A DNA stretch of 64,000 bases from Paludibacteraceae bacterium (GTDB lineage Bacteria > Bacteroidota > Bacteroidia > Bacteroidales > Paludibacteraceae). How positions within the stretch are numbered: position 1 is the stretch's first letter; each line of letters starts with the position of its first letter. Below are positions 1-64,000 of this stretch, piece by piece. The notes below the pieces were generated by a model, which was not told where the DNA came from, ran no database searches, and saw only the letters and a list, made by a program, of their open reading frames with translations. A program made the translations under genes and the position numbers. Where the stretch lies: positions 1-64,000 of the forward strand of contig JAFTOD010000004.1 in NCBI GenBank assembly GCA_017451525.1. Direction: 5' to 3'.

Positions 1-110
1 ATAACGCGACCGTTATCATCACGGTACTTTTTTTGACGGTTGATGATACCTTTCTTTGTAAAAGCTCCGTGTACTTCACGGACTGGGTGTTCTAATTTTA
101 TCTCTGCCAT
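1..110 (-). CDS. Conserved hypothetical protein, N-terminal part only
   Basis: Reading leftwards from an ATG at 110-108, the frame stays open to the window edge, giving 36 residues that begin MAEIKLEHPVREVHGAF and continue basic and polar (KKYRDDNGR). The gene has a credible Bacteroidota promoter about 200 bp upstream and an unusual repeat-rich leader, so it is likely expressed. I do not recognise a characterised family. The start is chosen because it is the only ATG in a frame that reads to the edge and follows an A/T-rich leader. Confidence 0.6.
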   Translation of the reverse strand, partial: MAEIKLEHPVREVHGAFTKKGIINRQKKYRDDNGRV

Positions 111-145
111 ATTTAGTTGATGTTTTAATAATCTTGGCTGACTAA

Positions 146-189
146 CCTACTAATCACCTACTAATAACCTACTAATCACCTACTATTGA
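146..189. repeat. Four tandem 11-bp repeats in the 5' leader
   Basis: The unit CCTACTAATCA (variants end TAA or TTGA) starts at 146, 157, 168 and 179, an exact 11-bp period. It lies in the presumed untranslated leader of the gene at 1-110. The TTAGTAG core read on the transcript is complementary to the CTACTAA cores at 243-299. Confidence 0.8.
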
Positions 190-242
190 TAGTGTGCAAG
201 ATGCTAATTGAAGCTTTGAAATGGCGAAATGATGGGTGTAAA

Positions 243-299
243 TAGTAGTAATAGGTGGAAATAGTAGAAGTTAGTAGTAAATTCGTAGAAGTTAGTAGT
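243..299. repeat. TAGTAG-type repeats, complementary to the 146-189 array
   Basis: TAGTAG or near matches occur about every 10-11 bp, including an exact 14-mer repeat (GTAGAAGTTAGTAG) at 264-277 and 285-298. On the minus-strand transcript these read CTACTA and could pair with the TAGTAG copies made from 146-189. Confidence 0.65.
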
Positions 300-309
300 A
301 AATCGAGTG

Positions 310-341
310 CAAAGATACGGGAATTTTTTCAAAAAAACAAA
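310..341 (-). promoter_or_regulatory. Bacteroidota-type promoter of the gene at 1-110
   Basis: On the minus strand TATCTTTG (317-310) matches the TAnnTTTG -7 box. A TTTG tetramer lies 20 bp upstream (341-338). Transcription would start near 303 and leave a leader of about 190 nt. Confidence 0.6.
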
Positions 342-415
342 TGAAAAGAGCAAAAAGGTTTGAGATGGCGCGGTTTTTGTAGGGTGGTAGGTAGAAATAC
401 TAAATGATTATTACT

Positions 416-664
416 ATGATTCAAATGACTGTTACAAGTACGGAGATACTTGCTATGGAAAATGGTAAGTTGCTGGGTAAGATAGAGTTTGTGCTATCGG
501 ATAAAAAGATGACTATTTTGCACACTTATGCTTATGAGAGTGGGCGAGGGATAGGAACAATGCTTATGCAGACTGCTGTGGAGTGGGCAAAGGAACATGA
601 TTATACAATAATCCCTGTTTGCTCCTTCGCACAGAAATATCTGTCTAAAGACGTCAATGGATGA
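416..664 (+). CDS. Small GNAT-family N-acetyltransferase (YjdJ/Gcn5-like)
   Basis: This 82-residue protein belongs to the minimal one-domain GNAT acyltransferases. The acetyl-CoA loop is visible as SGRGIG (residues 42-47), and the C-terminal helix region contains the family-typical Cys69 and FAQKY. ATG 416 is chosen over ATG 404 because ungapped alignment with the second copy at 60223-60465 begins exactly there. The two proteins are about two thirds identical (50 of 76 aligned residues). Members of this family are proposed to acetylate small molecules or protein termini, but the substrate is unknown. It lies alone between two minus-strand genes. No clear TAnnTTTG promoter is seen on the plus strand. 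Confidence 0.8.
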   Translation: MIQMTVTSTEILAMENGKLLGKIEFVLSDKKMTILHTYAYESGRGIGTMLMQTAVEWAKEHDYTIIPVCSFAQKYLSKDVNG

Positions 665-686
665 TTTGTTTATTATGTAATTAAAA

Positions 687-709
687 GCAGCACTGGGTGA
701 GGGTGCTGC
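687..709 (+). terminator. Possible terminator hairpin after the GNAT gene
   Basis: A perfect 7-bp stem (GCAGCAC at 687-693, GTGCTGC at 703-709) with a 9-nt loop lies 23 bp after the stop codon. It is followed by G rather than T residues, so it is a weak intrinsic-terminator candidate. Confidence 0.3.
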
Positions 710-800
710 TGGGGGAGGAAGGAGATTGCAATGTAGAATAAAAGACGATAGTTATGCTCGCAGGGAAGTTCGAGAGGTCAAAACAAGCGCAAAAATCTGT

Positions 801-1850
801 CTATATAGTTATTTTTTGCAATAGTTCGGTTGTGGGCATTTCCATGCGGTTGAAGGCGAACCATTTCTTGCCGAGGTCTTTGATGCTGGCGCCGAGATGA
901 TAGACCGTCTCGTCGATGCAGAGGAAGCGGTCGTGTGAGCGGTCGAAGGTGATGACTTCTATCGGAGGATATTGTGCGTTGTGCTTTTGAAGGTCGAGTT
1001 GCAGTCGTGCGGATGGTTTCTTGGTATAAATGGTAGCAGCCACCTTGTCTGCTCGTTTGGATAGTATGGTTAGCACGCTATCGTCGATATAGTTGTCAAT
1101 GAGGATGATGCGTGTGGTAGCTTCGCGTATGCGGTCGTTGATGAAGGTGTAGGCATCGAAGATTTGACCATCGTAGAAGATACCTTGGTGGGGTTGCACA
1201 TTACCGCTATCCAAACGACGGAATACCTCTTCGAGTTTGTGGTCAGTTTCTGTTTGGTGCGCTACGATTGCTAATTGATTTTGTTCCATCACATCCAAGC
1301 GTTGGAATATTTGTGCATTGGAAGCAATGAACTGGCGCATTGCGGTAAAGGCGCGCATGATACGGATGTTTACTTGAATAGCTATTGGCGAACGCAGAAC
1401 ACTACTGAGCATAGCAATACCGTTTTCGGTGAAGGCATAAGGAAGATAGCGCACGCCACCATGACTTGATGTCACAATTTGTGATTTCAAGTTAACATCC
1501 TCATTCAAGGTCGCATTTTGCGACCTTAAAGAATGGTTCTTAGTGTTTAAGGTCACAATTTGTGATCTTGGAGAATTCTCTATTGCACTTGAGGTCGCAA
1601 TTTGCGACTTCAAGTTAATGAGTTCCACTTTAGTTAGTTGAAACAGAAAATCATCTGGGAAACGATCAATATTGCGTTTAACTTGCTCGTTCAAACGCTT
1701 AGTTTCAACACCATATAGAATAGCAAGGTCGCTATCTAACAGTACTTGTTGCCCCCGAATGATTCGAATGAGTGGTTCAATTTGCAGTAATTGATTGTTC
1801 GTTGTTTGTTCTGTAGTTAGAATCAATTCCTTTTGTGTTTGCTTTGCCAT
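801..1850 (-). CDS. ORF6N-domain protein with C-terminal PLD-like region
   Basis: The 349-residue protein has an ORF6N DNA-binding domain at about residues 20-155 (signatures LLDSDLAILYGV, RFPDDFLFQL and LPYAFTENGIAML), a family common in phage antirepressor-like regulators of Bacteroidota. A segment at about residues 78-130 interrupts the domain with four repeats of an L(K/R)SQ(I/N)(A/V)T motif. The C-terminal third resembles a phospholipase-D-like fold (HDRFLCID near 306, then LGASIKDLGKKW), the type found on some Bacteroides ORF6N proteins. Role: probably a DNA-binding regulator or stress/phage-response protein; no enzymatic activity is asserted. The start ATG follows a TACCTTTG promoter by about 22 nt. 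Its promoter carries the dyad operator shared with two other loci. Confidence 0.85.
   Translation of the reverse strand: MAKQTQKELILTTEQTTNNQLLQIEPLIRIIRGQQVLLDSDLAILYGVETKRLNEQVKRNIDRFPDDFLFQLTKVELINLKSQIATSSAIENSPRSQIVTLNTKNHSLRSQNATLNEDVNLKSQIVTSSHGGVRYLPYAFTENGIAMLSSVLRSPIAIQVNIRIMRAFTAMRQFIASNAQIFQRLDVMEQNQLAIVAHQTETDHKLEEVFRRLDSGNVQPHQGIFYDGQIFDAYTFINDRIREATTRIILIDNYIDDSVLTILSKRADKVAATIYTKKPSARLQLDLQKHNAQYPPIEVITFDRSHDRFLCIDETVYHLGASIKDLGKKWFAFNRMEMPTTELLQKITI
1471..1608. repeat. Palindromic minisatellite inside the ORF6N gene
   Basis: Four palindromic cores lie at 1471-1485, 1510-1524, 1552-1566 and 1594-1608. The best is GTCGCAATTTGCGAC; the others are GTCACAATTTGTGA-like or GTCGCATTTTGCGAC. 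Centres are 39, 42 and 42 bp apart, all multiples of three, so the array stays in frame and encodes the SQIVT-type amino-acid repeats. Confidence 0.85.
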
Positions 1851-1878
1851 AATTTTGCATTTATTTTGAATTACGCAG

Positions 1879-1914
1879 CAAAGGTACTACATCAAACTGC
1901 TAAAACTTGTCAGT
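1879..1914 (-). promoter_or_regulatory. Promoter and 19-bp dyad operator of the ORF6N gene (copy 1)
   Basis: On the minus strand the -7 box is TACCTTTG (1886-1879). A 9-bp gap separates it from ACTGACAAGTTTTAGCAGT (1914-1896), a dyad fitting ACTGNNAANNNTTNNCAGT. The operator covers the expected -33 region, so a bound protein would block RNA polymerase. Copies 2 and 3 are at 3185-3220 and 9253-9288. Confidence 0.8.
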
Positions 1915-1922
1915 ATGTATAT

Positions 1923-1958
1923 AAAAAATGCAGAAAATGTAATTTTTTCTGCATTTTT
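1923..1958 (-). terminator. AT-rich hairpin with U tract
   Basis: AAATGCAGAAAA and TTTTCTGCATTT form a stem of about 12-14 bp with a 5-7-nt loop. On the minus strand it is followed by a T-rich stretch, so it could stop transcripts arriving from the Bro-N gene before the ORF6N promoter. Confidence 0.5.
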
Positions 1959-2006
1959 ATATGATTTATGGGGGATAGATTCGGTTTTTACGATGATTTT
2001 ATTGGA

Positions 2007-2060
2007 CTTGCTCCTTTTTTTGTTGAGTTTGCTGCTTTTTCGTGAAAAAAAAGGAGCAAG
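2007..2060. repeat. Long inverted repeat, copy 1 (paired with 3301-3354)
   Basis: CTTGCTCCTTTTTTT (2007-2021) is complementary to AAAAAAAAGGAGCAAG (2045-2060), giving a 15-bp stem. The loop contains TTGAGTTTGCTGC. The same hairpin, including the loop, occurs at 3301-3354. Confidence 0.75.
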
Positions 2061-2308
2061 CTGTATGTGAGATGGATATTGGGTAGATTACTTATACTCC
2101 CCACTCGGTAATCACATCAAGATTGTAAAAGTTGGTTTCGGAAATTTAATTATTAGAGGCAGTTGTTGCAAAATTTGCAATTACTGCTTAGGGTTGTTCT
2201 TGAACCTGTCGGAATGTCCGACAAGTTGAAATTTAGTTTTTTGTACAAATGCAATTTTTGCATTTATACTTTCACGCAACTACTAGTTCTTTATGAAATT
2301 AATGGGAA
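2061..2308. other. Intergenic DNA downstream of the Bro-N gene
   Basis: No credible gene is visible. It holds two small hairpins: GTCGGA/TCCGAC at 2208-2222 and AAATGCAA/TTGCATTT at 2247-2265. The second is 44 bp after the Bro-N stop and could be that gene's terminator, as an A/T-rich run follows on the minus strand. Confidence 0.5.
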
Positions 2309-3157
2309 TCACTCTTCCCTTTCCCCATCTTCGATAGGCAGAATTGCATCCGAAGCGCGCATGGAGGAAATTACACTATGTCCTAAGCGTGATTCAATCT
2401 CTTTGCGTGTGTTGCCTGCAATATTGCCACCTTCTTTCGCCAACTTAGCACTTGCGCGAAAACCTTGAGGATTGTTTTGCTTGTGCAACTCAGCCGTAGT
2501 GATCTCTGCCAAGGTATTGAGTGTTAATTCGAGATTGGTCATATTATCACGTAAACTCTCCTTATGCAAGCCCTTGTGCTGTTTGTATTCGCCCACAGTC
2601 TTTCCGCTCCATGCTTGTGTAATAATATTAGTGAGCGAAGCATATTGTTGTCCTTCTTCTACTCCTGCGCGTTTCCATTCGTCTGTCAGCTCCTTACGTA
2701 CCTCTATTGAGCGGATGCGTTGGTTGATCCACTTCTCCGAATAGCCCAAGCGTGTATAATCGGCAATGGCTTGTTGGATGCTGAGTTCAGGGTCTTGCAT
2801 CTGGTCAATACGCTGACTTGCTACTATGGCCATCCATTGCTTGAACGGCTCTGCTTTGGGCGAAGGAACGGATTGGATGATACGAAACAGTTGCTCTTGG
2901 TCGGCAACATCGGACATACGCATTTTGCCATCTGCAGCTCGTAATTTGAACTGGTAACAAATTGTTACCGGTTGACCAGCTTCGGCTAAAATACGTCCTT
3001 TTAGGACTTTCCAATACTTACGTGCAGTTTGGTAGTCGTTTTCGGTAAGTACTTGAATCACATCTACGACTGAGAAATACCATTTCTCTTGTGTGTCATC
3101 CCAAATGGTGCGGACGTTTCGCTCTTCAAAAAGTTTTAATGATTGTTTCTGTGTCAT
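2309..3157 (-). CDS. Bro-N domain protein (phage antirepressor / DinD-like)
   Basis: The 282-residue protein starts with a Bro-N domain (about residues 8-115; LFEERNVRTIWDD, WYFSVVDVIQVLT, LFRIIQSVPSPKAEPFKQW), a DNA-binding module of baculovirus BRO and phage antirepressors. The C-terminal part (about 125-275) contains LGYSEKWINQRIRSIEVRKE and KEGGNIAGNTRKEIESRLG, which resembles E. coli DinD and its Bacteroides relatives. Such proteins are regulators or DNA-damage/phage-response factors. No phage structural genes are nearby. It stands alone under a promoter with the second copy of the dyad operator, and its upstream region is a diverged duplicate of the one before the ORF6N gene. Confidence 0.85.
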   Translation of the reverse strand: MTQKQSLKLFEERNVRTIWDDTQEKWYFSVVDVIQVLTENDYQTARKYWKVLKGRILAEAGQPVTICYQFKLRAADGKMRMSDVADQEQLFRIIQSVPSPKAEPFKQWMAIVASQRIDQMQDPELSIQQAIADYTRLGYSEKWINQRIRSIEVRKELTDEWKRAGVEEGQQYASLTNIITQAWSGKTVGEYKQHKGLHKESLRDNMTNLELTLNTLAEITTAELHKQNNPQGFRASAKLAKEGGNIAGNTRKEIESRLGHSVISSMRASDAILPIEDGEREE

Positions 3158-3184
3158 AATGCGTTAATTTTTCATTTCACGCTG

Positions 3185-3220
3185 CAAAGGTAGTATATTA
3201 AACTGCTAAATATTGTCAGT
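3185..3220 (-). promoter_or_regulatory. Promoter and dyad operator of the Bro-N gene (copy 2)
   Basis: TACCTTTG lies at 3192-3185 on the minus strand. After a 9-bp gap comes ACTGACAATATTTAGCAGT (3220-3202), keeping every symmetric position of the operator consensus while the centre differs. The ATG is 28 bp from the -7 box. Confidence 0.8.
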
Positions 3221-3300
3221 ATGGAGAGAAAAGTGCAAATTAATTGTATTTTCTGTGGCTTTATATGTGGTGGATGCGGTTTTTATGATTTCATCTTTGA

Positions 3301-3354
3301 CTTGCTCCTTTTTTTTGTTGAGTTTGCTGCTTTTTGTGAGAAAAAAGGAGCAAG
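3301..3354. repeat. Long inverted repeat, copy 2
   Basis: CTTGCTCCTTTTTT pairs with AAAAAAGGAGCAAG (14 bp) around a loop nearly identical to that of the copy at 2007-2060. Both copies lie about 110-120 bp upstream of a dyad-operator promoter, so the promoter and hairpin were duplicated together. Confidence 0.75.
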
Positions 3355-3362
3355 CTATATGT

Positions 3363-3490
3363 GAGTATATTAAGTATGTGTGAGTATGTGTGAGAATATG
3401 TGGGTGTGTATAAATGTATGGGTATGTATAAATATGTGCGGGTGTGAATAAATATGTATGAGTGTGTATAAATGTATGGGTATGTATGAT
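3363..3490. repeat. Degenerate ~10-bp tandem repeats (TATGTRTRAG type)
   Basis: About twelve imperfect decamers follow one another, with a clearer ~20-bp super-unit marked by GTATAAAT or GAATAAAT at 3408, 3426, 3446 and 3466. It has no unique spacers and is not a CRISPR array. Confidence 0.7.
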
Positions 3491-3650
3491 TTGTTTCTTT
3501 GTGTGGAGATGGAGGGATTATATCATATCAATCAGCAGTTGTCTGAGTTGTTGGCTTGTATCTTGCTGGATGATGAGGTGATGTTTCTTGTTATATTGGA
3601 GAGAAAAGTGCAAATAAATTGGTTTTTATGAGGTATTTTGTGTAATTATG

Positions 3651-4925
3651 TTAGTTTGCTGACGCTTGTGGTAATGGTTCACAATAATCTTTAGGGACAA
3701 CTTTATCACGTAGGGCTTGTTTGTCTTTAAAGTTACGCGATATGTTTTGTGCTATCTCAGTATAATTATCTGAGCTATCTTCCTTTTGATAATAAAATGG
3801 TTTAATTGAAATACAATTTTCGTGTTCAAATAGTGTATTGAGCAAAGTGCGGTCGGAGTTTCCACATGAGTGTCCCATAATATATATTTGAAATGGAGCA
3901 GACTCTATAAAATTAAGTAAGTTGCGATAATTGGTTGCTTCAAGATACTTGATAGATTTAATATTATTCAAATACTCATTATCATTGAGTTCCTCTAATT
4001 CTTTATAATGTTTATCCAACTCATCACCGTAACCAAAGATGATAGATTGTGGACTTTCTAGCTCTCCGTGAATATGATTAATAGAGAAGGTATGATTATA
4101 TTGGTTATCTTGAATATAGGTATCAGCAATATGCGTATAATTAAAATTTACGATCATTACTTGCTCTGGCAAAAACAACTCTGATACTAACTGAAAATCT
4201 TGGTCTATAACTTTTTCGTCTTTTTTGATTTTTTCTATGCTATCAGGGATATAGTATTTCAACAACTTATACTGCTTTTCATAGTCCGAAAGTTTATAGT
4301 ATAATAAGTCAGGATCCGCTTTTTTAAGTTGCTCTATCCAATCTCTTTTCTGCTGACTTGCACAAATTGCTATTTCATTCGGATTTATAGGACTATAAAG
4401 TTTCCGTATTATAGCATCGTTTAAATTCCCTTTTATTTCATTATTACCCTCAACATATTTTAAGTACTCAGTTAATTTCTCTGTAAGTACTGCCAATTGT
4501 GTATTAAGTTCGCTAGGTGAAACCTTTGAATTTTCTTTTAATGAGTCACACAGTAACCTATAATATATTCGCTCAATATCAACCCAATTCTGATGCTTTA
4601 CATCATGCATGATGGCTTCTAGAAGAGGAGTAAATGTCTTTATTATGACACCGTAACTCTTGAGATAATCATAGAACTTCATTCCTGCCATTGATTGAAA
4701 GCTATGCATATGAGAGTTAAGCAAAGAGTGCCATGTTTCTTTTCTATCTCTAGTTTCTTCTAAGTCAAGTGAGAGAGTGCACAATTCATCATGTGCATGG
4801 GGGCTGTGACATGAAATTAATTTATCTCTCCATTGCTCCCAATACCAATTGATAAAATCTGCATAGCTTGTTTTTAAGCCATGTGCGAGGTCAAAGCCAT
4901 TTCCTATAAGTACAATTCTATTCAT
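3651..4925 (-). CDS. AbiH-family abortive infection protein
   Basis: The 424-residue protein begins with the AbiH hallmark LIGNGFDLAHGLKTSY (residues 6-21). Near its end it carries YIMGHSCGNSDRTLL, where the GHS element is also family-typical. AbiH was described as a lactococcal phage-abortive-infection protein; its biochemical activity is not settled. The gene is the last of operon A and starts 22 bp after the DUF4268 gene ends, so it is probably co-transcribed with a restriction-modification system. No signal peptide or membrane segment is seen. The length is in the usual range for AbiH-like proteins. Confidence 0.85.
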   Translation of the reverse strand: MNRIVLIGNGFDLAHGLKTSYADFINWYWEQWRDKLISCHSPHAHDELCTLSLDLEETRDRKETWHSLLNSHMHSFQSMAGMKFYDYLKSYGVIIKTFTPLLEAIMHDVKHQNWVDIERIYYRLLCDSLKENSKVSPSELNTQLAVLTEKLTEYLKYVEGNNEIKGNLNDAIIRKLYSPINPNEIAICASQQKRDWIEQLKKADPDLLYYKLSDYEKQYKLLKYYIPDSIEKIKKDEKVIDQDFQLVSELFLPEQVMIVNFNYTHIADTYIQDNQYNHTFSINHIHGELESPQSIIFGYGDELDKHYKELEELNDNEYLNNIKSIKYLEATNYRNLLNFIESAPFQIYIMGHSCGNSDRTLLNTLFEHENCISIKPFYYQKEDSSDNYTEIAQNISRNFKDKQALRDKVVPKDYCEPLPQASAN

Positions 4926-4947
4926 GGTTAAAGTTTAGTTAAGGATC

Positions 4948-5868
4948 TTATTTTACCATCTTTGTTACCTTCTTAAATATTGGGGCCAGTTGAATATACC
5001 AATCAAATATTGTGTTCCAGTTGGTTTGATTGTTTGAATCAATGCTCTTCATTATGTATATGCGGCACGCTTTAGATGCTTCACGCCATACTATTTCACC
5101 GTCAAACATTTTTGCAATCTCCTCTGAATATGCACCTAATTCTGCATAATATTTCTTATCATCAGGGATATATATACCAATATCTACAGTTCCTTTTGTA
5201 GGTTGTACATTCAACGAAATATGACAATTACTTTTTCCTACAGCTAAATCAAACCACGAATCTTTGTGAGCACGACGGAGTTTGAATTCTTTTGTAAAAG
5301 TAGGATGAGCAGCAGCATAATTTCGAAATGCTTCCCAATAACTGATGCAGAATTTACCTCTTTCTGTAATTTCGGCAGATGTATTTCTTTCCTCTTTGAC
5401 CCAATCGTTAGGGCGTTCTACTATGTTGAATTTTGGTGCTGGGAGCGAATCTCCAATACGCCATAACTCTATCTCTAATAAGAAAAAGTTAATCTCGTTG
5501 TCTGTATGAGCATTCAACCATTCTATTGCTTGGCGATGCTCATCGCGCGCACGCTTGACAATCCAAATGATGTATTTAGCATCTTTACCACTAGCATAGG
5601 TGATGATTTTGCCGAGATGGTCGTGGTTAGTAAATTCTAGTTGGTTTTCAATTATAATTTTCTTGCCAGTACCTTGCTCCTCTGCATATACATCTACAGA
5701 ATAACCTCCCACAGAAGACTCTCGCTCAATCAGAGATATATCCAGCCCAACAGCATCGCCCAATAGTGCTAGATTTTCTTCTTCTGCTAACCAAGTAGAG
5801 AAATCATATTCCTCATGTTTCCATAACTCACGTAATTCAACACGCTCTAATTTTCCTATTGCAGCCAT
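4948..5868 (-). CDS. DUF4268-type protein with PD-(D/E)XK-like nuclease motif
   Basis: From ATG 5868 the product has 306 residues. The N-terminal domain shows D59 in YSVDVYAE followed by IIIENQLEFTNHDHLGK (E74, Q76), a variant nuclease core seen in DUF4268 and NucS-like proteins. The C-terminal half (about 150-300) matches the DUF4268 pattern, with WF.L and a terminal ARIY-like strand. A frame extension to 6006 would overlap the methyltransferase, so the internal ATG in a typical A-rich start context (AAATCATAAACAT) is preferred. It sits between the methyltransferase and AbiH in the same operon. A role as an accessory or modification-dependent nuclease is inference. Confidence 0.75.
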   Translation of the reverse strand: MAAIGKLERVELRELWKHEEYDFSTWLAEEENLALLGDAVGLDISLIERESSVGGYSVDVYAEEQGTGKKIIIENQLEFTNHDHLGKIITYASGKDAKYIIWIVKRARDEHRQAIEWLNAHTDNEINFFLLEIELWRIGDSLPAPKFNIVERPNDWVKEERNTSAEITERGKFCISYWEAFRNYAAAHPTFTKEFKLRRAHKDSWFDLAVGKSNCHISLNVQPTKGTVDIGIYIPDDKKYYAELGAYSEEIAKMFDGEIVWREASKACRIYIMKSIDSNNQTNWNTIFDWYIQLAPIFKKVTKMVK

Positions 5869-5960
5869 ATGTTTATGATTTAAGTTAATACAATATTTAT
5901 TTTTATTAATTGATACTCTTTGCCTCACGCTATCACTTGAAAATGTGTTGAAAACGGAAA

Positions 5961-7634
5961 TTAGTTTTCTAGTTCCTTTAATGTTGTATCTTTGAATGTT
6001 TGCCAAATGTCTAGATGCACTTTTTTATAGTCATCAAAAAGTGGTTTAACAAACTCTATTTCGAAAACTAATCTAAAATCGTTTGGGTCGTTGTCTGGTT
6101 GCCCCTCTTTACGAGTACCCACACGAGCAATCTTGATGAAATACAAATCTTTTATACCCTTGCCCTTGATGTATGGCATAAAGTAGTAAAGTTTGTTAAG
6201 AGCAACAGTAGAAGGGAACTTTTTGCCCGTGTAATAAATCTTTGCAGACTGATCAAGATATTGCTCCATATTGTCTGCTTTAACTAGTGAAACGAGCAAG
6301 TTTTTATCTAATTTCAGTTCTGCATTTTTTGGCAATTGCTCAGCAACAGTATTGTTTACAATTTCATCGGGATACTGCTCTTTTAACTGCAAGAAATCTA
6401 CAGTTCCAGCTATACCAGGACCATCGGATGGTTTTGCATATTTCTTGATAGTTGCTTTATCGCCAAATAGATATTTAGCAAACAATTTGACAACCTCCAC
6501 ATTTACAGCATTGCCAAATTGTTTATATGCTTGAGCATCCAAGACATCAGGTTGGAATGTATCAGGAAAACTTTGGAGTCTTGCACATTCACGCAAAGTT
6601 AGTTCGCGTTTACGACAACCAACAATAGATGTTTGCGTAATAGCTACTAAAGCAGGGAAATATGTGCCAGTTTTGACACGAATACCAGAGGGACGGAATT
6701 GCAAAATATGATCCCAAATATTTGGGTTCTTATATTGTCCTGCTTGCCATTCCAATTTTGCCTTTGCTCCAAAGAAAAGTGGATTTTGTTTTGCTCTATT
6801 CAGCCATTCATCTATAAACTCTCGATTGTCTAAATACAATTGGTTGTTTTTATTGATAAAATTAACCTTCCAAGCAGGATAGCCAGTAGTATCTTCATTT
6901 AATGATGGTTCTTGCAAATACTCTGACCAAATAGGAAAACCTGGTAGTTTCTTGCATTTGATATTTTGGATAAACTCATTCCACAAGTCCACCAACTGAA
7001 TTTTATCTTCGCTCAAACGATATTTTTGCAAGTCATTTATTTCAGTATCATCCTGCAAAATATTTTCTACACTACATTTCGGCAATTTGCCTTTTGCATT
7101 GAACTGAAAGACTGGCAATGTACCAATATCTTTACGCACGCACATGATGAACACACGCTCACGATGTTGTGGTATGCCAAGATAATGAGGACTAAAAATC
7201 ACTGGTTCTTCCAATACATTATAGCCGATATTGGTCAAATGTTCGTGAATGGTTCGCCAAGTATCTCCGCTGTTATGCGAAGCCAAATTGCGTACATTTT
7301 CGAGCAAAGCATATTTGGGCTGACAATATGCCATAATGCGCTCTACATCAAAAAACAGAGTACCCTTTGTTTCATCTGTAAAGCCCAATCTTTTGCCTGC
7401 TTTTGAGAAGGCTTGACATGGAAATCCTCCGCACAATACATCAAATGCTGGCAATTTGGAAGGGTCTATTTTAGTAACATCCACATCTGGTTTAAGACCA
7501 TAATTTGCTTCATATGTTTTTCTGCAATCTGCATCAATATCACACGCAAATACACACTCTCCTCCAAGCGATTCCATTGCTTGATGAAAACCGCCTATTC
7601 CGCAAAATAAATCTATGAACTTAAATTTTTTCAT
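5961..7634 (-). CDS. DNA (cytosine-5) methyltransferase with C-terminal extension
   Basis: This 557-residue C5-methyltransferase shows motif I (FIDLFCGIGG, 6-15), the catalytic PCQ loop (GGFPCQAFS, Cys73), ENV (112-114) and QHRERV (156-161). It also has the C-terminal RECARLQSFPD and FGNAV motifs. The target-recognition region lies at about 170-340. A further ~170 residues (about 385-557) follow the catalytic domain and are not part of a minimal enzyme; they contain YYFMPYIKGKGIKDLYF. It protects host DNA from the partner nuclease encoded just upstream. Its ATG overlaps that gene's TGA (ATGA, 7634-7631), which implies translational coupling. Confidence 0.93.
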   Translation of the reverse strand: MKKFKFIDLFCGIGGFHQAMESLGGECVFACDIDADCRKTYEANYGLKPDVDVTKIDPSKLPAFDVLCGGFPCQAFSKAGKRLGFTDETKGTLFFDVERIMAYCQPKYALLENVRNLASHNSGDTWRTIHEHLTNIGYNVLEEPVIFSPHYLGIPQHRERVFIMCVRKDIGTLPVFQFNAKGKLPKCSVENILQDDTEINDLQKYRLSEDKIQLVDLWNEFIQNIKCKKLPGFPIWSEYLQEPSLNEDTTGYPAWKVNFINKNNQLYLDNREFIDEWLNRAKQNPLFFGAKAKLEWQAGQYKNPNIWDHILQFRPSGIRVKTGTYFPALVAITQTSIVGCRKRELTLRECARLQSFPDTFQPDVLDAQAYKQFGNAVNVEVVKLFAKYLFGDKATIKKYAKPSDGPGIAGTVDFLQLKEQYPDEIVNNTVAEQLPKNAELKLDKNLLVSLVKADNMEQYLDQSAKIYYTGKKFPSTVALNKLYYFMPYIKGKGIKDLYFIKIARVGTRKEGQPDNDPNDFRLVFEIEFVKPLFDDYKKVHLDIWQTFKDTTLKELEN

Positions 7635-8911
7635 GCTTGCTTATAAGTGTAGCGATATACTACATACTTATCCATTTCTTTTTTCTTGATAAGGAATTTC
7701 TTTTGTCGGCTTTTTCCGTCTGGTTGTTTACCTTGGTTGAAATCAGTCAGAACATCTCTGAATGTTACACTATTCAACTCAAGAATTGTCATCTTCATAA
7801 ACCGCACACTATTCTTCATACGCTCATGATACGACATATCGTCCTTTTCGTAATTAGGAAGAACCGAACGAATATACTGATTGCGCTCTATAGTCGCTCT
7901 GTATGCAGTTTCTTCGGAATCTTTTATAGTTTCGTGTTCATAAATAACATACCAAAAACGGTCGTGTTTATTGATACACTCTACAAAAGTTTCTTGGTCA
8001 TTACCAGGAGTAGAAGTTTTCTTAATATCACTTGCTTTAAGATCACCATAGAATTGTTCACGCCCAAACCATATATCAAAATCGAAAGCCCCATCCTTGT
8101 GCCCTTTATTGTTAGTCCCCACATATCTCATCAAGTCGAGCACATCATTATCTATGGTGAATTTATTAAATTTGTACTCTAAGAACCAACCAGCCCACTC
8201 TGCTTGTTGCCAATGTCGCCAACTATCTCCGTGCATTTCTTTGATTTTATCAACAGCATACAGCCATTGACCAAAAGAGAAACCGTTATTAAATTTAGCA
8301 AACAAGTCAAAGAGTTCATTATCTCCAGTTTTTGTACCCGCTAAATAATCAGCAAAGTCTTTTGCTCGTACAGAATAGATATGATTGCCATACTGATCCT
8401 CACGATGGAAAACACCATTTCTTACCGCTTGGTAAAGGTCGTTGGTATATACATGTGCAGAAGAATTATGCAAGCCATGTTGCAAATAAGTATCTTTTGC
8501 AAAATCTACGAAAATAACATTATCTTGATAGTGATAAACTCCTACAAAACGAATATCATAATCAATCTTTGCAGCAATGGCTTCATTACAGAACTCTTGC
8601 CAACTGCTTGGCATTTGAATACGCTTTTTGAATATAGGATGAGGATTGCCCAAATAGGATATCGCTTTATGCAAAAGGATATACTTCTTTCCGTTAGTTC
8701 TATAAACAAATAACTTGCGCCCTAAAATCTCTTCTACGGCACAATTTTTCTCTCCTAAATAGTGAGTTAACGCAGCGCGTTGTCGCTTACTAGAACGCAA
8801 TACTTGGTCATGCGCTACCTCCAAACCAAAGTCAGAACGGATTTGTTCGCTTGGTCTATTATGCGATTTATTGTCGCTTAATTTGCTTTTGTCAAAAAAG
8901 AAAAAAAACAT
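7631..8911 (-). CDS. Putative type II restriction endonuclease
   Basis: The 426-residue protein overlaps the C5-methyltransferase start by 4 bp, the usual layout of a type II pair. I do not recognise a named endonuclease family. A plausible PD-(D/E)XK active site is visible at about residues 275-297: FDFDIWFGREQFYGDLKAS, with acidic residues and a D-L-K. The start is extremely Phe-rich (MFFFFF) because of an A-tract on the plus strand, so the exact N-terminus is uncertain. The function rests mainly on gene context. Target sequence cannot be predicted from here. Confidence 0.7.
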   Translation of the reverse strand: MFFFFFDKSKLSDNKSHNRPSEQIRSDFGLEVAHDQVLRSSKRQRAALTHYLGEKNCAVEEILGRKLFVYRTNGKKYILLHKAISYLGNPHPIFKKRIQMPSSWQEFCNEAIAAKIDYDIRFVGVYHYQDNVIFVDFAKDTYLQHGLHNSSAHVYTNDLYQAVRNGVFHREDQYGNHIYSVRAKDFADYLAGTKTGDNELFDLFAKFNNGFSFGQWLYAVDKIKEMHGDSWRHWQQAEWAGWFLEYKFNKFTIDNDVLDLMRYVGTNNKGHKDGAFDFDIWFGREQFYGDLKASDIKKTSTPGNDQETFVECINKHDRFWYVIYEHETIKDSEETAYRATIERNQYIRSVLPNYEKDDMSYHERMKNSVRFMKMTILELNSVTFRDVLTDFNQGKQPDGKSRQKKFLIKKKEMDKYVVYRYTYKQA

Positions 8912-8923
8912 AGTTTTATAGTC

Positions 8924-9211
8924 TTATCTCACATCAAACCACACAGAGGCAATCTCTGCGATTTTATCATTATCGGGTTCTTGGGCAGTACCATCCTCGG
9001 TTGGGCGAAGCACATTCTCAATAGGGAATACATCTGCCATCTTGGTCAGTTTCAGATTTGTTATCACATCAACTGCTACATTCAACTTGCCACAGCGTTT
9101 CCATACTGCTAACACAGGAGCAGTAGCATAGCAATCTGCCTCTTGCAAATAACCATCCACAAACTCATAAATTTGCTCCTCAAGAGCATAAACATCTTGA
9201 ATCCTATCCAT
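8924..9211 (-). CDS. Small acidic protein, first gene of defence operon A
   Basis: The 95-residue product has no motif I recognise. It is acidic with a predicted helical N-terminal half (ALEEQIYEFVDGYLQEA), a middle with TNLKLTKMADVFPI and a C-terminal IAEIASVWFDVR. It ends 12 bp before the restriction endonuclease gene and starts 42 bp from the -7 box of the operator-bearing promoter, so it heads the operon. Small leading genes of restriction-modification operons are often controllers, but no helix-turn-helix is apparent. An accessory subunit or inhibitor are other possibilities. Confidence 0.65.
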   Translation of the reverse strand: MDRIQDVYALEEQIYEFVDGYLQEADCYATAPVLAVWKRCGKLNVAVDVITNLKLTKMADVFPIENVLRPTEDGTAQEPDNDKIAEIASVWFDVR

Positions 9212-9252
9212 AATCGTTGCATTTTTTAGTTAGTAATTTTTGAAATCGACTG

Positions 9253-9288
9253 CAAAATTACTACATCAAACTGCTAAAACTTGTCAGT
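9253..9288 (-). promoter_or_regulatory. Promoter and dyad operator of defence operon A (copy 3)
   Basis: The -7 box TAATTTTG (9260-9253) fits TAnnTTTG. After the same 9-bp gap comes ACTGACAAGTTTTAGCAGT (9288-9270), identical to copy 1. A further 12 bp flanking the dyad also match copy 1, so about 31 bp are conserved between these unrelated genes. Confidence 0.8.
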
Positions 9289-9342
9289 ATCTAGTAAAAT
9301 TTATATCATTCTTCTAAATAACCAGAGATAGACTTTCTTCTT

Positions 9343-10047
9343 TTAAATTATATCCACCTCCACAGCCAAGCAGTCTGCAATTACAAACTTAACTTTATTA
9401 CTATCAGGAGATACACAATAACTGTATCGGTTTTCTTGAACTGTAATCCATTGACTCAAAAAGGAACATGCGTTATTGTTCTCTGAAATAAGCACAAAAT
9501 TATTCAACAAACTACGACTTTCTACTTCAGGCAGTATATCTCCAATATATGGCTTAAAAAATAATTGTTTTTGTACATCAGACATCTCTTGCAATAACCA
9601 CATAGATACATTGTATTGATTATCCCATGAAATTGCATCATTCTCATATGCTAGATGCCCCCAAGCCAATTTATGTATAACTCTTTTGAATCTATCTTTT
9701 TCGTAATCATATATAGTAACTTCCCCGAAATCTCTTATTTGTGAGGCTATACGCTCTTGCAATTTAGGCGAGTGCAAAAAAGTCTTGCGGGTTTTCTCTC
9801 TTTGGATTTTATGAGGATCTACGGTGTTCTCCTTTATACAATCAATAAAACAAGAGACATATTCTTCATCTATAGAGAACTCATAATTGCATTTATGACA
9901 GCAAGGAACGACTGGCATGTTTTGTGGATATGGTTGATTGAGGAAACACCGAGATGGTACATGGTCTTCGGTCTCAGCGAAATCACCACAATATGCACAA
10001 CAATTGTTTAGTCTGTCATCTGCATAATATGTCTTATTCGAATTCAT
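9343..10047 (-). CDS. HNH-endonuclease-like zinc-finger protein
   Basis: The 234-residue protein has an N-terminal zinc-ribbon HNH layout: CAYC (17-20), DHVPS (28-32), then CHKCN (50-54). This spacing is that of HNH nucleases, with His29 the likely catalytic base. The remaining ~180 residues are unfamiliar. It follows the HEPN gene by 79 bp on the same strand and is probably the last gene of operon B, although that gap could hold a promoter. It might supply the HNH activity that the short DUF262 protein lacks; this is inference. Confidence 0.75.
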   Translation of the reverse strand: MNSNKTYYADDRLNNCCAYCGDFAETEDHVPSRCFLNQPYPQNMPVVPCCHKCNYEFSIDEEYVSCFIDCIKENTVDPHKIQREKTRKTFLHSPKLQERIASQIRDFGEVTIYDYEKDRFKRVIHKLAWGHLAYENDAISWDNQYNVSMWLLQEMSDVQKQLFFKPYIGDILPEVESRSLLNNFVLISENNNACSFLSQWITVQENRYSYCVSPDSNKVKFVIADCLAVEVDII

Positions 10048-10126
10048 TGCATTTAAGAGATCTAATTAGAGAATCATACCATTGATGATTATATAATGCC
10101 ATCTATTTTTGTTATATTATAATTTA

Positions 10127-10789
10127 TTATGGTCTCTTGAAATTATGATTAGATAAGTAATCTTGCATTTCATCTATAACTTTATCTAAATATTTTTGTG
10201 TACTCTCTTTGTATTCGAATAGATCTTTAACCGTATATTTCTGCCCTATCTCAACGAAAGAAAACTCACCATGCGCTAAGTGATTTCTATTATCTTTAAT
10301 TGTTTTCAAATCTCTACCATCTGCAATCCTATTGCTTCCGATTTGTTCCATTATTTCTCTGATTTTTTGCGCATCAATATTACCACTTACATGAAAACAA
10401 CGTGCTTCAAATTTTAGAACTTCATCATTTAAAATTTTATCAATGATAGATAATACTTTGTCATTGTTGAAAGAATTCAGTTCTTGTTTAATCCACATTT
10501 TCCTCAATTTATCAGATAGCTGCTTATAGGTAATTGAAGATGCATGAATAGTATTTAGAATAGCCATTATTGAATTTTGGATAGTAGCTTCTATCAAATT
10601 GTATAGCAATAAGAAACCATGAGCTTTTAACATAGTTGAAAGTGTTACATCTATTTCTCGTTCTTCTATATTACCAAGAATATCAATACTTTTAATATAA
10701 CATCTTCCATTATCAACTATCCGTAATGTATTAAAATACAAATCTACTTCACGAAGTCTATTTTTATAATTTTCTCTTGTATTATTCAT
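10127..10789 (-). CDS. HEPN-domain protein (MAE_28990/MAE_18760-like)
   Basis: The 220-residue helical protein carries the HEPN Rx4H active-site motif as RNHLAH (about residues 168-173), near the end as in the MAE_28990 family. HEPN proteins of this type are predicted RNases or toxin-like effectors in defence systems. The gene overlaps the DUF262 gene by 8 bp, so the two proteins are probably made together and interact. DUF262 with a MAE_28990-type HEPN is a recurring pairing in surveys of HEPN families. Confidence 0.82.
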   Translation of the reverse strand: MNNTRENYKNRLREVDLYFNTLRIVDNGRCYIKSIDILGNIEEREIDVTLSTMLKAHGFLLLYNLIEATIQNSIMAILNTIHASSITYKQLSDKLRKMWIKQELNSFNNDKVLSIIDKILNDEVLKFEARCFHVSGNIDAQKIREIMEQIGSNRIADGRDLKTIKDNRNHLAHGEFSFVEIGQKYTVKDLFEYKESTQKYLDKVIDEMQDYLSNHNFKRP

Positions 10790-11846
10790 TATAGTGTAAG
10801 TTTTCTACTAGGCCCAACAAGCAATCTCGTACAAATTCTATACGTGCTCTTAATTTCCCTTGGTTATTACTTGCATCAGATGTCGTGTGAATTTTAAACT
10901 CCTCGGATTCAATCCACGAAAAATCTGTGGGTTGTAATTGAGGATTTTGTTTTAAAGCTAACAAGATACCAACAGAAAGAGCCTCGAATCGAACCCTAGG
11001 AGTTGCCTTATCACGTCCTTTTCGAGCAAAATACGGAGGTTCTAAATATTCTTTAGCAAAATTTAGAACCATATCAAAATCATTTTTTAATGCTTCTTTA
11101 TCAAAGCCTTTGTTTTGTGCTTTAAGATATTTATCTAAAAATGGTGCAACATCATGGACAAATTCTTGATAGGAATTAGAATATGCAAAAAAACGCAAAG
11201 CTAATTCTTCATACTCTCCTCTATTAGCTTTACTCTCAGGAATAGGACAAACTTCCCTGAATAGTGGCAACCTAGAACATTCAATAATAAAATCATAAAA
11301 AGGTCCTTGATATGCACCTTTTCTGATTTCACTAGATTTTAATTGATTGGCACTAGTATTAACCCTATTAAATATGTCTGCACGAATATCAGGTGTGGCT
11401 TTTTCGGTCACAACATGAAATCTAAAATCTCTTAATAAAAATTTATTTCGTCTTGATTCTGGTAAATCAGAAAAAATAGTGCCATTTAGCTCGGTTAATT
11501 TTTGCAAACCAGACAATTTTAAATTACCATTACAATATTCTACTAGTGTTCGAATACGTTGAGAACCATCAATAATCTCCAACTCAGCCTCTTCCCCAGA
11601 CATAGAAACCAAAAAAGGCATAATAGGAACGCCTAAAAAAACCGACTCTATAAATCGTGATTTTTCTAATACTTTCCAAACAAAATTTCTTTGGTAATGA
11701 GGAACAAAAATTTGCTCTTTCTCATATTTGGCAATAATTACTTCAACGGGATACTCTTTCGTGTCATACACATAGGGTACACTCTCTTGTCGGATTTGCT
11801 CTTCTATTGAATAGATTTGCTCTTCAGTTAAATGTTTTCTTCTCAT
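10782..11846 (-). CDS. DUF262 (GmrSD N-domain-like) protein
   Basis: The 354-residue protein has the DUF262 signatures: VPHYQRNFVW (48-57) and IIDGSQRIRTL (91-101). The latter is the ParB/sulfiredoxin-like nucleotide-binding site, DGQQR in GmrS. In GmrSD, DUF262 is fused to a DUF1524 HNH domain that cuts modified DNA; here no DUF1524 motif is visible and the protein ends soon after residue 350. It overlaps the methyltransferase gene by 4 bp (ATGA at 11846-11843) and the HEPN gene by 8 bp. A nucleotide-driven sensor or switch controlling the HEPN effector is a reasonable inference. Confidence 0.85.
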   Translation of the reverse strand: MRRKHLTEEQIYSIEEQIRQESVPYVYDTKEYPVEVIIAKYEKEQIFVPHYQRNFVWKVLEKSRFIESVFLGVPIMPFLVSMSGEEAELEIIDGSQRIRTLVEYCNGNLKLSGLQKLTELNGTIFSDLPESRRNKFLLRDFRFHVVTEKATPDIRADIFNRVNTSANQLKSSEIRKGAYQGPFYDFIIECSRLPLFREVCPIPESKANRGEYEELALRFFAYSNSYQEFVHDVAPFLDKYLKAQNKGFDKEALKNDFDMVLNFAKEYLEPPYFARKGRDKATPRVRFEALSVGILLALKQNPQLQPTDFSWIESEEFKIHTTSDASNNQGKLRARIEFVRDCLLGLVENLHYNE

Positions 11847-12919
11847 ATTTCTTTGTCAAAATTTACTATATGATTTATGATACTCATTGCTAAAATCTCA
11901 CCTAATTTTGGAGGGACAGCATTTCCTATATATCTTGAAGCTTTAGTAATTGATACTTGCTGTTCATCTGGAAAAAACTTATATGATTGCGGAAATGTTT
12001 GGATTAAAGCAGCTTCTCTTGCTGAAATTGCTCTATGTTGTTCAGGATGACCAAATCTTCCATTGCCCAATCCTGTACATTGAGTTGTCATTGTTGGAGC
12101 TGGTTTATCCCATTCCATACGTCCATATACACTACCATATGTTTTTCCACCTACTTTTTTGTGACAGGCAAGCACTAATTCATCTGGCCAATCATGCCAA
12201 CTTCCGCCGTATGGAGTTGCCTGAATACGACGCATGTTAATTGGAGTCAAAGCAATAGCCCTATGTAGAGAATCCGATGGATCTGAGGCCCCTGATAATA
12301 ATGAGGGTAAATGTCCAATAGTTTCTCTAACGGTTACATAGTTTTCTTTATCATGAGTAGGCGGTATAATGGTGATTTGCCCTAGTTTTGAGGCAACTAA
12401 AACAATCCTTCTTCGGGTCTGAGGTATTCCATAATCTGGACAAAATATCTTTTGTACATCAACAAAATACCCAAGAGACTTCAACTCGTCGACAAAATCT
12501 TGAAGTACTGGCTTTAGTTTAAAATTTATAATTTGTGTCACATTCTCCATTGTTACAATATCCGGCTGTACCTCTCTAACTAACCGCCCAAATTCATATA
12601 ATAAATCATATTTTTCTGAATCTTTTTCTTTATTCTTGAAGGCATAAGAAGAGAACGGTTGACATGGAGCGCAACCTGCTAAAACCTTAATAACATTTTT
12701 CTTTTGAGAATACAATTTATTTATCTCGTCTCCCGAGATAGTTTTCACATCTCTATAGTAAAATTTGCCACCTGTATTTGTTTCATAGGCATATTGGCAA
12801 GTATAGTCTAAATCAAAACCTGCAAGAATTTTCATGCCTTGGCATTTAAGTCCATAACTTAACCCCCCTATGCCACAAAATAGGTCAACAACTTCATATG
12901 TTATTTTTCTTTTTGCCAT
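11843..12919 (-). CDS. DNA (cytosine-5) methyltransferase of operon B
   Basis: From ATG 12919 the protein has 358 residues with C5-methyltransferase motifs: VVDLFCGIGGLSYG (10-23), catalytic Cys86 in GCAPCQPFS, ENV (125-127), QTRRRIVLVAS, and the final YIGNAVPPKLGE. It is the length of a minimal enzyme. An upstream ATG at 12961 is excluded because the promoter's -7 box lies at 12946-12939, between the two. It is the first gene of operon B and belongs to a different subgroup from the enzyme at 5961-7634 (no C-terminal extension, different target region). With no endonuclease partner of standard type, it may mark self DNA for the DUF262/HEPN/HNH proteins. Confidence 0.92.
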   Translation of the reverse strand: MAKRKITYEVVDLFCGIGGLSYGLKCQGMKILAGFDLDYTCQYAYETNTGGKFYYRDVKTISGDEINKLYSQKKNVIKVLAGCAPCQPFSSYAFKNKEKDSEKYDLLYEFGRLVREVQPDIVTMENVTQIINFKLKPVLQDFVDELKSLGYFVDVQKIFCPDYGIPQTRRRIVLVASKLGQITIIPPTHDKENYVTVRETIGHLPSLLSGASDPSDSLHRAIALTPINMRRIQATPYGGSWHDWPDELVLACHKKVGGKTYGSVYGRMEWDKPAPTMTTQCTGLGNGRFGHPEQHRAISAREAALIQTFPQSYKFFPDEQQVSITKASRYIGNAVPPKLGEILAMSIINHIVNFDKEI

Positions 12920-12938
12920 AAAGATACAATTTAACGCG

Positions 12939-12970
12939 CAAAGATACAACTTTTTTTGCATATATGCAAA
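12939..12970 (-). promoter_or_regulatory. Promoter of defence operon B
   Basis: TATCTTTG (12946-12939) is preceded by TTTG (12970-12967) with a 20-bp spacer on the minus strand. The untranslated leader would be only about 13 nt. No copy of the dyad operator is present, so operon B is regulated separately from operon A. Confidence 0.8.
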
Positions 12971-13094
12971 TAATACCGTTATTTTTCTAAAAAAATGGCG
13001 GTGTTATTGGTGTTGGCTGCGCCGAGGTTGTGTGCGCGGAGCGCAGGTGGTGTCACGTAGTGAGGGTGTGCGCCTTTGGCGGGTGGAGGGGGAT

Positions 13095-13246
13095 GCTCGG
13101 CGAATTAGCGCCGAGCACTAGAATGCCAATGGTGCTACAAAGATACTCAGCATGCATGCTGAAAAGTAAAATGAATAAATGAGAATACCCGACTACAAGT
13201 CGGGACAATGGAAGAATATTTGTACAAAGTGCCGCATAAGATGCGG
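13095..13246 (+). repeat. Dispersed hairpin array, copy A
   Basis: Four hairpins in order: GCTCGGCG/CGCCGAGC (13095-13116), the palindrome TCAGCATGCATGCTGA (13147-13162), CCCGACT/AGTCGGG (13188-13204) and CCGCAT/ATGCGG (13232-13246). Linkers such as AATGGAAGAATATTT and ATAATGGACAAAGAAA recur in copy B. The reverse complement of 29146-29335 has closely related hairpins in the same general order, so this is a multi-copy element. Confidence 0.8.
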
Positions 13247-13269
13247 GGATAATGGACAAAGAAATATTT

Positions 13270-13312
13270 AGATCGGCTGCGCCTGTAGATCGCTCGCTGT
13301 GCTCGCTGGAGT
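13270..13312 (+). repeat. GATC..CTGTAG short hairpin element
   Basis: GATCGGCTGCGCCTGTAG is followed directly by ATCGCTCGCTGTGCTCGCTG. Each unit is a short GC hairpin bracketed by GATC and TGTAG-like ends. Three more units in this orientation and some inverted ones lie at 18905-19040. Confidence 0.6.
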
Positions 13313-13499
13313 TGGGAGAACGGGCTGACGCCTTAGGAGAGGGGAGGGGATATGTCAAAATGGCAGGTGGGGAGGGGATTGGGAGGTTTGGCAAGGTTTT
13401 TGATAATGATGAGTTGTGAAGTGAGAAATATGCAAATTTGCTCGGCAAGTAATCGTTTGAGCAAAGGCGAAATAAGAATTAACAAAATAAAATATATTT

Positions 13500-15584
13500 A
13501 TGAGCAAGAAAGGAAATATCGGGGTAACATCAGATAATATCTTCCCCGTCATCAAGAAATTTTTGTATTCTGACCACGAGATTTTTCTCCGTGAGTTGAT
13601 TAGTAATGCGGTAGATGCTACCCAAAAACTGAAAACCCTCGCCTCTGTAGGCGAAGCCAAAGGCGAGTTGGGCGACACACGTGTGCGCGTACTTATTGAT
13701 AAAAAGAAAAAGACCCTCACCGTACAAGACCACGGTATCGGTATGACCGCTGAGGAGGTGGATAAGTATATCAACCAAATCGCTTTCTCTGGTGCAGAAG
13801 AGTTTGTGAATAAATACAAAGACAAAGCCGAAGCCATTATTGGTCACTTCGGTTTGGGCTTCTACTCTGCCTTCATGGTAGCAGACAAAGTGGAGATCTT
13901 CTCCCTCTCGTACCAAGAGGACGCAAAAGCCGTTCACTGGTCATGCGATGGTTCGCCTGAGTACACAATGGAAGATACCATCAAGTCAGAGCGCGGAACA
14001 GATATTGTATTGCATATCAACGACGAATACGCTCAGTATCTGGAAGATGCAACCGTAGAGGGATTGCTCACCAAGTACTGCAAGTTCCTGCCTGTAGAGA
14101 TTGCTTTCGGCAAGAAAAAAGAGTGGAAGGACGGCAAGCAAGTGGAGACCGATGAGGATAATATCATCAACGATGTTAATCCTGCTTGGACACGTAAACC
14201 AGCAGACCTGACCGATGAGGATTACAAGAAGTTCTATCACCAACTCTATCCTCATCAAATGGATGAGCCACTCTTCCATATCCACCTCAACGTGGATTAC
14301 CCATTCAACTTGACGGGTATCCTCTACTTCCCACGTATCAAGAATAATATTGATATTCAGCGCAATAAGATTCAGCTCTATTGCAACCAAGTGTTCGTGA
14401 CCGATGAGGTAGAGAATATTGTGCCACAATACTTGACATTGCTTCATGGTGTAATCGACTCGCCAGATATTCCGCTGAATGTGAGCCGTTCGTACTTGCA
14501 AAGCGACAATAATGTAAAGAAGATCTCTAGCCATATCACCAAGAAGGTGGCTGACAAATTGGCAGAGATATTCAAGAACGACCGCGAGGACTTTGAGAAA
14601 AAGTGGGACGACATCAAGCTCTTCATCCAATACGGTATGCTCAGCGATGATAAGTTCTACGACCGTGCTGTGGGCTTTGCGTTGCTCAAGAATATCGACA
14701 GCAAGTACTTCACTTTCGAGGAGTACAAGGCACAAGTCAAAGACGCTCAAACCGACAAGAATGGCGACCTCATCATGCTGTATGCACAAGATGCTGATGC
14801 CAGCTACGCCTATATCCAACGCGCCAAGGAGAAGGGCTATGACGTACTCCTTATGGACGGCGAACTGGATGTACACGCTATGTCGCAATTCGAGCAAAAG
14901 AGCTATGGCGATGGCAGCGACGACAAGAAGCAGATGATTCGTTTCGTGCGCGTGGACTCTGACGTGATAGAGAACATCATCCAAAAAGAGGATAAAGCCC
15001 AAGTGGAACTGACAGCCAATGAAGAAGATGCATTGCGCTACAGTTTCGAATCTCAGTTGCCTAAAACCGATAAAACCCGCTATGATGTAAGTTTGGAAGC
15101 CGTGTCAGCAGATGCACTTCCTGTTTTCCTCACTCAAAACGAGTTCATGCGCCGTATGAAAGAGATGTCGGCTCATCAACAGGGTATGTCGTTCTATGGC
15201 AATATGCCTGACCAATACAATTTGGTCATCAATACTGCTAACGACAAGGTGAAAGCCCTCCTCGCAGAGATTACCGACGCATGCGCCGAAGGTACTGCCC
15301 CTATCGTAGAGCAGATTGCGGTTAAGCAAGCCGAGGAGAAGACCCTGCAAGAGGCACAGAAGGGCAAGAAAGATGCCGACCTCACGCAAGAGGAGAAGGA
15401 CGCTGTGACCAACGTGACCAAGGAGTTGGCTGCGCTCAAGCAACAACTCAAGGAGCAATACAGTACCTACGCTGCAAGCAGCGACAAACTTCACCAATTG
15501 ATTGACATCGCCATGTTGGCTGCAGGTCAATTGAAGGGCGAGGCACTGGCTAAGTTTGTCAATCGCTCCGTGGAACTGCTATAA
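13500..15584 (+). CDS. htpG: Molecular chaperone HtpG (Hsp90)
   Basis: The 694-residue protein is full-length bacterial Hsp90. The N-terminal GHKL ATPase domain shows ELISNAVDA (about 34-42), DHGIGM (about 80-85) and GHFGLGFYSAFMV (about 119-131). The middle domain has the catalytic-loop region SPDIPLNVSRSYLQ, and the C-terminal dimerisation part is Lys/Glu-rich (about 600-640). It is a cytosolic ATP-dependent dimer that helps clients fold under stress. It is transcribed alone, with a strong terminator 24 bp after the stop. Confidence 0.97.
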   Translation: MSKKGNIGVTSDNIFPVIKKFLYSDHEIFLRELISNAVDATQKLKTLASVGEAKGELGDTRVRVLIDKKKKTLTVQDHGIGMTAEEVDKYINQIAFSGAEEFVNKYKDKAEAIIGHFGLGFYSAFMVADKVEIFSLSYQEDAKAVHWSCDGSPEYTMEDTIKSERGTDIVLHINDEYAQYLEDATVEGLLTKYCKFLPVEIAFGKKKEWKDGKQVETDEDNIINDVNPAWTRKPADLTDEDYKKFYHQLYPHQMDEPLFHIHLNVDYPFNLTGILYFPRIKNNIDIQRNKIQLYCNQVFVTDEVENIVPQYLTLLHGVIDSPDIPLNVSRSYLQSDNNVKKISSHITKKVADKLAEIFKNDREDFEKKWDDIKLFIQYGMLSDDKFYDRAVGFALLKNIDSKYFTFEEYKAQVKDAQTDKNGDLIMLYAQDADASYAYIQRAKEKGYDVLLMDGELDVHAMSQFEQKSYGDGSDDKKQMIRFVRVDSDVIENIIQKEDKAQVELTANEEDALRYSFESQLPKTDKTRYDVSLEAVSADALPVFLTQNEFMRRMKEMSAHQQGMSFYGNMPDQYNLVINTANDKVKALLAEITDACAEGTAPIVEQIAVKQAEEKTLQEAQKGKKDADLTQEEKDAVTNVTKELAALKQQLKEQYSTYAASSDKLHQLIDIAMLAAGQLKGEALAKFVNRSVELL

Positions 15585-15607
15585 GATATTGATTGCAGCA
15601 ATAATCG

Positions 15608-15641
15608 ATCCCCGATGAAGTTGATTCATTGGGGATTTTTT
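15608..15641 (+). terminator. Intrinsic terminator of htpG
   Basis: ATCCCCGATGAA pairs with TTCATTGGGGAT (one mismatch) around a 5-6-nt loop, followed by TTTTTT. Confidence 0.85.
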
Positions 15642-15695
15642 GTGCGCATATTTTGTAACGTGGAAACTACAAAAGTGTTAAAGTTTCCTAAAATA

Positions 15696-15727
15696 TTTGG
15701 TTGTTTTAGATAAAAGTAGTATCTTTG
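15696..15727 (+). promoter_or_regulatory. Promoter of the efflux operon
   Basis: TTTG (15696-15699) and TATCTTTG (15720-15727) are separated by 20 bp. The transcript would begin near 15733, leaving a leader of about 135 nt that contains five 11-bp repeats. Confidence 0.8.
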
Positions 15728-15793
15728 CACACTTTTTGCGGGAAGAGGAGTGCTTTGTACTGGGTTGTTCCCTGCTTAAAGGCAGCATTATCT

Positions 15794-15848
15794 TACGTTT
15801 ATCCTACGTATATGTTACGTATATCCTACGTATATGGTACGTAATTGA
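15794..15848. repeat. Five 11-bp TACGTA repeats in the tetR leader
   Basis: TACGTA or TACGTT starts at 15794, 15805, 15816, 15827 and 15838, an exact 11-bp period. The unit is close to CCTACGTATAT. Copies therefore lie on nearly the same face of the helix. They could be binding sites for the TetR protein encoded next, or part of a dispersed repeat family. Confidence 0.8.
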
Positions 15849-15869
15849 TAAGGGAATATAAAAGAATAG

Positions 15870-16484
15870 ATGAGTGATGTAAAAGAAAGCATATTGAAAG
15901 CAGCTAAGCCACGTATGCAGGAAGTGGGAATACGTTCGGTGAGCGTGGATGACCTATGCAAAGAGCTGGGTATATCCAAGAAGACGTTTTATGTGTATTT
16001 CCCTTCGAAAGATGAATTGGTGAGCGAGATATTGCAGGTACATGAGCAGAAAATGGCACGGGAAGTGCAGCACTTGGTAGCGGATAAGACCGTGGTGCAA
16101 TGCATCGTGGATTGGACGAAGATTGCCAGACAAACTGAGAAGAGTACGCATCAGACACCACCGATGTTATACGACCTGAAAAAGTACTATCCTACGCTGC
16201 ATCAAGAACATCTGCAACGCATGCGCAAGATGATGCAACAGTTTTTGGTACAGTTCTTGAAGAAAGGTCAGGGCGAAGGGATATTCCGCGAGGAGATAGA
16301 TATAGAGGTGGCAGCAATGATGCTGGTGAATACGCATCTGATGTTGGCCGAACGTGCGGAAAGACTGAAAATGAAGCCACAAGACGTTAGACATATGGGC
16401 AAAACGACGATGGATATCCTGCTGCGCGGAATGTTTACGGCAGAAGGATTGGCAGTGCTCGAAAAAGAAGTACATAATAAATAA
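15870..16484 (+). CDS. TetR/AcrR-family transcriptional regulator
   Basis: The 204-residue protein has an N-terminal TetR helix-turn-helix (about 5-51; VDDLCKELGISKKTFYVYFPSKDELV), followed by a helical ligand domain. It is the first gene of the efflux operon, 18 bp before the outer-membrane factor. It therefore most likely represses this operon and itself until an efflux substrate binds. The 11-bp repeats in its leader are candidate operators. The ligand is unknown. Confidence 0.92.
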   Translation: MSDVKESILKAAKPRMQEVGIRSVSVDDLCKELGISKKTFYVYFPSKDELVSEILQVHEQKMAREVQHLVADKTVVQCIVDWTKIARQTEKSTHQTPPMLYDLKKYYPTLHQEHLQRMRKMMQQFLVQFLKKGQGEGIFREEIDIEVAAMMLVNTHLMLAERAERLKMKPQDVRHMGKTTMDILLRGMFTAEGLAVLEKEVHNK

Positions 16485-16502
16485 GGTAATATATAACAAA
16501 AG

Positions 16503-17828
16503 ATGAGAAAGATTGTATTATTAGTTAGTATGTTTGCCATAGCGGCAAACATGATGGCAGCCGACCATGTGATGGCAGCCACCAAACGTGCACCCAAACA
16601 AGAGGTGCCTGCTACCCTAAACCTGAGCTTGCAAGAGGCGCAAGACTATGCAGTGGCGCAAAACCGTTCGCTGAAGAATGCCGACTTGGCAGTGCAGAAA
16701 GCGTATGCCACCCGTTGGCAAACGATAGCCAGTATGCTTCCGTCGGTGGATATGTCGTGGGCATACCAATCTATGATGGGCTACAAGATGAACTTTGGTG
16801 GTATGCCTATTGAAATGCCAGACAATGGTACATTCGGTATCACAGCATCCGTAGGTATCAATGGACAGGCGATTGTGGGAGCATTGCTCAACAATACTGC
16901 GATTGAGATGCAAAAACTGAATCTTGAGATCAGCGAGGACAACCTGCGTGCGAGTGTGAAATCGAGTTACGCTTCGGTGTTGGTGCTGGAAGATGTGGTG
17001 AAGTTGCTGGATAGTTCGCTGAAGAACATTGAGAACTTGGCAGCAATGACCCAACGCAGCGTAGAAGTGGGTGCAGCAGAGCAAACAACGGCTGACCAAA
17101 TCCTCGTGCGTGTGAACACATTGAAGAATAATATCAATGCTAACAAGCGTTCAACACAGTTGGCAATCAATGCGCTGAAAGTGCTGCTGAACGTTCCAGC
17201 AGAAACCGAACTGACCCTCACCACCCAACTCAGCGATATGCTGAGTGCGGAAGCAATAGTCGCATTGCTGGGTAAAGACTTTGTATTGGAAAATAACCTC
17301 AGCTATCAAACACTAGCTAAAAATGTAGAATTAGCGAAGAAGAATGTACACATGGCAGGTTGGGCGTATGGTCCAACCATAGGTGTGGGCTATCAATACA
17401 GCGAAAAAGACTATTTTGGTAAGAAAGAGGGCTTTAACATGACTCCTCCTAATGCGCTGAGCATACAGGTGAGCATGCCATTGTGGTCTTCGGGTAAGCG
17501 TGCAGCAGGTGTGGTGGAGAAGAAAATCGCCTTGGAAGAGGCACGCAACACGTTTGAGGAGACAGCCGATAACCTCGGAATTCAAAATGAGCAATTGCGC
17601 TATAACCTGCAAAATGCGTATGAGACTTACACCAACGAGCAAGAGAACATGGGCGTGACACAACGCGTGTTTGACAACACTTCGCTGAAATTTCAACAGG
17701 GTGTGGCAAGTAACCTAGACCTCGTGAACGCAAGTAACGACCTCATCACCGCACAATCGACGTATGTGCAAGCGGTATTGACATTGGTGAATGCGGAAGT
17801 GGAATTGGAAAAGTTCTTGAATTTATAA
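16503..17828 (+). CDS. TolC-like outer membrane efflux protein
   Basis: The 441-residue protein has a signal peptide (hydrophobic residues about 4-20, then AADHVMA). Two outer membrane efflux protein repeats follow: about 40-225, starting NLSLQEAQDYAVAQN, and about 250-435, with the helical LKFQQGVASNLDLVNASNDL typical of TolC coiled coils. As a trimer it forms the outer-membrane and periplasmic tunnel of the tripartite pump. It lies 65 bp before the adaptor gene; the gap holds a small 9-bp repeat at 17838-17861. Confidence 0.93.
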   Translation: MRKIVLLVSMFAIAANMMAADHVMAATKRAPKQEVPATLNLSLQEAQDYAVAQNRSLKNADLAVQKAYATRWQTIASMLPSVDMSWAYQSMMGYKMNFGGMPIEMPDNGTFGITASVGINGQAIVGALLNNTAIEMQKLNLEISEDNLRASVKSSYASVLVLEDVVKLLDSSLKNIENLAAMTQRSVEVGAAEQTTADQILVRVNTLKNNINANKRSTQLAINALKVLLNVPAETELTLTTQLSDMLSAEAIVALLGKDFVLENNLSYQTLAKNVELAKKNVHMAGWAYGPTIGVGYQYSEKDYFGKKEGFNMTPPNALSIQVSMPLWSSGKRAAGVVEKKIALEEARNTFEETADNLGIQNEQLRYNLQNAYETYTNEQENMGVTQRVFDNTSLKFQQGVASNLDLVNASNDLITAQSTYVQAVLTLVNAEVELEKFLNL

Positions 17829-17837
17829 TACTGGAAG

Positions 17838-17861
17838 TTCCGGATATTCCGGACAGTCCGG
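17838..17861. repeat. Three 9-bp TTCCGG repeats
   Basis: TTCCGG, TTCCGG and GTCCGG start at 17838, 17847 and 17856, with weak hairpin potential (CCGGA/TCCGG), between the outer-membrane factor and adaptor genes. Confidence 0.5.
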
Positions 17862-17893
17862 TTAACAGAGATAACTAATTAACAAAACGATAA

Positions 17894-18904
17894 ATGAAAA
17901 AGATTGTATTAATGATGGCTGCCGCAGTTTGTTTGATTGGTTGCGGCAAGAAAGATGCTCAGGCAACTCAACAAGAAGCTGAGCGCGTGGAGGTGGTAGG
18001 TACAATAACCCTCCAAGAAAAAGAGATTGAGCGCGTGCTCAATATTTCAACTAACCTACAGGGCTATGTGACACAAAACGTAGCACCATCACTGACAGGT
18101 AAGATAGAGCATATCTTCGTGGAAGTAGGCGATGAGGTGAAAGCAGGCGACATGCTTGTACGTATGGACCAAACACAGTATCTCACACAAAAAATCCAAT
18201 TGGCTAACCTTGAAATCGAGGTGGGACGTTTGGAGGCATTGCTGGAAACAGGAAGCGTAAGTCAACAGACCTACGACCAGACAAAAGTGGCATACGACCA
18301 ACTCAAGCAAAACCTCGCTTTCTTGGAGCAAAACACTTACGTGAAAGCTCCATTCGACGGTGTTATTTCTGCTAAGACCTACGAGGATGGCGAGTTATAT
18401 GGCGGTCAGCCAATCGTGGTGCTCACACAAGTGAAGAAACTGAAAGCGTTGATTGCAGTGCCAGAGACTTATTACCCTATGATTAAGGAGGGCATGAAGC
18501 TGACTGTGAAGAGCGAAGTGTATCCAGATGAGTCTTTCCCTGCAACGATTGAGGTGGTTTATCCTACCATCGACGCTGCGAGCCACACCTTCCAATGCAA
18601 GGTGGTTATCCCTAATGCGAGCGAGAAGTTGCGTGGCGGTATGTACGTGACTACTACCCTCGGTCTGGGCAAAGAGAACACCATCGTGGTGCCTTATCAA
18701 TCCGTGGAGAAACTGATTGGTTCGAACGAGCGTTTTGTGTTCATCAACGAAAACGGCTACGCTAAGCGCGTGAGCGTGAAACTCGGACAACGCTTTGACG
18801 AGAACATTGAAATCATTGCACCAGAAATCAAAGCAGGTGTAGAATACATCAGCGTGGGTCAACACAAACTGGTTGACGGTGTGAAAATTGAAGTGAAAAA
18901 ATAA
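17894..18904 (+). CDS. RND efflux periplasmic adaptor lipoprotein (MFP)
   Basis: The 336-residue protein begins with a lipoprotein signal peptide (lipobox LIGC, Cys17). It has the adaptor order: barrel-sandwich half (GKIEHIFVEVGDEVKAGDM), a short helical hairpin (about 95-140), second sandwich half (NTYVKAPFDGVISA), then beta-barrel and membrane-proximal domains (LIAVPETYYPMI, LRGGMYVTTTL). It bridges the inner-membrane RND pump and the TolC-like tunnel. A 151-bp hairpin-rich gap separates it from the pump gene. Confidence 0.93.
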   Translation: MKKIVLMMAAAVCLIGCGKKDAQATQQEAERVEVVGTITLQEKEIERVLNISTNLQGYVTQNVAPSLTGKIEHIFVEVGDEVKAGDMLVRMDQTQYLTQKIQLANLEIEVGRLEALLETGSVSQQTYDQTKVAYDQLKQNLAFLEQNTYVKAPFDGVISAKTYEDGELYGGQPIVVLTQVKKLKALIAVPETYYPMIKEGMKLTVKSEVYPDESFPATIEVVYPTIDAASHTFQCKVVIPNASEKLRGGMYVTTTLGLGKENTIVVPYQSVEKLIGSNERFVFINENGYAKRVSVKLGQRFDENIEIIAPEIKAGVEYISVGQHKLVDGVKIEVKK

Positions 18905-19040
18905 GATCGCCCTTCAGGCTGTAGATAGTAGATCGCCCTTTGGGCTGTAGTTCGGCGCAAGCGCCTGTAGAATACTACAGCGAACAACGCGAGCGATCTG
19001 CAACGGAGCGAAAGCGAAGTGATCTTCAGCGAAGCGATCT
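18905..19040. repeat. GATCGC..GCTGTAG hairpin array inside the efflux operon
   Basis: Units GATCGCCCTTCAGGCTGTAG (18905-18924), GATCGCCCTTTGGGCTGTAG (18931-18950) and TTCGGCGCAAGCGCCTGTAG (18951-18970) are followed by inverted units (CTACAGCGAACAACGCGAGC plus GATC from 18975, and two more GATC-ending units to 19040). Each is a small GC hairpin. They lie between the adaptor and pump genes. Confidence 0.75.
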
Positions 19041-19055
19041 AAAAACTAAAAAGCT

Positions 19056-22000
19056 ATGGCAATTTATAAAACCGCGATTAAGAATCCCGTAACGACCCTA
19101 TTGGTGTTTGTTGCGGTGATGATCATAGGTCTGTTCTGCTTCGTGCAACTGCCTGTGGATCAATTCCCTGAGATGGACCCACCATATGTGATGGTGATGA
19201 CCACCTATCCAGGTGCGTCGGCGTCCGAGATAGAGACCAACGTCTCGAAAATCATGGAGAATAGTTTGACTTCGGTGGATAACCTGAAGTATATCAACTC
19301 TACCAGTAAAGATAACGTCAGTCTTGTAGTACTCGAATTGGAATGGGGGTCCGACATTACGGAAGCCGTCAACGACATACGATCATTCTGTGACATGGCT
19401 AAGAACCAGTTGCCTGATGGTTGTTCGTCGCCTATGGTGTTCAAGTTCTCATCGAGCACCATGCCAATCTGCCAATATGCTATCACGGCAGACGAGTCGT
19501 ATCCTGCACTCGACAAAATCCTCAACGATGAGGTGATTCCACAACTCAACCAAATCAATGGTATCGGTAACTTGTCAGTGGCAGGTGCACCAGACCGCTA
19601 TGTGTATGTGGATATCGACCAACAAAAACTAGACGCTTTTGGCATCTCGCTGGAGCAAGTGGGACAAGTCATCTCTGCCAACAACCTCAACCTCTCTTCG
19701 GGTACGGTGAAGATGGAGAAAGAGCAGTACCAAATGCAAGTACGCTCTGAGTTCATCGAGAGTCGCGAGATTGAGGACTTGATGGTGACCATGACCCCAC
19801 AAGGGCAACAAGTGTTCGTGCGCGACATCGCTACCGTGCGCGATACTATCAAGGACCTCTCATTGGATGAGAAGACCAACGGTCGCGAAGCTGTGCGTCT
19901 GATTGTGGCTAAGCAATCGGGCTCCAACACCGTGCAAGTCTGCGAGGATGTGGATAAAGCATTGAAGAAGATTCAAAAGCAATTGCCTACCGACGTGAAG
20001 ATTCAAGAGATCTACAACTCGGCTGACAATATCCGTAACTCCATTAACTCCCTTGAGGAGTCTGTGCTCTACGCATTGCTGTTCGTGGTGCTCGTGGTGC
20101 TCTTCTTCCTTGGCAAATGGCGTGCGACACTCATCATCTCGCTCACTATTCCTATCTCACTGATTGTGGCATTTATCTACCTGAAGATGGCAGACTCCAG
20201 CATCAACATCATCTCGCTCTGTTCGTTGACTATCGCAATTGGTATGGTGGTGGACGACGCGATTGTGGTGCTTGAGAATATCACACGCCATATCGAACGT
20301 GGCGAGAGTCCACGCGAGGCTTCTATCTACGCCACCAACGAGGTCTGGGTCAGTGTTATCGCCACCACCCTTGTGCTCTGTGCCGTGTTCATTCCATTGA
20401 CCATGATGGATGGTATGGCAGGTATTATGTTCGAGTCATTGGGTTGGATTGTGACGGTAGTATGCTGTACTTCCACCGTGATTGCTATCACCTTGACGCC
20501 AATGCTCTGCTCGAAGTTGCTCAAAGCGAAGAACTTCAAAGTGTTGAATGGAAAATTGGTGGACGAGAGCGAGAAGAAGTCGTGGTACGACCGCACTATC
20601 GTAGCTTTCCTTGACAAGGTAGACAAAGTTTACGGCAAATCGCTTGCATGGTGTTTGCGCCACAAGGCATTGACTATTGTTATTCTATTTGCGTTCTTCG
20701 GAGCTTCACTCTTGCCATTCATTTTTGGCAAAGTGGGAACCGACTTTATGCAACAACAGGACAATGCTCGCTTGAGCGTAACCGTTGAGTTACAACGCGG
20801 TACACGCATTGAGGAAACCCTCAAAACCGCACGCAAATTGGAAGAGCGCTTCATGGTACTCGTTCCTGAGATTGAGATGATTGCTACCTCTGCGGGTTCC
20901 AACGATGATGACGGTACGGGTGCTATCTTCTCCACTACCATGAACAATACCATCTCTATGACCGTGCGTTTGAACAAAAAGTGGGAACGCGAGCGCACTA
21001 TTTGGCAGATTGCCGAAGTGCTCCGTCAGGAGATGGCACAATATCCTGAAATTATTGAATATCAAGCATCTACCAGTGGTGGAGGCCCTGGTGGCGGCAA
21101 TACTGTAGATATCGAAATCTATGGCTATGACTTCGATATTACCAACCAAATGGCGCAACAAGTCATGGCACTGACCAAGGAACTGCCAGGTGCACGTGAC
21201 GTCTATGCCGACCGCGATGATGACCGTCCTGAGATAAAGATCGTAGTGGACAAAGAGAAAGCAAGTCGTCTTGGATTGACTTCTGCAACTATTTCGTCTT
21301 ACTTGCGCAACCGTGTAAACGGTATGGCTGTGGGCTTCTTGAAAGAGGATGGTGACGAGTACGATATTCTTGTTCGCCTCAAAGAGGAGAACCGCAATTC
21401 AATCTCCGATGTGCTTGACTTCTCTATCCCAACCCCAACTGGCAAGACTATCAAACTGTCAGAGGTCTGCTCAGTGGATGAGTATTGGGCACCTCCAAAA
21501 ATCGTTCGTAAGTCACGTCAACGTATTGTGACCGTCAAGGTGACACCATTTGAGACCACATTGGGCGAATTAGCACAAGCCATTGAGACACAAGTGCTTC
21601 CTCAAGTAGATGCCCCTGCTGGATACACTATGCGTATCGCTGGTGACTACGAAGATCAACAAGAGACATTCGGCAAGATGGGTATGCTGGGTATGCTGAT
21701 TATCCTACTCGTGTATATCGTGATGGCATCGCAGTTCGAGTCGTTCAGCAAACCTGCTATCATCATGTTCTCCGTACCATTTGCGCTCTCGGGTGTGATT
21801 ATAGCCCTATGGCTCACCAATACTTCTCTGGATATGATTGGCGCACTGGGTCTGGTACTCCTTGTGGGTATTGTGGTGAAGAATGGTATCGTGCTTGTGG
21901 ACTATATCAACCTCATGCGCGAGCGTGGACACGACCTTAACGAGGCCATCCAGATGTCAGGCGAGAGCCGTCTGCGCCCTGTATTGATGACTGCGTTCAC

Positions 22001-22241
22001 CACTATTCTCGGTATGGTGCCAATGGCAGTGAGCCAAGGTGAAGGTGCCGAGATGTGGCAACCATTGGGTATCGTTGTTATCGGTGGTTTGACCGTTAGT
22101 ACCTTCTTGACTCTATACATTGTACCTGTCATTTATGGTGCAATGTCTAAGAAAGGCGAACGTGACAAACTCAAGAAAGTCCGCGAGAACTTCATCTTCA
22201 TGGACATCAAAGTGGAGGACTGCGAAGAAAAAGAAAAATAA
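19056..22241 (+). CDS. RND efflux pump inner-membrane subunit (HAE1 type)
   Basis: The 1061-residue protein is full-length for the AcrB/MexB family. TM1 is at about residues 12-32. The first porter domain follows. TM4 carries the proton-relay signature GMVVDDAIVVLENI (about 397-410). The second half repeats the layout with LGLVLLVGIVVKNGIVLVDY. It forms a trimer that exports drugs or other amphiphiles using the proton gradient, together with the adaptor and outer-membrane factor upstream. The tail ends in acidic and basic residues (KVEDCEEKEK). The substrate range cannot be read from sequence. Confidence 0.95.
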   Translation: MAIYKTAIKNPVTTLLVFVAVMIIGLFCFVQLPVDQFPEMDPPYVMVMTTYPGASASEIETNVSKIMENSLTSVDNLKYINSTSKDNVSLVVLELEWGSDITEAVNDIRSFCDMAKNQLPDGCSSPMVFKFSSSTMPICQYAITADESYPALDKILNDEVIPQLNQINGIGNLSVAGAPDRYVYVDIDQQKLDAFGISLEQVGQVISANNLNLSSGTVKMEKEQYQMQVRSEFIESREIEDLMVTMTPQGQQVFVRDIATVRDTIKDLSLDEKTNGREAVRLIVAKQSGSNTVQVCEDVDKALKKIQKQLPTDVKIQEIYNSADNIRNSINSLEESVLYALLFVVLVVLFFLGKWRATLIISLTIPISLIVAFIYLKMADSSINIISLCSLTIAIGMVVDDAIVVLENITRHIERGESPREASIYATNEVWVSVIATTLVLCAVFIPLTMMDGMAGIMFESLGWIVTVVCCTSTVIAITLTPMLCSKLLKAKNFKVLNGKLVDESEKKSWYDRTIVAFLDKVDKVYGKSLAWCLRHKALTIVILFAFFGASLLPFIFGKVGTDFMQQQDNARLSVTVELQRGTRIEETLKTARKLEERFMVLVPEIEMIATSAGSNDDDGTGAIFSTTMNNTISMTVRLNKKWERERTIWQIAEVLRQEMAQYPEIIEYQASTSGGGPGGGNTVDIEIYGYDFDITNQMAQQVMALTKELPGARDVYADRDDDRPEIKIVVDKEKASRLGLTSATISSYLRNRVNGMAVGFLKEDGDEYDILVRLKEENRNSISDVLDFSIPTPTGKTIKLSEVCSVDEYWAPPKIVRKSRQRIVTVKVTPFETTLGELAQAIETQVLPQVDAPAGYTMRIAGDYEDQQETFGKMGMLGMLIILLVYIVMASQFESFSKPAIIMFSVPFALSGVIIALWLTNTSLDMIGALGLVLLVGIVVKNGIVLVDYINLMRERGHDLNEAIQMSGESRLRPVLMTAFTTILGMVPMAVSQGEGAEMWQPLGIVVIGGLTVSTFLTLYIVPVIYGAMSKKGERDKLKKVRENFIFMDIKVEDCEEKEK

Positions 22242-22242
22242 G

Positions 22243-22303
22243 AATCAAGAACCAAGAGCCAAGAGCCAAGACAAATGTCTTGATTCTTGGTTCCTGGCTC
22301 CTT
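22243..22303. repeat. Heptad-repeat inverted repeat after the pump gene
   Basis: 7-bp units of AGARYCA type (AGAATCA, AGAACCA, AGAGCCA, AGAGCCA, AGACAAA) run up to 22276. They are followed by complementary units (TGTCTTG, ATTCTTG, GTTCCTG, GCTCCTT), giving an imperfect stem of about 28 bp. It lies between the pump and the PG0541-type gene. Confidence 0.7.
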
Positions 22304-22318
22304 AATCCAAATGTAATT

Positions 22319-22612
22319 ATGAAATCTGTAATGATCATATTCAATCAAGCCAACACCGAGCGTGTAGAGTATATGCTTGATATGTTAGAGATACGAGGCT
22401 TCACCTTCTTCGAAGATGTGCAAGGTCGTGGTAGCAAGAATGGCGAACCTCGCCGTGGCACACACGCATGGCCAGAAATGAACTCATGTGTTATTACCAT
22501 TGTACCAGATGAGAAAGCTCCTATGCTACTCGAAGCAGTAAAGAAACTCGACAAACGCAACGAAGAAGTCGGTGTCCGTGCCTTTATGTGGAACATCGAG
22601 GCGACTGTATAA
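22319..22612 (+). CDS. PG0541-family transporter-associated protein
   Basis: The 97-residue protein matches the small PG0541-type proteins found after RND pumps in Bacteroidota. It has the ferredoxin-like/PII-like pattern VMIIFNQANTERVEYML, FTFFEDVQGRG, RRGTHAWPEMNS and a final FMWNIEATV strand. ATG 22319 is chosen because the protein aligns from MKSVMIIF; the frame extension to 22280 lies in the inverted repeat. It may sense ligands or modulate the pump, as PII-like proteins do for transporters; this is inference. Confidence 0.85.
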   Translation: MKSVMIIFNQANTERVEYMLDMLEIRGFTFFEDVQGRGSKNGEPRRGTHAWPEMNSCVITIVPDEKAPMLLEAVKKLDKRNEEVGVRAFMWNIEATV

Positions 22613-22634
22613 CGGCAGATATATTCTTCCTATT

Positions 22635-22679
22635 AAACAAAGGATGTGTCAAATAATTGATACATCCTTTGTTTTTACA
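22635..22679. terminator. Bidirectional terminator
   Basis: AAACAAAGGATGTGTCAA pairs with TTGATACATCCTTTGTTT around a 4-nt loop, with A- and T-rich flanks on both sides. It serves the efflux operon on the plus strand and the glycerate kinase operon on the minus strand. Confidence 0.9.
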
Positions 22680-22693
22680 TATAGAGAAGTAGT

Positions 22694-23821
22694 TTAATTG
22701 ATATGCGAAGGTAAGATACGTCGGATTGTATTTTCTACATTCGTCGCTGCAAAATCAGGTTGCATAGCAACTTCCAATGGTACTTTTTCTCCCAGTATCG
22801 GGTAGACGCCCGCGAAGCCCATTTGTTGGACACTATCGCACATTTCTACACTACCGCCAATAGCCACTACAGGTATGCCTTGTTGCTTGGCGCGAGTCAA
22901 AACGCCTGCGGCAGTCTTGCCTTTGGCTGTCTGAAAATCAATTTTTCCTTCGCCCGTGATAACAAGGTCGGCGTTTTGGATGATTGCATTGAAATCGATA
23001 GCATCGAGCACCATGTCAATGCCGCGTTTGAGGGTGGCATGTAGGAAAGCGCGGAACGCGCCGCCCATACCGCCTGCTGCACCTGCACCAGCAATGGGTA
23101 CGATGTTGATGTGATATTTGTCTTCGATGACATTGGCAAAGGATACCATGCCTGCATCTAACTGCTGCACCATAGCGGTGTCTGCTCCTTTCTGCGGAGC
23201 GAATACGGGGGCTGCACCTTCTGGACCGCAGAATGGTGTGTCCACATCACATGCCACAATAAACTGGGTTTCACGTACTGCTTTTGACACAAAAGTGTCG
23301 TCTAAATCGGCGATATCTTGCAATCTTCCACCACGGCAGTCGGTAATCTCTTTTCCGTTGAAATCGTAGAATTTGAAGCCTAATGCTTGCAACATACCCG
23401 TGCCAGCATCATTGGTGGCACTACCGCCAATACCCACTAAGAACTGGCTGCAGCCTCTTTGAATGGCATCCATAATCATCTCACCTGTGCCATAAGTGGA
23501 GGTCATCCAAGGATTGCGTTCTGCGGGTTGGAGTAGGGGTAAACCACTGGCAGCTGCCATCTCAATGATGGCTTTTTTGCTTGCAATGCCGTAGCGTGCT
23601 TGGATCGGACGCCCCAATGGATCACTAACGGAGGTACATATGATCTCGCCGCCCAAGGCATCTACTATGGCTTCTACGGTACCTTCGCCACCATCAGCTA
23701 CATTTACTGCTACCACCTCGCAATTAGGATACACGGCTTTAATACCACGCGTAGCTGCTTGTGCTACTTCTACGGAAGTAAGTGATTCCTTGAAAGAATC
23801 GGATGCTATAACTATTTTCAT
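22694..23821 (-). CDS. Glycerate kinase
   Basis: The 375-residue protein belongs to the GarK/GlxK glycerate 2-kinase family, which phosphorylates D-glycerate with ATP. Visible hallmarks: the N-terminal IASDSFKESLTS, NVADGGEGTVEA, GIGGSATNDAGTGML (about 130-144), and the C-terminal ITGEGKIDFQTAKGKT. It is the last gene of a three-gene operon, 10 bp after a GntP permease that presumably brings in the substrate. Confidence 0.95.
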   Translation of the reverse strand: MKIVIASDSFKESLTSVEVAQAATRGIKAVYPNCEVVAVNVADGGEGTVEAIVDALGGEIICTSVSDPLGRPIQARYGIASKKAIIEMAAASGLPLLQPAERNPWMTSTYGTGEMIMDAIQRGCSQFLVGIGGSATNDAGTGMLQALGFKFYDFNGKEITDCRGGRLQDIADLDDTFVSKAVRETQFIVACDVDTPFCGPEGAAPVFAPQKGADTAMVQQLDAGMVSFANVIEDKYHINIVPIAGAGAAGGMGGAFRAFLHATLKRGIDMVLDAIDFNAIIQNADLVITGEGKIDFQTAKGKTAAGVLTRAKQQGIPVVAIGGSVEMCDSVQQMGFAGVYPILGEKVPLEVAMQPDFAATNVENTIRRILPSHIN

Positions 23822-23831
23822 TGTTTAGTGT

Positions 23832-25091
23832 TTAGAGTTGAGCGGTGAGAAAATACATGCCGATGCTACCTAAGGTGAGGATTAAGCCGACTAATGTTTC
23901 ATAAGGAATGAGGCGTAAGCGTTCGCTGACGGAGAAACCCATTGAACCACCTGTGGCATGGAAGAATGAGCCATGAGGTAGGTGGTCTAAGGTGGTAGCA
24001 CCCGCATTGGTCATGGCTGCACCCCATACGGCGGCTACGCCTGCTGCCAAAATGACTTCGCCAAACGAAGCAGATGCGATAGTAGCGCCAGCGGTCGTAG
24101 AAGCGGTAGCTGCGGACATCAGCGCACCAGCGATAGGAGCCATGAACGTACCGCCGCTGCTCCAACCTGCCAGCATGCCGACCAACACATCTTTGATAGC
24201 AGATGCCTTGATGATACCAGCCAATGTACCTGTGCCGACCAGCAGAATTGCGATCCCCGACATCTTCTCCAATCCATAGGTCAAGCATGCTGCTGTCTCG
24301 CGCCATTTGCCAGTAGCGATGATACCTACAATACCACCCACAGGCAAGGCAATCATTGGGTCAATCACAATCCCTGCAATGGGGCGTAGTGCCAATAGAA
24401 TAATCGTGACAATAGGACCTAAAAGACTGCGCCATAGAGCAGGCAATGCCTCCTCATTGTCACGCTCTGTAGCTTCATCGCCAACCATCAGATCGCCTTT
24501 GGGAATCAACGGAACAATAACAAACACCGTGATAATCAATCCGATTAGTGCAGGCACAATACCTGCTGCCATCACGGATGAGAGGGGAGCGTCGAAGTTC
24601 TCCGCTGCGATAATCGTATTGGGGTTAGGCGATAGGATATTACCGCATTTGCCGCCACCAATCATAGTCAGTAGCAGTTTGAATTTTGACAAGCGCAAGC
24701 GGCAACCCATGATAATGGCGATAGGGGCAATTGTAATGACTGCTACATCAATGAATACGCCCATACCCGTAAGAATCATTGCCGAGATGGCTAATGCCAG
24801 ATAGATATATTTCTCGCCCAATGCCTTGATGATACTCTTAGCGATAGTGGTGGCAGCACCTGTCTTGACAAGCATACCTGTCAGTACACCTGCCGCTAAA
24901 ATGCGCACGATGGCGGGGGTGATATCCTTGACTCCGCCAATCATATGGGTAACGGTCGTTTCCAATCCCCAACCAGCTAATAGACCGCCGACAATGGCAC
25001 CCAGCATCAGACTGAATACGGGTGACACTTTGCGAATAATCAATACGATCGATATTCCAAGCCCAATTAGGGCAGCTAATGCGCTATTCAT
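23832..25091 (-). CDS. GntP-family permease (glycerate/gluconate-type)
   Basis: The 419-residue integral membrane protein has about 12 hydrophobic segments and GntP signatures such as GVFIDVAVITIAPIA, GGGKCGNILSPNPNTI and GATTLDHLPHGSFFHATGG. The neighbouring glycerate kinase makes glycerate a likely substrate. Its ATG overlaps the TGA of the upstream M6 protease (ATGA, 25091-25088), so translation of the two may be coupled. Confidence 0.92.
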   Translation of the reverse strand: MNSALAALIGLGISIVLIIRKVSPVFSLMLGAIVGGLLAGWGLETTVTHMIGGVKDITPAIVRILAAGVLTGMLVKTGAATTIAKSIIKALGEKYIYLALAISAMILTGMGVFIDVAVITIAPIAIIMGCRLRLSKFKLLLTMIGGGKCGNILSPNPNTIIAAENFDAPLSSVMAAGIVPALIGLIITVFVIVPLIPKGDLMVGDEATERDNEEALPALWRSLLGPIVTIILLALRPIAGIVIDPMIALPVGGIVGIIATGKWRETAACLTYGLEKMSGIAILLVGTGTLAGIIKASAIKDVLVGMLAGWSSGGTFMAPIAGALMSAATASTTAGATIASASFGEVILAAGVAAVWGAAMTNAGATTLDHLPHGSFFHATGGSMGFSVSERLRLIPYETLVGLILTLGSIGMYFLTAQL

Positions 25092-26614
25092 CGGAGCAGG
25101 TATTTTTTGCCATTGTTAATACCTATTCCTACGTAATTTTCTGGGTCAATAGGTTGTCCCAATATATTGTACCATTTTCCCGTTTGCGGCACGACGATAT
25201 TGTCTATCGCGGTTGGCTTGGTAGTTGTCACGAAGTCACATTTGATCACTCCATCAACCTCCTGTATGTTTTCTAGTTTATTGTGCGAAAAAGTCGTATA
25301 TGAGGTAATATTTCCAGACCCAGGGAATGGAACTTCTTGTTTAGCTTTTCCTTCAGTGTATGGCGATGACACTTTTTTAGCAGAAACTAGCAGGTAGCGT
25401 GCCACATAATCATTCGGACAATTGTCAAACCAGTCTTCTTCGTCAAATATCACTCGCCAAATCAGCAAGCCGTGTCCTGGTAAAAAGGCATCCCAGCCCT
25501 CTTGCTGACGATTCTCGATGTAATAAACGGTATCTGTGCGATAAGGTCCTGCTGCCACATGCTGCTCATCGCGACTAATCATATAGGTCGTTTCTCCATC
25601 TGCTGGTATTTCTAGGCTCTTAGATGTAGCCAATGCTTCTGGATTCACCCACCCCAAATAGTACTTGTCATACACCGAATAATTAGGTGGTGTATTGCCA
25701 TTGTTGAGGTAGTTGCCATATCCCATCAAAGACCATGCTCCTGGTGTATATCGTTGATCAACAGTTGGATTGCCAGTTGTTAAATAGTAATCTGGTAATC
25801 CTAATACATGGCTAAACTCATGGCAGATTGTACCTATTCCTGTACGAGCATTCGAGCTCTTTTTTATTTCATTTGAGCAAGCGTAATTGTTTAGCAGTTT
25901 TCCATCTATTTCGGGCAACTTATAGTTTGTCGCAGATGTGGCAAAATACTCTTTTTGATTGGTGTAACCAAAATACAACGCCGAAATCAAATCCCAGTTA
26001 TGTGGCCAAATGGTGGAGGCTCCGCCTCCTTCTGACTCTGCATAGCCTGCATAGATGATATACACAAAGTCCACCATACCATCATTATCATTATCATATT
26101 CAGCGAAGTCAACACCCAATTTATCAGCCCCTTGACATGCATCAATCACAAAATCAACCACATACTGGTCATTACCATCGCTCTTGTTGGCTCCATAGTA
26201 AGCCATTGATTGTGGCAGAACTACTGGTCCAACCACATCAAAATGTGGCACGTATAGTCCGTTGGATTGATCTTTGAAATATGCTTGACATGAGCCGCTT
26301 GCTCCATTGTAGGTATAATTCTCTCCGTTTGCGAGCGAGTCAAAAGCTTGAATGGTATTGGTTTCATCGAACGTAACATCCGAAAAATCTACCAAAATCA
26401 ATAATCCGCGAGGCGCAAGATTGATTTTGGGTGTTTGGCGAGGAGCCACTTTCTGTATGTTGGTATGAGCATCATGCGACACTATTGTAAAAGGCGCGCG
26501 TGCGCGATATGGCTCTTCTAAATCCAATCCTGGTAGTGGAGCTACTGCATAGGCATTCCCCCCTACTATCCATAGCAAACTTGCTATGACAGCACTATAA
26601 AAGGTCTGTTTCAT
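25088..26614 (-). CDS. Secreted M6-family metalloprotease
   Basis: The 508-residue protein has a signal peptide (about 1-23). The M6 zinc site is HEFSHVLGLPDYY (about 274-286), with the downstream Met-turn-like SLMGYGNY. Earlier it has LILVDFSDVTFD and an Asp-rich EYDNDNDGMVDFVY segment that could bind calcium. The C-terminal ~25 residues (WYNILGQPI..NGKKYLL) resemble short Bacteroidota C-terminal modules with YN(I/L)LGQ, possibly a sorting or surface signal. It is the first gene of the operon with the GntP permease and glycerate kinase, an unexpected pairing. Confidence 0.88.
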   Translation of the reverse strand: MKQTFYSAVIASLLWIVGGNAYAVAPLPGLDLEEPYRARAPFTIVSHDAHTNIQKVAPRQTPKINLAPRGLLILVDFSDVTFDETNTIQAFDSLANGENYTYNGASGSCQAYFKDQSNGLYVPHFDVVGPVVLPQSMAYYGANKSDGNDQYVVDFVIDACQGADKLGVDFAEYDNDNDGMVDFVYIIYAGYAESEGGGASTIWPHNWDLISALYFGYTNQKEYFATSATNYKLPEIDGKLLNNYACSNEIKKSSNARTGIGTICHEFSHVLGLPDYYLTTGNPTVDQRYTPGAWSLMGYGNYLNNGNTPPNYSVYDKYYLGWVNPEALATSKSLEIPADGETTYMISRDEQHVAAGPYRTDTVYYIENRQQEGWDAFLPGHGLLIWRVIFDEEDWFDNCPNDYVARYLLVSAKKVSSPYTEGKAKQEVPFPGSGNITSYTTFSHNKLENIQEVDGVIKCDFVTTTKPTAIDNIVVPQTGKWYNILGQPIDPENYVGIGINNGKKYLLR

Positions 26615-26638
26615 ATAAAATCATGTTATTTTGTCCTG

Positions 26639-26669
26639 CAAAGGTACAATTTTTTTGCAACACTACAAA
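26639..26669 (-). promoter_or_regulatory. Promoter of the M6 protease-GntP-glycerate kinase operon
   Basis: TACCTTTG lies at 26646-26639 on the minus strand with TTTG about 19 bp upstream (26669-26666). The start codon is 24 bp downstream of the box. Confidence 0.75.
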
Positions 26670-26694
26670 AAAAATGTACTTTTTTATGAAAAAA

Positions 26695-26726
26695 TTTGGT
26701 CATGTCAAAAAAAAGCAGTACCTTTG
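26695..26726 (+). promoter_or_regulatory. Promoter of tRNA-Arg
   Basis: TTTG (26695-26698), a 20-bp spacer and TACCTTTG (26719-26726). The mature tRNA begins 20 bp later. Confidence 0.8.
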
Positions 26727-26746
26727 CACCCGCTTTTGAGAAGCAT

Positions 26747-26820
26747 GGTCCGTTAGCTCAACTGAATAGAGTACCACACTACGGATGTGGGGGTTGCAGG
26801 TTTGAATCCTGCACGGATCA
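26747..26820 (+). tRNA. tRNA-Arg (anticodon ACG)
   Basis: The cloverleaf is complete: acceptor GGTCCGT/ACGGATC, D stem GCTC/GAGT, anticodon stem CCACA/TGTGG with loop CTACGGA (anticodon ACG), and T stem GCAGG/CCTGC with loop TTTGAAT. Discriminator A is at 26820 and CCA is not encoded. The A34 would be edited to inosine, and a tadA gene lies at the far end of this window. Confidence 0.95.
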
Positions 26821-26830
26821 CAAGAAAGTA

Positions 26831-26860
26831 AAAACGCTAAAGAATTCTTTAGCGTTTTTT
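26831..26860 (+). terminator. Intrinsic terminator after tRNA-Arg
   Basis: AACGCTAAAGAATTCTTTAGCGTT is a perfect inverted repeat followed by TTTT. Confidence 0.88.
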
Positions 26861-26899
26861 GTTTCCTAAATAGCTACCAGCAGTAATCATTTACATTCT

Positions 26900-27451
26900 A
26901 TGAAAGCAGTTTATATCCACGGTTTTGCAGGGTCAATCCATTCTGATACAATCACCAATCTCCGCAAGTATTATCCCGATCTTGAGTGGTGTCCACTTGA
27001 GGTTAATCACCATGTGGACGAATCCGTTCAGAGAATCAACGATTTTATTGCTTCCAACTCAGATGTCAAATACCTGATTGGCAGTTCTTTAGGTGGTTAT
27101 TATGTCCTTTGTGCTGATTTCGCAGGCAAAAAGGTAGTTATCAATCCTGTGCTCAATCCTATGTCTTCGCTCAAGAAAGCGGTGGGGGTGAATAAGTACC
27201 GTGGTCGTCGTGAGAATGGTGAGACAGAATTCAAACTGACCATGCAAGATCTCTTCCGTTTCAAAGCTTTCAAACCCAAGGATACGCCAGAAACGATTTG
27301 TCATTACACACCTCATGACCCTAATCTTGGTGAGGATATTAAGCGCGAATATCAAAAGTTCTTCGCGCATGCAGAGATGACTCCGCACCTTCGTTCGCAC
27401 TTTACCGACGAACACTATATAAAGCATAAATTAAAGGATGCTTTGCACTGA
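26900..27451 (+). CDS. YqiA/YcfP-like alpha/beta hydrolase
   Basis: The 183-residue protein starts with the short-esterase signature YIHGFAGS (4-11). The nucleophile elbow GSSLGGYY lies at about 61-68 (Ser63 in GSSLG). The family includes E. coli YqiA, an esterase acting on short acyl esters. The catalytic His is probably in the C-terminal segment (SHFTDEHYIKHKL). It lies between two tRNA genes and appears monocistronic. Confidence 0.85.
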   Translation: MKAVYIHGFAGSIHSDTITNLRKYYPDLEWCPLEVNHHVDESVQRINDFIASNSDVKYLIGSSLGGYYVLCADFAGKKVVINPVLNPMSSLKKAVGVNKYRGRRENGETEFKLTMQDLFRFKAFKPKDTPETICHYTPHDPNLGEDIKREYQKFFAHAEMTPHLRSHFTDEHYIKHKLKDALH

Positions 27452-27507
27452 ATTTCTCTTGTATAATTCAAAAAAACTAACTTGAAAATAAAATTTCGCT
27501 TATTTTG

Positions 27508-27539
27508 TTTGCATATTTGCAATTTTTGTTGTACCTTTG
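27508..27539 (+). promoter_or_regulatory. Promoter of tRNA-Leu
   Basis: TTTG (27508-27511), a 20-bp spacer and TACCTTTG (27532-27539), with the tRNA beginning 14 bp later. Confidence 0.8.
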
Positions 27540-27552
27540 CACCCGATTTTGA

Positions 27553-27638
27553 GCCGCGATGGTGGAATCGGTAGACACGAAGGACTTAAAATCCTTTGGC
27601 CAGTGATGGCTGTGCGGGTTCAAGTCCCGCTCGCGGTA
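27553..27638 (+). tRNA. tRNA-Leu (anticodon TAA)
   Basis: Acceptor GCCGCGA/TCGCGGT, anticodon stem AAGGA/TCCTT with loop CTTAAAA (anticodon TAA), a long class II variable arm (GGCCAGTGATGGCT) and T arm GCGGG/CCCGC. Discriminator A is at 27638; CCA is not encoded. Confidence 0.95.
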
Positions 27639-27652
27639 CTAAATTAATAGGG

Positions 27653-27694
27653 CAAAATCACATGAGTTTACTCAAATGTGATTTTGTCTTTTTT
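27653..27694 (+). terminator. Intrinsic terminator after tRNA-Leu
   Basis: CAAAATCACAT pairs with ATGTGATTTTG (27653-27686), followed by TCTTTTTT. Confidence 0.88.
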
Positions 27695-27718
27695 ATTTGC
27701 AAGTGGTGCGCAAGGGCT

Positions 27719-28795
27719 TTACGGTGTCAGGTAGCCGTTGAGGATTCTTCGTAACGCCGACAGGTTATGTTCATCTTTTGGGTGAACGCGGTTGGTGAGC
27801 AGTACTAAGGCGCGTTTCGCCTCTGGCAGAACGGTCACGCTGGTGCCCGTATAGCCTGTATGACGACAACTGGGGGTAAGCTCGCCTGTGGAAGTGGTCA
27901 CGCTGTCGGTCCAAAGTCCAGCATTGCAACCATTGGCACGAGTTTCTGCGGGCAGGTGCATAAACCATATTGCCCATTGTGCTACTTCTTCTGCCGTAGC
28001 AAATAGTCCCGCATTACCCGAAATCCCTTGCATCATGATTTGTGCGAGTGGATCATGCACTTTACCGCGGAGGCAACCATCTTCAAGGCACTCGGTTGGT
28101 GCGATACGATAGAGTAGTGAATCGTTTGGTAACCAGCCTATTGTGGGCAGACCGAGCTTCTTGTAATGCGTATTGCGCAGATAGCTATTGATATCTGTCC
28201 CCACAATGTTTTCTACTACTCGTTGCAAGGAGATGAAGTTGAGGCACGAATAGCGATATTTCTCTCCTACGGCTGATGGACGTTTGCATCGTGCGATGGT
28301 GTCAATCATGAAATCTGAAATCGACATGACGCTGTCCAGTTGGCGTTCGTGATAGATTTTTTCAAGTCGTTTGGCAGTCATGTATGCGGGCAACCCTGAA
28401 TAGTGTGTCATGAGATGGCGAATCTGCACATCGGGATGATAGTTCGGTATATATTGGCAAACGAAGTCATTGACATTTAATTTCCCTTCTGCACAGAGCA
28501 GTAGTGCTGCGGTACCTGCTCCAAGGGGTTTGCTCACCGATGCGAGGTCAAAGATGGTGTTGTCGGTCATCGTTTCTTTTTCTGGACAGACAGCGCGATT
28601 GCCATAGGCTTTGATATAGGCTATTTCGCCATTTTCTACTACGCATAGCACTGCACCGGGCATGATAGTGTCATTGATAGCGTCCATAATCGCCTGATCT
28701 GCACTGTCTTTCGGAAAAACAGGATTGGCAACAATACATGCAGCAGAGCTCCACATGGCCGCAATAAGGATGAGTGATTGGATTGTATTTTTCAT
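27719..28795 (-). CDS. Serine hydrolase of the beta-lactamase/penicillin-binding fold
   Basis: The 358-residue protein has a signal peptide (about 1-24). It has class C-type serine beta-lactamase/DD-peptidase motifs: SVSK (SxxK, about 91-94) in FDLASVSKPLG, a YxN-like YRYSCLNF (about 187), and HTG near the end (CRHTGYTGT). Relatives are esterases, D-aminopeptidases and cell-wall hydrolases; resistance is not implied. Its promoter is at 28818-28848, and four 11-bp TACGTA-type repeats lie about 115 bp further upstream. The YxN residue is Cys rather than Asn if the alignment is right, which would be unusual. Confidence 0.85.
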   Translation of the reverse strand: MKNTIQSLILIAAMWSSAACIVANPVFPKDSADQAIMDAINDTIMPGAVLCVVENGEIAYIKAYGNRAVCPEKETMTDNTIFDLASVSKPLGAGTAALLLCAEGKLNVNDFVCQYIPNYHPDVQIRHLMTHYSGLPAYMTAKRLEKIYHERQLDSVMSISDFMIDTIARCKRPSAVGEKYRYSCLNFISLQRVVENIVGTDINSYLRNTHYKKLGLPTIGWLPNDSLLYRIAPTECLEDGCLRGKVHDPLAQIMMQGISGNAGLFATAEEVAQWAIWFMHLPAETRANGCNAGLWTDSVTTSTGELTPSCRHTGYTGTSVTVLPEAKRALVLLTNRVHPKDEHNLSALRRILNGYLTP

Positions 28796-28817
28796 ATGTT
28801 AGATGGTATATTTTTTG

Positions 28818-28848
28818 CAAAGGTACAATTTTTTTTGCATATCTCAAA
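28818..28848 (-). promoter_or_regulatory. Promoter of the serine hydrolase gene
   Basis: TACCTTTG at 28825-28818 on the minus strand, with TTTG about 19 bp upstream. Confidence 0.75.
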
Positions 28849-28941
28849 ATATTTCCTTCAATTGATGAACATTAATTGTCGTGTATTATCTAATAGTCTT
28901 TCACCTAATTTGTCGAAGAACCCTGTCTTTCCCTTTTCATT

Positions 28942-28985
28942 TATGTACCATATACGTAGGATACACGTAGGATATACGTAGGATA
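28942..28985. repeat. Four 11-bp TACGTAGGATA repeats
   Basis: Units start at 28942 (TATGTA variant), 28953, 28964 (CACGTA variant) and 28975, exactly 11 bp apart. The unit is the reverse complement of TATCCTACGTA, the same core as the tetR leader repeats at 15794-15848. Confidence 0.8.
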
Positions 28986-29058
28986 ACCGAGTTGTTAACC
29001 TGAGAATGCCCTATCTTCCTCCTATCTTCTATATGCTTCTTTCCCGCAATCTTTCTCG

Positions 29059-29113
29059 AAACCACCTCGTTACCATTCCGATACCACCCTGTTACCACTG
29101 TATTACCATCCAA
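29059..29113. repeat. Five 11-bp WWACCA repeats
   Basis: AAACCA, TTACCA, ATACCA, TTACCA and TTACCA start at 29059/29060, 29070, 29081, 29092 and 29103; the five bases between cores vary. The period is 11 bp with a different core from the neighbouring array. Confidence 0.75.
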
Positions 29114-29145
29114 TACTTTTCCCGCACCATACTACCTGCCAAGTG

Positions 29146-29335
29146 CTCGGCGACAGTTCGCCGAGTAAATATTCTTCTATTGCCTCGACTTGTAGTCGAG
29201 TGTTCTATTTTTTCTTTGTCCATTAGCCCCGATTCGTATTCGGGTATTTCTGTTATGGTTTTACCACTCAGCGTGCACGCTGAGTATCCTTGCGTCCCTC
29301 TTGGCAGTCAAGTGCTCGGCGATAACCCGCCGAGC
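29146..29335 (-). repeat. Dispersed hairpin array, copy B
   Basis: Five hairpins: CTCGGCG/CGCCGAG (29146-29165), CTCGACT/AGTCGAG (29184-29200), CCCGATT..ATTCGGG (29228-29244), the 20-nt palindrome ACTCAGCGTGCACGCTGAGT (29266-29285) and GCTCGGCG/CGCCGAGC (29314-29335). The reverse complement matches copy A (13095-13246) in hairpin types, general order and linkers. Confidence 0.8.
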
Positions 29336-29361
29336 GAAAAACACAAGAAAATGCAATTTTT

Positions 29362-29393
29362 CTTGCAATTCCGCAAATTTTGTTGTACCTTTG
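29362..29393 (+). promoter_or_regulatory. Promoter of the DNA-binding protein-kinase pair
   Basis: CTTG (29362-29365), a 20-bp spacer and TACCTTTG (29386-29393). It rules out the frame's earliest ATG (29380) and supports the start at 29416. Confidence 0.8.
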
Positions 29394-29415
29394 CAACGAA
29401 AAACGAAAATATACT

Positions 29416-29994
29416 ATGTCCAATCTATTATCTCCTGAAATAATCCAACTCCGCAGCGATATAGAAAAACAGTTAAGTCAAACTCTCCACTCGCCTGCTG
29501 ATTTCCAATGGCTTATTCAGCAAATTTGGAATAAACAACATACCATTCTCTCCTTATCCACCATCAAACGCCTCTGGGGGTATGTGCCGAGCAATGGTGT
29601 GCCTCGGCTTTCCACGCTGAACACATTATCCCAATTCCTTGGCTATGCCGACTGGAACGCATATCTCGTGGCTTTAGAGCAACGTGGAGGCAACGAGAGT
29701 GCCATGTTTCAGGGCGAAGGCATCTCTTCTTCAGCTCTGCAACCCAACGATAGAATAGAAGTCTGCTGGCAACCCAATCGTAGGTGCGTATTCTGCTATT
29801 TAGGTAATAACCAATTTGTTGTAGAAGAATCAAAAAATGCAAAACTGCATATAGGTGACCGATTTAGTACTGCCACTTTTATGGTGGGACACCCTATGTA
29901 TTTAGATAATCTGCTTCTCTCTGATGGCACCTGCACTTCCTATGTCGCAGGTAAAATAAATGGTCTAACATCTGTAACAAAAATCAACAACTAA
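29416..29994 (+). CDS. Putative DNA-binding protein of Bacteroidota type
   Basis: The 192-residue protein has an N-terminal helical region with LSLSTIKRLWGYV followed by PRLSTLNTLSQFLGYADW (about 40-75). This pattern recurs in Bacteroidota proteins presumed to bind DNA through a helix-turn-helix. The C-terminal half (about 95-190) is beta-rich, with IEVCWQPNRRCVFCYLG. The start follows the promoter by 22 bp. It ends 12 bp before the kinase gene, so the two form an operon; the first may be a target or partner of the kinase. Function is otherwise unknown. Confidence 0.7.
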   Translation: MSNLLSPEIIQLRSDIEKQLSQTLHSPADFQWLIQQIWNKQHTILSLSTIKRLWGYVPSNGVPRLSTLNTLSQFLGYADWNAYLVALEQRGGNESAMFQGEGISSSALQPNDRIEVCWQPNRRCVFCYLGNNQFVVEESKNAKLHIGDRFSTATFMVGHPMYLDNLLLSDGTCTSYVAGKINGLTSVTKINN

Positions 29995-30006
29995 CTACAT
30001 AATACT

Positions 30007-31080
30007 ATGGACATCTCCGATTCTGGCTTCATATCTCCCGCAGCTTTCTCTGCCGACTGGCAGGATATCACGCTTCTCCAGCAGCGCAATCACAACTGTC
30101 TGTACACCGCCTCTCGCTATGGCAAACGCTATGTGTTGAAGGGCTTATCTGCTGATTGCCAGTCATTAACAGATATGCTGCTCCTCCAGCAGAAGGAGTT
30201 CTCGTTGGGCATCACGCTCAGCCATCCCAATATCGCAGAAACCTATTTTTTGGAAGAGGTTGCAGACTGCGGTAGATGTATCGTGATGGAGTATGTGGAT
30301 GGCATCACATTGGCGGAATGGCTTGCTACCAACCCCTCGCATTCGGCACGCCAGCGCGCTATGCTACAGCTCTTAGATGCGTTGGAGTACATCCATTCTC
30401 TACAACTCGTCCACCATGACCTCAAGAGTAGCAATATCCTCATCACTCGCAATGGGCAGAATGTCAAACTCATTGATTTCGGACTGAGCGAACTGGACAC
30501 CACCAATCCGCAGAACGATATACAGCACGATATACAGAAGTTCGGAGAGATTCTTCAACTGCTTTTCCCTTCTCGTTACAAACGCCTCCGCCAGCAATGT
30601 CAAAACGGACGCTTTGCTAATATGGCAGCTATCCGCCTCTCTATCGAAAAACGCCAACGCCGCCAAAAATATATCCCTTATATCATTGCAATCATCATTT
30701 TGATTATCAGTGCTTTGCTTTCTATCCATACCTATCGTCTGTACCAAGAATCCGAGCAGATGGCACAAGTGGCAAACGAGTATGTACAAAATCAGCAACG
30801 CGAGCAAGAGATGATTGAGCAGATATACAGATTAATAGACAAAGAGATAGAACAATTACAATCTGTGGCGGATAAGTCAACCTCATACTTCTCTTATACC
30901 CAGCACCCATTATATATGGGAATTTGGGCTTTGCAAGCGCAAGTGCGCGATTCGCTGGCGAATTGTTATGCCGATAATACAGACTTGAAGTATCGCTGCG
31001 TTGAAATCTGGGCACAGGAATTTGGTACTCGAGTAATGCAAATCGACGCCCAAGTCAAGGAAACCAAACCTCTTTATTGA
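30007..31080 (+). CDS. Membrane-anchored Ser/Thr protein kinase-like protein
   Basis: The 357-residue protein has a kinase domain (about 18-200) with VLKGL as the probable ATP-lysine strand, EYVDGITLAEWL as hinge region, the catalytic loop VHHDLKSSN (about 134-142) and DFGLSE (about 157-162). A single membrane segment (about 220-240) precedes a ~115-residue C-terminal domain containing a coiled-coil-like stretch (EQMAQVANEYVQNQQREQE). The catalytic domain is therefore cytoplasmic and the tail external. The N-terminal Gly-rich loop is not well conserved. It is co-transcribed with the DNA-binding-like protein upstream. Confidence 0.85.
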   Translation: MDISDSGFISPAAFSADWQDITLLQQRNHNCLYTASRYGKRYVLKGLSADCQSLTDMLLLQQKEFSLGITLSHPNIAETYFLEEVADCGRCIVMEYVDGITLAEWLATNPSHSARQRAMLQLLDALEYIHSLQLVHHDLKSSNILITRNGQNVKLIDFGLSELDTTNPQNDIQHDIQKFGEILQLLFPSRYKRLRQQCQNGRFANMAAIRLSIEKRQRRQKYIPYIIAIIILIISALLSIHTYRLYQESEQMAQVANEYVQNQQREQEMIEQIYRLIDKEIEQLQSVADKSTSYFSYTQHPLYMGIWALQAQVRDSLANCYADNTDLKYRCVEIWAQEFGTRVMQIDAQVKETKPLY

Positions 31081-31102
31081 TAATAAAGAGCAGTAATATA
31101 AG

Positions 31103-31132
31103 AAAAAATCGCTCAATCGGAGCGATTTTTTT
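31103..31132 (+). terminator. Intrinsic terminator after the kinase gene
   Basis: AAAAATCGCTC pairs with GAGCGATTTTT around AATCG, followed by TT. It overlaps the -33 box of the next promoter by a few bases. Confidence 0.88.
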
Positions 31133-31161
31133 GTATATATGCTAAAAAAATAGTATCTTTG
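31130..31161 (+). promoter_or_regulatory. Promoter of the non-coding RNA
   Basis: TTTG (31130-31133), a 20-bp spacer and TATCTTTG (31154-31161), predicting a start near 31167. Confidence 0.82.
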
Positions 31162-31166
31162 CGCCC

Positions 31167-31481
31167 GAAAAGATGATAGTAATATAAAATATTCCTCAAT
31201 AGGTAAGCAAGCGTGCCGACCTAATCTTTTCACGACATAGATAAAGTAGCATTTGCTATTTGTTCGCTAACATACCTTGAAACCTGAGAAATTTCAATTT
31301 GTATAGCGTCAATTGGGGCACGAATGAGTAGAATCATTGTTGCCGATTGGTGGTATATTTGTATGTGTATTCCGAATAAATGAGCGAATGCCCACGTGTA
31401 GGCGTGGGCGATTCGTTGTTTGGATGCACGGGTTTTCTCAGGACCTCAAGGTATGGACAAGGAATCGTTCATGCCTTTTTT
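31167..31481 (+). ncRNA. Candidate structured non-coding RNA of about 315 nt
   Basis: The interval has its own promoter and intrinsic terminator and no credible reading frame. Stems visible by eye: GAAAAGAT/ATCTTTTC (31167-31174, 31224-31231) enclosing TAGGT/ACCTA; TTGAAA/TTTCAA extended by ATAC/GTAT and CGCT/AGCG (about 31265-31308); AATGA/TCATT within GGCA/TGCC (31317-31344); and GAATGCCCACG/CGTGGGCGATTC (about 31386-31414). The loop CCTGAGAAA (31283-31291) is perfectly complementary to TTTCTCAGG (31434-31442), predicting a pseudoknot. I do not see the conserved motifs of tmRNA, RNase P RNA or SRP RNA, and the ends do not pair as in 6S RNA. Family unknown. Confidence 0.72.
31450..31481 (+). 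terminator. Intrinsic terminator of the non-coding RNA
   Basis: GGTATGGAC and GTTCATGCC form a 9-bp stem (two wobble pairs) with an 8-nt loop, followed by TTTTTT. Confidence 0.85.
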
Positions 31482-31580
31482 GTGTGCATTCGCTACTAAT
31501 TTGAATACGAAAACCATGCCACTAATACCCTTTGGCAGACGGTTGGCAGCCAAAAGAACCAACAAGAACCAGCACATTTC

Positions 31581-31611
31581 TTGCCTACCCAACGAAAAAG
31601 CACTACCTTTG
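31581..31611 (+). promoter_or_regulatory. Promoter of the 31.6-40.9 kb cluster
   Basis: TTG (31581-31583), a 20-bp spacer and TACCTTTG (31604-31611). It is the only clear promoter I can find before the 13-gene co-oriented run. Confidence 0.78.
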
Positions 31612-31662
31612 CAAAGCAAAGAAAACGAAAAGCAATAATAACTTACTAATCAACAATTTAAG

Positions 31663-32949
31663 ATGAAAAACAAACTTACATTTCCCCTTATTTGTTGCAT
31701 AGCCATCACAATGGCAGCATGTGGTGGATCGTCTAAAGGCAAACCTATGTCAGCTGCTCAGTTAGCAGAGTATAATGAAATAGTAGCCAAAGTGCAACAA
31801 ATCGAAAATCTACTCTGTGACATCAGTGGTATGGAACCTAACGATGCTATCCAACTCTCGCAGTTGGCAAATCAGTTATGCTATACCTATGATATCAATG
31901 GCTTGGATTCTGCTTCCATTGCCAATTGCCAAGCGCTTCAACTTCGTACAGAGCAACTCAAGCAGAATATCCACCAGACTATCAAAGATAATATGCACAA
32001 TATCCAAGTGCCAGTAGTGAACGATGACGATTGCCTTGTGGAGAAGAAAACTGCATACCCCGTTTACCTCAAACGCGGCGATAAACTCTATGTGAATATC
32101 AAGACTAAACGCGCTGCCACACTCAAAGTCTATAACTACGACTCACATTCCACGCTCAAAACCATTGCTGATAAAACAGCGTTCAAGTTTAATATGGAAA
32201 TAGAGAACAGCGCTATCTATTTGGTAGAACTCAATCCTGGCAAAAGTTCGCAATACGCCTCTATTCATATCACCTACACTACCAATCAACTTGATCGCCT
32301 CACACCTGTGCAGGTCAACGAGCGCACAGTAGAAGCCAAGTCGGGTGATTTCCGTGCATGGTCTGTCAAGGGTATTAAGATGACGCCTATCTTGGATGAG
32401 CCTCGCAAATTCACACTTCGTGGGCAACTGAAGGCTGCCTTTTCTGGTTCATATCGAGGCTTGGTAGGTGTGGAAGTACCTGCTGGCGCAACAGATATTT
32501 TGTATCGCATGCGTATTTCTACTAACGAAGCTGATCGAGGTAGTGATGGTGAGTTTGATAGGAATATGAATGCGTCCTACCGCAAAATCAAGGCACTTGG
32601 TTTGCCTATATACGAATCAACCAAGAGTTCGGGTATCTTAAATACCATTTTGGGTGAATACACGCCATTGCGCGAGGAGGATGCGTATATCAATATGTTT
32701 GTATTCAATAGTTCATCGCAAGCTAAGAAGTTCCAAGACAACAAACCTACCAATCAGTTGAGTTATGATGTCAATAGTTCTATCATGGGTATGCAATCTA
32801 GCAATGGTCGTATTCCTGTGAAAGGTCGTAAAACGATCTACTTGGGCTTTGAGAACGAGCGTATGCGCTACAATAACTATGTATGGGTAGAGGTCTTGGC
32901 GGCTAAACCTATCAACGAATATTTCAAATCAGAGTATTATATTAACTAA
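31663..32949 (+). CDS. Predicted lipoprotein of unknown function
   Basis: The 428-residue protein begins with a lipoprotein signal peptide ending in MAAC (Cys20) followed by GGSSKGK. Residues about 30-110 are helical; the remainder is beta-rich, with a stretch (VYLKRGDKLYVNIKTKRAATLKVY) resembling carbohydrate- or peptide-binding beta-sandwich domains. No enzyme motif is recognised. It is the first gene of the cluster and presumably its periplasmic or surface component, matching the OmpA-domain protein further downstream. Confidence 0.75.
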   Translation: MKNKLTFPLICCIAITMAACGGSSKGKPMSAAQLAEYNEIVAKVQQIENLLCDISGMEPNDAIQLSQLANQLCYTYDINGLDSASIANCQALQLRTEQLKQNIHQTIKDNMHNIQVPVVNDDDCLVEKKTAYPVYLKRGDKLYVNIKTKRAATLKVYNYDSHSTLKTIADKTAFKFNMEIENSAIYLVELNPGKSSQYASIHITYTTNQLDRLTPVQVNERTVEAKSGDFRAWSVKGIKMTPILDEPRKFTLRGQLKAAFSGSYRGLVGVEVPAGATDILYRMRISTNEADRGSDGEFDRNMNASYRKIKALGLPIYESTKSSGILNTILGEYTPLREEDAYINMFVFNSSSQAKKFQDNKPTNQLSYDVNSSIMGMQSSNGRIPVKGRKTIYLGFENERMRYNNYVWVEVLAAKPINEYFKSEYYIN

Positions 32950-32957
32950 TCAATATT

Positions 32958-33125
32958 ATGGCAAAGATTCCAGGACTTAGTTTCTCGCTCAAGCGAGCAG
33001 TAGGTATCTCAGGCTTGAAGACCAAAGTAGCCCGAGCAGCAGGTATCCCCACCACCAAACAAGGCCTCGAGCGCAAAATCGGTGGCGCTATCCTTAAGGG
33101 CTTAACGGGCAAGAAGAGAAGATAA
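32958..33125 (+). CDS. Very small basic protein (55 aa)
   Basis: ATG 32958 opens a 55-residue frame ending at TAA 33123-33125. The product is strongly basic (SLKRAVGISGLKTKVARAAG at its core, ending TGKKRR) and could be an amphipathic helix that binds membrane or nucleic acid. It lies 8 bp after the lipoprotein stop and 29 bp before the next gene, in the typical CAATATTATG start context of this cluster, which supports it being real. Confidence 0.65.
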   Translation: MAKIPGLSFSLKRAVGISGLKTKVARAAGIPTTKQGLERKIGGAILKGLTGKKRR

Positions 33126-33154
33126 CCTTTAGAACTTTTTAAACTTATAAAATT

Positions 33155-33517
33155 ATGGGACTTTTAAATTCAATCAAAGACCACTTCACGAACGCAGAGT
33201 TCGCTGTGGCACCAAACAAGAAAGTTAAAACTATTTGTGCAGACTTCAAGAAAGCTTTTGGCTGTACTTTGGCAATCTACAAAGGCAAACAATTGGCTGA
33301 TGGCGACTTGACACTCAACCAACTCAACCAAAAGACCAGCAAGGATGTGAAAACAAGCGCAACAGCTGAGTTGAAACTCAAAGCATCGATGAAAGTAGGT
33401 GATGCAGAGAAACTCTTCAACGATCTCTTTGGTCTGATCGTACAAATCAAAGACCCAGCAGGCAAAACTTGCGTGGACAACAAACTCACCATCGGCCAAG
33501 CCGCCCGCGGCGAGTAA
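33155..33517 (+). CDS. Small protein, paralog of the product of 34250-34564
   Basis: The 120-residue protein contains KVKTICADFKKAFGCTLAIYKG (about 23-44) and KASMKVGDAEKLFNDLFGLIVQIKD (about 77-101). Both segments align with the other copy (KVKTLKAEFKKAFGSTLRVYK and KGNMQVGNFEKKVAEMYGIGVQVAN). The two-part beta-alpha pattern suggests a duplicated small fold. Function is unknown to me. It begins with a short N-terminal addition (MGLLNSIKDHFTNAEF) absent from the second copy. Confidence 0.75.
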   Translation: MGLLNSIKDHFTNAEFAVAPNKKVKTICADFKKAFGCTLAIYKGKQLADGDLTLNQLNQKTSKDVKTSATAELKLKASMKVGDAEKLFNDLFGLIVQIKDPAGKTCVDNKLTIGQAARGE

Positions 33518-33528
33518 TCCCCATCAGG

Positions 33529-33552
33529 CATAGGAGTTTAACCGCTCCTATG
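33529..33552 (+). other. Intergenic hairpin 1 of the cluster
   Basis: CATAGGAG/CTCCTATG, 8-bp stem with loop TTTAACCG. It covers ATG 33550, favouring the next start at 33580 for the following gene. No U tract follows. Confidence 0.6.
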
Positions 33553-33579
33553 ATTACAAAACAGAATCAAATTATTGCT

Positions 33580-34182
33580 ATGTCCACCTACAATCGAAAA
33601 GACGACTTATCTAAAGCTTTCAATGATTTTTGGCGAAAAGCTTTAAACTCCAAGGAAGACTTTTATTCTAAGTTAACCTTACAGGAGTTTGTTATACTCA
33701 AAAAGGCTATTACCAACATCAATAATATTGTCACAATGTTAGCAACAGAGGGATTTATCCATACTTTGAGAAATGATGGAGTTATTTCTTCTCAGCAAGA
33801 GGCAGAGATGTTACAACAACTCTTAGCTACCCATGCTAATACAAATGGTTTTGATGTCGAATATAATCAAGAAGTTAAGATTGTAGCAGAAGTAAAATGT
33901 AATATTCCAGTCAATGAAAAGTCTTTTGGTGCTGCTCAAGAGAGTAGTATCATGGATGATGTGGAGCATCTATTTAATAGCAAAAAGAAGTCTGATTTGA
34001 CGCAAAAAGCCATCAAGGACTATTACAAATTTATGGTCTTTCTAGAGGAAAAAGATGTGCAACCTTCAGCCCAAAAACTCATAAAAAAACTAACTAATAA
34101 AGGGTTTCATATTAAGGAATACGCACCTCAGATAACACTTCAAAAAGACACTGTATATTTCATTTACATAAGTACAACCTGA
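33580..34182 (+). CDS. PD-(D/E)XK-nuclease-like protein
   Basis: From ATG 33580 the protein has 200 residues. A helical N-terminal part (about 10-85) precedes GFDVEYN (Asp92) and VAEVKCNIPVN (Glu104, Lys106), then FGAAQ. The D-x11-E-x-K spacing followed by N-x-P and FGxxQ is the PD-(D/E)XK nuclease arrangement. The C-terminal tail (about 145-200) is helical and basic. Earlier frame positions (33469, 33550) are rejected because they overlap the previous gene or lie in a hairpin. Substrate unknown; confidence in nuclease activity is moderate. Confidence 0.65.
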   Translation: MSTYNRKDDLSKAFNDFWRKALNSKEDFYSKLTLQEFVILKKAITNINNIVTMLATEGFIHTLRNDGVISSQQEAEMLQQLLATHANTNGFDVEYNQEVKIVAEVKCNIPVNEKSFGAAQESSIMDDVEHLFNSKKKSDLTQKAIKDYYKFMVFLEEKDVQPSAQKLIKKLTNKGFHIKEYAPQITLQKDTVYFIYISTT

Positions 34183-34249
34183 AAATAGGACAACGCTCGC
34201 AGTCCTAAAGTTGCGGGTATTATTGATCAATTATTCAAAATTTACAACT

Positions 34250-34564
34250 ATGGCAGAAATTGCATTGAAAGGCAACATGAAGGTTAAGACCTTGAAAGCC
34301 GAATTTAAGAAAGCGTTTGGTTCTACCTTGCGCGTGTACAAAAGCGAAAGCTGCAAAGGCGCATTTGCAGATGACGATGCTACATTGGCATCCATCCGCG
34401 CAGAGGGCGCTAAGGGTGGCGAGCTCGCAGTTAAAGGTAATATGCAAGTAGGCAACTTCGAAAAGAAAGTAGCTGAAATGTATGGTATCGGCGTACAAGT
34501 AGCTAATGCTGATGACAGCAAGTTGGCTGACAACAGCGCTACTCTCGTAGGCGCAGGTAAGTAA
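34250..34564 (+). CDS. Small protein, second paralog
   Basis: From ATG 34250 (TTTACAACTATG context) the product has 104 residues: MAEIALKGNMKVKTLKAEFK, then an Asp/Ala-rich FADDDATLASIRAEGAKGG, then LAVKGNMQVGNFEKKVAEMY. The phrase KGNM(K/Q)V occurs twice, showing an internal duplication. It is paralogous to the product of 33155-33517, and the two flank the nuclease-like gene. Similar small proteins of unknown function occur in other bacteria; I recognise the type but no assigned role. Confidence 0.75.
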   Translation: MAEIALKGNMKVKTLKAEFKKAFGSTLRVYKSESCKGAFADDDATLASIRAEGAKGGELAVKGNMQVGNFEKKVAEMYGIGVQVANADDSKLADNSATLVGAGK

Positions 34565-34578
34565 TTACCACCACCAAG

Positions 34579-34604
34579 GCAGGCGGGCTTGACCGCCCAC
34601 CTGC
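34579..34604 (+). other. Intergenic hairpin 2 of the cluster
   Basis: GCAGG/CCTGC outer and GGGC/GCCC inner stems with loop TTGACC. The loop is the exact reverse complement of the hairpin 3 loop (GGTCAA). Confidence 0.6.
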
Positions 34605-34677
34605 TTACTAAGGATATCACCCGTAGTCCTCAAGTTGCGGGCAACAAACATAACAACAAATAAAAAACGAAACAATT

Positions 34678-35592
34678 ATGGCAAGTAAAGTACGCGTTTA
34701 TGGCAAGGCACAAAATCGCACTGCTTTGGGTATTGTGAATGCCTATTTAGTAATGTATCCTCATGCAACTGCGGAGGATTTGAACAAAGCATTCCCATTG
34801 GAATTGCAATCACATGGCACATGGAAATCACTCTTTCGTACCCCAAAAGAGTATGCTGCCAATGAAGCTAACCAAGGTCTTTGGTTCGCAGAGGAAGATG
34901 AGATTCTCCACCTGCAAGATGGTACCCAATTAATATTCCTAAAACTCTGGCCCAAAGACAAATTTGACAACATCGTTAATCATGCCAAATTATATGACAT
35001 CGAGATTGCTGAATTTGAGAAAGGTGAGAAAGGCACTAAAGGCGGTTATCGTCTTGAGTATCTCAACGGCTATGTTCCACCTGTACCAACCAAGAAAGGT
35101 ATGCCTAAATGGTTGTTGGCACTCATCGCTGTATTGGGCTTGGCAGTAGTAGCATTGCTCCTCTTCTTGCTCCTTGGCAAGAAAGCAGAGCCACAAATCG
35201 TAGAGGTAGAGAAAGTGGTAGTGGTACACGATACACTCTATATTCAACAAATCGCTGAGATTGAGAAGAACTTCAACGCTGCTCAGTTTGAACAAGGCAA
35301 AGCCGACCTCAATGAGGACGCAAAATTCGTATTGCACGATTTGGCTAAAGTGCTGAATGCACACACCGACATCAAACTCACAATCAAAGGTCACACTTCC
35401 GCAGAAGGCGATGCGGCTTTCAACCAAAAACTGTCTGAAGCACGCGCGAAAGCAGCTGTGGACTTCTTGGTAGAGCGCGAAGGCGTTGCTGTAGAGCAAT
35501 TGTCATACGCTGGCATGGGTAGCTCAGAGTTGAAGAACGCAGACAACCCAATGGCACCAGAAAACCGCCGTACCGAATTTATTATCGAATAA
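34678..35592 (+). CDS. OmpA-domain protein with central membrane segment
   Basis: The 304-residue protein has three parts. An N-terminal cytoplasmic domain (about 1-135; VRVYGKAQNRTALGIVNAYL) is found in hypothetical proteins but has no role I know. A single membrane helix follows (about 142-163; WLLALIAVLGLAVVALLLFL). The periplasmic C-terminal OmpA/MotB-like peptidoglycan-binding domain is at about 200-304 (LTIKGHTSAEGDAAFNQKLS, SEARAKAAVDFL, NRRTEFIIE). It therefore links a cytoplasmic domain to the cell wall, in the manner of anchors and stators. Confidence 0.82.
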   Translation: MASKVRVYGKAQNRTALGIVNAYLVMYPHATAEDLNKAFPLELQSHGTWKSLFRTPKEYAANEANQGLWFAEEDEILHLQDGTQLIFLKLWPKDKFDNIVNHAKLYDIEIAEFEKGEKGTKGGYRLEYLNGYVPPVPTKKGMPKWLLALIAVLGLAVVALLLFLLLGKKAEPQIVEVEKVVVVHDTLYIQQIAEIEKNFNAAQFEQGKADLNEDAKFVLHDLAKVLNAHTDIKLTIKGHTSAEGDAAFNQKLSEARAKAAVDFLVEREGVAVEQLSYAGMGSSELKNADNPMAPENRRTEFIIE

Positions 35593-35617
35593 TCACTCTT
35601 TAATAACTATCACAAAC

Positions 35618-36022
35618 ATGAAAACGAATTCTAAAGCATTAGCATCATTCCTGGCAGCAGCTGTCTGGGCTGATGGCGAATACTGCGAGTTTGAGCAATC
35701 GCTCGTAGCAGACATGGGGGATCTATTGGATGCAAAGACCCTTACACAAGATTTAGAGGCAGCTATCGCTGCTACCGAGAATATGTCAGGCGACGAACTG
35801 ACCGCACATTTGGAAGAGGCAGTTAAGCAAGTGGATGCAACTGAGAAAGAGGGTATCCTGACTCTCTGTTTGCAAATGCTCTGCTCTGATGCATTTTTGT
35901 CATTGGATGAGGTAGAGAACTTCTTCACTTTCGCTGAATTGCTCGGCGTGGACGAAGACGATGCACAAGCTATTCTCGATGTGTTCATCGACGAAGAGGA
36001 AGACTTAATTATCGAAGAGTAA
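35618..36022 (+). CDS. TerB-like acidic protein
   Basis: The 134-residue helical protein has the TerB-like layout: two similar halves with acidic residues in LAAAVWADGEYCEFEQSL (about 12-29) and CLQMLCSDAFLSLDEVENF (about 86-104), and a very acidic tail (FIDEEEDLIIEE). TerB-type proteins bind metal ions and occur in tellurite-resistance, stress and phage-defence contexts. It follows the OmpA-domain gene by 25 bp. Confidence 0.7.
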   Translation: MKTNSKALASFLAAAVWADGEYCEFEQSLVADMGDLLDAKTLTQDLEAAIAATENMSGDELTAHLEEAVKQVDATEKEGILTLCLQMLCSDAFLSLDEVENFFTFAELLGVDEDDAQAILDVFIDEEEDLIIEE

Positions 36023-36047
36023 TCAACCAATAAAAAGGAATACAACT

Positions 36048-36314
36048 ATGGCTATACAAAAAACAGCAGCTGGTAAGGTTGATAAACGTACCAAGGAATA
36101 TAAGGAGATGGTAGCACGCGCTAAGAAAGCGCGCGCAGCTTTGAAGAAAGAATCTAAAAAATCTACCGTTAAGAAGTCTTCTAAAGCAGGTCGCCGTCAA
36201 GATGGCCATCTCGACCAACGCACCAAAGCGGGTAAAGAGGCAGCAGCACGCATGGCTGCAGCTCGCAAGGCTAAAGGCAGCTTGAAGAACAAAATCAAAA
36301 ACCTCTTCAAGTAA
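36048..36314 (+). CDS. Lysine-rich small protein (88 aa)
   Basis: The product is about one quarter lysine plus many Arg and Ala (KARAALKKESKKSTVKKSSK), resembling histone H1-like or other nucleic-acid-binding basic proteins. Two repeats of (D)xRTKxxKE (DKRTKEYKE, DQRTKAGKE) are visible. It lies 25 bp after the TerB-like gene, so an acidic and a basic protein are made together. No enzyme motif. Confidence 0.7.
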   Translation: MAIQKTAAGKVDKRTKEYKEMVARAKKARAALKKESKKSTVKKSSKAGRRQDGHLDQRTKAGKEAAARMAAARKAKGSLKNKIKNLFK

Positions 36315-36347
36315 ACTTCCATCGCCCCCGATGGGGATATAAACAAG

Positions 36348-36373
36348 GCAGAGGAGCGGTCAAGCTCCTCTGC
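36348..36373 (+). other. Intergenic hairpin 3 of the cluster
   Basis: A perfect 10-bp stem, GCAGAGGAGC/GCTCCTCTGC, with loop GGTCAA; no U tract follows. Confidence 0.65.
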
Positions 36374-36410
36374 TCACAAAGAATTACAACTATTTAATAA
36401 CGATTGCATT

Positions 36411-37025
36411 ATGGCAACCTACAAAGACTTAATCCTGCAACATTGTGCAGGGATTGTAGAGCAAGTGCTGAATAACACGGAACGCTATCGAGTAGGATCA
36501 GGTAAGATACCTGTACCCAAAGAACCTATACTCTATCGATGGTGGTTTCCCGCTAACTCTGAAGTCGTGACCATGTTGCGCGCGTGGAGAGGTAAGGACA
36601 GTAAGGAGCCAACCAACTTGCTTGAAGGGGTATTGACACGCGAGATAGAGGGAAAGACCTACTATGCGTTGTATTTTGGCAAAAGTAATAAGGGATATCG
36701 TCGTTATATACAGCATAGTACGGGCAATATTCACACCTCTACCCTGCGCAGAACTATCCATAGTCTGCTGACGGATGAGGATTACAACAAACCCATTCAC
36801 GAACCGCAGATTGATAACATACTTAAAGACTGCTACTTCGAGTGGGCAGTTATTGACAAAGAAGAAGAGAGCTTGGTGGAGTGCATCGAAGCGATATGCA
36901 TTGTGCACGGCACCTATCCACTCAATATCGATGGCAATCCCGCTATCAATGAGACATGGCGCGAGCATATGATGAATAAGCGCGGAAAAGTGAAAGATAA
37001 AATAATATTAACCCTTAAAAACTAA
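36411..37025 (+). CDS. GIY-YIG-like nuclease domain protein
   Basis: The 204-residue protein shows the GIY-YIG arrangement: ILYRWWFP (40-47, GIY strand), YYALYFGKSNKGYRRY (84-99, YIG strand, with conserved Gly and Arg), then TSTLRRTIHSLL. An EEESLVECIE helix follows, and finally NIDGNPAIN, the Asn-containing C-terminal element. This fits the branch in which STLR and NxxGNP are typical. Such domains cut DNA in repair, restriction and homing. It follows hairpin 3 and precedes a coiled-coil gene by 5 bp. Confidence 0.7.
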   Translation: MATYKDLILQHCAGIVEQVLNNTERYRVGSGKIPVPKEPILYRWWFPANSEVVTMLRAWRGKDSKEPTNLLEGVLTREIEGKTYYALYFGKSNKGYRRYIQHSTGNIHTSTLRRTIHSLLTDEDYNKPIHEPQIDNILKDCYFEWAVIDKEEESLVECIEAICIVHGTYPLNIDGNPAINETWREHMMNKRGKVKDKIILTLKN

Positions 37026-37030
37026 TCATT

Positions 37031-37282
37031 ATGAGTTTGGAGTATTACAAAAAGCAAATGGTGGATTTGCGTGCCAAATTGCAAAAAGAGAAAGATGCAA
37101 AGAAAAAAGACAATGAGTATTACGCTCGTATGGTGAAGTTCTCATCTACGCCAAGTGGTAAAGCTTCTTATCGCAAGTCAAAGATTGACCGCTCAGCTTC
37201 ACATGATCGCCAGATAGATTACATCAAGCGTCAAATTGAAAACTGCAAAGAGAACATCGCTCGTGAACGCAAGCGCAAATAA
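37031..37282 (+). CDS. Small coiled-coil protein (83 aa)
   Basis: The product is Lys/Glu-rich and almost wholly helical (DLRAKLQKEKDAKKKDNEYY, then IDYIKRQIENCKENIARE). SGKASYRKSKIDRSASHDRQ lies in the middle. I recognise this as a recurrent small protein type without an assigned role. It begins 5 bp after the GIY-YIG-like gene, indicating co-expression. Confidence 0.7.
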   Translation: MSLEYYKKQMVDLRAKLQKEKDAKKKDNEYYARMVKFSSTPSGKASYRKSKIDRSASHDRQIDYIKRQIENCKENIARERKRK

Positions 37283-37293
37283 AATCATTAGGT

Positions 37294-37315
37294 CAGCGGG
37301 ATTGGTTTTCCGCTG
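37294..37315 (+). other. Intergenic hairpin 4 of the cluster
   Basis: CAGCGG/CCGCTG, 6-bp stem with loop GATTGGTTTT, between the two coiled-coil genes. Confidence 0.5.
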
Positions 37316-37343
37316 GCTTGCAAAGAAAAAGAAAATCATAAAT

Positions 37344-38696
37344 ATGGATCTAAGTAATTTTTCAAGCAAAGCCCAAGGGTTATTGGGTAAAATGTCGGAA
37401 GTAACACAAGAATTTTCTGAAAAGGCAGAGCAACGTGCTGCTGAACGAAAAGAACAAAAGGCGAAAGACCAAGCAATGAAAGAGGAGGCTCTTCGCTTAG
37501 AGGCTGAAGAAGCGTCAGGATATTATATCCGCGATGGAAAACTGATTATAAGTACCATTGATGGTATGAAGCAATGGTTAAATAATTTAGGAAAAGATAC
37601 AACCCCTGCTTTGATGCAAACTTTACAAATGCAGTTACAAGTACTGAAGCATGTTCAATCTCCATCTATGACTGGCATGGCTCTAGATAATATGATTCTA
37701 TGTCTGGACAAAGCAGTCAAATCAGCAAGCAGTGAAGTAGAGTTGAGCAATATCAGGGAGTCGTTTGCTTCCATGATACAGAGTTATTTCTTTATGCAAG
37801 AAGCAAATCTAAGATGCGCTCAATTGAAAAATAAGGAAGAAGGAAATCAATTGCTCAATCAAGCAGGGGAAATATTATCGGAAGCTGTGACAAAAACTGC
37901 ACAAGCTTTGACTAAGAATGAAATAGATATGACAAAGACTATTGTGCGTAATATTTTTGACACGACAGAGAAACAACAAGGATATTTAAAACAACTATTC
38001 TCTTGGTTTGGTAATAAAAAGGAGGTTCAATCAAAAGAAAAAGAATTTTATCAAACTTTGGAAATGTTATTTGAAACTTTTGATTTGCATGCAGAATTAC
38101 TTGGGGCTTCAATTCTGATAAAGGGTATGTTATCGCGATATAGAAAAGCACTGGTTGAATATCGTACGGATGAAAAGATACAAATGTATATAGATAGAGG
38201 ACATGTAATTGATACTCAAAAAATTGCAGGTTTATCCAAAGGGCTTGTAGATACAACCAATTCACTCATTGGCCCAGCTAAAATAGGGGCAATATCAGGG
38301 ATTGCTCAATCTTTAAATTCTATAGTCGGTTTGATTACAGATCGTATCAATAGCAATAAGAAAGGATTAGATATTAAAGCATATTGCACGTTGCAAGACG
38401 CGCTTGAAACAGATTGTGAGCATCTACAAAAAGAATTAGAGATACGAGAGAGCGAACGTCAAGAACTTAAAAATCAGCTCAAAGAAATAGGATTACTTCA
38501 ATTCGCGCAGAAAAAAGAACTTCAAGAAAAGATTGTTAAAAAGACTGCAGAAAAGGATGCAATATATAATTCGCTCAAGTTGACCCGCGATAGGATAGCG
38601 GAGATGAAACAGATGTTCCCAGATTCGTATGCAATGAAAGCCGAATTAGAAAAATACGAAGAAAATCTGTTAGTAATTGAAAACAAGTTTCTATAA
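37344..38696 (+). CDS. Coiled-coil protein of unknown function
   Basis: From ATG 37344 the protein has 450 residues. It is helical, with a charged N-terminal coiled coil (about 20-60; FSEKAEQRAAERKEQKAKDQ) and a long C-terminal one (about 350-450). A middle part (about 215-320) contains a short hydrophobic segment near GPAKIGAISGIAQSLNSIVG. No catalytic motif is recognised. The frame extends to 37236 but that would run back through the previous gene's end. It lies 3 bp before the ion-channel gene, so tight translational coupling is expected; it might be a cytoplasmic partner of the channel. Confidence 0.7.
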   Translation: MDLSNFSSKAQGLLGKMSEVTQEFSEKAEQRAAERKEQKAKDQAMKEEALRLEAEEASGYYIRDGKLIISTIDGMKQWLNNLGKDTTPALMQTLQMQLQVLKHVQSPSMTGMALDNMILCLDKAVKSASSEVELSNIRESFASMIQSYFFMQEANLRCAQLKNKEEGNQLLNQAGEILSEAVTKTAQALTKNEIDMTKTIVRNIFDTTEKQQGYLKQLFSWFGNKKEVQSKEKEFYQTLEMLFETFDLHAELLGASILIKGMLSRYRKALVEYRTDEKIQMYIDRGHVIDTQKIAGLSKGLVDTTNSLIGPAKIGAISGIAQSLNSIVGLITDRINSNKKGLDIKAYCTLQDALETDCEHLQKELEIRESERQELKNQLKEIGLLQFAQKKELQEKIVKKTAEKDAIYNSLKLTRDRIAEMKQMFPDSYAMKAELEKYEENLLVIENKFL

Positions 38697-38699
38697 TCT

Positions 38700-40391
38700 A
38701 TGAACTCAAAACTCCTTACTTTCAAACAAGAACTTAATCGCGTCTTTGATGATAACTTGCACACTAAACAATGGCATAACCTTTTGGATTATGCTATCAT
38801 CGGTTTTATTGTTCTATCCACCATCGAAGTATTCCTTTCTACATACGATAGTATTGTAGAACGATATGGCGTATGGCTACATGCTATTGATTATTTAACA
38901 ACCGCTTTCTTTACCATAGAGGTTAGTTTGCGTATCTGGAATGCCGACCAGTTAGACCCTAAATACAAAGGCTTCTGGGGACGCATGCGTTATTGCTTCT
39001 CTTTCTATGGATTGATTGATATCCTATCTACCTATCCGTTCTACTTGCACTTCTTTATGCCTATCCCATACGTGGCACTCAAGGCACTGCGTATTGCTCG
39101 TCTGCTGCGTATCTTCCGCTATATGAAGGCATTTAGTATCCTATCGCGTGCTATACGAGCAAAGAAGAACGAGATGATAGTATCGCTTCAGTTCTTAGCT
39201 ATTGTCACGCTGATACTATCTTTTGTACTTTTCTTTGTAGAGCATGAAGCACAACCAGAGGTCTATGACAATGGTTGGACATCCGTGGTATGGGCTTTTG
39301 CGCAGTATATCGGCGACCCAGGCAACTTTGCTGATACACCACCTATCACCTTCACAGGACGCATCATTGCCTGTATCATCGGTATATTAGGTATTGCTAT
39401 ATTCGCCGTGCCTGCCGGATTGATTGGCTCCGCCTTCACCGAAGTGATGGAGAAAGATGAAAAGAAGGAGAAGATAGAGGGTTGGAAAGAGCGCCTGCAC
39501 TTAGCATTTGAGCGCAAAGAGGATAGATTGACTAATTTTCAAATAGTACCTCGTTATTTATCTGTAACAGAGATACAAGCGCGTCTAGGATTAAAAGAAG
39601 ACGAAATATTTGAGGCTGTTTCCAATAGCGATGACTTTCGCTTTACCAATTTAGCATGTACTCGTCCTGCCGATGAGCATCCTGAAGATAAATTAGCGAT
39701 CGAACATTTTACCGTTAATACATGCTATGGACAATGCATTGATCGCGGATCAAAAATTACTATTTACACACCGTCTAATATTGTTGATCCTATCATGGGT
39801 TGGTGGGGATACTATTTGGCAAAGATTGGTGGATTCAATTATATAAGTCGTGAATTAGGAGAAACAAGACCATATGGCTCATTCTATGTTTACGACAAGA
39901 GTAAAAATATAGAAGGAGGAGAAGAATGCTTAGCTGATATCAATCGTCTTGCCAATAGCGATGACCATTGGGTTATATCTGTTTTAGCCGCAAGCGGTGC
40001 CAATGAACCGACTTTCCCTACACAATTCCACTTTACCTATGGTGCCAAAAAGGGAGACGAGACATACGATGACCCTAATATTACTTTAAATGACATTGCT
40101 ACTTTTGAGCAGATATATCAAGCATTTAATAGTTTGTTATCAGAGAAATATCAATTTTCAGCTGACAAACAGCGCTATCACACCAATGCTTCTAAGTTGT
40201 TTTTTGCACGCCAACTAGAGCATAAACTCAATGCCATATCATTGCGCATAGCGTGGAGTGTCACTTGTTGGGATATGCGTGCTATTCAGATTGCACAGGA
40301 CTTGGCGCAAATTATTAACCAACAAATCAATCATTGCGATAATCCGATAGTTCCTGAGCTCAAAAAGAAGGGTATTGGATATAATGCATAA
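38700..40391 (+). CDS. Voltage-sensor-type ion channel with atypical filter and long C-terminus
   Basis: The 563-residue protein has a six-helix ion transport domain in its first ~255 residues. S4 carries repeated arginines (ALRIARLLRIFRYMKAF, about 125-141). The pore helix and filter read WAFAQYIGDPGNF (about 198-210) instead of the potassium TVGYG, and S6 ends FAVPAGLIGSAF. A cytoplasmic domain of ~300 residues (about 260-563) follows; I do not recognise it. Ion selectivity cannot be assigned. It is the penultimate gene of the cluster, and its stop overlaps the next gene by 8 bp. Confidence 0.85.
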   Translation: MNSKLLTFKQELNRVFDDNLHTKQWHNLLDYAIIGFIVLSTIEVFLSTYDSIVERYGVWLHAIDYLTTAFFTIEVSLRIWNADQLDPKYKGFWGRMRYCFSFYGLIDILSTYPFYLHFFMPIPYVALKALRIARLLRIFRYMKAFSILSRAIRAKKNEMIVSLQFLAIVTLILSFVLFFVEHEAQPEVYDNGWTSVVWAFAQYIGDPGNFADTPPITFTGRIIACIIGILGIAIFAVPAGLIGSAFTEVMEKDEKKEKIEGWKERLHLAFERKEDRLTNFQIVPRYLSVTEIQARLGLKEDEIFEAVSNSDDFRFTNLACTRPADEHPEDKLAIEHFTVNTCYGQCIDRGSKITIYTPSNIVDPIMGWWGYYLAKIGGFNYISRELGETRPYGSFYVYDKSKNIEGGEECLADINRLANSDDHWVISVLAASGANEPTFPTQFHFTYGAKKGDETYDDPNITLNDIATFEQIYQAFNSLLSEKYQFSADKQRYHTNASKLFFARQLEHKLNAISLRIAWSVTCWDMRAIQIAQDLAQIINQQINHCDNPIVPELKKKGIGYNA

Positions 40392-40944
40392 ACAAACGTG
40401 TATTCTACTAACCGCCTTTGAGCCTTTTGGTGGGGCGGAGACAAATATCACACAATCTATTCTTTCTCTATTGCCTGATTCCTTTGCGGATTGGGCGGTA
40501 GAGAAAGTGTGTTTGCCAGTGAGTTTCAAGCGCGCACCTATCGTATTGCGAGAGGCAATAGCGACCTATTCTCCTGATTTAGTCATCATGCTTGGACAAT
40601 GTCCTGCGGGCGAAAACATCCGTTTGGAGCGCTTTGCTATCAACATTATGGACAGCACAAAAGCTGACAATGATGGCTATATCCCGAACGAAGAAACCAT
40701 TTATGCTTATCAACCACTCGCCTTGCAAACACCACTGCAAATCAAGGAGTTAGTAAATTTTTGTACAGGTAATGTACTGCCTATACAAATATCCAATTCC
40801 GCAGGATTATACGTCTGCAACCGCGTATATTACGAAGCATTGCATCTGCAACAAAATGCACTCTTTGTGCACGTACCGAAAAATATGGATCTAACACTTG
40901 CTCAACAGACAATTGCGCAAATAATGAAAAACCTATTGTATTGA
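40384..40944 (+). CDS. Pyroglutamyl-peptidase I (C15) family protein
   Basis: From ATG 40384 the product has 186 residues. C15 signatures: LLTAFEPFGG (6-15), GQCPAGENIRLERFAINIMD with the catalytic Glu, SNSAGLYVCNRVYYEAL with the nucleophile Cys, and FVHVP with the catalytic His. The enzyme would remove N-terminal pyroglutamate. It is slightly shorter than typical (about 200-220). The 8-bp overlap with the channel gene (ATGCATAA) means it is co-translated with it, although a peptidase is an unexpected companion. Confidence 0.85.
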   Translation: MHKQTCILLTAFEPFGGAETNITQSILSLLPDSFADWAVEKVCLPVSFKRAPIVLREAIATYSPDLVIMLGQCPAGENIRLERFAINIMDSTKADNDGYIPNEETIYAYQPLALQTPLQIKELVNFCTGNVLPIQISNSAGLYVCNRVYYEALHLQQNALFVHVPKNMDLTLAQQTIAQIMKNLLY

Positions 40945-40985
40945 TTTTTTGGGGTAAATATTATATATACGAAAGCTACCGAAAG

Positions 40986-41051
40986 CCCATAGATGTCCCA
41001 CAGATCTCCTATGGTGGTCCCGAAACCTACAACTAAAGTACAACCTGCGTA
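40986..41051. repeat. Six degenerate 11-bp repeats
   Basis: Units CCCATAGATGT, CCCACAGATCT, CCTATGGTGGT, CCCGAAACCTA, CAACTAAAGTA and CAACCTGCGTA follow without gaps from 40986. The first four share a leading CC(C/T); the period is 11 bp throughout. Confidence 0.65.
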
Positions 41052-41127
41052 CTAAATTTCCTCTTAGCTTTTCTTCCACATAGGAATAATTGGGGAAAAG
41101 TATTCTTTGACGTATTGTAGAGAAAAA

Positions 41128-41250
41128 TTACATATCTTCTAAACTTAGAGGTATAAAGTTGACTTCATATCCTCTGAAATGAGATCGGATATGGGCAAAT
41201 CGCTCTTTGGTTGCCTCCATAATCTCCTGATTTCTTCCGTAAAACTTCAT
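41128..41250 (-). pseudogene. Remnant of an ATPase gene (internal deletion)
   Basis: A 40-codon frame begins MKFYGRNQEI, the usual start of Bacteroidota AAA ATPases of the DUF234-associated type. It ends with HFRGYEVNFIPLSLEDM, which resembles the C-terminus of the same family, so several hundred residues between seem to have been lost in frame. A normal -7 box (TATCTTTG, 41309-41302) precedes it. An authentic short gene cannot be excluded. Confidence 0.5.
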
Positions 41251-41301
41251 AGTTGTATAATTTTACAAAATTGTTTTTTACAAATTTGTTAATTTGCGGT
41301 G

Positions 41302-41309
41302 CAAAGATA
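41302..41309 (-). promoter_or_regulatory. -7 box upstream of the ATPase remnant
   Basis: TATCTTTG on the minus strand, 52 bp before the ATG. No convincing -33 box is seen. Confidence 0.5.
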
Positions 41310-41324
41310 CAACTTTTTTTTGAT

Positions 41325-41380
41325 TTTGCGGCTCATTTTGAGCGAAAAAAAACAAAAAAACTTACTTTTTTGAGCCGCAA
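41325..41380. repeat. Inverted repeat near the remnant promoter
   Basis: TTGCGGCTCA (41326-41335) pairs with TGAGCCGCAA (41371-41380), a 10-bp stem with an A/T-rich 35-nt loop. It could end transcription from the YccF gene. Confidence 0.55.
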
Positions 41381-41493
41381 GGGCTAAGTTGCAAGCATTT
41401 GGGCAAAAAAATACGATTTTCTCTATCTTACGCCGAAAATGGTCTGCTAACCAACAGCCATTTCAAGTAACAAACAGCATGTGATTGACTGTC

Positions 41494-41862
41494 TTATACT
41501 ACCTCTTTGCCGAAGGGGATGAGAGAAGCAAGGGCGAGTTTGAAATGTTGCATACCCCATGGGATGCCTACAATAGTGCAGCAGAGGATAAGTCCGAAAG
41601 TGAGATGCGTAAGCGCGATTTCCCACCAGCCAAGTACAATCCACAAGATATTGAAGATTATCTGCAGGCAACCTCCATCGTTGGCAGTTGACACCAACTC
41701 ATGACCAAAAGGCCATAAAGACAATGTGCCAATCTTAAAGAGTTGTACTCCAAAAGGAATACCAATAATGGTGATACACATTATTAGACCTGCCAGCCAA
41801 TACATCAAAGCGGTGATGAATCCGCCACAAATTAGCCAAACGAGATTACCAAGAAGTTTCAT
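41494..41862 (-). CDS. YccF-family inner membrane protein
   Basis: The 122-residue membrane protein consists of two similar YccF domains, each with a Trp-containing first helix and a GIPxGxQ/H-like motif: NLVWLICGGF..GIPFGVQLFKIG and NILWIVLGWWEIAL..GIPWGMQHFKLA. The exact role of the family is unknown. It is monocistronic as far as can be seen. Confidence 0.88.
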   Translation of the reverse strand: MKLLGNLVWLICGGFITALMYWLAGLIMCITIIGIPFGVQLFKIGTLSLWPFGHELVSTANDGGCLQIIFNILWIVLGWWEIALTHLTFGLILCCTIVGIPWGMQHFKLALASLIPFGKEVV

Positions 41863-41925
41863 AAGTGTAAAGAATGTATAATGTTCAAGAGGTTATAAAT
41901 ATTCTAAAGTCTCAAGGTGGAAAAA

Positions 41926-42957
41926 TTATTCGGTTTTGAAGTATTTGGTGTAGTTATCTAAGAAACGTTGTACGGCTTCGGGGAGCGGTCCATAGAACTC
42001 GCCACCAGCAGCATTGGCATGTCCTCCGCCGGCAAAAATCTCCTGCGCAAAGACATTGACAGGGCGATTGCCTTGACTGCGGAAGGAGAGTTTAATCTTG
42101 GTCTTTATTCCGCCATTTTTCGCCATTTCATCGGGAGTTGCTTTGTCTTCACGCATAAAAACAGAGTAGTGAATATCCTTGCTCTGGAGTGGCATATTGA
42201 CAATACCTTCGGCATCGCCTTTTTGGAAATTGAAACGATATAGTTCTTTACGACTCAAGTAAATGAGTGCAGTGTGATGCTCGGGAAAAACACGCATTTT
42301 CTGATAGAGGCAATAGCCTACTAATTTTACACGATCCACCGAGTACTGATTGAAAACAGCATTGTATATGGCATCTTTGTCCGCTCCCGCAGCTATGAGT
42401 TGAGCAATCATTCCATAGATTTGTGGGCGGTTGGAATTATAAGAAAAATTGCCCGTATCGGTCATTAGCCCAGTATAGAGGCAAGTGGCAATGTCAGTAG
42501 ATAGTTGGCAGTTGGCAGTTGACAGCACTTCGTACACCAATTCGCATGTGGATGATGCTTCTGGTACAGAGATCATAGCATCTGCGAAATTAGCAGGGTG
42601 TAGATGGTGGTCAATCATGAGCTTTGGACAAGTGAGCATGAGCATCTTATCGCCCAATGGCCCAATGCGTTTAGGGTCGTTGAAATCGGTACAAATTACA
42701 AGATCAGCTCGCTCAATGAATGCGTCGGACTGGGACGTTTGCGCGTCATATACGAGCACATCGCTTGCCCCAGGCATCCAAGCCAGAAAATCGGGAAAAG
42801 CATTGGGGACGATGACTTGCGCTTGTTTGCCAAGTGACTTAACATAGTGGTACATGCCCAAACTACTACCCATCGCATCGCCATCGGGTGATTGATGGGT
42901 GAAAATAGCAATGTTGGTGGCATTTTGGATATAAGAAAGGATTGTTTTCATAGCCAT
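41926..42957 (-). CDS. DHH-family phosphoesterase, NrnA-like
   Basis: From ATG 42957 the protein has 343 residues. DHH motifs: HQSPDGDAMGS (21-31), CTDFNDPKRIG, the DHH signature IDHHLHP, TGLMTDTGNF, and the DHHA1 motif AGGGHANAAGGEF near the C-terminus. NrnA-type enzymes degrade nanoRNA and 3'-phosphoadenosine 5'-phosphate or linear dinucleotides. A longer frame to 43269 is excluded because the promoter (-7 box 42983-42976) lies inside it. ATG 42951 is an alternative start two codons later. Confidence 0.9.
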   Translation of the reverse strand: MAMKTILSYIQNATNIAIFTHQSPDGDAMGSSLGMYHYVKSLGKQAQVIVPNAFPDFLAWMPGASDVLVYDAQTSQSDAFIERADLVICTDFNDPKRIGPLGDKMLMLTCPKLMIDHHLHPANFADAMISVPEASSTCELVYEVLSTANCQLSTDIATCLYTGLMTDTGNFSYNSNRPQIYGMIAQLIAAGADKDAIYNAVFNQYSVDRVKLVGYCLYQKMRVFPEHHTALIYLSRKELYRFNFQKGDAEGIVNMPLQSKDIHYSVFMREDKATPDEMAKNGGIKTKIKLSFRSQGNRPVNVFAQEIFAGGGHANAAGGEFYGPLPEAVQRFLDNYTKYFKTE

Positions 42958-42975
42958 TTGTACATATTTCGAGTG

Positions 42976-43007
42976 CAAAGGTACGATAAAATTTGCGCAT
43001 CTGCAAA
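42976..43007 (-). promoter_or_regulatory. Promoter of the NrnA-like gene
   Basis: TACCTTTG (42983-42976) with TTTG 20 bp upstream (43007-43004) on the minus strand. Confidence 0.8.
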
Positions 43008-43072
43008 TTTCCAACAAGAAGGGTATGATGGATAGATAAAATCTATCTTTTGTAAAAAAAAGTGTTCGTTTT

Positions 43073-43104
43073 CTTGCATATGTGCAATTTTTGTAGTACC
43101 TTTG
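43073..43104 (+). promoter_or_regulatory. Promoter of the PpiC-GldG operon
   Basis: TTG (43074-43076), a 20-bp spacer and TACCTTTG (43097-43104); divergent from the NrnA-like gene. Confidence 0.8.
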
Positions 43105-43168
43105 CGCGCTATTTATGCCACAAAGTGTGGCAGAGCTACAGCAAAAATAATTAACAAAACATACAACA

Positions 43169-44947
43169 ATGAAAAAAACAATTTTATCAATCGTGTTAGC
43201 AAGTGCAAGCCTATTGGGTATTGCACAAGAGGACAAAGTCCTGATGACCATCAATGGTGAGGACATCATGGCGTCTGAATTCTTGTATATCTACGAGAAG
43301 AACAACCAAGAGACAAGTTTGGAGAAAAAGACCATGGATGAGTACTTGGATTTGTTTGTTAACTTCAAGTTGAAAGTGGTTGAGGCCATGGCTCAAGGTG
43401 TGGACACCACCGAGGCATTTAAGAAGGAGTTGGCAGGCTATCGCGCACAAGCTACCCCTAAATACATGCAAGACGATGAGGCCATTGATAGTTTGGTGGT
43501 GCTGAGCTATAATCGCATGGCAAGAATCCGCAAGGCATCGCATATAGCAGTTCAATGTCCTATGGATGCTGATTCTGCAACCGTGGCTGCGGCTGAGGCG
43601 AAGATCAACGAGTTGCGTGAGCGCGTGACTGTAGGTTTGCCAAAAGAAGTGAAGAAAGGTCGCAAGAAAGTGACAGTGCGTGAGCCAGAGGAGTTTGCAG
43701 AAGTAGCCGTTTTGTACTCGGAGGAACCATCTGCTAAGCAAACCAAAGGTGCGTTGGGTTGGATTCAGCCATTCCGCTATGTCTATTCGTTTGAAGATGC
43801 TGTTTACACCACTCCTGTAGGTGAGGTAACACCAGTGTTCCGCAGTCCTTATGGTTTCCACATTGCGAAAGTAGAAGGCGAGCGCGACTTTGAGGAGGTA
43901 AACGCATCGCATATCATGAAGATGACTCCCATGGGCGATATTCAGCGTATGGCAGATGCCCAAATGGCGATGGATAGTCTGTATCAATTGGCTATTCAAG
44001 ACACTGTGGACTTTGCGGCATTGGCCCAAGCCAATTCAGAGGATCGCGGTTCGGCAGTGCGCGGTGGCGAACTAGGCTGGTTTGGTCGTGGCGCGATGGT
44101 GCAACCATTTGAGGACATCACCTTTGACTTGGAAGTAGGTCAAATAAGCAAGCCATTCCAAACACGCTTCGGTATTCATATTTCGAAGTTGCACGAGAAA
44201 CGTGGCATTCAGCCTTTGGATAGCATGCGTGCTCAAATCTTGCGTCAAGTGCAACGCGACCAACGTATGCAGATTGCAGAGCAGAGCTTTATCGCCAAGA
44301 CACGTGCGGAGTATAACTTGCCTGCTGAAATGAGCGATGCAGATGTAAAAGCCTATGCTGACGCACATCTGGAGGAGAAATATGTGGATTTGCGCAATTT
44401 GGTAAGAGAATATCATGATGGCATCTTGCTATTTGACGTATCACTGCGCGAAGTATGGGACAAGGCAAATCAAGATACAGAGGGATTAGCAGCCTATTTC
44501 AAGGCAAACAAGAAGAACTACACATGGGAAGCTCCACGCTACAAGGGTTGCGTAATCTATGCAAAGAATGAAGTAGCAGCAAAAGCAGCAAAACAAATTG
44601 TAAAGAGCGCACATCCAGACTCAGTGCTTAGCTATCTGAACCAACGTGTGAATGTGGACAGCGTGATGTACGTGCGCGTTGAGCGTGGCATTTGGGAAGC
44701 TGGTAAAAATGCTGCTGTGGATAAATACGGCTTTAAGAATAAAGCAGCAGAGTTCACTCCAAGCGAAGAGTTCCCAATCGTAGTGCCTGTGGGTAAGGTG
44801 ATCAAGAGTCCTCAAGAGTACACCGACGAGCGTGCCAAAGTAACTACTGATTATCAAGATTATTTGGAGAAAGCGTGGGTGGCAAGTTTGCGCGAGAAGT
44901 ATCCTGTAGTAATCAACGAGGAAGTGTGGGCTGAAATAAAGAAATAA
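43169..44947 (+). CDS. Periplasmic PpiC-type peptidyl-prolyl isomerase with two rotamase domains
   Basis: The 592-residue protein has a signal peptide (about 1-19) and a SurA-like N-terminal helical region. Two parvulin domains follow at about 115-235 (KASHIAVQC..GALGWIQPFRY..YGFHIAKVEG) and 245-350 (NASHIMKM..GGELGWFGRGAMV..FGIHISKLHE). A C-terminal region with a degenerate third segment completes it. It likely helps outer-membrane proteins fold in the periplasm. It is the first gene of a long envelope operon, ending 1 bp before the GldG-like gene. Confidence 0.9.
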   Translation: MKKTILSIVLASASLLGIAQEDKVLMTINGEDIMASEFLYIYEKNNQETSLEKKTMDEYLDLFVNFKLKVVEAMAQGVDTTEAFKKELAGYRAQATPKYMQDDEAIDSLVVLSYNRMARIRKASHIAVQCPMDADSATVAAAEAKINELRERVTVGLPKEVKKGRKKVTVREPEEFAEVAVLYSEEPSAKQTKGALGWIQPFRYVYSFEDAVYTTPVGEVTPVFRSPYGFHIAKVEGERDFEEVNASHIMKMTPMGDIQRMADAQMAMDSLYQLAIQDTVDFAALAQANSEDRGSAVRGGELGWFGRGAMVQPFEDITFDLEVGQISKPFQTRFGIHISKLHEKRGIQPLDSMRAQILRQVQRDQRMQIAEQSFIAKTRAEYNLPAEMSDADVKAYADAHLEEKYVDLRNLVREYHDGILLFDVSLREVWDKANQDTEGLAAYFKANKKNYTWEAPRYKGCVIYAKNEVAAKAAKQIVKSAHPDSVLSYLNQRVNVDSVMYVRVERGIWEAGKNAAVDKYGFKNKAAEFTPSEEFPIVVPVGKVIKSPQEYTDERAKVTTDYQDYLEKAWVASLREKYPVVINEEVWAEIKK

Positions 44948-44948
44948 C

Positions 44949-46562
44949 GTGAAGAAAGGGTATTGGATATTGCTATTGGTGGCATTAGCACTCTTGAATG
45001 TGCTGATGAATTATGTGGTTTGTCGTTGGGATATGACCAACGACAAACGCTATAGCATCTCCGAGCCCACAAAAGCACTACTGGAGTCGTTGGATAAGCG
45101 ATTGGAAGTAGAAGTGCTATTGGACGGCGAATTGAACGCTGGCTTTACACGCCTAAAAAAAGCCACCAACGAGATGGTGGAAGAACTGAGTGTATATGCT
45201 GGTGAGGGACTGAAATTACAACCAGCTTCGGAGGCGTCGTTCGAAAAATTGACACCCACCGTTATACATGAGCGTACTCACAAAGGACAAACCGCACAAA
45301 CGACCGTATATCCATATGCTTTGGTGAGATATGACAATAAGATTGCCGTAGTGCACCTGCTGAAGAATCAACGCGGATTGAGCGGAGAGGAAAATCTGAA
45401 TCACAGTATTGAAAATTTAGAATATGCCTTCGTGGAAGCTATTCGCGGTTTGACTCAGACAAAGGTAGAGAAGATTGCCTTTTTGGAGGGACATGGCGAG
45501 TTGGACGAGCGATACGTATATGACTTGACGCAGGCTTTGGCTCAATACTACCAAGTGGATAGAGGAGCTTTAGGACTGCAAACTGGTGTGTTGGATGAAT
45601 ACAAGGTGGTGATTATAGCAGACCCGCAAACTGCTTTCAGCGAAGAGGATAAGTATATATTGGACCAGTACCTCATGCAGGGAGGAAGCATCCTGTGGGT
45701 GGTGAATGGTGTGCAGTTTTCGGACGATTACCTCAGTACGCAGGGTATGACCCCTATTGTGGCATTGGATTTGAATATCAACGACATGCTTTTCCGCTAT
45801 GGGGTTAGGGTGAATCATGGTTTGGTGCAAGACCTGCAATGTTTGCCAGTACCTGTGGATGTATCGCAAGACGCATCGCAACCCAATTGGCAACCTATGC
45901 CGTGGACGTATGCACCATTGTTGCTAACCTCACAGGCTTCACCCATCACACGCTATGTGGCACAAGTAAGCGCTACCATGGCAAGTGCAGTGGACATTGT
46001 GGGAGGTGACGACGGATTGAAGAAAGAGGTACTACTGGCTACATCATCCGCAAGCAAATTGACTGGCGTACCTGCAAAAGTGGATTTGAGTTTGGGCGTG
46101 GATGAAGAGCAGAGTTTTGTACATGCATTCATCCCTGTGGCTGTGAGTGTAGAAGGTGTCTTTGCTTCGCTATATGCTCACCAGCTTCCTCCCGAGAATG
46201 TGGAACTACATGCACCATCGCAGAAACAGAGCAAGGCAACGAAGATGATTGTGGTGGCTGCGGGTAGCGCCATACGCAACGAGTGGCAACAAGGCAAACC
46301 GCTGCCATTAGGCTACGACCGCTACACCCAAATGCAAATGGGCAACCGCGACTTCATGGTGAATGCCGTACTCTATTTGGCTGATGATCAAGGATGGATG
46401 CAGTTACGCCAAAAAAGTTTTACACTCCGCTTGCTGAATGACCAGCGAGCACGTCAAGCACGTGTACAAGCACAAGTGGTAAGTATTGTAATACCATTGG
46501 CGATATTGGCATTGGTGGGCGGTGTGGTGATACTGGTAAGAAGAAAAAAATATGTCAAATAA
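44949..46562 (+). CDS. GldG-like ABC transporter auxiliary protein
   Basis: The 537-residue protein has an N-terminal membrane segment (about 5-22), RWDMTNDKRYSISEPTKALL (the GldG/ABC-type uncharacterised domain signature), FLEGHGE and a C-terminal membrane segment near 510-530 followed by RRKKYVK. The start codon is GTG, one base after the PpiC stop. In gliding bacteroidetes GldG works with GldA and GldF. No gldF is adjacent here, so its partners must lie elsewhere and gliding is not implied. Confidence 0.8.
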   Translation: MKKGYWILLLVALALLNVLMNYVVCRWDMTNDKRYSISEPTKALLESLDKRLEVEVLLDGELNAGFTRLKKATNEMVEELSVYAGEGLKLQPASEASFEKLTPTVIHERTHKGQTAQTTVYPYALVRYDNKIAVVHLLKNQRGLSGEENLNHSIENLEYAFVEAIRGLTQTKVEKIAFLEGHGELDERYVYDLTQALAQYYQVDRGALGLQTGVLDEYKVVIIADPQTAFSEEDKYILDQYLMQGGSILWVVNGVQFSDDYLSTQGMTPIVALDLNINDMLFRYGVRVNHGLVQDLQCLPVPVDVSQDASQPNWQPMPWTYAPLLLTSQASPITRYVAQVSATMASAVDIVGGDDGLKKEVLLATSSASKLTGVPAKVDLSLGVDEEQSFVHAFIPVAVSVEGVFASLYAHQLPPENVELHAPSQKQSKATKMIVVAAGSAIRNEWQQGKPLPLGYDRYTQMQMGNRDFMVNAVLYLADDQGWMQLRQKSFTLRLLNDQRARQARVQAQVVSIVIPLAILALVGGVVILVRRKKYVK

Positions 46563-48024
46563 TCCTACTTTACTTATGCAAAGACTACGCGTTATATACT
46601 TATTCGTGATCATTTTGATGAGCACTGCGGCGTTATCAGCGCAAACAGTATTACCTTATCCGTTGGACACAATAGACGGAAAGGTGTATTATCGCTATAC
46701 GGTGGAACGTAGTATTGGGTTGTACCGTATCAGTAAGAATTTTGGCGTCAGTCAAGAGGAGATATTGCAAGCGAATCCTCATTTGCAACATTCGGGCTTA
46801 CGCTATGATGAGGTGATACTGGTCCCTGCTAAAGGCTTGGAGGTGTCAAGTACTGTGGCAACATCAATCAAAGAAGAGACTTCAGCTCCAACAAAGGTAG
46901 CAGATAAAGGCAAGAAACTAATCATGCCAAGACGCAGATGGCAAGAGGAGAAACAACCCATAGTTGAGATAGACGCTGTGGCTGTGGATAGCATGATGGC
47001 AGAAAATGATACTACCATTGCATTGCGTGATAGCAATGCGATTCGATTGGCTATGCTACTACCTTTGCAGACCGATGCGCTGAAACGTGATAAGAACATC
47101 GATCGCTTTTATGACTACTATGCAGGTGCTCTAATAGCCATCAATGAGGTGCAAGCGGCAGGACAGGCAATAGAAGTGTTTACTTATGATGTGGGTAAAA
47201 CAGCTCAGAAAACCTGCCAACTGCTCAATGATAGCACATGGACCCAAGTGGATGCTATCATAGGTCCTGCCTATACGCAACAAGTGGCTGCGGCATCCAT
47301 ATTTGCCCAACAAGATAGCACGTGGTTGTTGGTGCCTTTCTTGTCGAATGTAGCAGATCTTGAGCACAATCCATATCTTCTGCAATTTAATCCATCGGAA
47401 ACCGCTGAAGCTGATACATTGGCGAAGTATTTGGCGCAATACGGCGATAGCGTTAATTGCGTATTGATAGAAACCAAAGCAGGCGACGTGATTCCATCGG
47501 GTATTGAGGCGTTGCATCAAGCGTTGAAGACGTATCATGTACCGACATCCACTATTTCACTGACTGCCATACTGACTGACTCGTTGGATGGAGCTTTCAA
47601 AGCAGGTATTGAGAATGTTGTGATATTCAACACCGAAAAATTTAGCAATTTGCAAGCAGTGATGCCTCACTTGATTCAAGGACATTCTGCTTATCCAATA
47701 ACATTACTCTCGCGCTATTCATGGCAAAATGAAAAAATCATACTGCCACAACTATATACCACAATCTTTAGCGATTCGATTAGCGTGACAGATGCATATG
47801 AAGAAATATGGCAACAATATTTCAATCATACACTATCTTCAACGCAACCACGTTACGACCTATTAGGATACGACCAAACACGCCACTTGCTGCAACTATT
47901 GCAAACTTCGACTGATACCATCAATACGCAAGTATGGCATGGCATACAATCGGATATTCAATACCAACAATTGAATCCAGAAGGAGGATACGAAAATCAA
48001 CAAATTCATATTATCCGTAAATGA
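46552..48024 (+). CDS. LysM and periplasmic-binding-protein-like protein
   Basis: The 490-residue protein has a signal peptide (starting most naturally at Met9, ATG 46576), one LysM peptidoglycan-binding domain at about 47-92 (YRISKNFGVSQEEILQANPH) and a type I periplasmic-binding fold (about 165-485; IRLAMLLPLQTD, AIIGPAYTQQVAAAS, LLGYDQTRHLL). ATG 46552 overlaps the GldG stop by 11 bp. It may attach to the cell wall and bind a small ligand or act structurally. The family occurs next to lytic or division genes in Bacteroidota. Confidence 0.82.
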   Translation: MSNNPTLLMQRLRVIYLFVIILMSTAALSAQTVLPYPLDTIDGKVYYRYTVERSIGLYRISKNFGVSQEEILQANPHLQHSGLRYDEVILVPAKGLEVSSTVATSIKEETSAPTKVADKGKKLIMPRRRWQEEKQPIVEIDAVAVDSMMAENDTTIALRDSNAIRLAMLLPLQTDALKRDKNIDRFYDYYAGALIAINEVQAAGQAIEVFTYDVGKTAQKTCQLLNDSTWTQVDAIIGPAYTQQVAAASIFAQQDSTWLLVPFLSNVADLEHNPYLLQFNPSETAEADTLAKYLAQYGDSVNCVLIETKAGDVIPSGIEALHQALKTYHVPTSTISLTAILTDSLDGAFKAGIENVVIFNTEKFSNLQAVMPHLIQGHSAYPITLLSRYSWQNEKIILPQLYTTIFSDSISVTDAYEEIWQQYFNHTLSSTQPRYDLLGYDQTRHLLQLLQTSTDTINTQVWHGIQSDIQYQQLNPEGGYENQQIHIIRK

Positions 48025-48680
48025 AACATAGTCGCTACATATTCGTTTTGATTATGCTCGTCGTGAGTGGAAGTATGATAGCGCAGCCCCGCTTGCGTCG
48101 CCCTGAGATATACATAGGTGGGCATGTGGGAGTGATGGCTTCTTCGATGCTCTTCAAACCAACCGTTCAAGCGATTGATATAGCGCAATCTCCATTGAGC
48201 TTGAATGGTGGATTGATGTTTCGCTATGCAGGGCACAAAGTGTGTGCTATACAAGTGGAGGCAAATTACATGCAACGAGGATGGCGAGAAGTAGGCGAAG
48301 GATATGACTATCGTCGTCAATTGGAGTATATTGAAGTACCATTGCTGATGCATCTTTACTTTGGCAGAAAGCATTTTAGAGGATTTCTCAATCTGGGGCC
48401 ACAAATTGGCTATTGCTTCCGCGATACGGATTATGGTATCAAAGATACTTCCCAATCGCACCAATACATCCCTATTCAACACCCATTCGATTGGGGGTTA
48501 GCGGGAGGTTTAGGAATCTACTACCGCACCAATAAAATAGGATTGTTCCAATTGGAGGCACGATTCAATTATAGCTTTGGTAGCATCTTCGACAACCAAA
48601 AAACAGACCATTTTGAATTTGCCAATCCTATCAACTTGAGCATCAATTTTGCTTACTTGTGGGAAATTAAAGTCAAATAA
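48021..48680 (+). CDS. Outer-membrane beta-barrel protein (PorT-like)
   Basis: The 219-residue protein has a signal peptide (about 1-21) and alternating beta strands typical of an eight-strand barrel (IYIGGHVGVMASSMLF, LEYIEVPLLMHLYF, FNLGPQIGYCF-like). It ends SINFAYLWEIKVK. PorT-type proteins occur in Bacteroidota outer membranes, some with secretion roles. Its ATG overlaps the previous stop (ATGA). It precedes parA by 27 bp. Confidence 0.78.
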   Translation: MKHSRYIFVLIMLVVSGSMIAQPRLRRPEIYIGGHVGVMASSMLFKPTVQAIDIAQSPLSLNGGLMFRYAGHKVCAIQVEANYMQRGWREVGEGYDYRRQLEYIEVPLLMHLYFGRKHFRGFLNLGPQIGYCFRDTDYGIKDTSQSHQYIPIQHPFDWGLAGGLGIYYRTNKIGLFQLEARFNYSFGSIFDNQKTDHFEFANPINLSINFAYLWEIKVK

Positions 48681-48707
48681 CGCAAACAAAGGAAAACCTA
48701 AAAACAT

Positions 48708-49469
48708 ATGGGAAAAATTATTTCATTAGCTAACCAAAAAGGGGGCGTCGGCAAAACAACTACCTCCATCAATCTCGCTGCAGCATTGGCGCAACAAGGC
48801 AAGCGTGTGCTGCTCGTGGATGCTGATCCACAAGCCAACACATCGTCTGGTTTGGGAGTGGATATCCAACAATTGGAAAATACCGTATATGAATGTCTAA
48901 TCAATGAGATTGACCCAACTACTGCTATTCTACCAACGAGCATTGACAATCTGTATATGATACCATCGCATATAGATTTGGTGGGTGCAGAGATAGAGAT
49001 GCTCAACCTTGAACAACGCGAGAATATACTCAAACGTGTACTTAGTTCACTTAAAGCAGATTATGACTATATTCTAATCGACTGCTCACCTTCGCTGGGA
49101 CTGATTACTATCAATGCTTTGACAGCAAGTGATAGCATTATCATACCTGTACAATGCGAATTTTTTGCCTTAGAGGGTATCGCTAAATTGCTCAATACGA
49201 TTAAAATCATCAAATCGAATCTCAATCCAACATTGCGTATCGAGGGCTTTTTGCTGACCATGTACGATGCACGTTTGCGCCTCTCTGCACAGGTACACGA
49301 TGAGGTGCGTCGTCACTTTGGCGACTTGGTATTCAATACCGTCATCGCGCGCAATGTGCGCTTGAGCGAAGCACCTAGTCATGGTATGTCGGTATTGGAG
49401 TATGATCGCAATAGTAAAGGTGCAAAAAACTATACAAATTTAGCAAAAGAATTGATTAAGAGACAATAA
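48708..49469 (+). CDS. parA: Chromosome partitioning ATPase ParA/Soj
   Basis: The 253-residue Walker-type ATPase has the deviant P-loop QKGGVGKTTTSINLAAAL (about 9-26), VLLVDADPQANTSSGLG, and DYILIDCSPSLGLITINAL. It works with ParB and parS to segregate chromosome origins. parB begins 2 bp after its stop. No parS-like palindrome was spotted nearby. Confidence 0.96.
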   Translation: MGKIISLANQKGGVGKTTTSINLAAALAQQGKRVLLVDADPQANTSSGLGVDIQQLENTVYECLINEIDPTTAILPTSIDNLYMIPSHIDLVGAEIEMLNLEQRENILKRVLSSLKADYDYILIDCSPSLGLITINALTASDSIIIPVQCEFFALEGIAKLLNTIKIIKSNLNPTLRIEGFLLTMYDARLRLSAQVHDEVRRHFGDLVFNTVIARNVRLSEAPSHGMSVLEYDRNSKGAKNYTNLAKELIKRQ

Positions 49470-49471
49470 CT

Positions 49472-50293
49472 ATGAAAAAGACACTCGGTTTAGGAAGAGG
49501 TTTGGATGCGTTGATTGACACCACCCATGTGTCCACAGCAGGTTCATCATCCATTAGTGAGATTGCGCTCGATAAAATATATGCCAATCCTGATCAACCA
49601 CGTCACACCTTTGATGAAGAGGCATTGCAAGAATTGGCACAATCAATAGCAGAACACGGCGTAATTTCGCCAATCACGTTGCGCAAAGATGCCAATAATC
49701 GTTACATGATTATTGCAGGTGAACGTCGCTATCGTGCAGCAAAATTGGCAGGTTTACATGCTATACCAGCCTATATCCGTACTGCTAAAGATGAGCAAGT
49801 GATGGAATGGGCATTGATTGAGAATATCCAGCGCGAAGATTTGGATGCTATTGAGATTGCTTTGGCATATCAACGCTTGATGGATGAATATAATCTCACT
49901 CAAGAGCGTATGTCAGAACGTGTGGGTAAGAAACGTGCTACTGTAGCCAATTACCTGCGTTTGCTGAAATTGCCAGCAGAGATTCAATTGGGTATTAAAG
50001 AGAAAAAGATTGATATGGGGCATGCACGGGCGATTTTAGGTTCGCCATCACCAGAACAACAACTGCTACTCTACAAGAAAATCGTGCAGAACGGATTGTC
50101 GGTGAGAAAAGTAGAAGAACTGGTAAATTCTACGAAATCTACTAAAGAAAAGAAGGTGGCAACATCATACAACGAACAACAAGTAAAATTGCAACATGCA
50201 TTGCAATTACCAGTGAAAATCAATGGCAATAAAATCACAATTACGTTTAACAACGAAGGAGAATTGGACGCCATCATTCAACGATTAGTTTGA
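49472..50293 (+). CDS. parB: Chromosome partitioning protein ParB/Spo0J
   Basis: The 273-residue protein has the ParB N-domain with the CTPase boxes (PRHTFDEEALQELAQSI, AGERRYRAAKLAG, IENIQREDLDAIEIA), a helix-turn-helix (about 130-160; TQERMSERVGKKRATVANYL) and a C-terminal dimerisation part. It spreads on DNA around parS and loads chromosome-organising factors. It is co-transcribed with parA and overlaps the next gene by 4 bp. Confidence 0.96.
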   Translation: MKKTLGLGRGLDALIDTTHVSTAGSSSISEIALDKIYANPDQPRHTFDEEALQELAQSIAEHGVISPITLRKDANNRYMIIAGERRYRAAKLAGLHAIPAYIRTAKDEQVMEWALIENIQREDLDAIEIALAYQRLMDEYNLTQERMSERVGKKRATVANYLRLLKLPAEIQLGIKEKKIDMGHARAILGSPSPEQQLLLYKKIVQNGLSVRKVEELVNSTKSTKEKKVATSYNEQQVKLQHALQLPVKINGNKITITFNNEGELDAIIQRLV

Positions 50294-50991
50294 AACGACT
50301 CGTACTGTACATATTATTTGTGTTCTTTGCCTCTAATATCTTGTCTCAAACAGAAATGGCAATTGATACCACCGAATGGATGACCACCGAGGAAATTCAG
50401 ATGTTGCATCAGCCTGAGCCATTGGTTGTGCATGATGATTCTGTATCGTTGACCCAAAAGGAGATAGACCGACTCTTTTGGAAGCCAGACCCTATGCGTG
50501 CAGTATGGTTAGGAGCCATTGTGCCAGGATTGGGACAAATATACAATCGCAGCTATTGGAAAATACCTATAGTCTATGGAGGACTTATGGGCTGTACATA
50601 TGCTATCATTTGGACAAATAGTCAATACAATGGTTATAAAAATGCTTATCGTGATATCTATTTTGACATACGCGATGGAAAAGTGAGCAATGACCCTAGC
50701 AAATCTTACATTGCAATTCTTCCAGAAGGCTATACAATTGATCGAATGGGTGGTACATCTGCTTATCAGAGTAGGCTCAAAGAATGGCAAAATAAATCAC
50801 GCAGTAATCGCGACCTTTCCATCGCTATTACAGTGATTGTTTATGCGCTCACATTGGTAGATGCGTATGTAGATGCACAATTGTTTGATTTTGACATATC
50901 TACCGATTTGTCGCTCAACGTATCACCTCAACTCTACTATGATCTACAAAACCAACGTAGTGCAGAAGTCAAACTCGCAATAACTTTTTAA
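50290..50991 (+). CDS. DUF5683 membrane protein
   Basis: The 233-residue protein has an N-terminal signal segment, then PDPMRAVWLGAIVPGLGQIYNRSYWKIPIVYGG, the DUF5683 signature (about 72-104). One or more membrane segments follow, with a second near 175-190. The start codon is TTG, overlapping the parB stop (TTGA). It is commonly found between parB and a lytic transglycosylase in Bacteroidota, but its function is unknown. Confidence 0.82.
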   Translation: MKRLVLYILFVFFASNILSQTEMAIDTTEWMTTEEIQMLHQPEPLVVHDDSVSLTQKEIDRLFWKPDPMRAVWLGAIVPGLGQIYNRSYWKIPIVYGGLMGCTYAIIWTNSQYNGYKNAYRDIYFDIRDGKVSNDPSKSYIAILPEGYTIDRMGGTSAYQSRLKEWQNKSRSNRDLSIAITVIVYALTLVDAYVDAQLFDFDISTDLSLNVSPQLYYDLQNQRSAEVKLAITF

Positions 50992-51018
50992 TTTGTAAAA
51001 CTCAATCATTTAAAGAAT

Positions 51019-52239
51019 TTGAAACGACTACTCTACATACTATTGCTGACGGGGACACTTATCCCTGCTACTCGTGCCAACGATAGCACCAATCTATTAA
51101 TGACAGATACGGTAGAATCTCCTATTTTCTTTGATGAAGCATTGGCATGGCTTGATACTACCGAATGTTTGTCTGACACGATTATAGCTGAATTACCTGA
51201 TTCCATTTACAAACAACGCTTGCAGGCATTACCTTTCGTTATTGAAGTGCCCTATAATGAGGTGGTAAGACGCTATATCTTACGCTACGTAAAGCATAGT
51301 CCTCGTCAGTTAGCAGCGCTGCAGCGCAAAGCAGAATATTATTTTCCTATCTTTGAAAATATCCTAGCCAAGCATGACTTGCCTTATGAGTTGTGCTATA
51401 TGCCCGTAATAGAATCAGCACTCAACCCACAAGCACGCTCTCACATGGGGGCTACAGGATTATGGCAGTTTATGCCTGCTACAGGTAAGAAATATGGTTT
51501 GGAAATCAACTCCCTGGTGGATGAACGAATGGATCCCATTCGCTCTACAGAAGCAGCATGTTTATTCCTCAAGAACCTTTACGGTATCTTCCAAGATTGG
51601 AACTTAGTAATTGCTGCCTATAACTGTGGACCAGGCAATGTGAACAAAGCAATTCACCGTGCGGGAGGCAAACGCGATTTTTGGAGTATATACCCATTTC
51701 TTCCCAGCGAAACAAGAGGCTATTTGCCTATCTTTATTGCAGCATCATATGCTATGAATTATGCACAAGAACACGGCATATGTCCTGCTGATCCTTTGCC
51801 CACAATGGCTGCTGATACGATTATTACCACCCATCGCCAACATCTCAAGCAGATTGCTGATAATATTGATATTCCACTGGCTGAATTGCGTCGCTTGAAT
51901 CCACAATATCCTCGTGATATCATTCCTGGTGGCAAGTCATATGCTATCTGCCTACCGATTGAAAAGGCAGGAATGTATATTGACCTTCATGATACTATAT
52001 TAGCATATCGTGCAGAAGAGTTAATTCATAATCGTCGTGATGAAATCGAGTTGTTACATCGTACATCCGTTAATGGAGGCTACTCAATCAATGGTGTCAC
52101 ATATTACAAAATCAAAGAGGGCGACACCTTAGGTGGCATAGCTAAGAAGTTCCGCGTTAGCGTCAAACAACTCAAAGCATGGAATGGGCTCAAGTCAGAC
52201 ATGATTCGTGCTGGTAAAACGCTCAAGATAGGCAGTTAG
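51019..52239 (+). CDS. MltD-like lytic transglycosylase with LysM
   Basis: The 406-residue protein has a signal peptide (TTG start, MKRLLYILLLTGTLIPATRA). The transglycosylase SLT domain is at about 115-235, with catalytic Glu in YMPVIESALNPQA (about 128-140), GATGLWQFMPATGKKYG and AYNCGPGNV. A LysM domain is at about 360-405 (YKIKEGDTLGGIAKKFRVSV). It cleaves peptidoglycan glycan strands in the periplasm. Gene order parA-parB-DUF5683-mltD is a Bacteroidota hallmark. Confidence 0.93.
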   Translation: MKRLLYILLLTGTLIPATRANDSTNLLMTDTVESPIFFDEALAWLDTTECLSDTIIAELPDSIYKQRLQALPFVIEVPYNEVVRRYILRYVKHSPRQLAALQRKAEYYFPIFENILAKHDLPYELCYMPVIESALNPQARSHMGATGLWQFMPATGKKYGLEINSLVDERMDPIRSTEAACLFLKNLYGIFQDWNLVIAAYNCGPGNVNKAIHRAGGKRDFWSIYPFLPSETRGYLPIFIAASYAMNYAQEHGICPADPLPTMAADTIITTHRQHLKQIADNIDIPLAELRRLNPQYPRDIIPGGKSYAICLPIEKAGMYIDLHDTILAYRAEELIHNRRDEIELLHRTSVNGGYSINGVTYYKIKEGDTLGGIAKKFRVSVKQLKAWNGLKSDMIRAGKTLKIGS

Positions 52240-52256
52240 ATATACCATAAATATTG

Positions 52257-52580
52257 ATGAAACCCACGAAAGTATATTATTCTATGGCAGAGGTTAAGCA
52301 GATGCTTAATCTACCAGCTTCTACGCTCAGGTATTGGGAAGATCAATTTTCACAATTGTCGCCACGCAAAGATGAACATGGAAATAGATACTATACTGAA
52401 CATGATATTGAATTGATTAAGCAAATCAAGTATCTGCGTGATGAGTTGCATATAGTGCGCATTGCAGCGATTAAAAATGAATTGAACAACAAGAAAAAGC
52501 AAATCGATGTGCGACAAAAAGCGTCTGAAATTCTCCAGCAAGTTCGTGCAGAACTTATGGAAATTCGCGCAAAATTATAG
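52257..52580 (+). CDS. MerR-family transcriptional regulator
   Basis: The 107-residue protein is mainly a MerR DNA-binding domain (about 6-75; VYYSMAEVKQMLNLPASTLR, YWEDQF) with a short helical tail, as in the small MerR regulators of this gene neighbourhood. ATG 52257 is preferred over the preceding TTG at 52254. It is 17 bp after the transglycosylase gene. The target genes are unknown. Confidence 0.85.
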   Translation: MKPTKVYYSMAEVKQMLNLPASTLRYWEDQFSQLSPRKDEHGNRYYTEHDIELIKQIKYLRDELHIVRIAAIKNELNNKKKQIDVRQKASEILQQVRAELMEIRAKL

Positions 52581-52586
52581 TATTTG

Positions 52587-52618
52587 TTTGCATATCTGCT
52601 TTTTTTTATATAACTTTG
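52587..52618 (+). promoter_or_regulatory. Promoter of the FKBP-DUF4827-glmM run
   Basis: TTTG (52587-52590), a 20-bp spacer and TAACTTTG (52611-52618). The start codon follows 20 bp later. Confidence 0.78.
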
Positions 52619-52638
52619 CAGCATTATTTGAAAAATAA

Positions 52639-53181
52639 ATGGTATTTAGCCAACACCATATCATCCGATATTTGCATGTTATACTGATAGCATGCATCGT
52701 GATAGGACTATCGGGGTGCAGAAAAAATAGTCCACAACCAGTCCGCCACTTGGGCGAAGAAAACACCGTGGATTCCACATTGTTGGCCAAAATGGAGTTT
52801 AACCAACGAATGGCTAGCGCCGCGGATAGAGAATGCTTGGCTTGGATTAAAAACGACTCAAATGCCTATACGCTTGATGATTTTGGTTTTTGGTATAAAA
52901 AGGAAAATATAACCAATGGTGAAACGATACAGAGTGGTCAAACGGTACAACTACATGTAATGGTACACGAATTGAATGGCAATCTGTTGGCTGATTTGGA
53001 AGACGCATTCGTGTTGGGCAGTGATAATATGCCGATTGCTATGAACCGCGCGTTAAAGGCGATGCGCATTGGAGAAGAAATGACAATTGTTACGCCGTGG
53101 TATTTGGCGTATGGCGCAGAAGGAAAAGGAATTATCAAACCATATACAAACTTAGTAATAACATTAGAAATAGAAGAATGA
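52639..53181 (+). CDS. FKBP-type peptidyl-prolyl isomerase lipoprotein
   Basis: The 180-residue protein has a lipobox LSGC (Cys27) and an FKBP domain in its C-terminal half: FGFWYKKENITNGETIQSGQ (about 80-99), then ALKAMRIGEEMTIVTPWYLAYG and IKPYTNLVITLEIEE. It resembles the GldI-type lipoprotein isomerases of Bacteroidota. It is translationally coupled to the DUF4827 gene (ATGA). Confidence 0.87.
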   Translation: MVFSQHHIIRYLHVILIACIVIGLSGCRKNSPQPVRHLGEENTVDSTLLAKMEFNQRMASAADRECLAWIKNDSNAYTLDDFGFWYKKENITNGETIQSGQTVQLHVMVHELNGNLLADLEDAFVLGSDNMPIAMNRALKAMRIGEEMTIVTPWYLAYGAEGKGIIKPYTNLVITLEIEE

Positions 53182-53720
53182 AACATACTTATATATACAT
53201 CCTATTGTTGCTAACAGGCATTGTTAGTAGTTGCAACAAAAACGTTTATTCGGAGCAGTTGAAAGCAGAGGAGAAACTGATTGAATCTTTTATTGCACGA
53301 CAAGGTATCAAAGTGGTAGATATAATGCCTACTACTATGGAGGAATGGAGCGAAAACGTATATTGGCGTGTACCTGATTACGACAATTTCTATTTTCATC
53401 TCGTAGAGCAAGGAGATACCACTTCTGCTGAAATTGAAGCAAAAGAAATAGTTTTACTTCGTTTCAAACGATACACATTAGAAGAATATGCTGATACATT
53501 AAGCTTATGGACTACACAAGATAGTCCAGAACCTATCAAGTTTCAGTATATGATAAATTCGCAAGAGTCTTGTACGGGTTGGCAAGTGGCGCTTAAATAC
53601 ATGAAGTACCACAATTCACAATGCAAAATTATCTGCCCGAGTAAATTAGGATTCAGTGAGGAGAACAGTACTGTAACTCCGTATGGTTATGACCTTAAAA
53701 TTAAAATCAAAAGATACTAA
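53178..53720 (+). CDS. DUF4827-like lipoprotein
   Basis: From ATG 53178 the product has 180 residues with a lipobox VSSC (Cys19) and, after it, NVYSEQLKAEEKLIESFIAR, which matches the DUF4827 pattern next to FKBP genes in Bacteroides. The C-terminal half looks like an incomplete FKBP fold (LRFKRYTLEEYADTLSLW, ...CTGWQVALKYMK). Its start overlaps the isomerase stop by 4 bp. Confidence 0.75.
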   Translation: MKHTYIYILLLLTGIVSSCNKNVYSEQLKAEEKLIESFIARQGIKVVDIMPTTMEEWSENVYWRVPDYDNFYFHLVEQGDTTSAEIEAKEIVLLRFKRYTLEEYADTLSLWTTQDSPEPIKFQYMINSQESCTGWQVALKYMKYHNSQCKIICPSKLGFSEENSTVTPYGYDLKIKIKRY

Positions 53721-53724
53721 GAAA

Positions 53725-55107
53725 ATGGCACTTGTAAAAAGTATTTCAGGCATTCGCGGTACTATTGGTGGTCGCGTTGCAGAGGGCTTGAGCCCAGTAG
53801 ATGTTGTTCGCTTCACAGCCGCATACGCTACCCAGCGTTTGGCGATGATTCCAGACAACAAGACAATCGTAGTAGGTCGTGATGCTCGTTTGAGCGGCGA
53901 AATGGTAGATCAATTGGTATGCGGTACCTTAATCGGTATGGGATATGATGTTATCAATATTGGTTTGGCAAGTACTCCAACTACCGAATTAGCCGTGACA
54001 GGTTTGGGCGCAGCAGGTGGTATCATTTTGACAGCAAGCCATAATCCAAAACAATGGAACGCGCTGAAACTACTTAATGAGAAAGGCGAGTTTCTCAATG
54101 ATCAAGAGGGCAAAGAGGTATTGGCTATTGCAGAGGCAGAGGACTTTAACTTTGCCGAAGTAGATGACCTTGGTCATATCACTCATCGCGATTATTTGCC
54201 AGACCACGTTCGCGACGTGATGGCACTCGAATTAGTGGATAAAGCTGCGATTGAGGCAAAGAACTATACCGTGGCTATTGATTGCGTAAACTCGGTTGGT
54301 GGTTTGGCTATTCCTGCAATCCTCCGCGAGTTAGGTGTAAAGAATATTATTGAACTCAACTGTGAGCCAACAGGTCACTTCGCACATAATCCAGAACCAA
54401 TCCCACAAAACTTGACCCAAATCAGCGACCTCATGCGCGAGGGCAAAGCAGATGTAGGTTTCGTGGTTGACCCAGACGTGGATCGCTTGGCCATCATCTG
54501 TGAGGATGGCGAGATGTTCGGCGAGGAGTACACTCTTGTTTCCGTTGCCGACTACGTACTCAGTCATACTCCAGGTAACACCGTAAGCAATATGTCTTCT
54601 ACACGCGCACTCAGCGACGTGACTGTAAAACATGGTGGTTCATACAGTGCTAGTGCCGTTGGTGAAGTCAACGTCACTACAGAGATGAAGCGAACCAACG
54701 CTGTCATCGGCGGAGAAGGCAACGGCGGAGTCATCTATCCTGCTAGCCACTATGGTCGCGACGCACTCGTAGGTATCGCACTCTTCCTCAGCAGCCTCGC
54801 TCAAAAGGGATGCAAGGTAAGCGAACTACGTGCTACCTTCCCAGACTACTGCATCTCCAAAAACCGCATCAACCTCACTCCTGAAATCGACGTGGATAAG
54901 GTACTCGAAGCGGTCAAAGGACAATTCGCAGGAGAACGTATCAACGACCGTGACGGCGTAAAGATTGACTTTGCTGATGGTTGGGTACACCTACGCAAAT
55001 CCAACACAGAACCTATCATTCGCGTTTATTCAGAGGCCGCTACGATGGAAGAAGCAGATGCCTTAGCGAAGAAAGTGATTGACGTGGTTTGGGCTGTAGT
55101 TGGATAA
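53725..55107 (+). CDS. glmM: Phosphoglucosamine mutase
   Basis: From ATG 53725 the protein has 460 residues. Phosphohexomutase landmarks: SISGIRGTIGG (5-15), the active serine in TASHNPKQWNALK (about 105), the magnesium loop DPDVDRLA (about 250-257) and the phosphate-binding RKSNTEPIIRVYSEA near the C-terminus. The SGIRG start and closing motif fit the GlmM branch, which converts glucosamine-6-P to glucosamine-1-P for peptidoglycan and LPS; a wider phosphomannomutase role is an alternative. Confidence 0.88.
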   Translation: MALVKSISGIRGTIGGRVAEGLSPVDVVRFTAAYATQRLAMIPDNKTIVVGRDARLSGEMVDQLVCGTLIGMGYDVINIGLASTPTTELAVTGLGAAGGIILTASHNPKQWNALKLLNEKGEFLNDQEGKEVLAIAEAEDFNFAEVDDLGHITHRDYLPDHVRDVMALELVDKAAIEAKNYTVAIDCVNSVGGLAIPAILRELGVKNIIELNCEPTGHFAHNPEPIPQNLTQISDLMREGKADVGFVVDPDVDRLAIICEDGEMFGEEYTLVSVADYVLSHTPGNTVSNMSSTRALSDVTVKHGGSYSASAVGEVNVTTEMKRTNAVIGGEGNGGVIYPASHYGRDALVGIALFLSSLAQKGCKVSELRATFPDYCISKNRINLTPEIDVDKVLEAVKGQFAGERINDRDGVKIDFADGWVHLRKSNTEPIIRVYSEAATMEEADALAKKVIDVVWAVVG

Positions 55108-55141
55108 TCAGCAACAACCAAAAATATTTTATACATTCCGT

Positions 55142-55900
55142 ATGGAGATATTAATAACCAATGATGATGGTTGGGGAGCCAAAGGCATCCTGACGCTCGT
55201 ACGTATCTTGACCCAATTGGGGCACGTGACAGTCGTTGCCCCAGATGGGCCACGTAGCGGCATGAGCAATGCTATTAGCGTGCAACAACCCATGTATCTT
55301 CGCCCACTCAATGACCCTAATTGGGGCAATGAAGAGTGGCAAAAGAACGCAACCGTCTATACCACCAATGGTACACCTAGCGACTGCGTCAAACTGGCAT
55401 TAGATGTGCTGTTTGAAGGTGACCCTACACGTGTCAATCTACTGGCAAGTGGCATCAATCATGGATCAAATGCGGCCATCAACGTCATTTATTCTGGAAC
55501 AATGGGAGCATGCTTTGTCGGTGCAGAACACGCTATTCCGTCGATTGGTTACTCGATTGATGACCATAACCTAGATGCTGATTTTAGGTATTTCGAATCG
55601 TATATCCTAGAACTCACGCGTCACCTCTTGGAAGAAGGTATGCCCTATGGCGTATGCTATAACATCAACGCTCCTATAGGCGAATTGCAAGGGGTAAGAT
55701 GGACGCGTCAATGCCGTGGATTTTGGCAAAAAGAGATGGAAGAGCGTGTGGATGAAAAGGGCGAAAAATACTATTGGCTGACAGGAGAATTTATCAATAT
55801 GGAACCCGAAGTAGAGGATACTGATATATGGGCAATGAACAATCATTATGTCAGTGTTCATCCTTGTACAATAGACCAAACGGCTTACGCAGAGATTTGA
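55142..55900 (+). CDS. surE: 5'/3'-nucleotidase SurE
   Basis: From ATG 55142 the protein has 252 residues with the SurE start MEILITNDDGWGAKG (Asp8, Asp9 metal ligands), VVAPDGPRSGMSNAIS, TPSDCVKLAL and SGINHGSNAAINVIYSGTMGA. It dephosphorylates nucleoside monophosphates. The C-terminus is short (AYAEI), ending 23 bp before the next start. Located between glmM and a small membrane-protein gene. Confidence 0.93.
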   Translation: MEILITNDDGWGAKGILTLVRILTQLGHVTVVAPDGPRSGMSNAISVQQPMYLRPLNDPNWGNEEWQKNATVYTTNGTPSDCVKLALDVLFEGDPTRVNLLASGINHGSNAAINVIYSGTMGACFVGAEHAIPSIGYSIDDHNLDADFRYFESYILELTRHLLEEGMPYGVCYNINAPIGELQGVRWTRQCRGFWQKEMEERVDEKGEKYYWLTGEFINMEPEVEDTDIWAMNNHYVSVHPCTIDQTAYAEI

Positions 55901-55922
55901 TAAATATTGGATAGGTATCTTA

Positions 55923-56168
55923 TTGGGATTGATTATCCCAGTGGTTATAGGATATATTTACATTGAACGCTTCAACTTGTGGTACACTTTTGAAGCGTTC
56001 AATATGGATTTGATGGGAGGGATTTTAGGAAGGATAGTGCAGGTAGGTATATTTCCTAATTTGGCATTGTTATTTGTATTCTATACCATGGAATTATGGA
56101 AATTAGCAAAAGGTGTCCTAATCGCTGCTTTGCCTTATCTTATTGCTAGTATTATATTGATGGCATAA
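55923..56168 (+). CDS. Small membrane protein, start uncertain
   Basis: From the first possible TTG (55923) the product has 81 residues with three hydrophobic segments. The frame stays open back to 55875, encoding FDKYWIGILLGLIIP immediately before; that stretch resembles the N-terminus of a conserved Bacteroidota membrane protein beginning with FDKYWIGI. No ATG, GTG or TTG starts it, so the true start is either non-standard or lost through an indel near the surE end. Function unknown. Confidence 0.7.
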   Translation: MGLIIPVVIGYIYIERFNLWYTFEAFNMDLMGGILGRIVQVGIFPNLALLFVFYTMELWKLAKGVLIAALPYLIASIILMA

Positions 56169-56170
56169 AT

Positions 56171-57325
56171 ATGAGATACTTTATTATAGCAGGAGAAGCA
56201 TCTGGTGATCTTCATGGAGCAAATTTGATGAAGGCATTGCGGAAAAACGATTCGCATGCGTCTTTCGTTGGGTTAGGTGGAGACAAGATGCGTGCTGAAG
56301 GTTGTAATATTCGTGTAGATTATCGTGACATGGCATATATGGGCATCATAGCGGTACTACAGAACTTGGACAAGGTGAAGCGCAATCTTAATATTGCTAA
56401 GCAATCGTTGTTAGAGGCTCAACCTGACGCATTGATTCTCATTGACTATCCTTCATTCAATCTAAAAATAGCTAAGTTCTGCAAACAATATATACCACAC
56501 ACCAAAATCATTTATTATATTCCACCTAAAGTTTGGGCTTGGAAAAAATGGCGTGTACACAGCATAGCTAAATATTGCGATGAGATATTAGGTATCTTCC
56601 CCTTTGAGCCTGCTTTCTATGCCAAATATGGCTATAAGTGCCATTATGTAGGTAACCCTACTGCAGATTGTATTCGAGAATTTAGAATCAAGAATGATGA
56701 ATTAAGAACTAATCATGCAGAAGAACTCAAAATTCATTATTCAAAATCCATAATTGCTATCCTACCAGGTTCTCGTCGCAGTGAAATTAGCCTCTGCTTA
56801 CCCACTATGTTAGACGCAGCAAGGCAAGTGGCGGGGAATGAATATCAAATTATTGTGGCAGCAGCGCCTGGAGTGGAGGATGCTTTCTATCAACCATTTA
56901 TACAAGGTGAAATTCTCACACGTGATACGTATAAGGTGCTAACAGAAGCCAAAGCTGCAATCGTAAATTCGGGAACTGCAACGTTGGAAGCGGCTCTTAT
57001 TGGATGTCCACAAACGGCTGTTTATTATATAGCAGGTAGTAAATATCTTGAAAAATTGCTTCGTCCAATCATCTTTAGCATACCTAATTTCACATTGGTA
57101 AACATTATCTTGCAAGGTCAAGTAATCCAAGAATTGATTGCTAGTCGTTTTACGGTTGAGAATGTTATAGAAGAATTAGATCGGTTGTTGCATAATGCAA
57201 CTTATCGTTCGCAGATATTGTCAAAATATCAACTATTATACGAAATATTAGGGAATACCTCTGCTTCTAACAACGCTGCAGAAAGGATTATAGCCTTATT
57301 AGCTTCGGACAATAGTCCATTATAA
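56171..57325 (+). CDS. lpxB: Lipid-A-disaccharide synthase
   Basis: The 384-residue protein has LpxB signatures: IIAGEASGDLHGANLM (3-18), YMGIIAVLQNLDKV, LILIDYPSFNLKIAKF, YIPPKVWAWKKWR and PGSRRSEISLCLP, then NSGTATLEAAL. It joins UDP-2,3-diacylglucosamine and lipid X at the inner membrane in lipid A synthesis. It begins 2 bp after the small membrane-protein gene. Confidence 0.96.
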   Translation: MRYFIIAGEASGDLHGANLMKALRKNDSHASFVGLGGDKMRAEGCNIRVDYRDMAYMGIIAVLQNLDKVKRNLNIAKQSLLEAQPDALILIDYPSFNLKIAKFCKQYIPHTKIIYYIPPKVWAWKKWRVHSIAKYCDEILGIFPFEPAFYAKYGYKCHYVGNPTADCIREFRIKNDELRTNHAEELKIHYSKSIIAILPGSRRSEISLCLPTMLDAARQVAGNEYQIIVAAAPGVEDAFYQPFIQGEILTRDTYKVLTEAKAAIVNSGTATLEAALIGCPQTAVYYIAGSKYLEKLLRPIIFSIPNFTLVNIILQGQVIQELIASRFTVENVIEELDRLLHNATYRSQILSKYQLLYEILGNTSASNNAAERIIALLASDNSPL

Positions 57326-57354
57326 TCAGCCGAGGTGGCTGGTTATAGGGTAGT

Positions 57355-58341
57355 TTAATTACGCAATATTTTCACCTCATCTAGCAATTCACCTGAATGC
57401 ATTTTATATGTACCAATGTGTAATGCATTTGAAGTAATTTGCACATATTCATACACTGGCTCGCCAGAGAATGAATAGTCGTATCTCGTATTTTCTTTGA
57501 TAGGGTAGTTCTTTTTTGAGGCATTGGTAGCAATGAACACTGTGGGTTCTTCTTTCTTCCAAAAACGCTCCTTATACTCCTCTGTGCGGCGAGCGTAGTT
57601 ATGATCGTGACCAGAGAACACCACATCCGCTTCGCGCATAGCACCATAAAACGTTAGCCACATGAGCGGATTTTGTCTGCCTTTAGCAGTGCTATACACA
57701 GGGTGGTGCATCATCACTATAGTAAACTTATCACCTGCCTCACGCAAGGTTTTCTTTAGCCAAAATGCTACTTGTGTATAGTCGGACATACGATGCAGAC
57801 CATCCATGTCAATTGCTATTAGTCGCAGGTATGGGAAATCCACAAAGTAGGTCGTACCTAAGAATCTAGCAGGACCATTTTGCGGATTGGGGAAGATGGT
57901 TTTCCAATGTTCAGGCAAAGTTTTCACCACGCCTTTGAGGTATTCGTGATTACCAGGAATCGCTACAATAGGCAGCGAGTCAAGACGTGTACCCAACAAC
58001 GATTGGTACATCATCTGCTCATAGCAAAGATAAGGTCTCTCCATCCAGTCGCCCGTTTGTGCCCAGAATTGTACATCAGGGTAGCGATTGGATAATAATG
58101 CCATTTGATTATTAGTGAGCGAATTGTGAATATCGCCCAATAAAAGAAACGACAATGTGTCACGTTGCAAAGCACGCAACACACTATCATTGTTAAAAGT
58201 CTTAAACTGATGCGTGATGATAGGTTCTGTCCATTCTGGCTCAGGCGGATTACCAAACCACGCCTCCCAGCGGATGGCGCAAGTAGTAGCGCCACCTGCC
58301 AGAAGGCAAAGCATGATAATCCATCCTATCCAACGACGCAT
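57355..58341 (-). CDS. Calcineurin-like metallophosphoesterase
   Basis: The 328-residue protein has an N-terminal membrane anchor or signal (about 5-22) and the metallophosphoesterase motifs in order: GDIH (about 69), TGDW, GNHEYLKG, MMHHPVYS and GHDHNYARR. The catalytic domain is probably periplasmic and may act on phosphate esters or nucleotides. Last gene of the pgk-DUF3127 operon; its ATG overlaps the DUF3127 stop by 1 bp. Confidence 0.9.
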   Translation of the reverse strand: MRRWIGWIIMLCLLAGGATTCAIRWEAWFGNPPEPEWTEPIITHQFKTFNNDSVLRALQRDTLSFLLLGDIHNSLTNNQMALLSNRYPDVQFWAQTGDWMERPYLCYEQMMYQSLLGTRLDSLPIVAIPGNHEYLKGVVKTLPEHWKTIFPNPQNGPARFLGTTYFVDFPYLRLIAIDMDGLHRMSDYTQVAFWLKKTLREAGDKFTIVMMHHPVYSTAKGRQNPLMWLTFYGAMREADVVFSGHDHNYARRTEEYKERFWKKEEPTVFIATNASKKNYPIKENTRYDYSFSGEPVYEYVQITSNALHIGTYKMHSGELLDEVKILRN

Positions 58342-58733
58342 TAGAATGGGAGATCAGTAGTTTCATCTACGCCTGCAGCAGCATCGAATGTCTCCACATT
58401 AGCTTGTGGAGCAGGCGCTGGTTGAGCTGCAGGAACGACTTGTGGAGCAGCAGCGTCAATTACGCCTTGTTGGATTTTCCATGCACGAATGGAAGTATAC
58501 CAACGGCCGTTGAACTCGCGGCTTTCAATATCGAAACTAACAGTTACAATATCATCCAATTGGCATGGGTTAGCTTTGATACGATCTTCGCCAAACACCT
58601 CAAAATACACCTTACGAGGATATTGCTCCTGTGTCTCAAGTACGTATGCTTGGAGTTTCCACTCTTTACCAGAAGTCTTGCTTACGCCACCTTGCTCTGG
58701 CAATACTTGTATAATCTTACCTGAAATTTCCAT
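58341..58733 (-). CDS. DUF3127 protein with SSB-like C-terminal tip
   Basis: The 130-residue protein has an OB-fold-like domain (about 1-85; ISGKIIQVLPEQGGVSKTSG, VYFEVFGEDRIK) that matches DUF3127. A Pro/Ala-rich linker (about 90-115) and an acidic tip ending TDLPF follow. The tip closely resembles the DDDLPF tail of single-stranded DNA-binding proteins that recruits repair partners. It lies 4 bp after the pgk gene, an operon seen in other Bacteroidota. Confidence 0.85.
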   Translation of the reverse strand: MEISGKIIQVLPEQGGVSKTSGKEWKLQAYVLETQEQYPRKVYFEVFGEDRIKANPCQLDDIVTVSFDIESREFNGRWYTSIRAWKIQQGVIDAAAPQVVPAAQPAPAPQANVETFDAAAGVDETTDLPF

Positions 58734-58737
58734 ATTC

Positions 58738-59985
58738 TTAACCTTTAATTGCTGCTACGCCTGGGAGAACTTTACCCTCGATTGCCTCGAGTAATGCGCC
58801 ACCACCAGTAGAAATATAACTTACGCGGTCAGCCATACCGAACTTGTTGACACAAGCTACACTATCGCCACCACCAATCAAACTATATGCACCTTCGTCG
58901 GTTGCTTTAGCAATTGCCCCAGCGATTGCTTTAGAACCAGCAGCGAAGTTGTCGAACTCAAACACACCTGCAGGACCATTCCAAAGGATAGTCTTTGCAC
59001 CTTCGATAGCAGCAGCAAATGCTTTGCGACTCTCTGGACCAGCGTCCACACCTTCCCAACCCTCTGGGATAGCGTTGCTTGGGCATACTTGTGTATTCGC
59101 ATCATTAGAGAATGCGTCAGCAGCTACGCAGTCAGTAGCCAATACGAGGTTCACACCTTTGGCTTTAGCTTGAGCTACAATATCGAGTGCGAGCTCGAGT
59201 TTGTCGTTCTCGCAGATAGAGTTACCAATCTCGCCACCGTTAGCCTTAGCGAAAGTATAGGTCATACCACCGCAGAGGATGAGGTTGTCCACCTTGTCCA
59301 TAAGGTTCTCGATGATACCAATCTTGGTAGAAACCTTAGAGCCACCCATGATAGCGGTGAAAGGACGTTTGATGTTACTGAGGATATTATCCACAGCTTG
59401 TACCTCTTTCTCCATGAGGTAACCGAGCATCTTGTTATCTGCATCGAAGTAGTCAGCGATTACTGCAGTAGAAGCATGTTTGCGGTGAGCAGTACCGAAA
59501 GCATCGTTTACATAGCAGTCAGCATAGCTTGCGAGAGTCTTAGCGAACTCTTTTTGGCTTGCCTTCATAGCTTTCTTTGCCTCTTCGTATGCAGGATCCT
59601 CTTTGTCGATACCTACTGGTTTGCCTTCCTCTTCTGGATAGTAGCGGAGGTTCTCGAGAAGGAGTACTTCGCCTGCTTTGAGTGCAGCAGCTTGCTCAGC
59701 GGCTTTAGCGCAATCCTCAGCGAATTGTACTGGAGCACCCAGTGCAGCACTCACAGCGTCAACGATTTGCTTCAAGCTATATTTAGCAACTACTTTGCCT
59801 TTTGGTTTACCCATGTGGCTCATGATGATGAGCGCACCACCCTCTTCGAGGATGTGTTTGAGGGTTGGCAACGCACCACGGATACGGGTATCGTCGGTAA
59901 TCTCTCCATTCTCGTTCAATGGAACATTGAAGTCCACGCGAACAATCGCTTTCTTTCCAGCGAATTTGTAATCATTAATTGTCAT
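58738..59985 (-). CDS. pgk: Phosphoglycerate kinase
   Basis: The 415-residue protein is full-length with [20 protein letters not shown] (12-31), [42 protein letters not shown] and [16 protein letters not shown] near the C-terminus. It makes ATP from 1,3-bisphosphoglycerate in glycolysis. Its promoter is at 60068-60099. Confidence 0.97.
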
Positions 59986-60067
59986 AATCGTATAAAATTT
60001 GTATTGTTATAGTAGTTCAGTGTTGTGTAGTATGGTGTGGTATCGTGCATTTTGCCGAATTAGGGTG

Positions 60068-60099
60068 CAAAGATACAACAAAATTTGCGGATGCGCAAG
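60068..60099 (-). promoter_or_regulatory. Promoter of the pgk operon
   Basis: TATCTTTG (60075-60068) with a TTG about 20 bp upstream (60098-60096). The leader is about 75 nt. Confidence 0.72.
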
Positions 60100-60126
60100 A
60101 AAATAGCGAAAAAAATCGCTATTTTC
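60099..60126. terminator. AT-rich hairpin between the pgk and GNAT units
   Basis: GAAAATAGCGA pairs perfectly with TCGCTATTTTC around AAAAAA. Both units are on the minus strand, so this may end the GNAT transcript before the pgk promoter. Confidence 0.6.
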
Positions 60127-60183
60127 GGGATAAGGGACGTCCGTTAGGCTATGTGAATTTCGGCGTTCCTTGCATATTAACAG

Positions 60184-60212
60184 CCTTATCTTACATAAAT
60201 TGAAAGATAAGG
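60184..60212 (-). terminator. Hairpin after the GNAT paralog
   Basis: CCTTATCTT (60184-60192) pairs with AAGATAAGG (60204-60212); 11 bp after the GNAT stop. No strong U tract. Confidence 0.5.
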
Positions 60213-60222
60213 TTAACAGATA

Positions 60223-60465
60223 TTAATTGTTCTTTTCGATATATTTCTGGGCGAAAGGGCAGATTGGAAGAATCACATATTGTTGAGTTTTTGCCCATTC
60301 CATCGCATTTTTCATCAGCAAACTGCCAATGCCTCGTCCGCTTTCGTAAGCATAGGTGTGCAAGATAGATAATTCGTTTCCTGCAAGAGCAAATTCAATC
60401 TTACCTACTAACTTGCCATCTTCGGTAGCAAGAATTTCAGTGTCGGTAAAAGTTATCTGAATCAT
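60223..60465 (-). CDS. Small GNAT-family N-acetyltransferase, second copy
   Basis: The 80-residue protein aligns without gaps to the product of 416-664 (about two thirds identical). It keeps the acetyl-CoA loop SGRGIG (42-47) and the fuller CPFAQKYIEK tail (Cys69). Here it is translationally coupled to dusB (ATGA overlap at 60465-60462). In contrast the other copy is a lone gene, so this one is probably the ancestral locus. Confidence 0.82.
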   Translation of the reverse strand: MIQITFTDTEILATEDGKLVGKIEFALAGNELSILHTYAYESGRGIGSLLMKNAMEWAKTQQYVILPICPFAQKYIEKNN

Positions 60466-61436
60466 AATGACAAATTATTTCCCCACTTTTCTACGATTTC
60501 ATCCATGATTTGGAAGACTTCGGCTTTGGTGTCGGCACGGAGGAGCGCGATACGCGTTTGGCGGAAATCGCGCAAACACTTGAAGGCTGGCGATGCAGCA
60601 AAGTGGCGACGGCTATGTACGATACCCTTGCGCTCATCGCCAATCCACTCAATACTGCGCTCTACATGCTCCTTGAGTATATCCACGCACCATTGCATGC
60701 TACGAGGAGGAAGCAATTCGCCCGTTGTGAGGTAGTGCTGCATATCCTCGAAAATCCAAGGGCAACCGAAAGTAGCCCGTCCGACCATAATAGCATCTAC
60801 TCCGAATTCATCGAAACATTTCTTCGCCTGTTCAGGCGTAGTAACATCGCCATTACCGATGATTGGGATATGGATTCGCGGGTTATTTTTCACCTCTCGA
60901 ATCAGTGACCAGTCCGCTTCGCCGCGATACATCTGGGAGCGTGTACGACCGTGGATAGCGAGTTCGGCTATACCACAATCTTGCAAGGGTTCGGCAATAT
61001 CGGTGATGATACGATTGTTATCATCCCATCCCAGACGAGTTTTGACTGTGACTGGGGTATTGACTGCCTTTACCACCGCGCGAGTAATATCCAACATTTT
61101 AGGAATATCTTTTAGCAGCCCTGCACCTGCTCCTTTGCCCGCCACTTTCTTAACAGGACAACCGAAATTTATATCGATGAAATCGGGCTTTGCTTGCTCT
61201 ACGATGCGTGCAGCATCTGCCATACTCTCGGGCTCACGACCATAGATCTGTATCGCTACAGGACGCTCCTCGTCGGAGATTTGGAGTTTGCGTGTAGTGG
61301 ATGCCACATCGCGCACAAGGGCATCGGCATTGACAAACTCGGTATAGACACGCGTCGCGCCAAACCGCTTGCAGAGCAGACGGAAGGCAGGATCGGTGAC
61401 ATCCTCCATGGGGGCGAGGTATAATTTATGTTTCAT
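60462..61436 (-). CDS. tRNA-dihydrouridine synthase (DusB-like)
   Basis: The 324-residue flavoenzyme has LAPMEDVTDPAFR (6-18), VAIQIYGREPESM, INFGCPVKKVAGKGAGAGL with the catalytic Cys, IHGRTRSQMY and GRATFGCPWIFED. It reduces uridine to dihydrouridine in the D-loop of tRNA using FMN and NADPH. Exact Dus subfamily is uncertain. It starts a two-gene unit with the GNAT gene. Confidence 0.92.
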   Translation of the reverse strand: MKHKLYLAPMEDVTDPAFRLLCKRFGATRVYTEFVNADALVRDVASTTRKLQISDEERPVAIQIYGREPESMADAARIVEQAKPDFIDINFGCPVKKVAGKGAGAGLLKDIPKMLDITRAVVKAVNTPVTVKTRLGWDDNNRIITDIAEPLQDCGIAELAIHGRTRSQMYRGEADWSLIREVKNNPRIHIPIIGNGDVTTPEQAKKCFDEFGVDAIMVGRATFGCPWIFEDMQHYLTTGELLPPRSMQWCVDILKEHVERSIEWIGDERKGIVHSRRHFAASPAFKCLRDFRQTRIALLRADTKAEVFQIMDEIVEKWGNNLSL

Positions 61437-61440
61437 AAAT

Positions 61441-61500
61441 TGGGGTATTGGGTAATGGACGCTACGCTATTGGACGCCCTGCGGGCTATGGGGTAATGGA
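61441..61500. repeat. Heptad repeats and hairpins between dusB and the HD gene
   Basis: 7-bp units of TANTGGR type (TATTGGG, TAATGGA, TATTGGA, TAATGGA, TATTGGG, TAATGGT) alternate with short hairpins GACGCTACGC and GCCCTGCGGGC. It lies upstream of dusB and no TAnnTTTG box is evident in it. Confidence 0.65.
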
Positions 61501-61506
61501 TATGGA

Positions 61507-63405
61507 TTATTGGGTAATGGTGGGATAGGTGATGCGGTGATGGTTGATTTCGATGAGTTTTTGCTTGAAGACAACACGTATGTCTTCCAAATCCTTGAAA
61601 GATAGTTTCGTTTCGGCGAATTGTCCATCTGCCACTTGGGCATCTATCATCTGATCCACCATGTCGGATATGCTTTGCTCCGTCAAAGTGTTCAGTGTAC
61701 GCGAACGAGCCTCGATAGCATCTGCCATCATCAGGATAGCTGCCTCCTTGGTGGATGGCTTAGGACCTGGGTACATGTAGTCCTCTTTGCGAACATCTGC
61801 GGCACTCTTGCCATTCGCGATAGCCTCATTCACAGCAGTATTATAGAAATATCGGGTAACGGACGTGCCATGGTGCGATTTGATAAAGTGCACAATCACT
61901 TCAGGCAATCGGCGTTTTCGAGCAATACGCTCACCGTCATTCACATGCTCGATTATCACCTTGGCTGCCTCATCATACGGCATATCTTGTAAGGGATTAT
62001 GCCCAGTCTGATTCTCAATGAAAAACTCAGGATGAGCCATCTTGCCTATATCATGGTATAGCGCACCAGTACGCACCAGCAACACCTTTGCACCAATACG
62101 TTTGGCAGCTTCAGTAGCGAGGTTGCTGACTTGCAGCGAGTGTTGGAATGTTCCTGGTGCTTTCTCTGCAAACTCCAGCATGAGGTTGGAATTGACGTTG
62201 GTCAACTCTACCAAAGTGATATTGCTGACCAGACCAAAAGTACGCTCAAACAAGAAAATCAATCCATATGCACAAATCACCAATACTGCATTGATGGCAA
62301 AATAGAAATAGTATTTATATTCCACGTTAGCAATACTACCCGCCATAAGCATCGTGGAGGCTGTATATAATATGCAATAAGATAAGAATATGAATGCTGC
62401 TGTTTGTGCCAATTGTGCTCGTTGAGTCATATCGCGGAGACTAATCACAGCGATGATACCCGTCAAAGCTTGAATAAACAAGAACAGGTAGGGTGCAGGC
62501 GCCGCTAACGACACGATGAACACGGTAATAAGGTGAACAAAAATTGCCGTGCGCGAATCATAGAATACACGAGCGATGATAGGACACCATGCGAATGGAA
62601 TCAAATAGATATACCCTACTGGGGCATATTGTAGCACCAAAAAGGACACCGAAATGATGATAGCCATCAAGATGGTGAAAAACAATATATGGCGCAGATT
62701 ATCCAACAACTTACGGCGGTAGGTCAGCAAATATAGGTAGAATAACAACAATAGGAGCACAATGCATAGTCCGCTACCTATCATCGAAACGAGCGATTGA
62801 CGCTGTGAGATGTTTTTTTCCTCCATCGCACGACGCAAGGAAGTCAGTTGCTGATAACTATCTTCTGTCACGATTTCACCAGTATCAATAATCTTTGTTC
62901 CCGACTGAACCATCCCATGAGTCAGCGATACATTTGATAGCAAATTCTGACGCAAATTAGCCGATGTAATCGAATCAAATAGCAAGTTTGGAGTTAACTC
63001 AGTATGGGTGTGCTGATAGGCCGATTTAGGCGTATAGACATCCTTGAGTGCTATCGCCGTAGCTACCCTATTCTCCATTAACGATATTTCCTTGGCATTG
63101 GTTGCTTTGATGCGTTCCATCTCTTCCAGTGACACCACATACACATCCCTTTGTGTTGCATCTGGAGCAATCGTATAGCAAGGTGTATATTCTTGCAGTG
63201 CTTGAGCATACTCCCGCTGCAATTGCTCATCTGTCTTGTAGATTGAAAAATCATATTCAGCCGTTACCAACCCATAGCCCCAAGGTTGTCCTATTTCAAA
63301 ATGGTATTTGAATGGATTAGTATATCGCGGACAAAGGTAAATGCACAATGCCGCTAATGCTGCGAGAGACAATACTTGAAAAGTGATTCTAATAGATGGT
63401 TTCAT
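61507..63405 (-). CDS. 7TM-HD phosphodiesterase, PgpH-type
   Basis: The 632-residue protein has an N-terminal membrane segment (about 8-25), a long extracytoplasmic 7TMR-HDED domain (about 26-205) and seven transmembrane helices (about 210-400). A cytoplasmic HD domain at about 420-580 follows, with FQHSLQVSNLA, GALYHDIGKMAHPEFF and HHGTSVTRYF. Enzymes of this design cut cyclic di-AMP. The expected HD metal ligands are all visible. The gene ends 70 bp before the dusB start. Confidence 0.9.
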   Translation of the reverse strand: MKPSIRITFQVLSLAALAALCIYLCPRYTNPFKYHFEIGQPWGYGLVTAEYDFSIYKTDEQLQREYAQALQEYTPCYTIAPDATQRDVYVVSLEEMERIKATNAKEISLMENRVATAIALKDVYTPKSAYQHTHTELTPNLLFDSITSANLRQNLLSNVSLTHGMVQSGTKIIDTGEIVTEDSYQQLTSLRRAMEEKNISQRQSLVSMIGSGLCIVLLLLLFYLYLLTYRRKLLDNLRHILFFTILMAIIISVSFLVLQYAPVGYIYLIPFAWCPIIARVFYDSRTAIFVHLITVFIVSLAAPAPYLFLFIQALTGIIAVISLRDMTQRAQLAQTAAFIFLSYCILYTASTMLMAGSIANVEYKYYFYFAINAVLVICAYGLIFLFERTFGLVSNITLVELTNVNSNLMLEFAEKAPGTFQHSLQVSNLATEAAKRIGAKVLLVRTGALYHDIGKMAHPEFFIENQTGHNPLQDMPYDEAAKVIIEHVNDGERIARKRRLPEVIVHFIKSHHGTSVTRYFYNTAVNEAIANGKSAADVRKEDYMYPGPKPSTKEAAILMMADAIEARSRTLNTLTEQSISDMVDQMIDAQVADGQFAETKLSFKDLEDIRVVFKQKLIEINHHRITYPTITQ

Positions 63406-63426
63406 AGTACACTGAATATTTATTAC

Positions 63427-63867
63427 TTATAAACTGCGTTTCTTAGCAAAAAATGATTGTATCAATTGGCGACATTCTTCTTCCAAAACTCCCGATGAAA
63501 TCGTACATTTTGGGTGTAATGCTTTAGGAGCGTATGCCATAAATCCGCGTTTCTCATCTGCTGCGCCGTACACGATACGTCGTATCTGCGACCACCCAAT
63601 TGCTCCAGCACACATCACACATGGTTCCACCGTCACATATAGCGTACATTGGCTGAGATATTTTCCGCCTAAGGTATTAGTAGCCGCCGTGATGGCTTGC
63701 ATCTCAGCATGAGCCGTCACATCTTGCAATGTTTCCGTCAGATTATGTCCTCGCCCCACGACTTGTCCATCAGCCACTATCACACACCCTATAGGCACTT
63801 CACCCATAGCTAATGCTTTCTGCGCTTCAGCCAATGCCATAGTCATATAGCGAGTATCATTCTCCAT
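63427..63867 (-). CDS. tadA: tRNA adenosine deaminase TadA (nucleoside deaminase)
   Basis: From ATG 63867 the protein has 146 residues with the zinc motifs HAEMQAI (53-59, His53 ligand, Glu55 proton shuttle) and PCVMCAGA (82-89, Cys83, Cys86). YMTMALAEAQKA, EVPIGCV and GRGHN are also typical of TadA. It converts A34 to inosine in tRNA-Arg(ACG), and such a tRNA gene is present at 26747-26820. The start overlaps the upstream gene by 11 bp, supporting 63867 over the frame's earlier ATG codons. Confidence 0.9.
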   Translation of the reverse strand: MENDTRYMTMALAEAQKALAMGEVPIGCVIVADGQVVGRGHNLTETLQDVTAHAEMQAITAATNTLGGKYLSQCTLYVTVEPCVMCAGAIGWSQIRRIVYGAADEKRGFMAYAPKALHPKCTISSGVLEEECRQLIQSFFAKKRSL

Positions 63868-64000
63868 ATCGTTCGCGTTTAATTCGAACAAAATCGCCCA
63901 TTTCATCGGGATTTTGTTCGAAATGATTGCCAATAACTACAATGTCTGCACCTGCTTCAAAAGCATGCAACATTGCCTCTGGGGTACAGATCCCTCCTCC
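63857..64000 (-). CDS. GGGP/HepGP synthase (PcrB family), C-terminal end only
   Basis: Reading leftwards from 64000 the frame encodes GGGICTPEAM (start of the visible part), then FEAGADIVVIGNHFEQNP and IKRERYGE, ending at TGA 63859-63857. The GGGI.TPE and AGAD..V.GN elements are the phosphate-binding end of the geranylgeranylglyceryl/heptaprenylglyceryl phosphate synthase TIM barrel. Members in Bacteroidota make polyprenyl glyceryl phosphate. Most of the gene lies beyond the window. Confidence 0.85.
   Translation of the reverse strand, partial: GGGICTPEAMLHAFEAGADIVVIGNHFEQNPDEMGDFVRIKRERYGE

Follow-up and report, generated by a model that had tools for sequence, protein, structure and literature searches.

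Gene content and layout of the locus

The window analysed here is a stretch of 64,000 nucleotides from a Paludibacteraceae genome, and it holds a gene cluster read entirely from the plus strand; the host is a gut bacterium. A preliminary description made from the sequence alone had listed thirteen one-direction genes from 31663 to 40944, and all of these are recovered from the list of open reading frames (threshold of 60 aa) together with a 55-aa frame at 32958–33125 that lies below the threshold and was added separately. The tight couplings it reported are likewise present, with 5 bp between the GIY-YIG gene and the coiled-coil gene CC1, 3 bp between CC2 and the channel gene, and an 8-bp overlap of the channel and peptidase genes. 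The cluster is nevertheless wider than described, and we count two upstream genes (29416–31080) as members because each adjoins it in 45 of 84 Bacteroidales loci, which brings the set to 15 proteins.

Of the two, REG (29416–29994) encodes a regulator-like protein of 192 aa with no Pfam match, and KIN (30007–31080) a Ser/Thr kinase (Pkinase, E = 1.6e-21) with a membrane helix recognized by eye. LIPO (31663–32949), a lipoprotein of 428 aa predicted by eye, and KR (32958–33125), the basic 55-aa protein, are each found in 32/84 loci. BG1 (33155–33517) and BG2 (34250–34564) are small, two-repeat, tag-like proteins, and between them lies the cargo gene PD23 (33580–34182; 7/84 loci), listed as a frame from 33469 but probably starting at ~33580. 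OMPA (34678–35592), with homologs in 51/84 loci, combines a cytosolic N-domain, one transmembrane helix (by eye), and a periplasmic OmpA domain (Pfam, E = 5.2e-18). It is followed by the TerB-like TERB (35618–36022) and by LYS (36048–36314), a Lys-rich protein with two LYS domains and one exact DGxxDxRxK tag motif. The GIY-YIG nuclease, a cargo gene with conserved motifs (36411–37025; GIY_YIG_2, E = 2.1e-12), precedes CC1 (37031–37282), an 83-aa coiled coil present in 65/84 loci and the most constant partner of BG, and CC2 (37344–38696), a coiled-coil cargo protein of 6/84 loci. The cluster ends with CHAN (38700–40391), a voltage-sensor channel of the KCNQ-like type that lacks the K+ filter, its own filter reading GDPG, and carries a C-terminal domain of ~300 aa, and PCP (40384–40944), of the pyroglutamyl peptidase family (Peptidase_C15, E = 1.7e-32; 27/84 loci).

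Pfam scans covered 16 window proteins, namely 14 of the 15 cluster proteins (all except KR) and others, and PADLOC scans covered 10 of the 15. The OmpA, GIY-YIG, and channel assignments made earlier are firm (OmpA, GIY_YIG_2, Ion_trans), as is Peptidase_C15, whereas TERB falls slightly under the cut-off (22.7 against 24.4 bits) and the PD-(D/E)XK call for PD23, a possible nuclease with a conserved EVK motif, found no database support. BG1 had matches at chance level only in Pfam, PADLOC, and PHROGs, and the PHROGs scan of 10 proteins gave nothing firm.

Promoter and leader RNA

The Bacteroidales promoter consensus is TTTG-N18-22-TAnnTTTG, and the window holds 10 exact matches in 64 kb, with 2.0 expected. 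Between 28849 and 42975 the sole match lies on the plus strand at 31130–31161, about 500 nt ahead of LIPO, in agreement with the single clear promoter proposed earlier. What comes first downstream is a structured, covarying RNA that we call R1 (31167–31492, plus strand), which ends in a terminator-like hairpin (stem 31448–31477, then a T run). No Rfam family scored above its gathering score for R1, and nothing matched beyond chance. With helices chosen and counted on the same alignment, double-changed cells number 29 compared to 9.1 after shuffling; one of five covariation measures, further pair types, was not above shuffles, which counts against the structure. R1 can form two mutually exclusive helices, with the terminator at its end.

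R1 heads the cluster in 36 of 45 model hits, 17 of the 45 being training sequences. As a marker exclusive to the cluster it was rejected, being present in 80 of 344 genomes of the order. We inspected 40 other R1 sites picked by hand, comprising 23 of the 24 best other hits (the one in G509, which lies at the end of a contig, was excluded) and 17 lower-ranked hits taken at intervals. At 13 of the 23 top-ranked sites a restriction-modification methyltransferase follows, as the next gene in 12 and the second gene in one. The lower-ranked sites count against a general association, with one methyltransferase by homology, two by motif, and other genes following the remainder. Ten genes were hand-picked for PADLOC from 20 R1 contexts, mostly for a methyltransferase-like look; of the remaining ten contexts, six were Pfam-scanned in part and L192, L193, L196, and L199 were unscanned.

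Linkage and distribution in Bacteroidales

The preliminary description had proposed neighbourhood conservation as a check, and the genes are indeed linked elsewhere. In the 84 loci, counted after dropping seven duplicates, L025, L026, and L037–L044, the genes inside the cluster total 816, of which 789 lie on a single strand. BG lies within 3.5 kb of CC1 in 13 of 14 genomes with CC1 (P = 2e-17, in an even draw of 344 order genomes, own genome included), and in 12 of 13 when the genome of the window is left out (P = 4e-16). The cluster is a real, co-inherited unit. Its recurring frame consists of REG, KIN, the leader RNA, BG, CC1, the OmpA anchor, and the channel, and is joined by swappable cargo of nucleases, NTPases, and other proteins.

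The distribution is patchy, with BG in 21 of 344 order genomes, and the chromosomal site differs between genomes. The analysis turned up no intact empty site: in genome G058 the right flank of the window is collinear yet joined to other genes, and the left side is hidden by contig ends or rearrangement. BG was not found in phages, plasmids, or viral contigs, which counts against a conflict system, and CC1 and LYS were not found in plasmids; for the OmpA protein, the best 20 of 101 plasmid records cover the generic OmpA domain only. We did not find a description of the cluster in the open-access literature, which is not proof of absence.

Tag domains and exchangeable cargo

The loci encode two small domains, BG and D19, which either stand alone or form terminal tags on the OmpA anchor and on cargo such as LRR, KAP, TerB, and nuclease proteins. 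D19 or BG is fused to OmpA in 15 proteins, and further fusions involve TerB (BG-TerB in locus L015), KAP, LRR, nuclease, FGE, and f26 proteins. D19 is common to the OmpA and PDDEXK_4 proteins in L076, to the OmpA and LRR proteins in L078 and L081, and to the OmpA and BG-D19 proteins in L070 and L092. Several observations count against a role as tags: KAP-D19 fusions number four, two of them weak (E = 8e-4), stand-alone BG proteins are the majority (210 proteins), and the nearest relative of a domain lies in the same locus for only 1/35 D19 and 3/205 BG domains, such that co-operonic tags are rarely closest kin. Mean identity of D19 is slightly above chance within loci (0.556 versus 0.500 between loci; 10 of 1000 shuffles as high), and that of BG is 0.363 within and 0.431 between loci. 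BG has no Pfam model at E ≤ 1, and its profile gave chance matches only against solved structures.

Among the cargo, a nuclease family lies inside or at most three genes away in 53/84 loci and KAP in 16; the 26/84 loci with neither a recognised nuclease nor KAP count against a conflict system. Several cargo families match defence models: PvuRts1I/SRA matches mREase_II (E = 1e-72), GIY34 matches PD-T4-3 (E = 3e-39), KAP matches PifA (E = 5e-31), and PDDEXK_4 matches PDC-S26 (E = 4e-8). PADLOC did not separate 69 cargo from 69 flank families, with flanks also matching generic and restriction-modification models.

Most breaks between cargo blocks fall at hairpin spacers that occur nowhere else in the genome of the window. 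Three HA spacers lie at cargo junctions, at 33527–33554 and 34578–34605 on the plus strand and at 36347–36374 on the minus strand, and one HC spacer at 37290–37317 on the plus strand. We rejected ordinary terminators as an explanation, given that on the plus strand no T run stands behind the hairpins and that they are confined to the cluster in their own genome; the one at 36347–36374 was flagged as a terminator, at 36348–36373, on the minus strand only. A candidate H-type pseudoknot, PK, lies in the leader of BG2 (34187–34217, plus strand), and another in that of the OmpA gene (34611–34641, plus strand) with 6/7 stem-2 pairs. The alignment count leans toward structure, as 17/19 rows came from a regular expression requiring stem 2, and for two of the five measures 42 and 47 of the 500 shuffles scored at least as high; the test was repeated with selection on stem 1 only. 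The tag domains, the exchange of cargo, the upstream REG and KIN, and the occurrence of R1 before restriction-modification genes all go beyond the preliminary description.

Comparison with known systems

In conflict systems of the EAD type, as described by Kaur et al. 2020 (PMC7159879) and in PMC8195603, a core protein and a variety of effectors encoded beside it carry small non-enzymatic domains at their ends, and effectors are displaced inside a preserved frame. The cluster is similar in having a small domain, D19, common to the core OmpA protein and adjacent effectors, and in exchanging effectors within a kept frame. It differs in its core, which is OmpA, BG, CC1, and the channel rather than MoxR-vWA, GAP1, or EACC1, and in that adjacent-gene copies are more alike there, whereas here they are rarely closest relatives. 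No Pfam match to a MoxR-vWA, GTPase-GAP1, or EACC1 core appeared among the 16 window proteins scanned. The cluster partly follows the EAD adaptor-domain principle.

Zorya, as described in PMC11890865, pairs a membrane protein bearing a periplasmic, peptidoglycan-binding OmpA-type domain with DNA-cutting effectors, and the cluster similarly joins an OmpA-domain membrane protein to nuclease effectors. The match of OMPA to the ZorB model is weak (E = 2.2e-5) and covers the OmpA domain only. No ZorA/MotA-like motor was found in the Pfam (14/15 cluster proteins) or PADLOC (10/15) scans, and OMPA has a cytosolic N-domain instead. On these scans we rejected membership of Zorya.

A Ter system consists of TerB together with TerC/TerD-type proteins. 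The resemblance to ter-type gene sets suggested earlier did not hold, as the cluster has one sub-threshold TerB-like protein, plus the fusion in L015, and no TerC, TerD, or TerZ-type partner among the 16 window proteins scanned with Pfam. A related explanation is a Ter-like response to envelope or chemical stress, in which the kinase, TerB-like protein, OmpA, and channel would sense envelope or ion stress and repair it, with the nucleases serving as repair factors. In its favour, the TerB-like protein occurs in 27/84 loci, and a channel, PCP, lipoprotein, and OmpA anchor are present; however, TerC/TerD-type proteins are absent from the 14 scanned cluster proteins, a modified-DNA restriction family is among the cargo, and cargo turnover and patchiness seem atypical of a core stress response. 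We consider this explanation unlikely.

PvuRts1I/SRA modification-dependent restriction, PD-T4-3, and PifA/QatA KAP NTPases are known to work alone or in other operons. In these loci they occur singly among the cargo and are exchangeable components within a larger cluster. Restriction-modification joins a methyltransferase to a cognate nuclease, and no methyltransferase was found among the 16 window proteins scanned. In line with the preliminary description, no named system fits, and the cluster looks like an undescribed immune system.

Alternative and favoured explanations

The loci could instead be landing sites, with a frame (BG, CC1, OmpA, and channel) unrelated in function and hairpin spacers that merely take in mobile defence and other genes. 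Consistent with this, DUF4143 and Fic genes are inserted on the opposite strand (0/6 and 0/3 copies on the cluster strand), 66 of the 107 families inside the clusters turned up just one time, and several families also occur past the span ends (loci inside/outside: KAP 7/4, f15 7/8, f11 5/8, GIY34 3/3). Yet cargo shares the strand of the cluster, some of it bears the cluster's own tags, and other families are nearly confined to it (f13 19/0, PD23 7/0, GIY 9/2, PD20 8/2), which makes the landing site rather improbable to us. Least probable is that many small BG, LYS, and KR subunits build a structure or surface assembly serving adhesion or secretion or forming an intracellular filament, for although at least two BG domains occur in 75/108 BG-bearing loci, an OmpA anchor is present, and LRR and WG repeat proteins are among the cargo, no secretion or pilus component appeared beyond chance in the window-protein scans or among 25 of the 42 Pfam families listed for 69 cargo proteins, nucleases are common as cargo, and R1 also heads restriction systems.

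On balance, and with modest confidence, we favour a modular anti-phage or conflict system that would be assembled by tags, anchored in the envelope, and controlled by an RNA switch, because of the linkage, the nuclease and KAP cargo, the matches to defence models, the tag fusions, the hairpin junctions, and the shared leader. Of the earlier interpretation, the co-inheritance, envelope anchor, channel, and nuclease cargo stand, and in our reading the cluster is more defence-like than anything else; membership of a ter-type set does not stand. In the favoured explanation, BG and D19 would recruit the soluble effectors to the OmpA protein in the inner membrane, and this protein would hold peptidoglycan with its periplasmic end. 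DNA cutting and channel opening would then be released by a signal from the envelope or from infection, which the kinase may relay. R1 would control readout of the operon, and may do the same for restriction-modification genes that carry this leader, and the hairpin spacers would permit the exchange of cargo cassettes.

A bolder proposal, which we regard as tentative and rather doubtful, is a new class of bacterial immunity, with an envelope hub, BG and D19 as adaptors recruiting exchangeable nucleases, NTPases, and ion channels, and an RNA switch of a new class gating many defences. It is equally speculative that Bacteroidales place R1 before this cluster and before types I, II, IIG, and III restriction-modification, under one RNA signal.

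If the favoured explanation is true, gut Bacteroidales would possess an immune system that is large, patchily distributed, still without a name, and composed of interchangeable parts, and its adaptor domains and cargo slots would allow new effectors to be found easily via the tag. Being small, the parts lend themselves to testing one by one. R1 would exert shared control over the cluster and restriction-modification, and would offer a direct handle on the way in which incoming restriction and defence genes are kept silent until their activity is safe or required.

The cluster is one unit across Bacteroidales

The preliminary description had outlined thirteen plus-strand genes at 31663-40944 behind a single clear promoter, and the ORF and gene listing of the window contains these genes as described, while 31130-31161 is the sole exact match in the region to what we take to be the Bacteroidales promoter consensus. 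We count with them the upstream regulator (29416-29994) and kinase (30007-31080). The source genome is 1.84 Mb in seven contigs and 84% complete. Its near relatives among the named genomes are labelled as Paludibacteraceae or other Bacteroidales, and most of them come from the guts of plant-eating mammals.

Loci were collected with BG2 (34250-34564), one of the small, two-repeat, tag-like BG proteins, as seed; a scan of the named genomes found 252 relatives, 80 loci were kept, and 84 were compared, excluding seven duplicates, L025, L026, and L037-L044. BG is present in all 84 by selection. Strand is nearly uniform within the clusters, the majority strand carrying 789 of 816 genes, and the recurring families are the coiled coil CC1 (65 loci), the OmpA anchor (51), the channel (50), the kinase and the regulator (45 each), the lipoprotein and the 55-aa basic protein KR (32 each), the second tag domain D19 (29), the Lys-rich protein LYS (28), and the pyroglutamyl peptidase PCP and TerB (27 each). 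Families confined to the outside of the cluster spans occur at no more than four loci each, except f36, a small membrane protein found outside the spans at six loci, mostly at the cluster head. Linkage was also tested without relying on the seed, in 344 genomes drawn evenly from the order, own genome included. Of these, 14 have CC1 and 21 have BG, and BG shares a contig with CC1 at a distance of no more than 3.5 kb in 13 of the 14 (hypergeometric P=2e-17), or in 12 of 13 with the own genome removed (P=4e-16), and in the 14th, which has no nearby BG, the contig ends ~3.6 kb from CC1. The cluster is thus one unit, and the neighbourhood conservation proposed earlier as a check is borne out by both the shared strand and the CC1-BG linkage.

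Distant BG-like proteins (about 119-142 aa) occur in other Bacteroidota outside any such cluster (L038-L044), several of their genes adjoining universal-stress and CBS-domain look-alikes (by eye). A different family of the phylum has a mini-cluster (L037:2290-3834) that holds BG, LYS, and the OmpA N-domain. The protein with this N-domain is 203 aa long and apparently has no OmpA anchor, suggesting that the domain can work without one.

Mobility and junction hairpins

The cluster moves and changes its contents. In genome G058, the flanking proteins compared are 73-97% identical to those of the window; its cluster lies on a different contig, next to a dus-like gene (named by eye), and the right flank of the window, from 41494 on, is collinear in G058 and joined to other genes. 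L057, L122, and L150 have different contents between the same flanks (mostly 73-99% protein identity on each side); L052 and L054 have the left flank in common and differ in contents.

DNA comparison of the window with eight loci (the five closest and three more distant) located the breaks. In the five closest, shared blocks end at 33513-33561, 34608-34614 (one at 34664), 36378-36380, and 37282-37335, and start at 34182-34185, 36409-36410, and 38681-38693. Apart from 38681-38693, each of these places falls within or next to a hairpin spacer: HA (33527, 34578, 36347), HC (37290), or the pseudoknot leader PK (34187, 34611). Part of the pattern is simple divergence, since in the three more distant loci blocks start or stop at the genes themselves (34237, 34598-34611, 37006) and L083 has an additional break within the OmpA gene. 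A pattern search allowing up to three mismatches found three HA, one HC, and two PK in the window's own genome, every one in the cluster, and none of the reversed patterns.

PK is a short H-type pseudoknot upstream of BG2 and OmpA. Among 120 matches on both strands selected on stem 1 only, stem 2 forms all seven pairs in 21, against an expectation of 1.0 from shuffling, and 20 of these 21 sit 60-71 nt upstream of a BG or OmpA start.

At L022:6598-8191, parts of the PCP gene and of the channel tail are present in duplicate, which are signs of recombination. Just behind the cluster, 41088-41433 has short matches to the opposite-strand DUF4143/Fic inserts of L093, L080, L083, and L086 or to the DNA next to them, and is likely a remnant of such an insert.

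Shared tags, channel, and exchangeable cargo

The two halves of BG are related (hhalign probability 96.6, E=7e-10), and BG matched nothing beyond chance in Pfam, NCBIfam, PADLOC, or PHROGs. D19 (67 aa) can be a gene of its own, form tandem copies, or sit at one end of a larger protein. It had no match in PHROGs; the Pfam comparison covered D19 only inside cargo proteins (E<=1e-4; 25 of 42 families listed). Beside 210 BG proteins standing alone, fusions join BG to OmpA (six), TerB (one), LYS (one), and WG-like repeats (one, by eye), and D19 to OmpA (nine), KAP (four loci, two strong and two at E=8e-4), LRR (two), PDDEXK_4 (one), and FGE (one), while the cargo family f26 is fused to BG or D19 in two cases. 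A third short motif, DGxxDxRxK, is present in LYS proteins and terminally in SH3 and small membrane proteins; the matches listed are all within the cluster except one (L071, 1048 aa).

The channel resembles KCNQ channels (E=1e-22), and in most full-length copies IGDPGxFADTPP or close variants replace the K+ filter. A shorter channel with a different filter occurs in some loci, for example L021 (by eye).

At least one of six nuclease families is present at 53 of 84 loci and the KAP NTPase at 16, counting the genes of the cluster and those up to three genes away; 58 loci have one or the other and 26 neither. Pfam names among the cargo are PDDEXK_4, GIY_YIG_2, LEM-3 GIY-YIG, PvuRts1I-like with SRA, and KAP, and f13 and PD23 are assigned to PD-(D/E)XK from the motif only. 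PADLOC matched GIY34 to PD-T4-3, the PvuRts1I type to mREase_II, KAP to PifA, QatA, and PDC-S20, and PD20 to PDC-S26; compared set against set, it did not tell cargo families apart from flank families. The cluster kinase matches PD-T4-6 models, which may reflect merely the common kinase fold. Short-tandem-repeat cargo of the LYNERGxYxRTI and IYxGRYTNTSDIL types was seen at L061:196-501 and L074:11450-11857.

A leader RNA at the cluster head

The stretch 31207-31630, which lies behind the kinase and ahead of the first cluster gene, is 79-92% conserved in the five closest distinct loci, more than the regulator/kinase block (69-78%) in L015, L019, and L021; in L080 it is at kinase level (81% against 82%; regulator 69%). 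For the leader RNA R1 (31167-31492), 17 homologs were aligned. Three helices, picked by eye, helix scan, and RNAalifold on the same alignment in which they were then counted, are paired in 98.9% of cells (slid controls <=47%), with seven pairs (shuffled mean 3.3) and 29 cells (9.1) changed on both sides, neither reached in 500 shuffles; the 20 further pair types are not above shuffles (20.8). One helix (columns 126-134 with 265-273) is incompatible with the local hairpin preferred by RNAalifold (columns 263-300), so that two folds compete, and we infer from this a switch-like RNA.

At E<=0.1, a covariance model matched 45 times across 90 loci (17 being training sequences and five having E>0.01), 36 of them strictly at the cluster head and six more (L021, L067, L068, L075, L083, L096) preceding other genes there. 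Rfam had no match to R1. R1 occurs in 80 of the 344 genomes of the order, often in several copies, and once in its own genome. At L071:14139-14410, a second copy lies immediately 5' of a 1048-aa protein, in addition to the one that precedes BG.

Of the best 24 sites outside the window, 23 were examined, and at 12 of these the next gene is a restriction-modification methyltransferase: ten by PADLOC (type I, II, IIG, III, or cytosine type, lying 39-64 nt behind R1) and two by phmmer (L201, L203). At one more of the 23, L200, Eco57I/ResIII is the second gene behind R1. Of 17 lower matches, one precedes a type III-like methyltransferase by phmmer (L217), L207 and L208 have a methylase motif only, and the rest precede secreted, regulatory, or unknown genes; among the genes of the cluster loci, this phmmer search matches 2 of 2319. 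R1 is therefore enriched before restriction-modification genes, most strongly in the best matches and non-exclusively. In several genomes, R1 is followed instead by a small HTH-type regulator (by eye; L193, L197, L202), which in L209 lies farther downstream; in L197, an f13-like nuclease comes after the regulator.

Relation to known systems

Zorya and EAD-type conflict systems were compared through passages of PMC7159879, PMC11890865, and PMC8195603. Membership in the ter-type gene sets, to which the cluster was likened earlier, did not hold on the features tested, nor did membership in Zorya, as described in the passages of PMC11890865. Measured against the EAD principle in the passages of PMC7159879, the cluster matches in architecture and differs in the kinship of tag copies. 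LYS has no model in Pfam, NCBIfam, or PHROGs, CC1 none in Pfam or PHROGs, and KR none in PHROGs, the only library searched for it; the open-access literature yielded no system with this core, in line with the earlier statement that no known named system matches. Because its small core families lack a model in the libraries with which each was compared and no such core was found in the literature searched, we rate the system as new in kind, while its working principle seems to be already known. The data show that the genes are linked, that the system is modular, that its proteins share tags, that hairpins mark its junctions, and that R1 keeps company with restriction-modification genes. In the proposed mechanism, BG and D19 tags would recruit the proteins that carry them, sensing would take place at the envelope, the kinase would control the system, and R1 may act as its gate.
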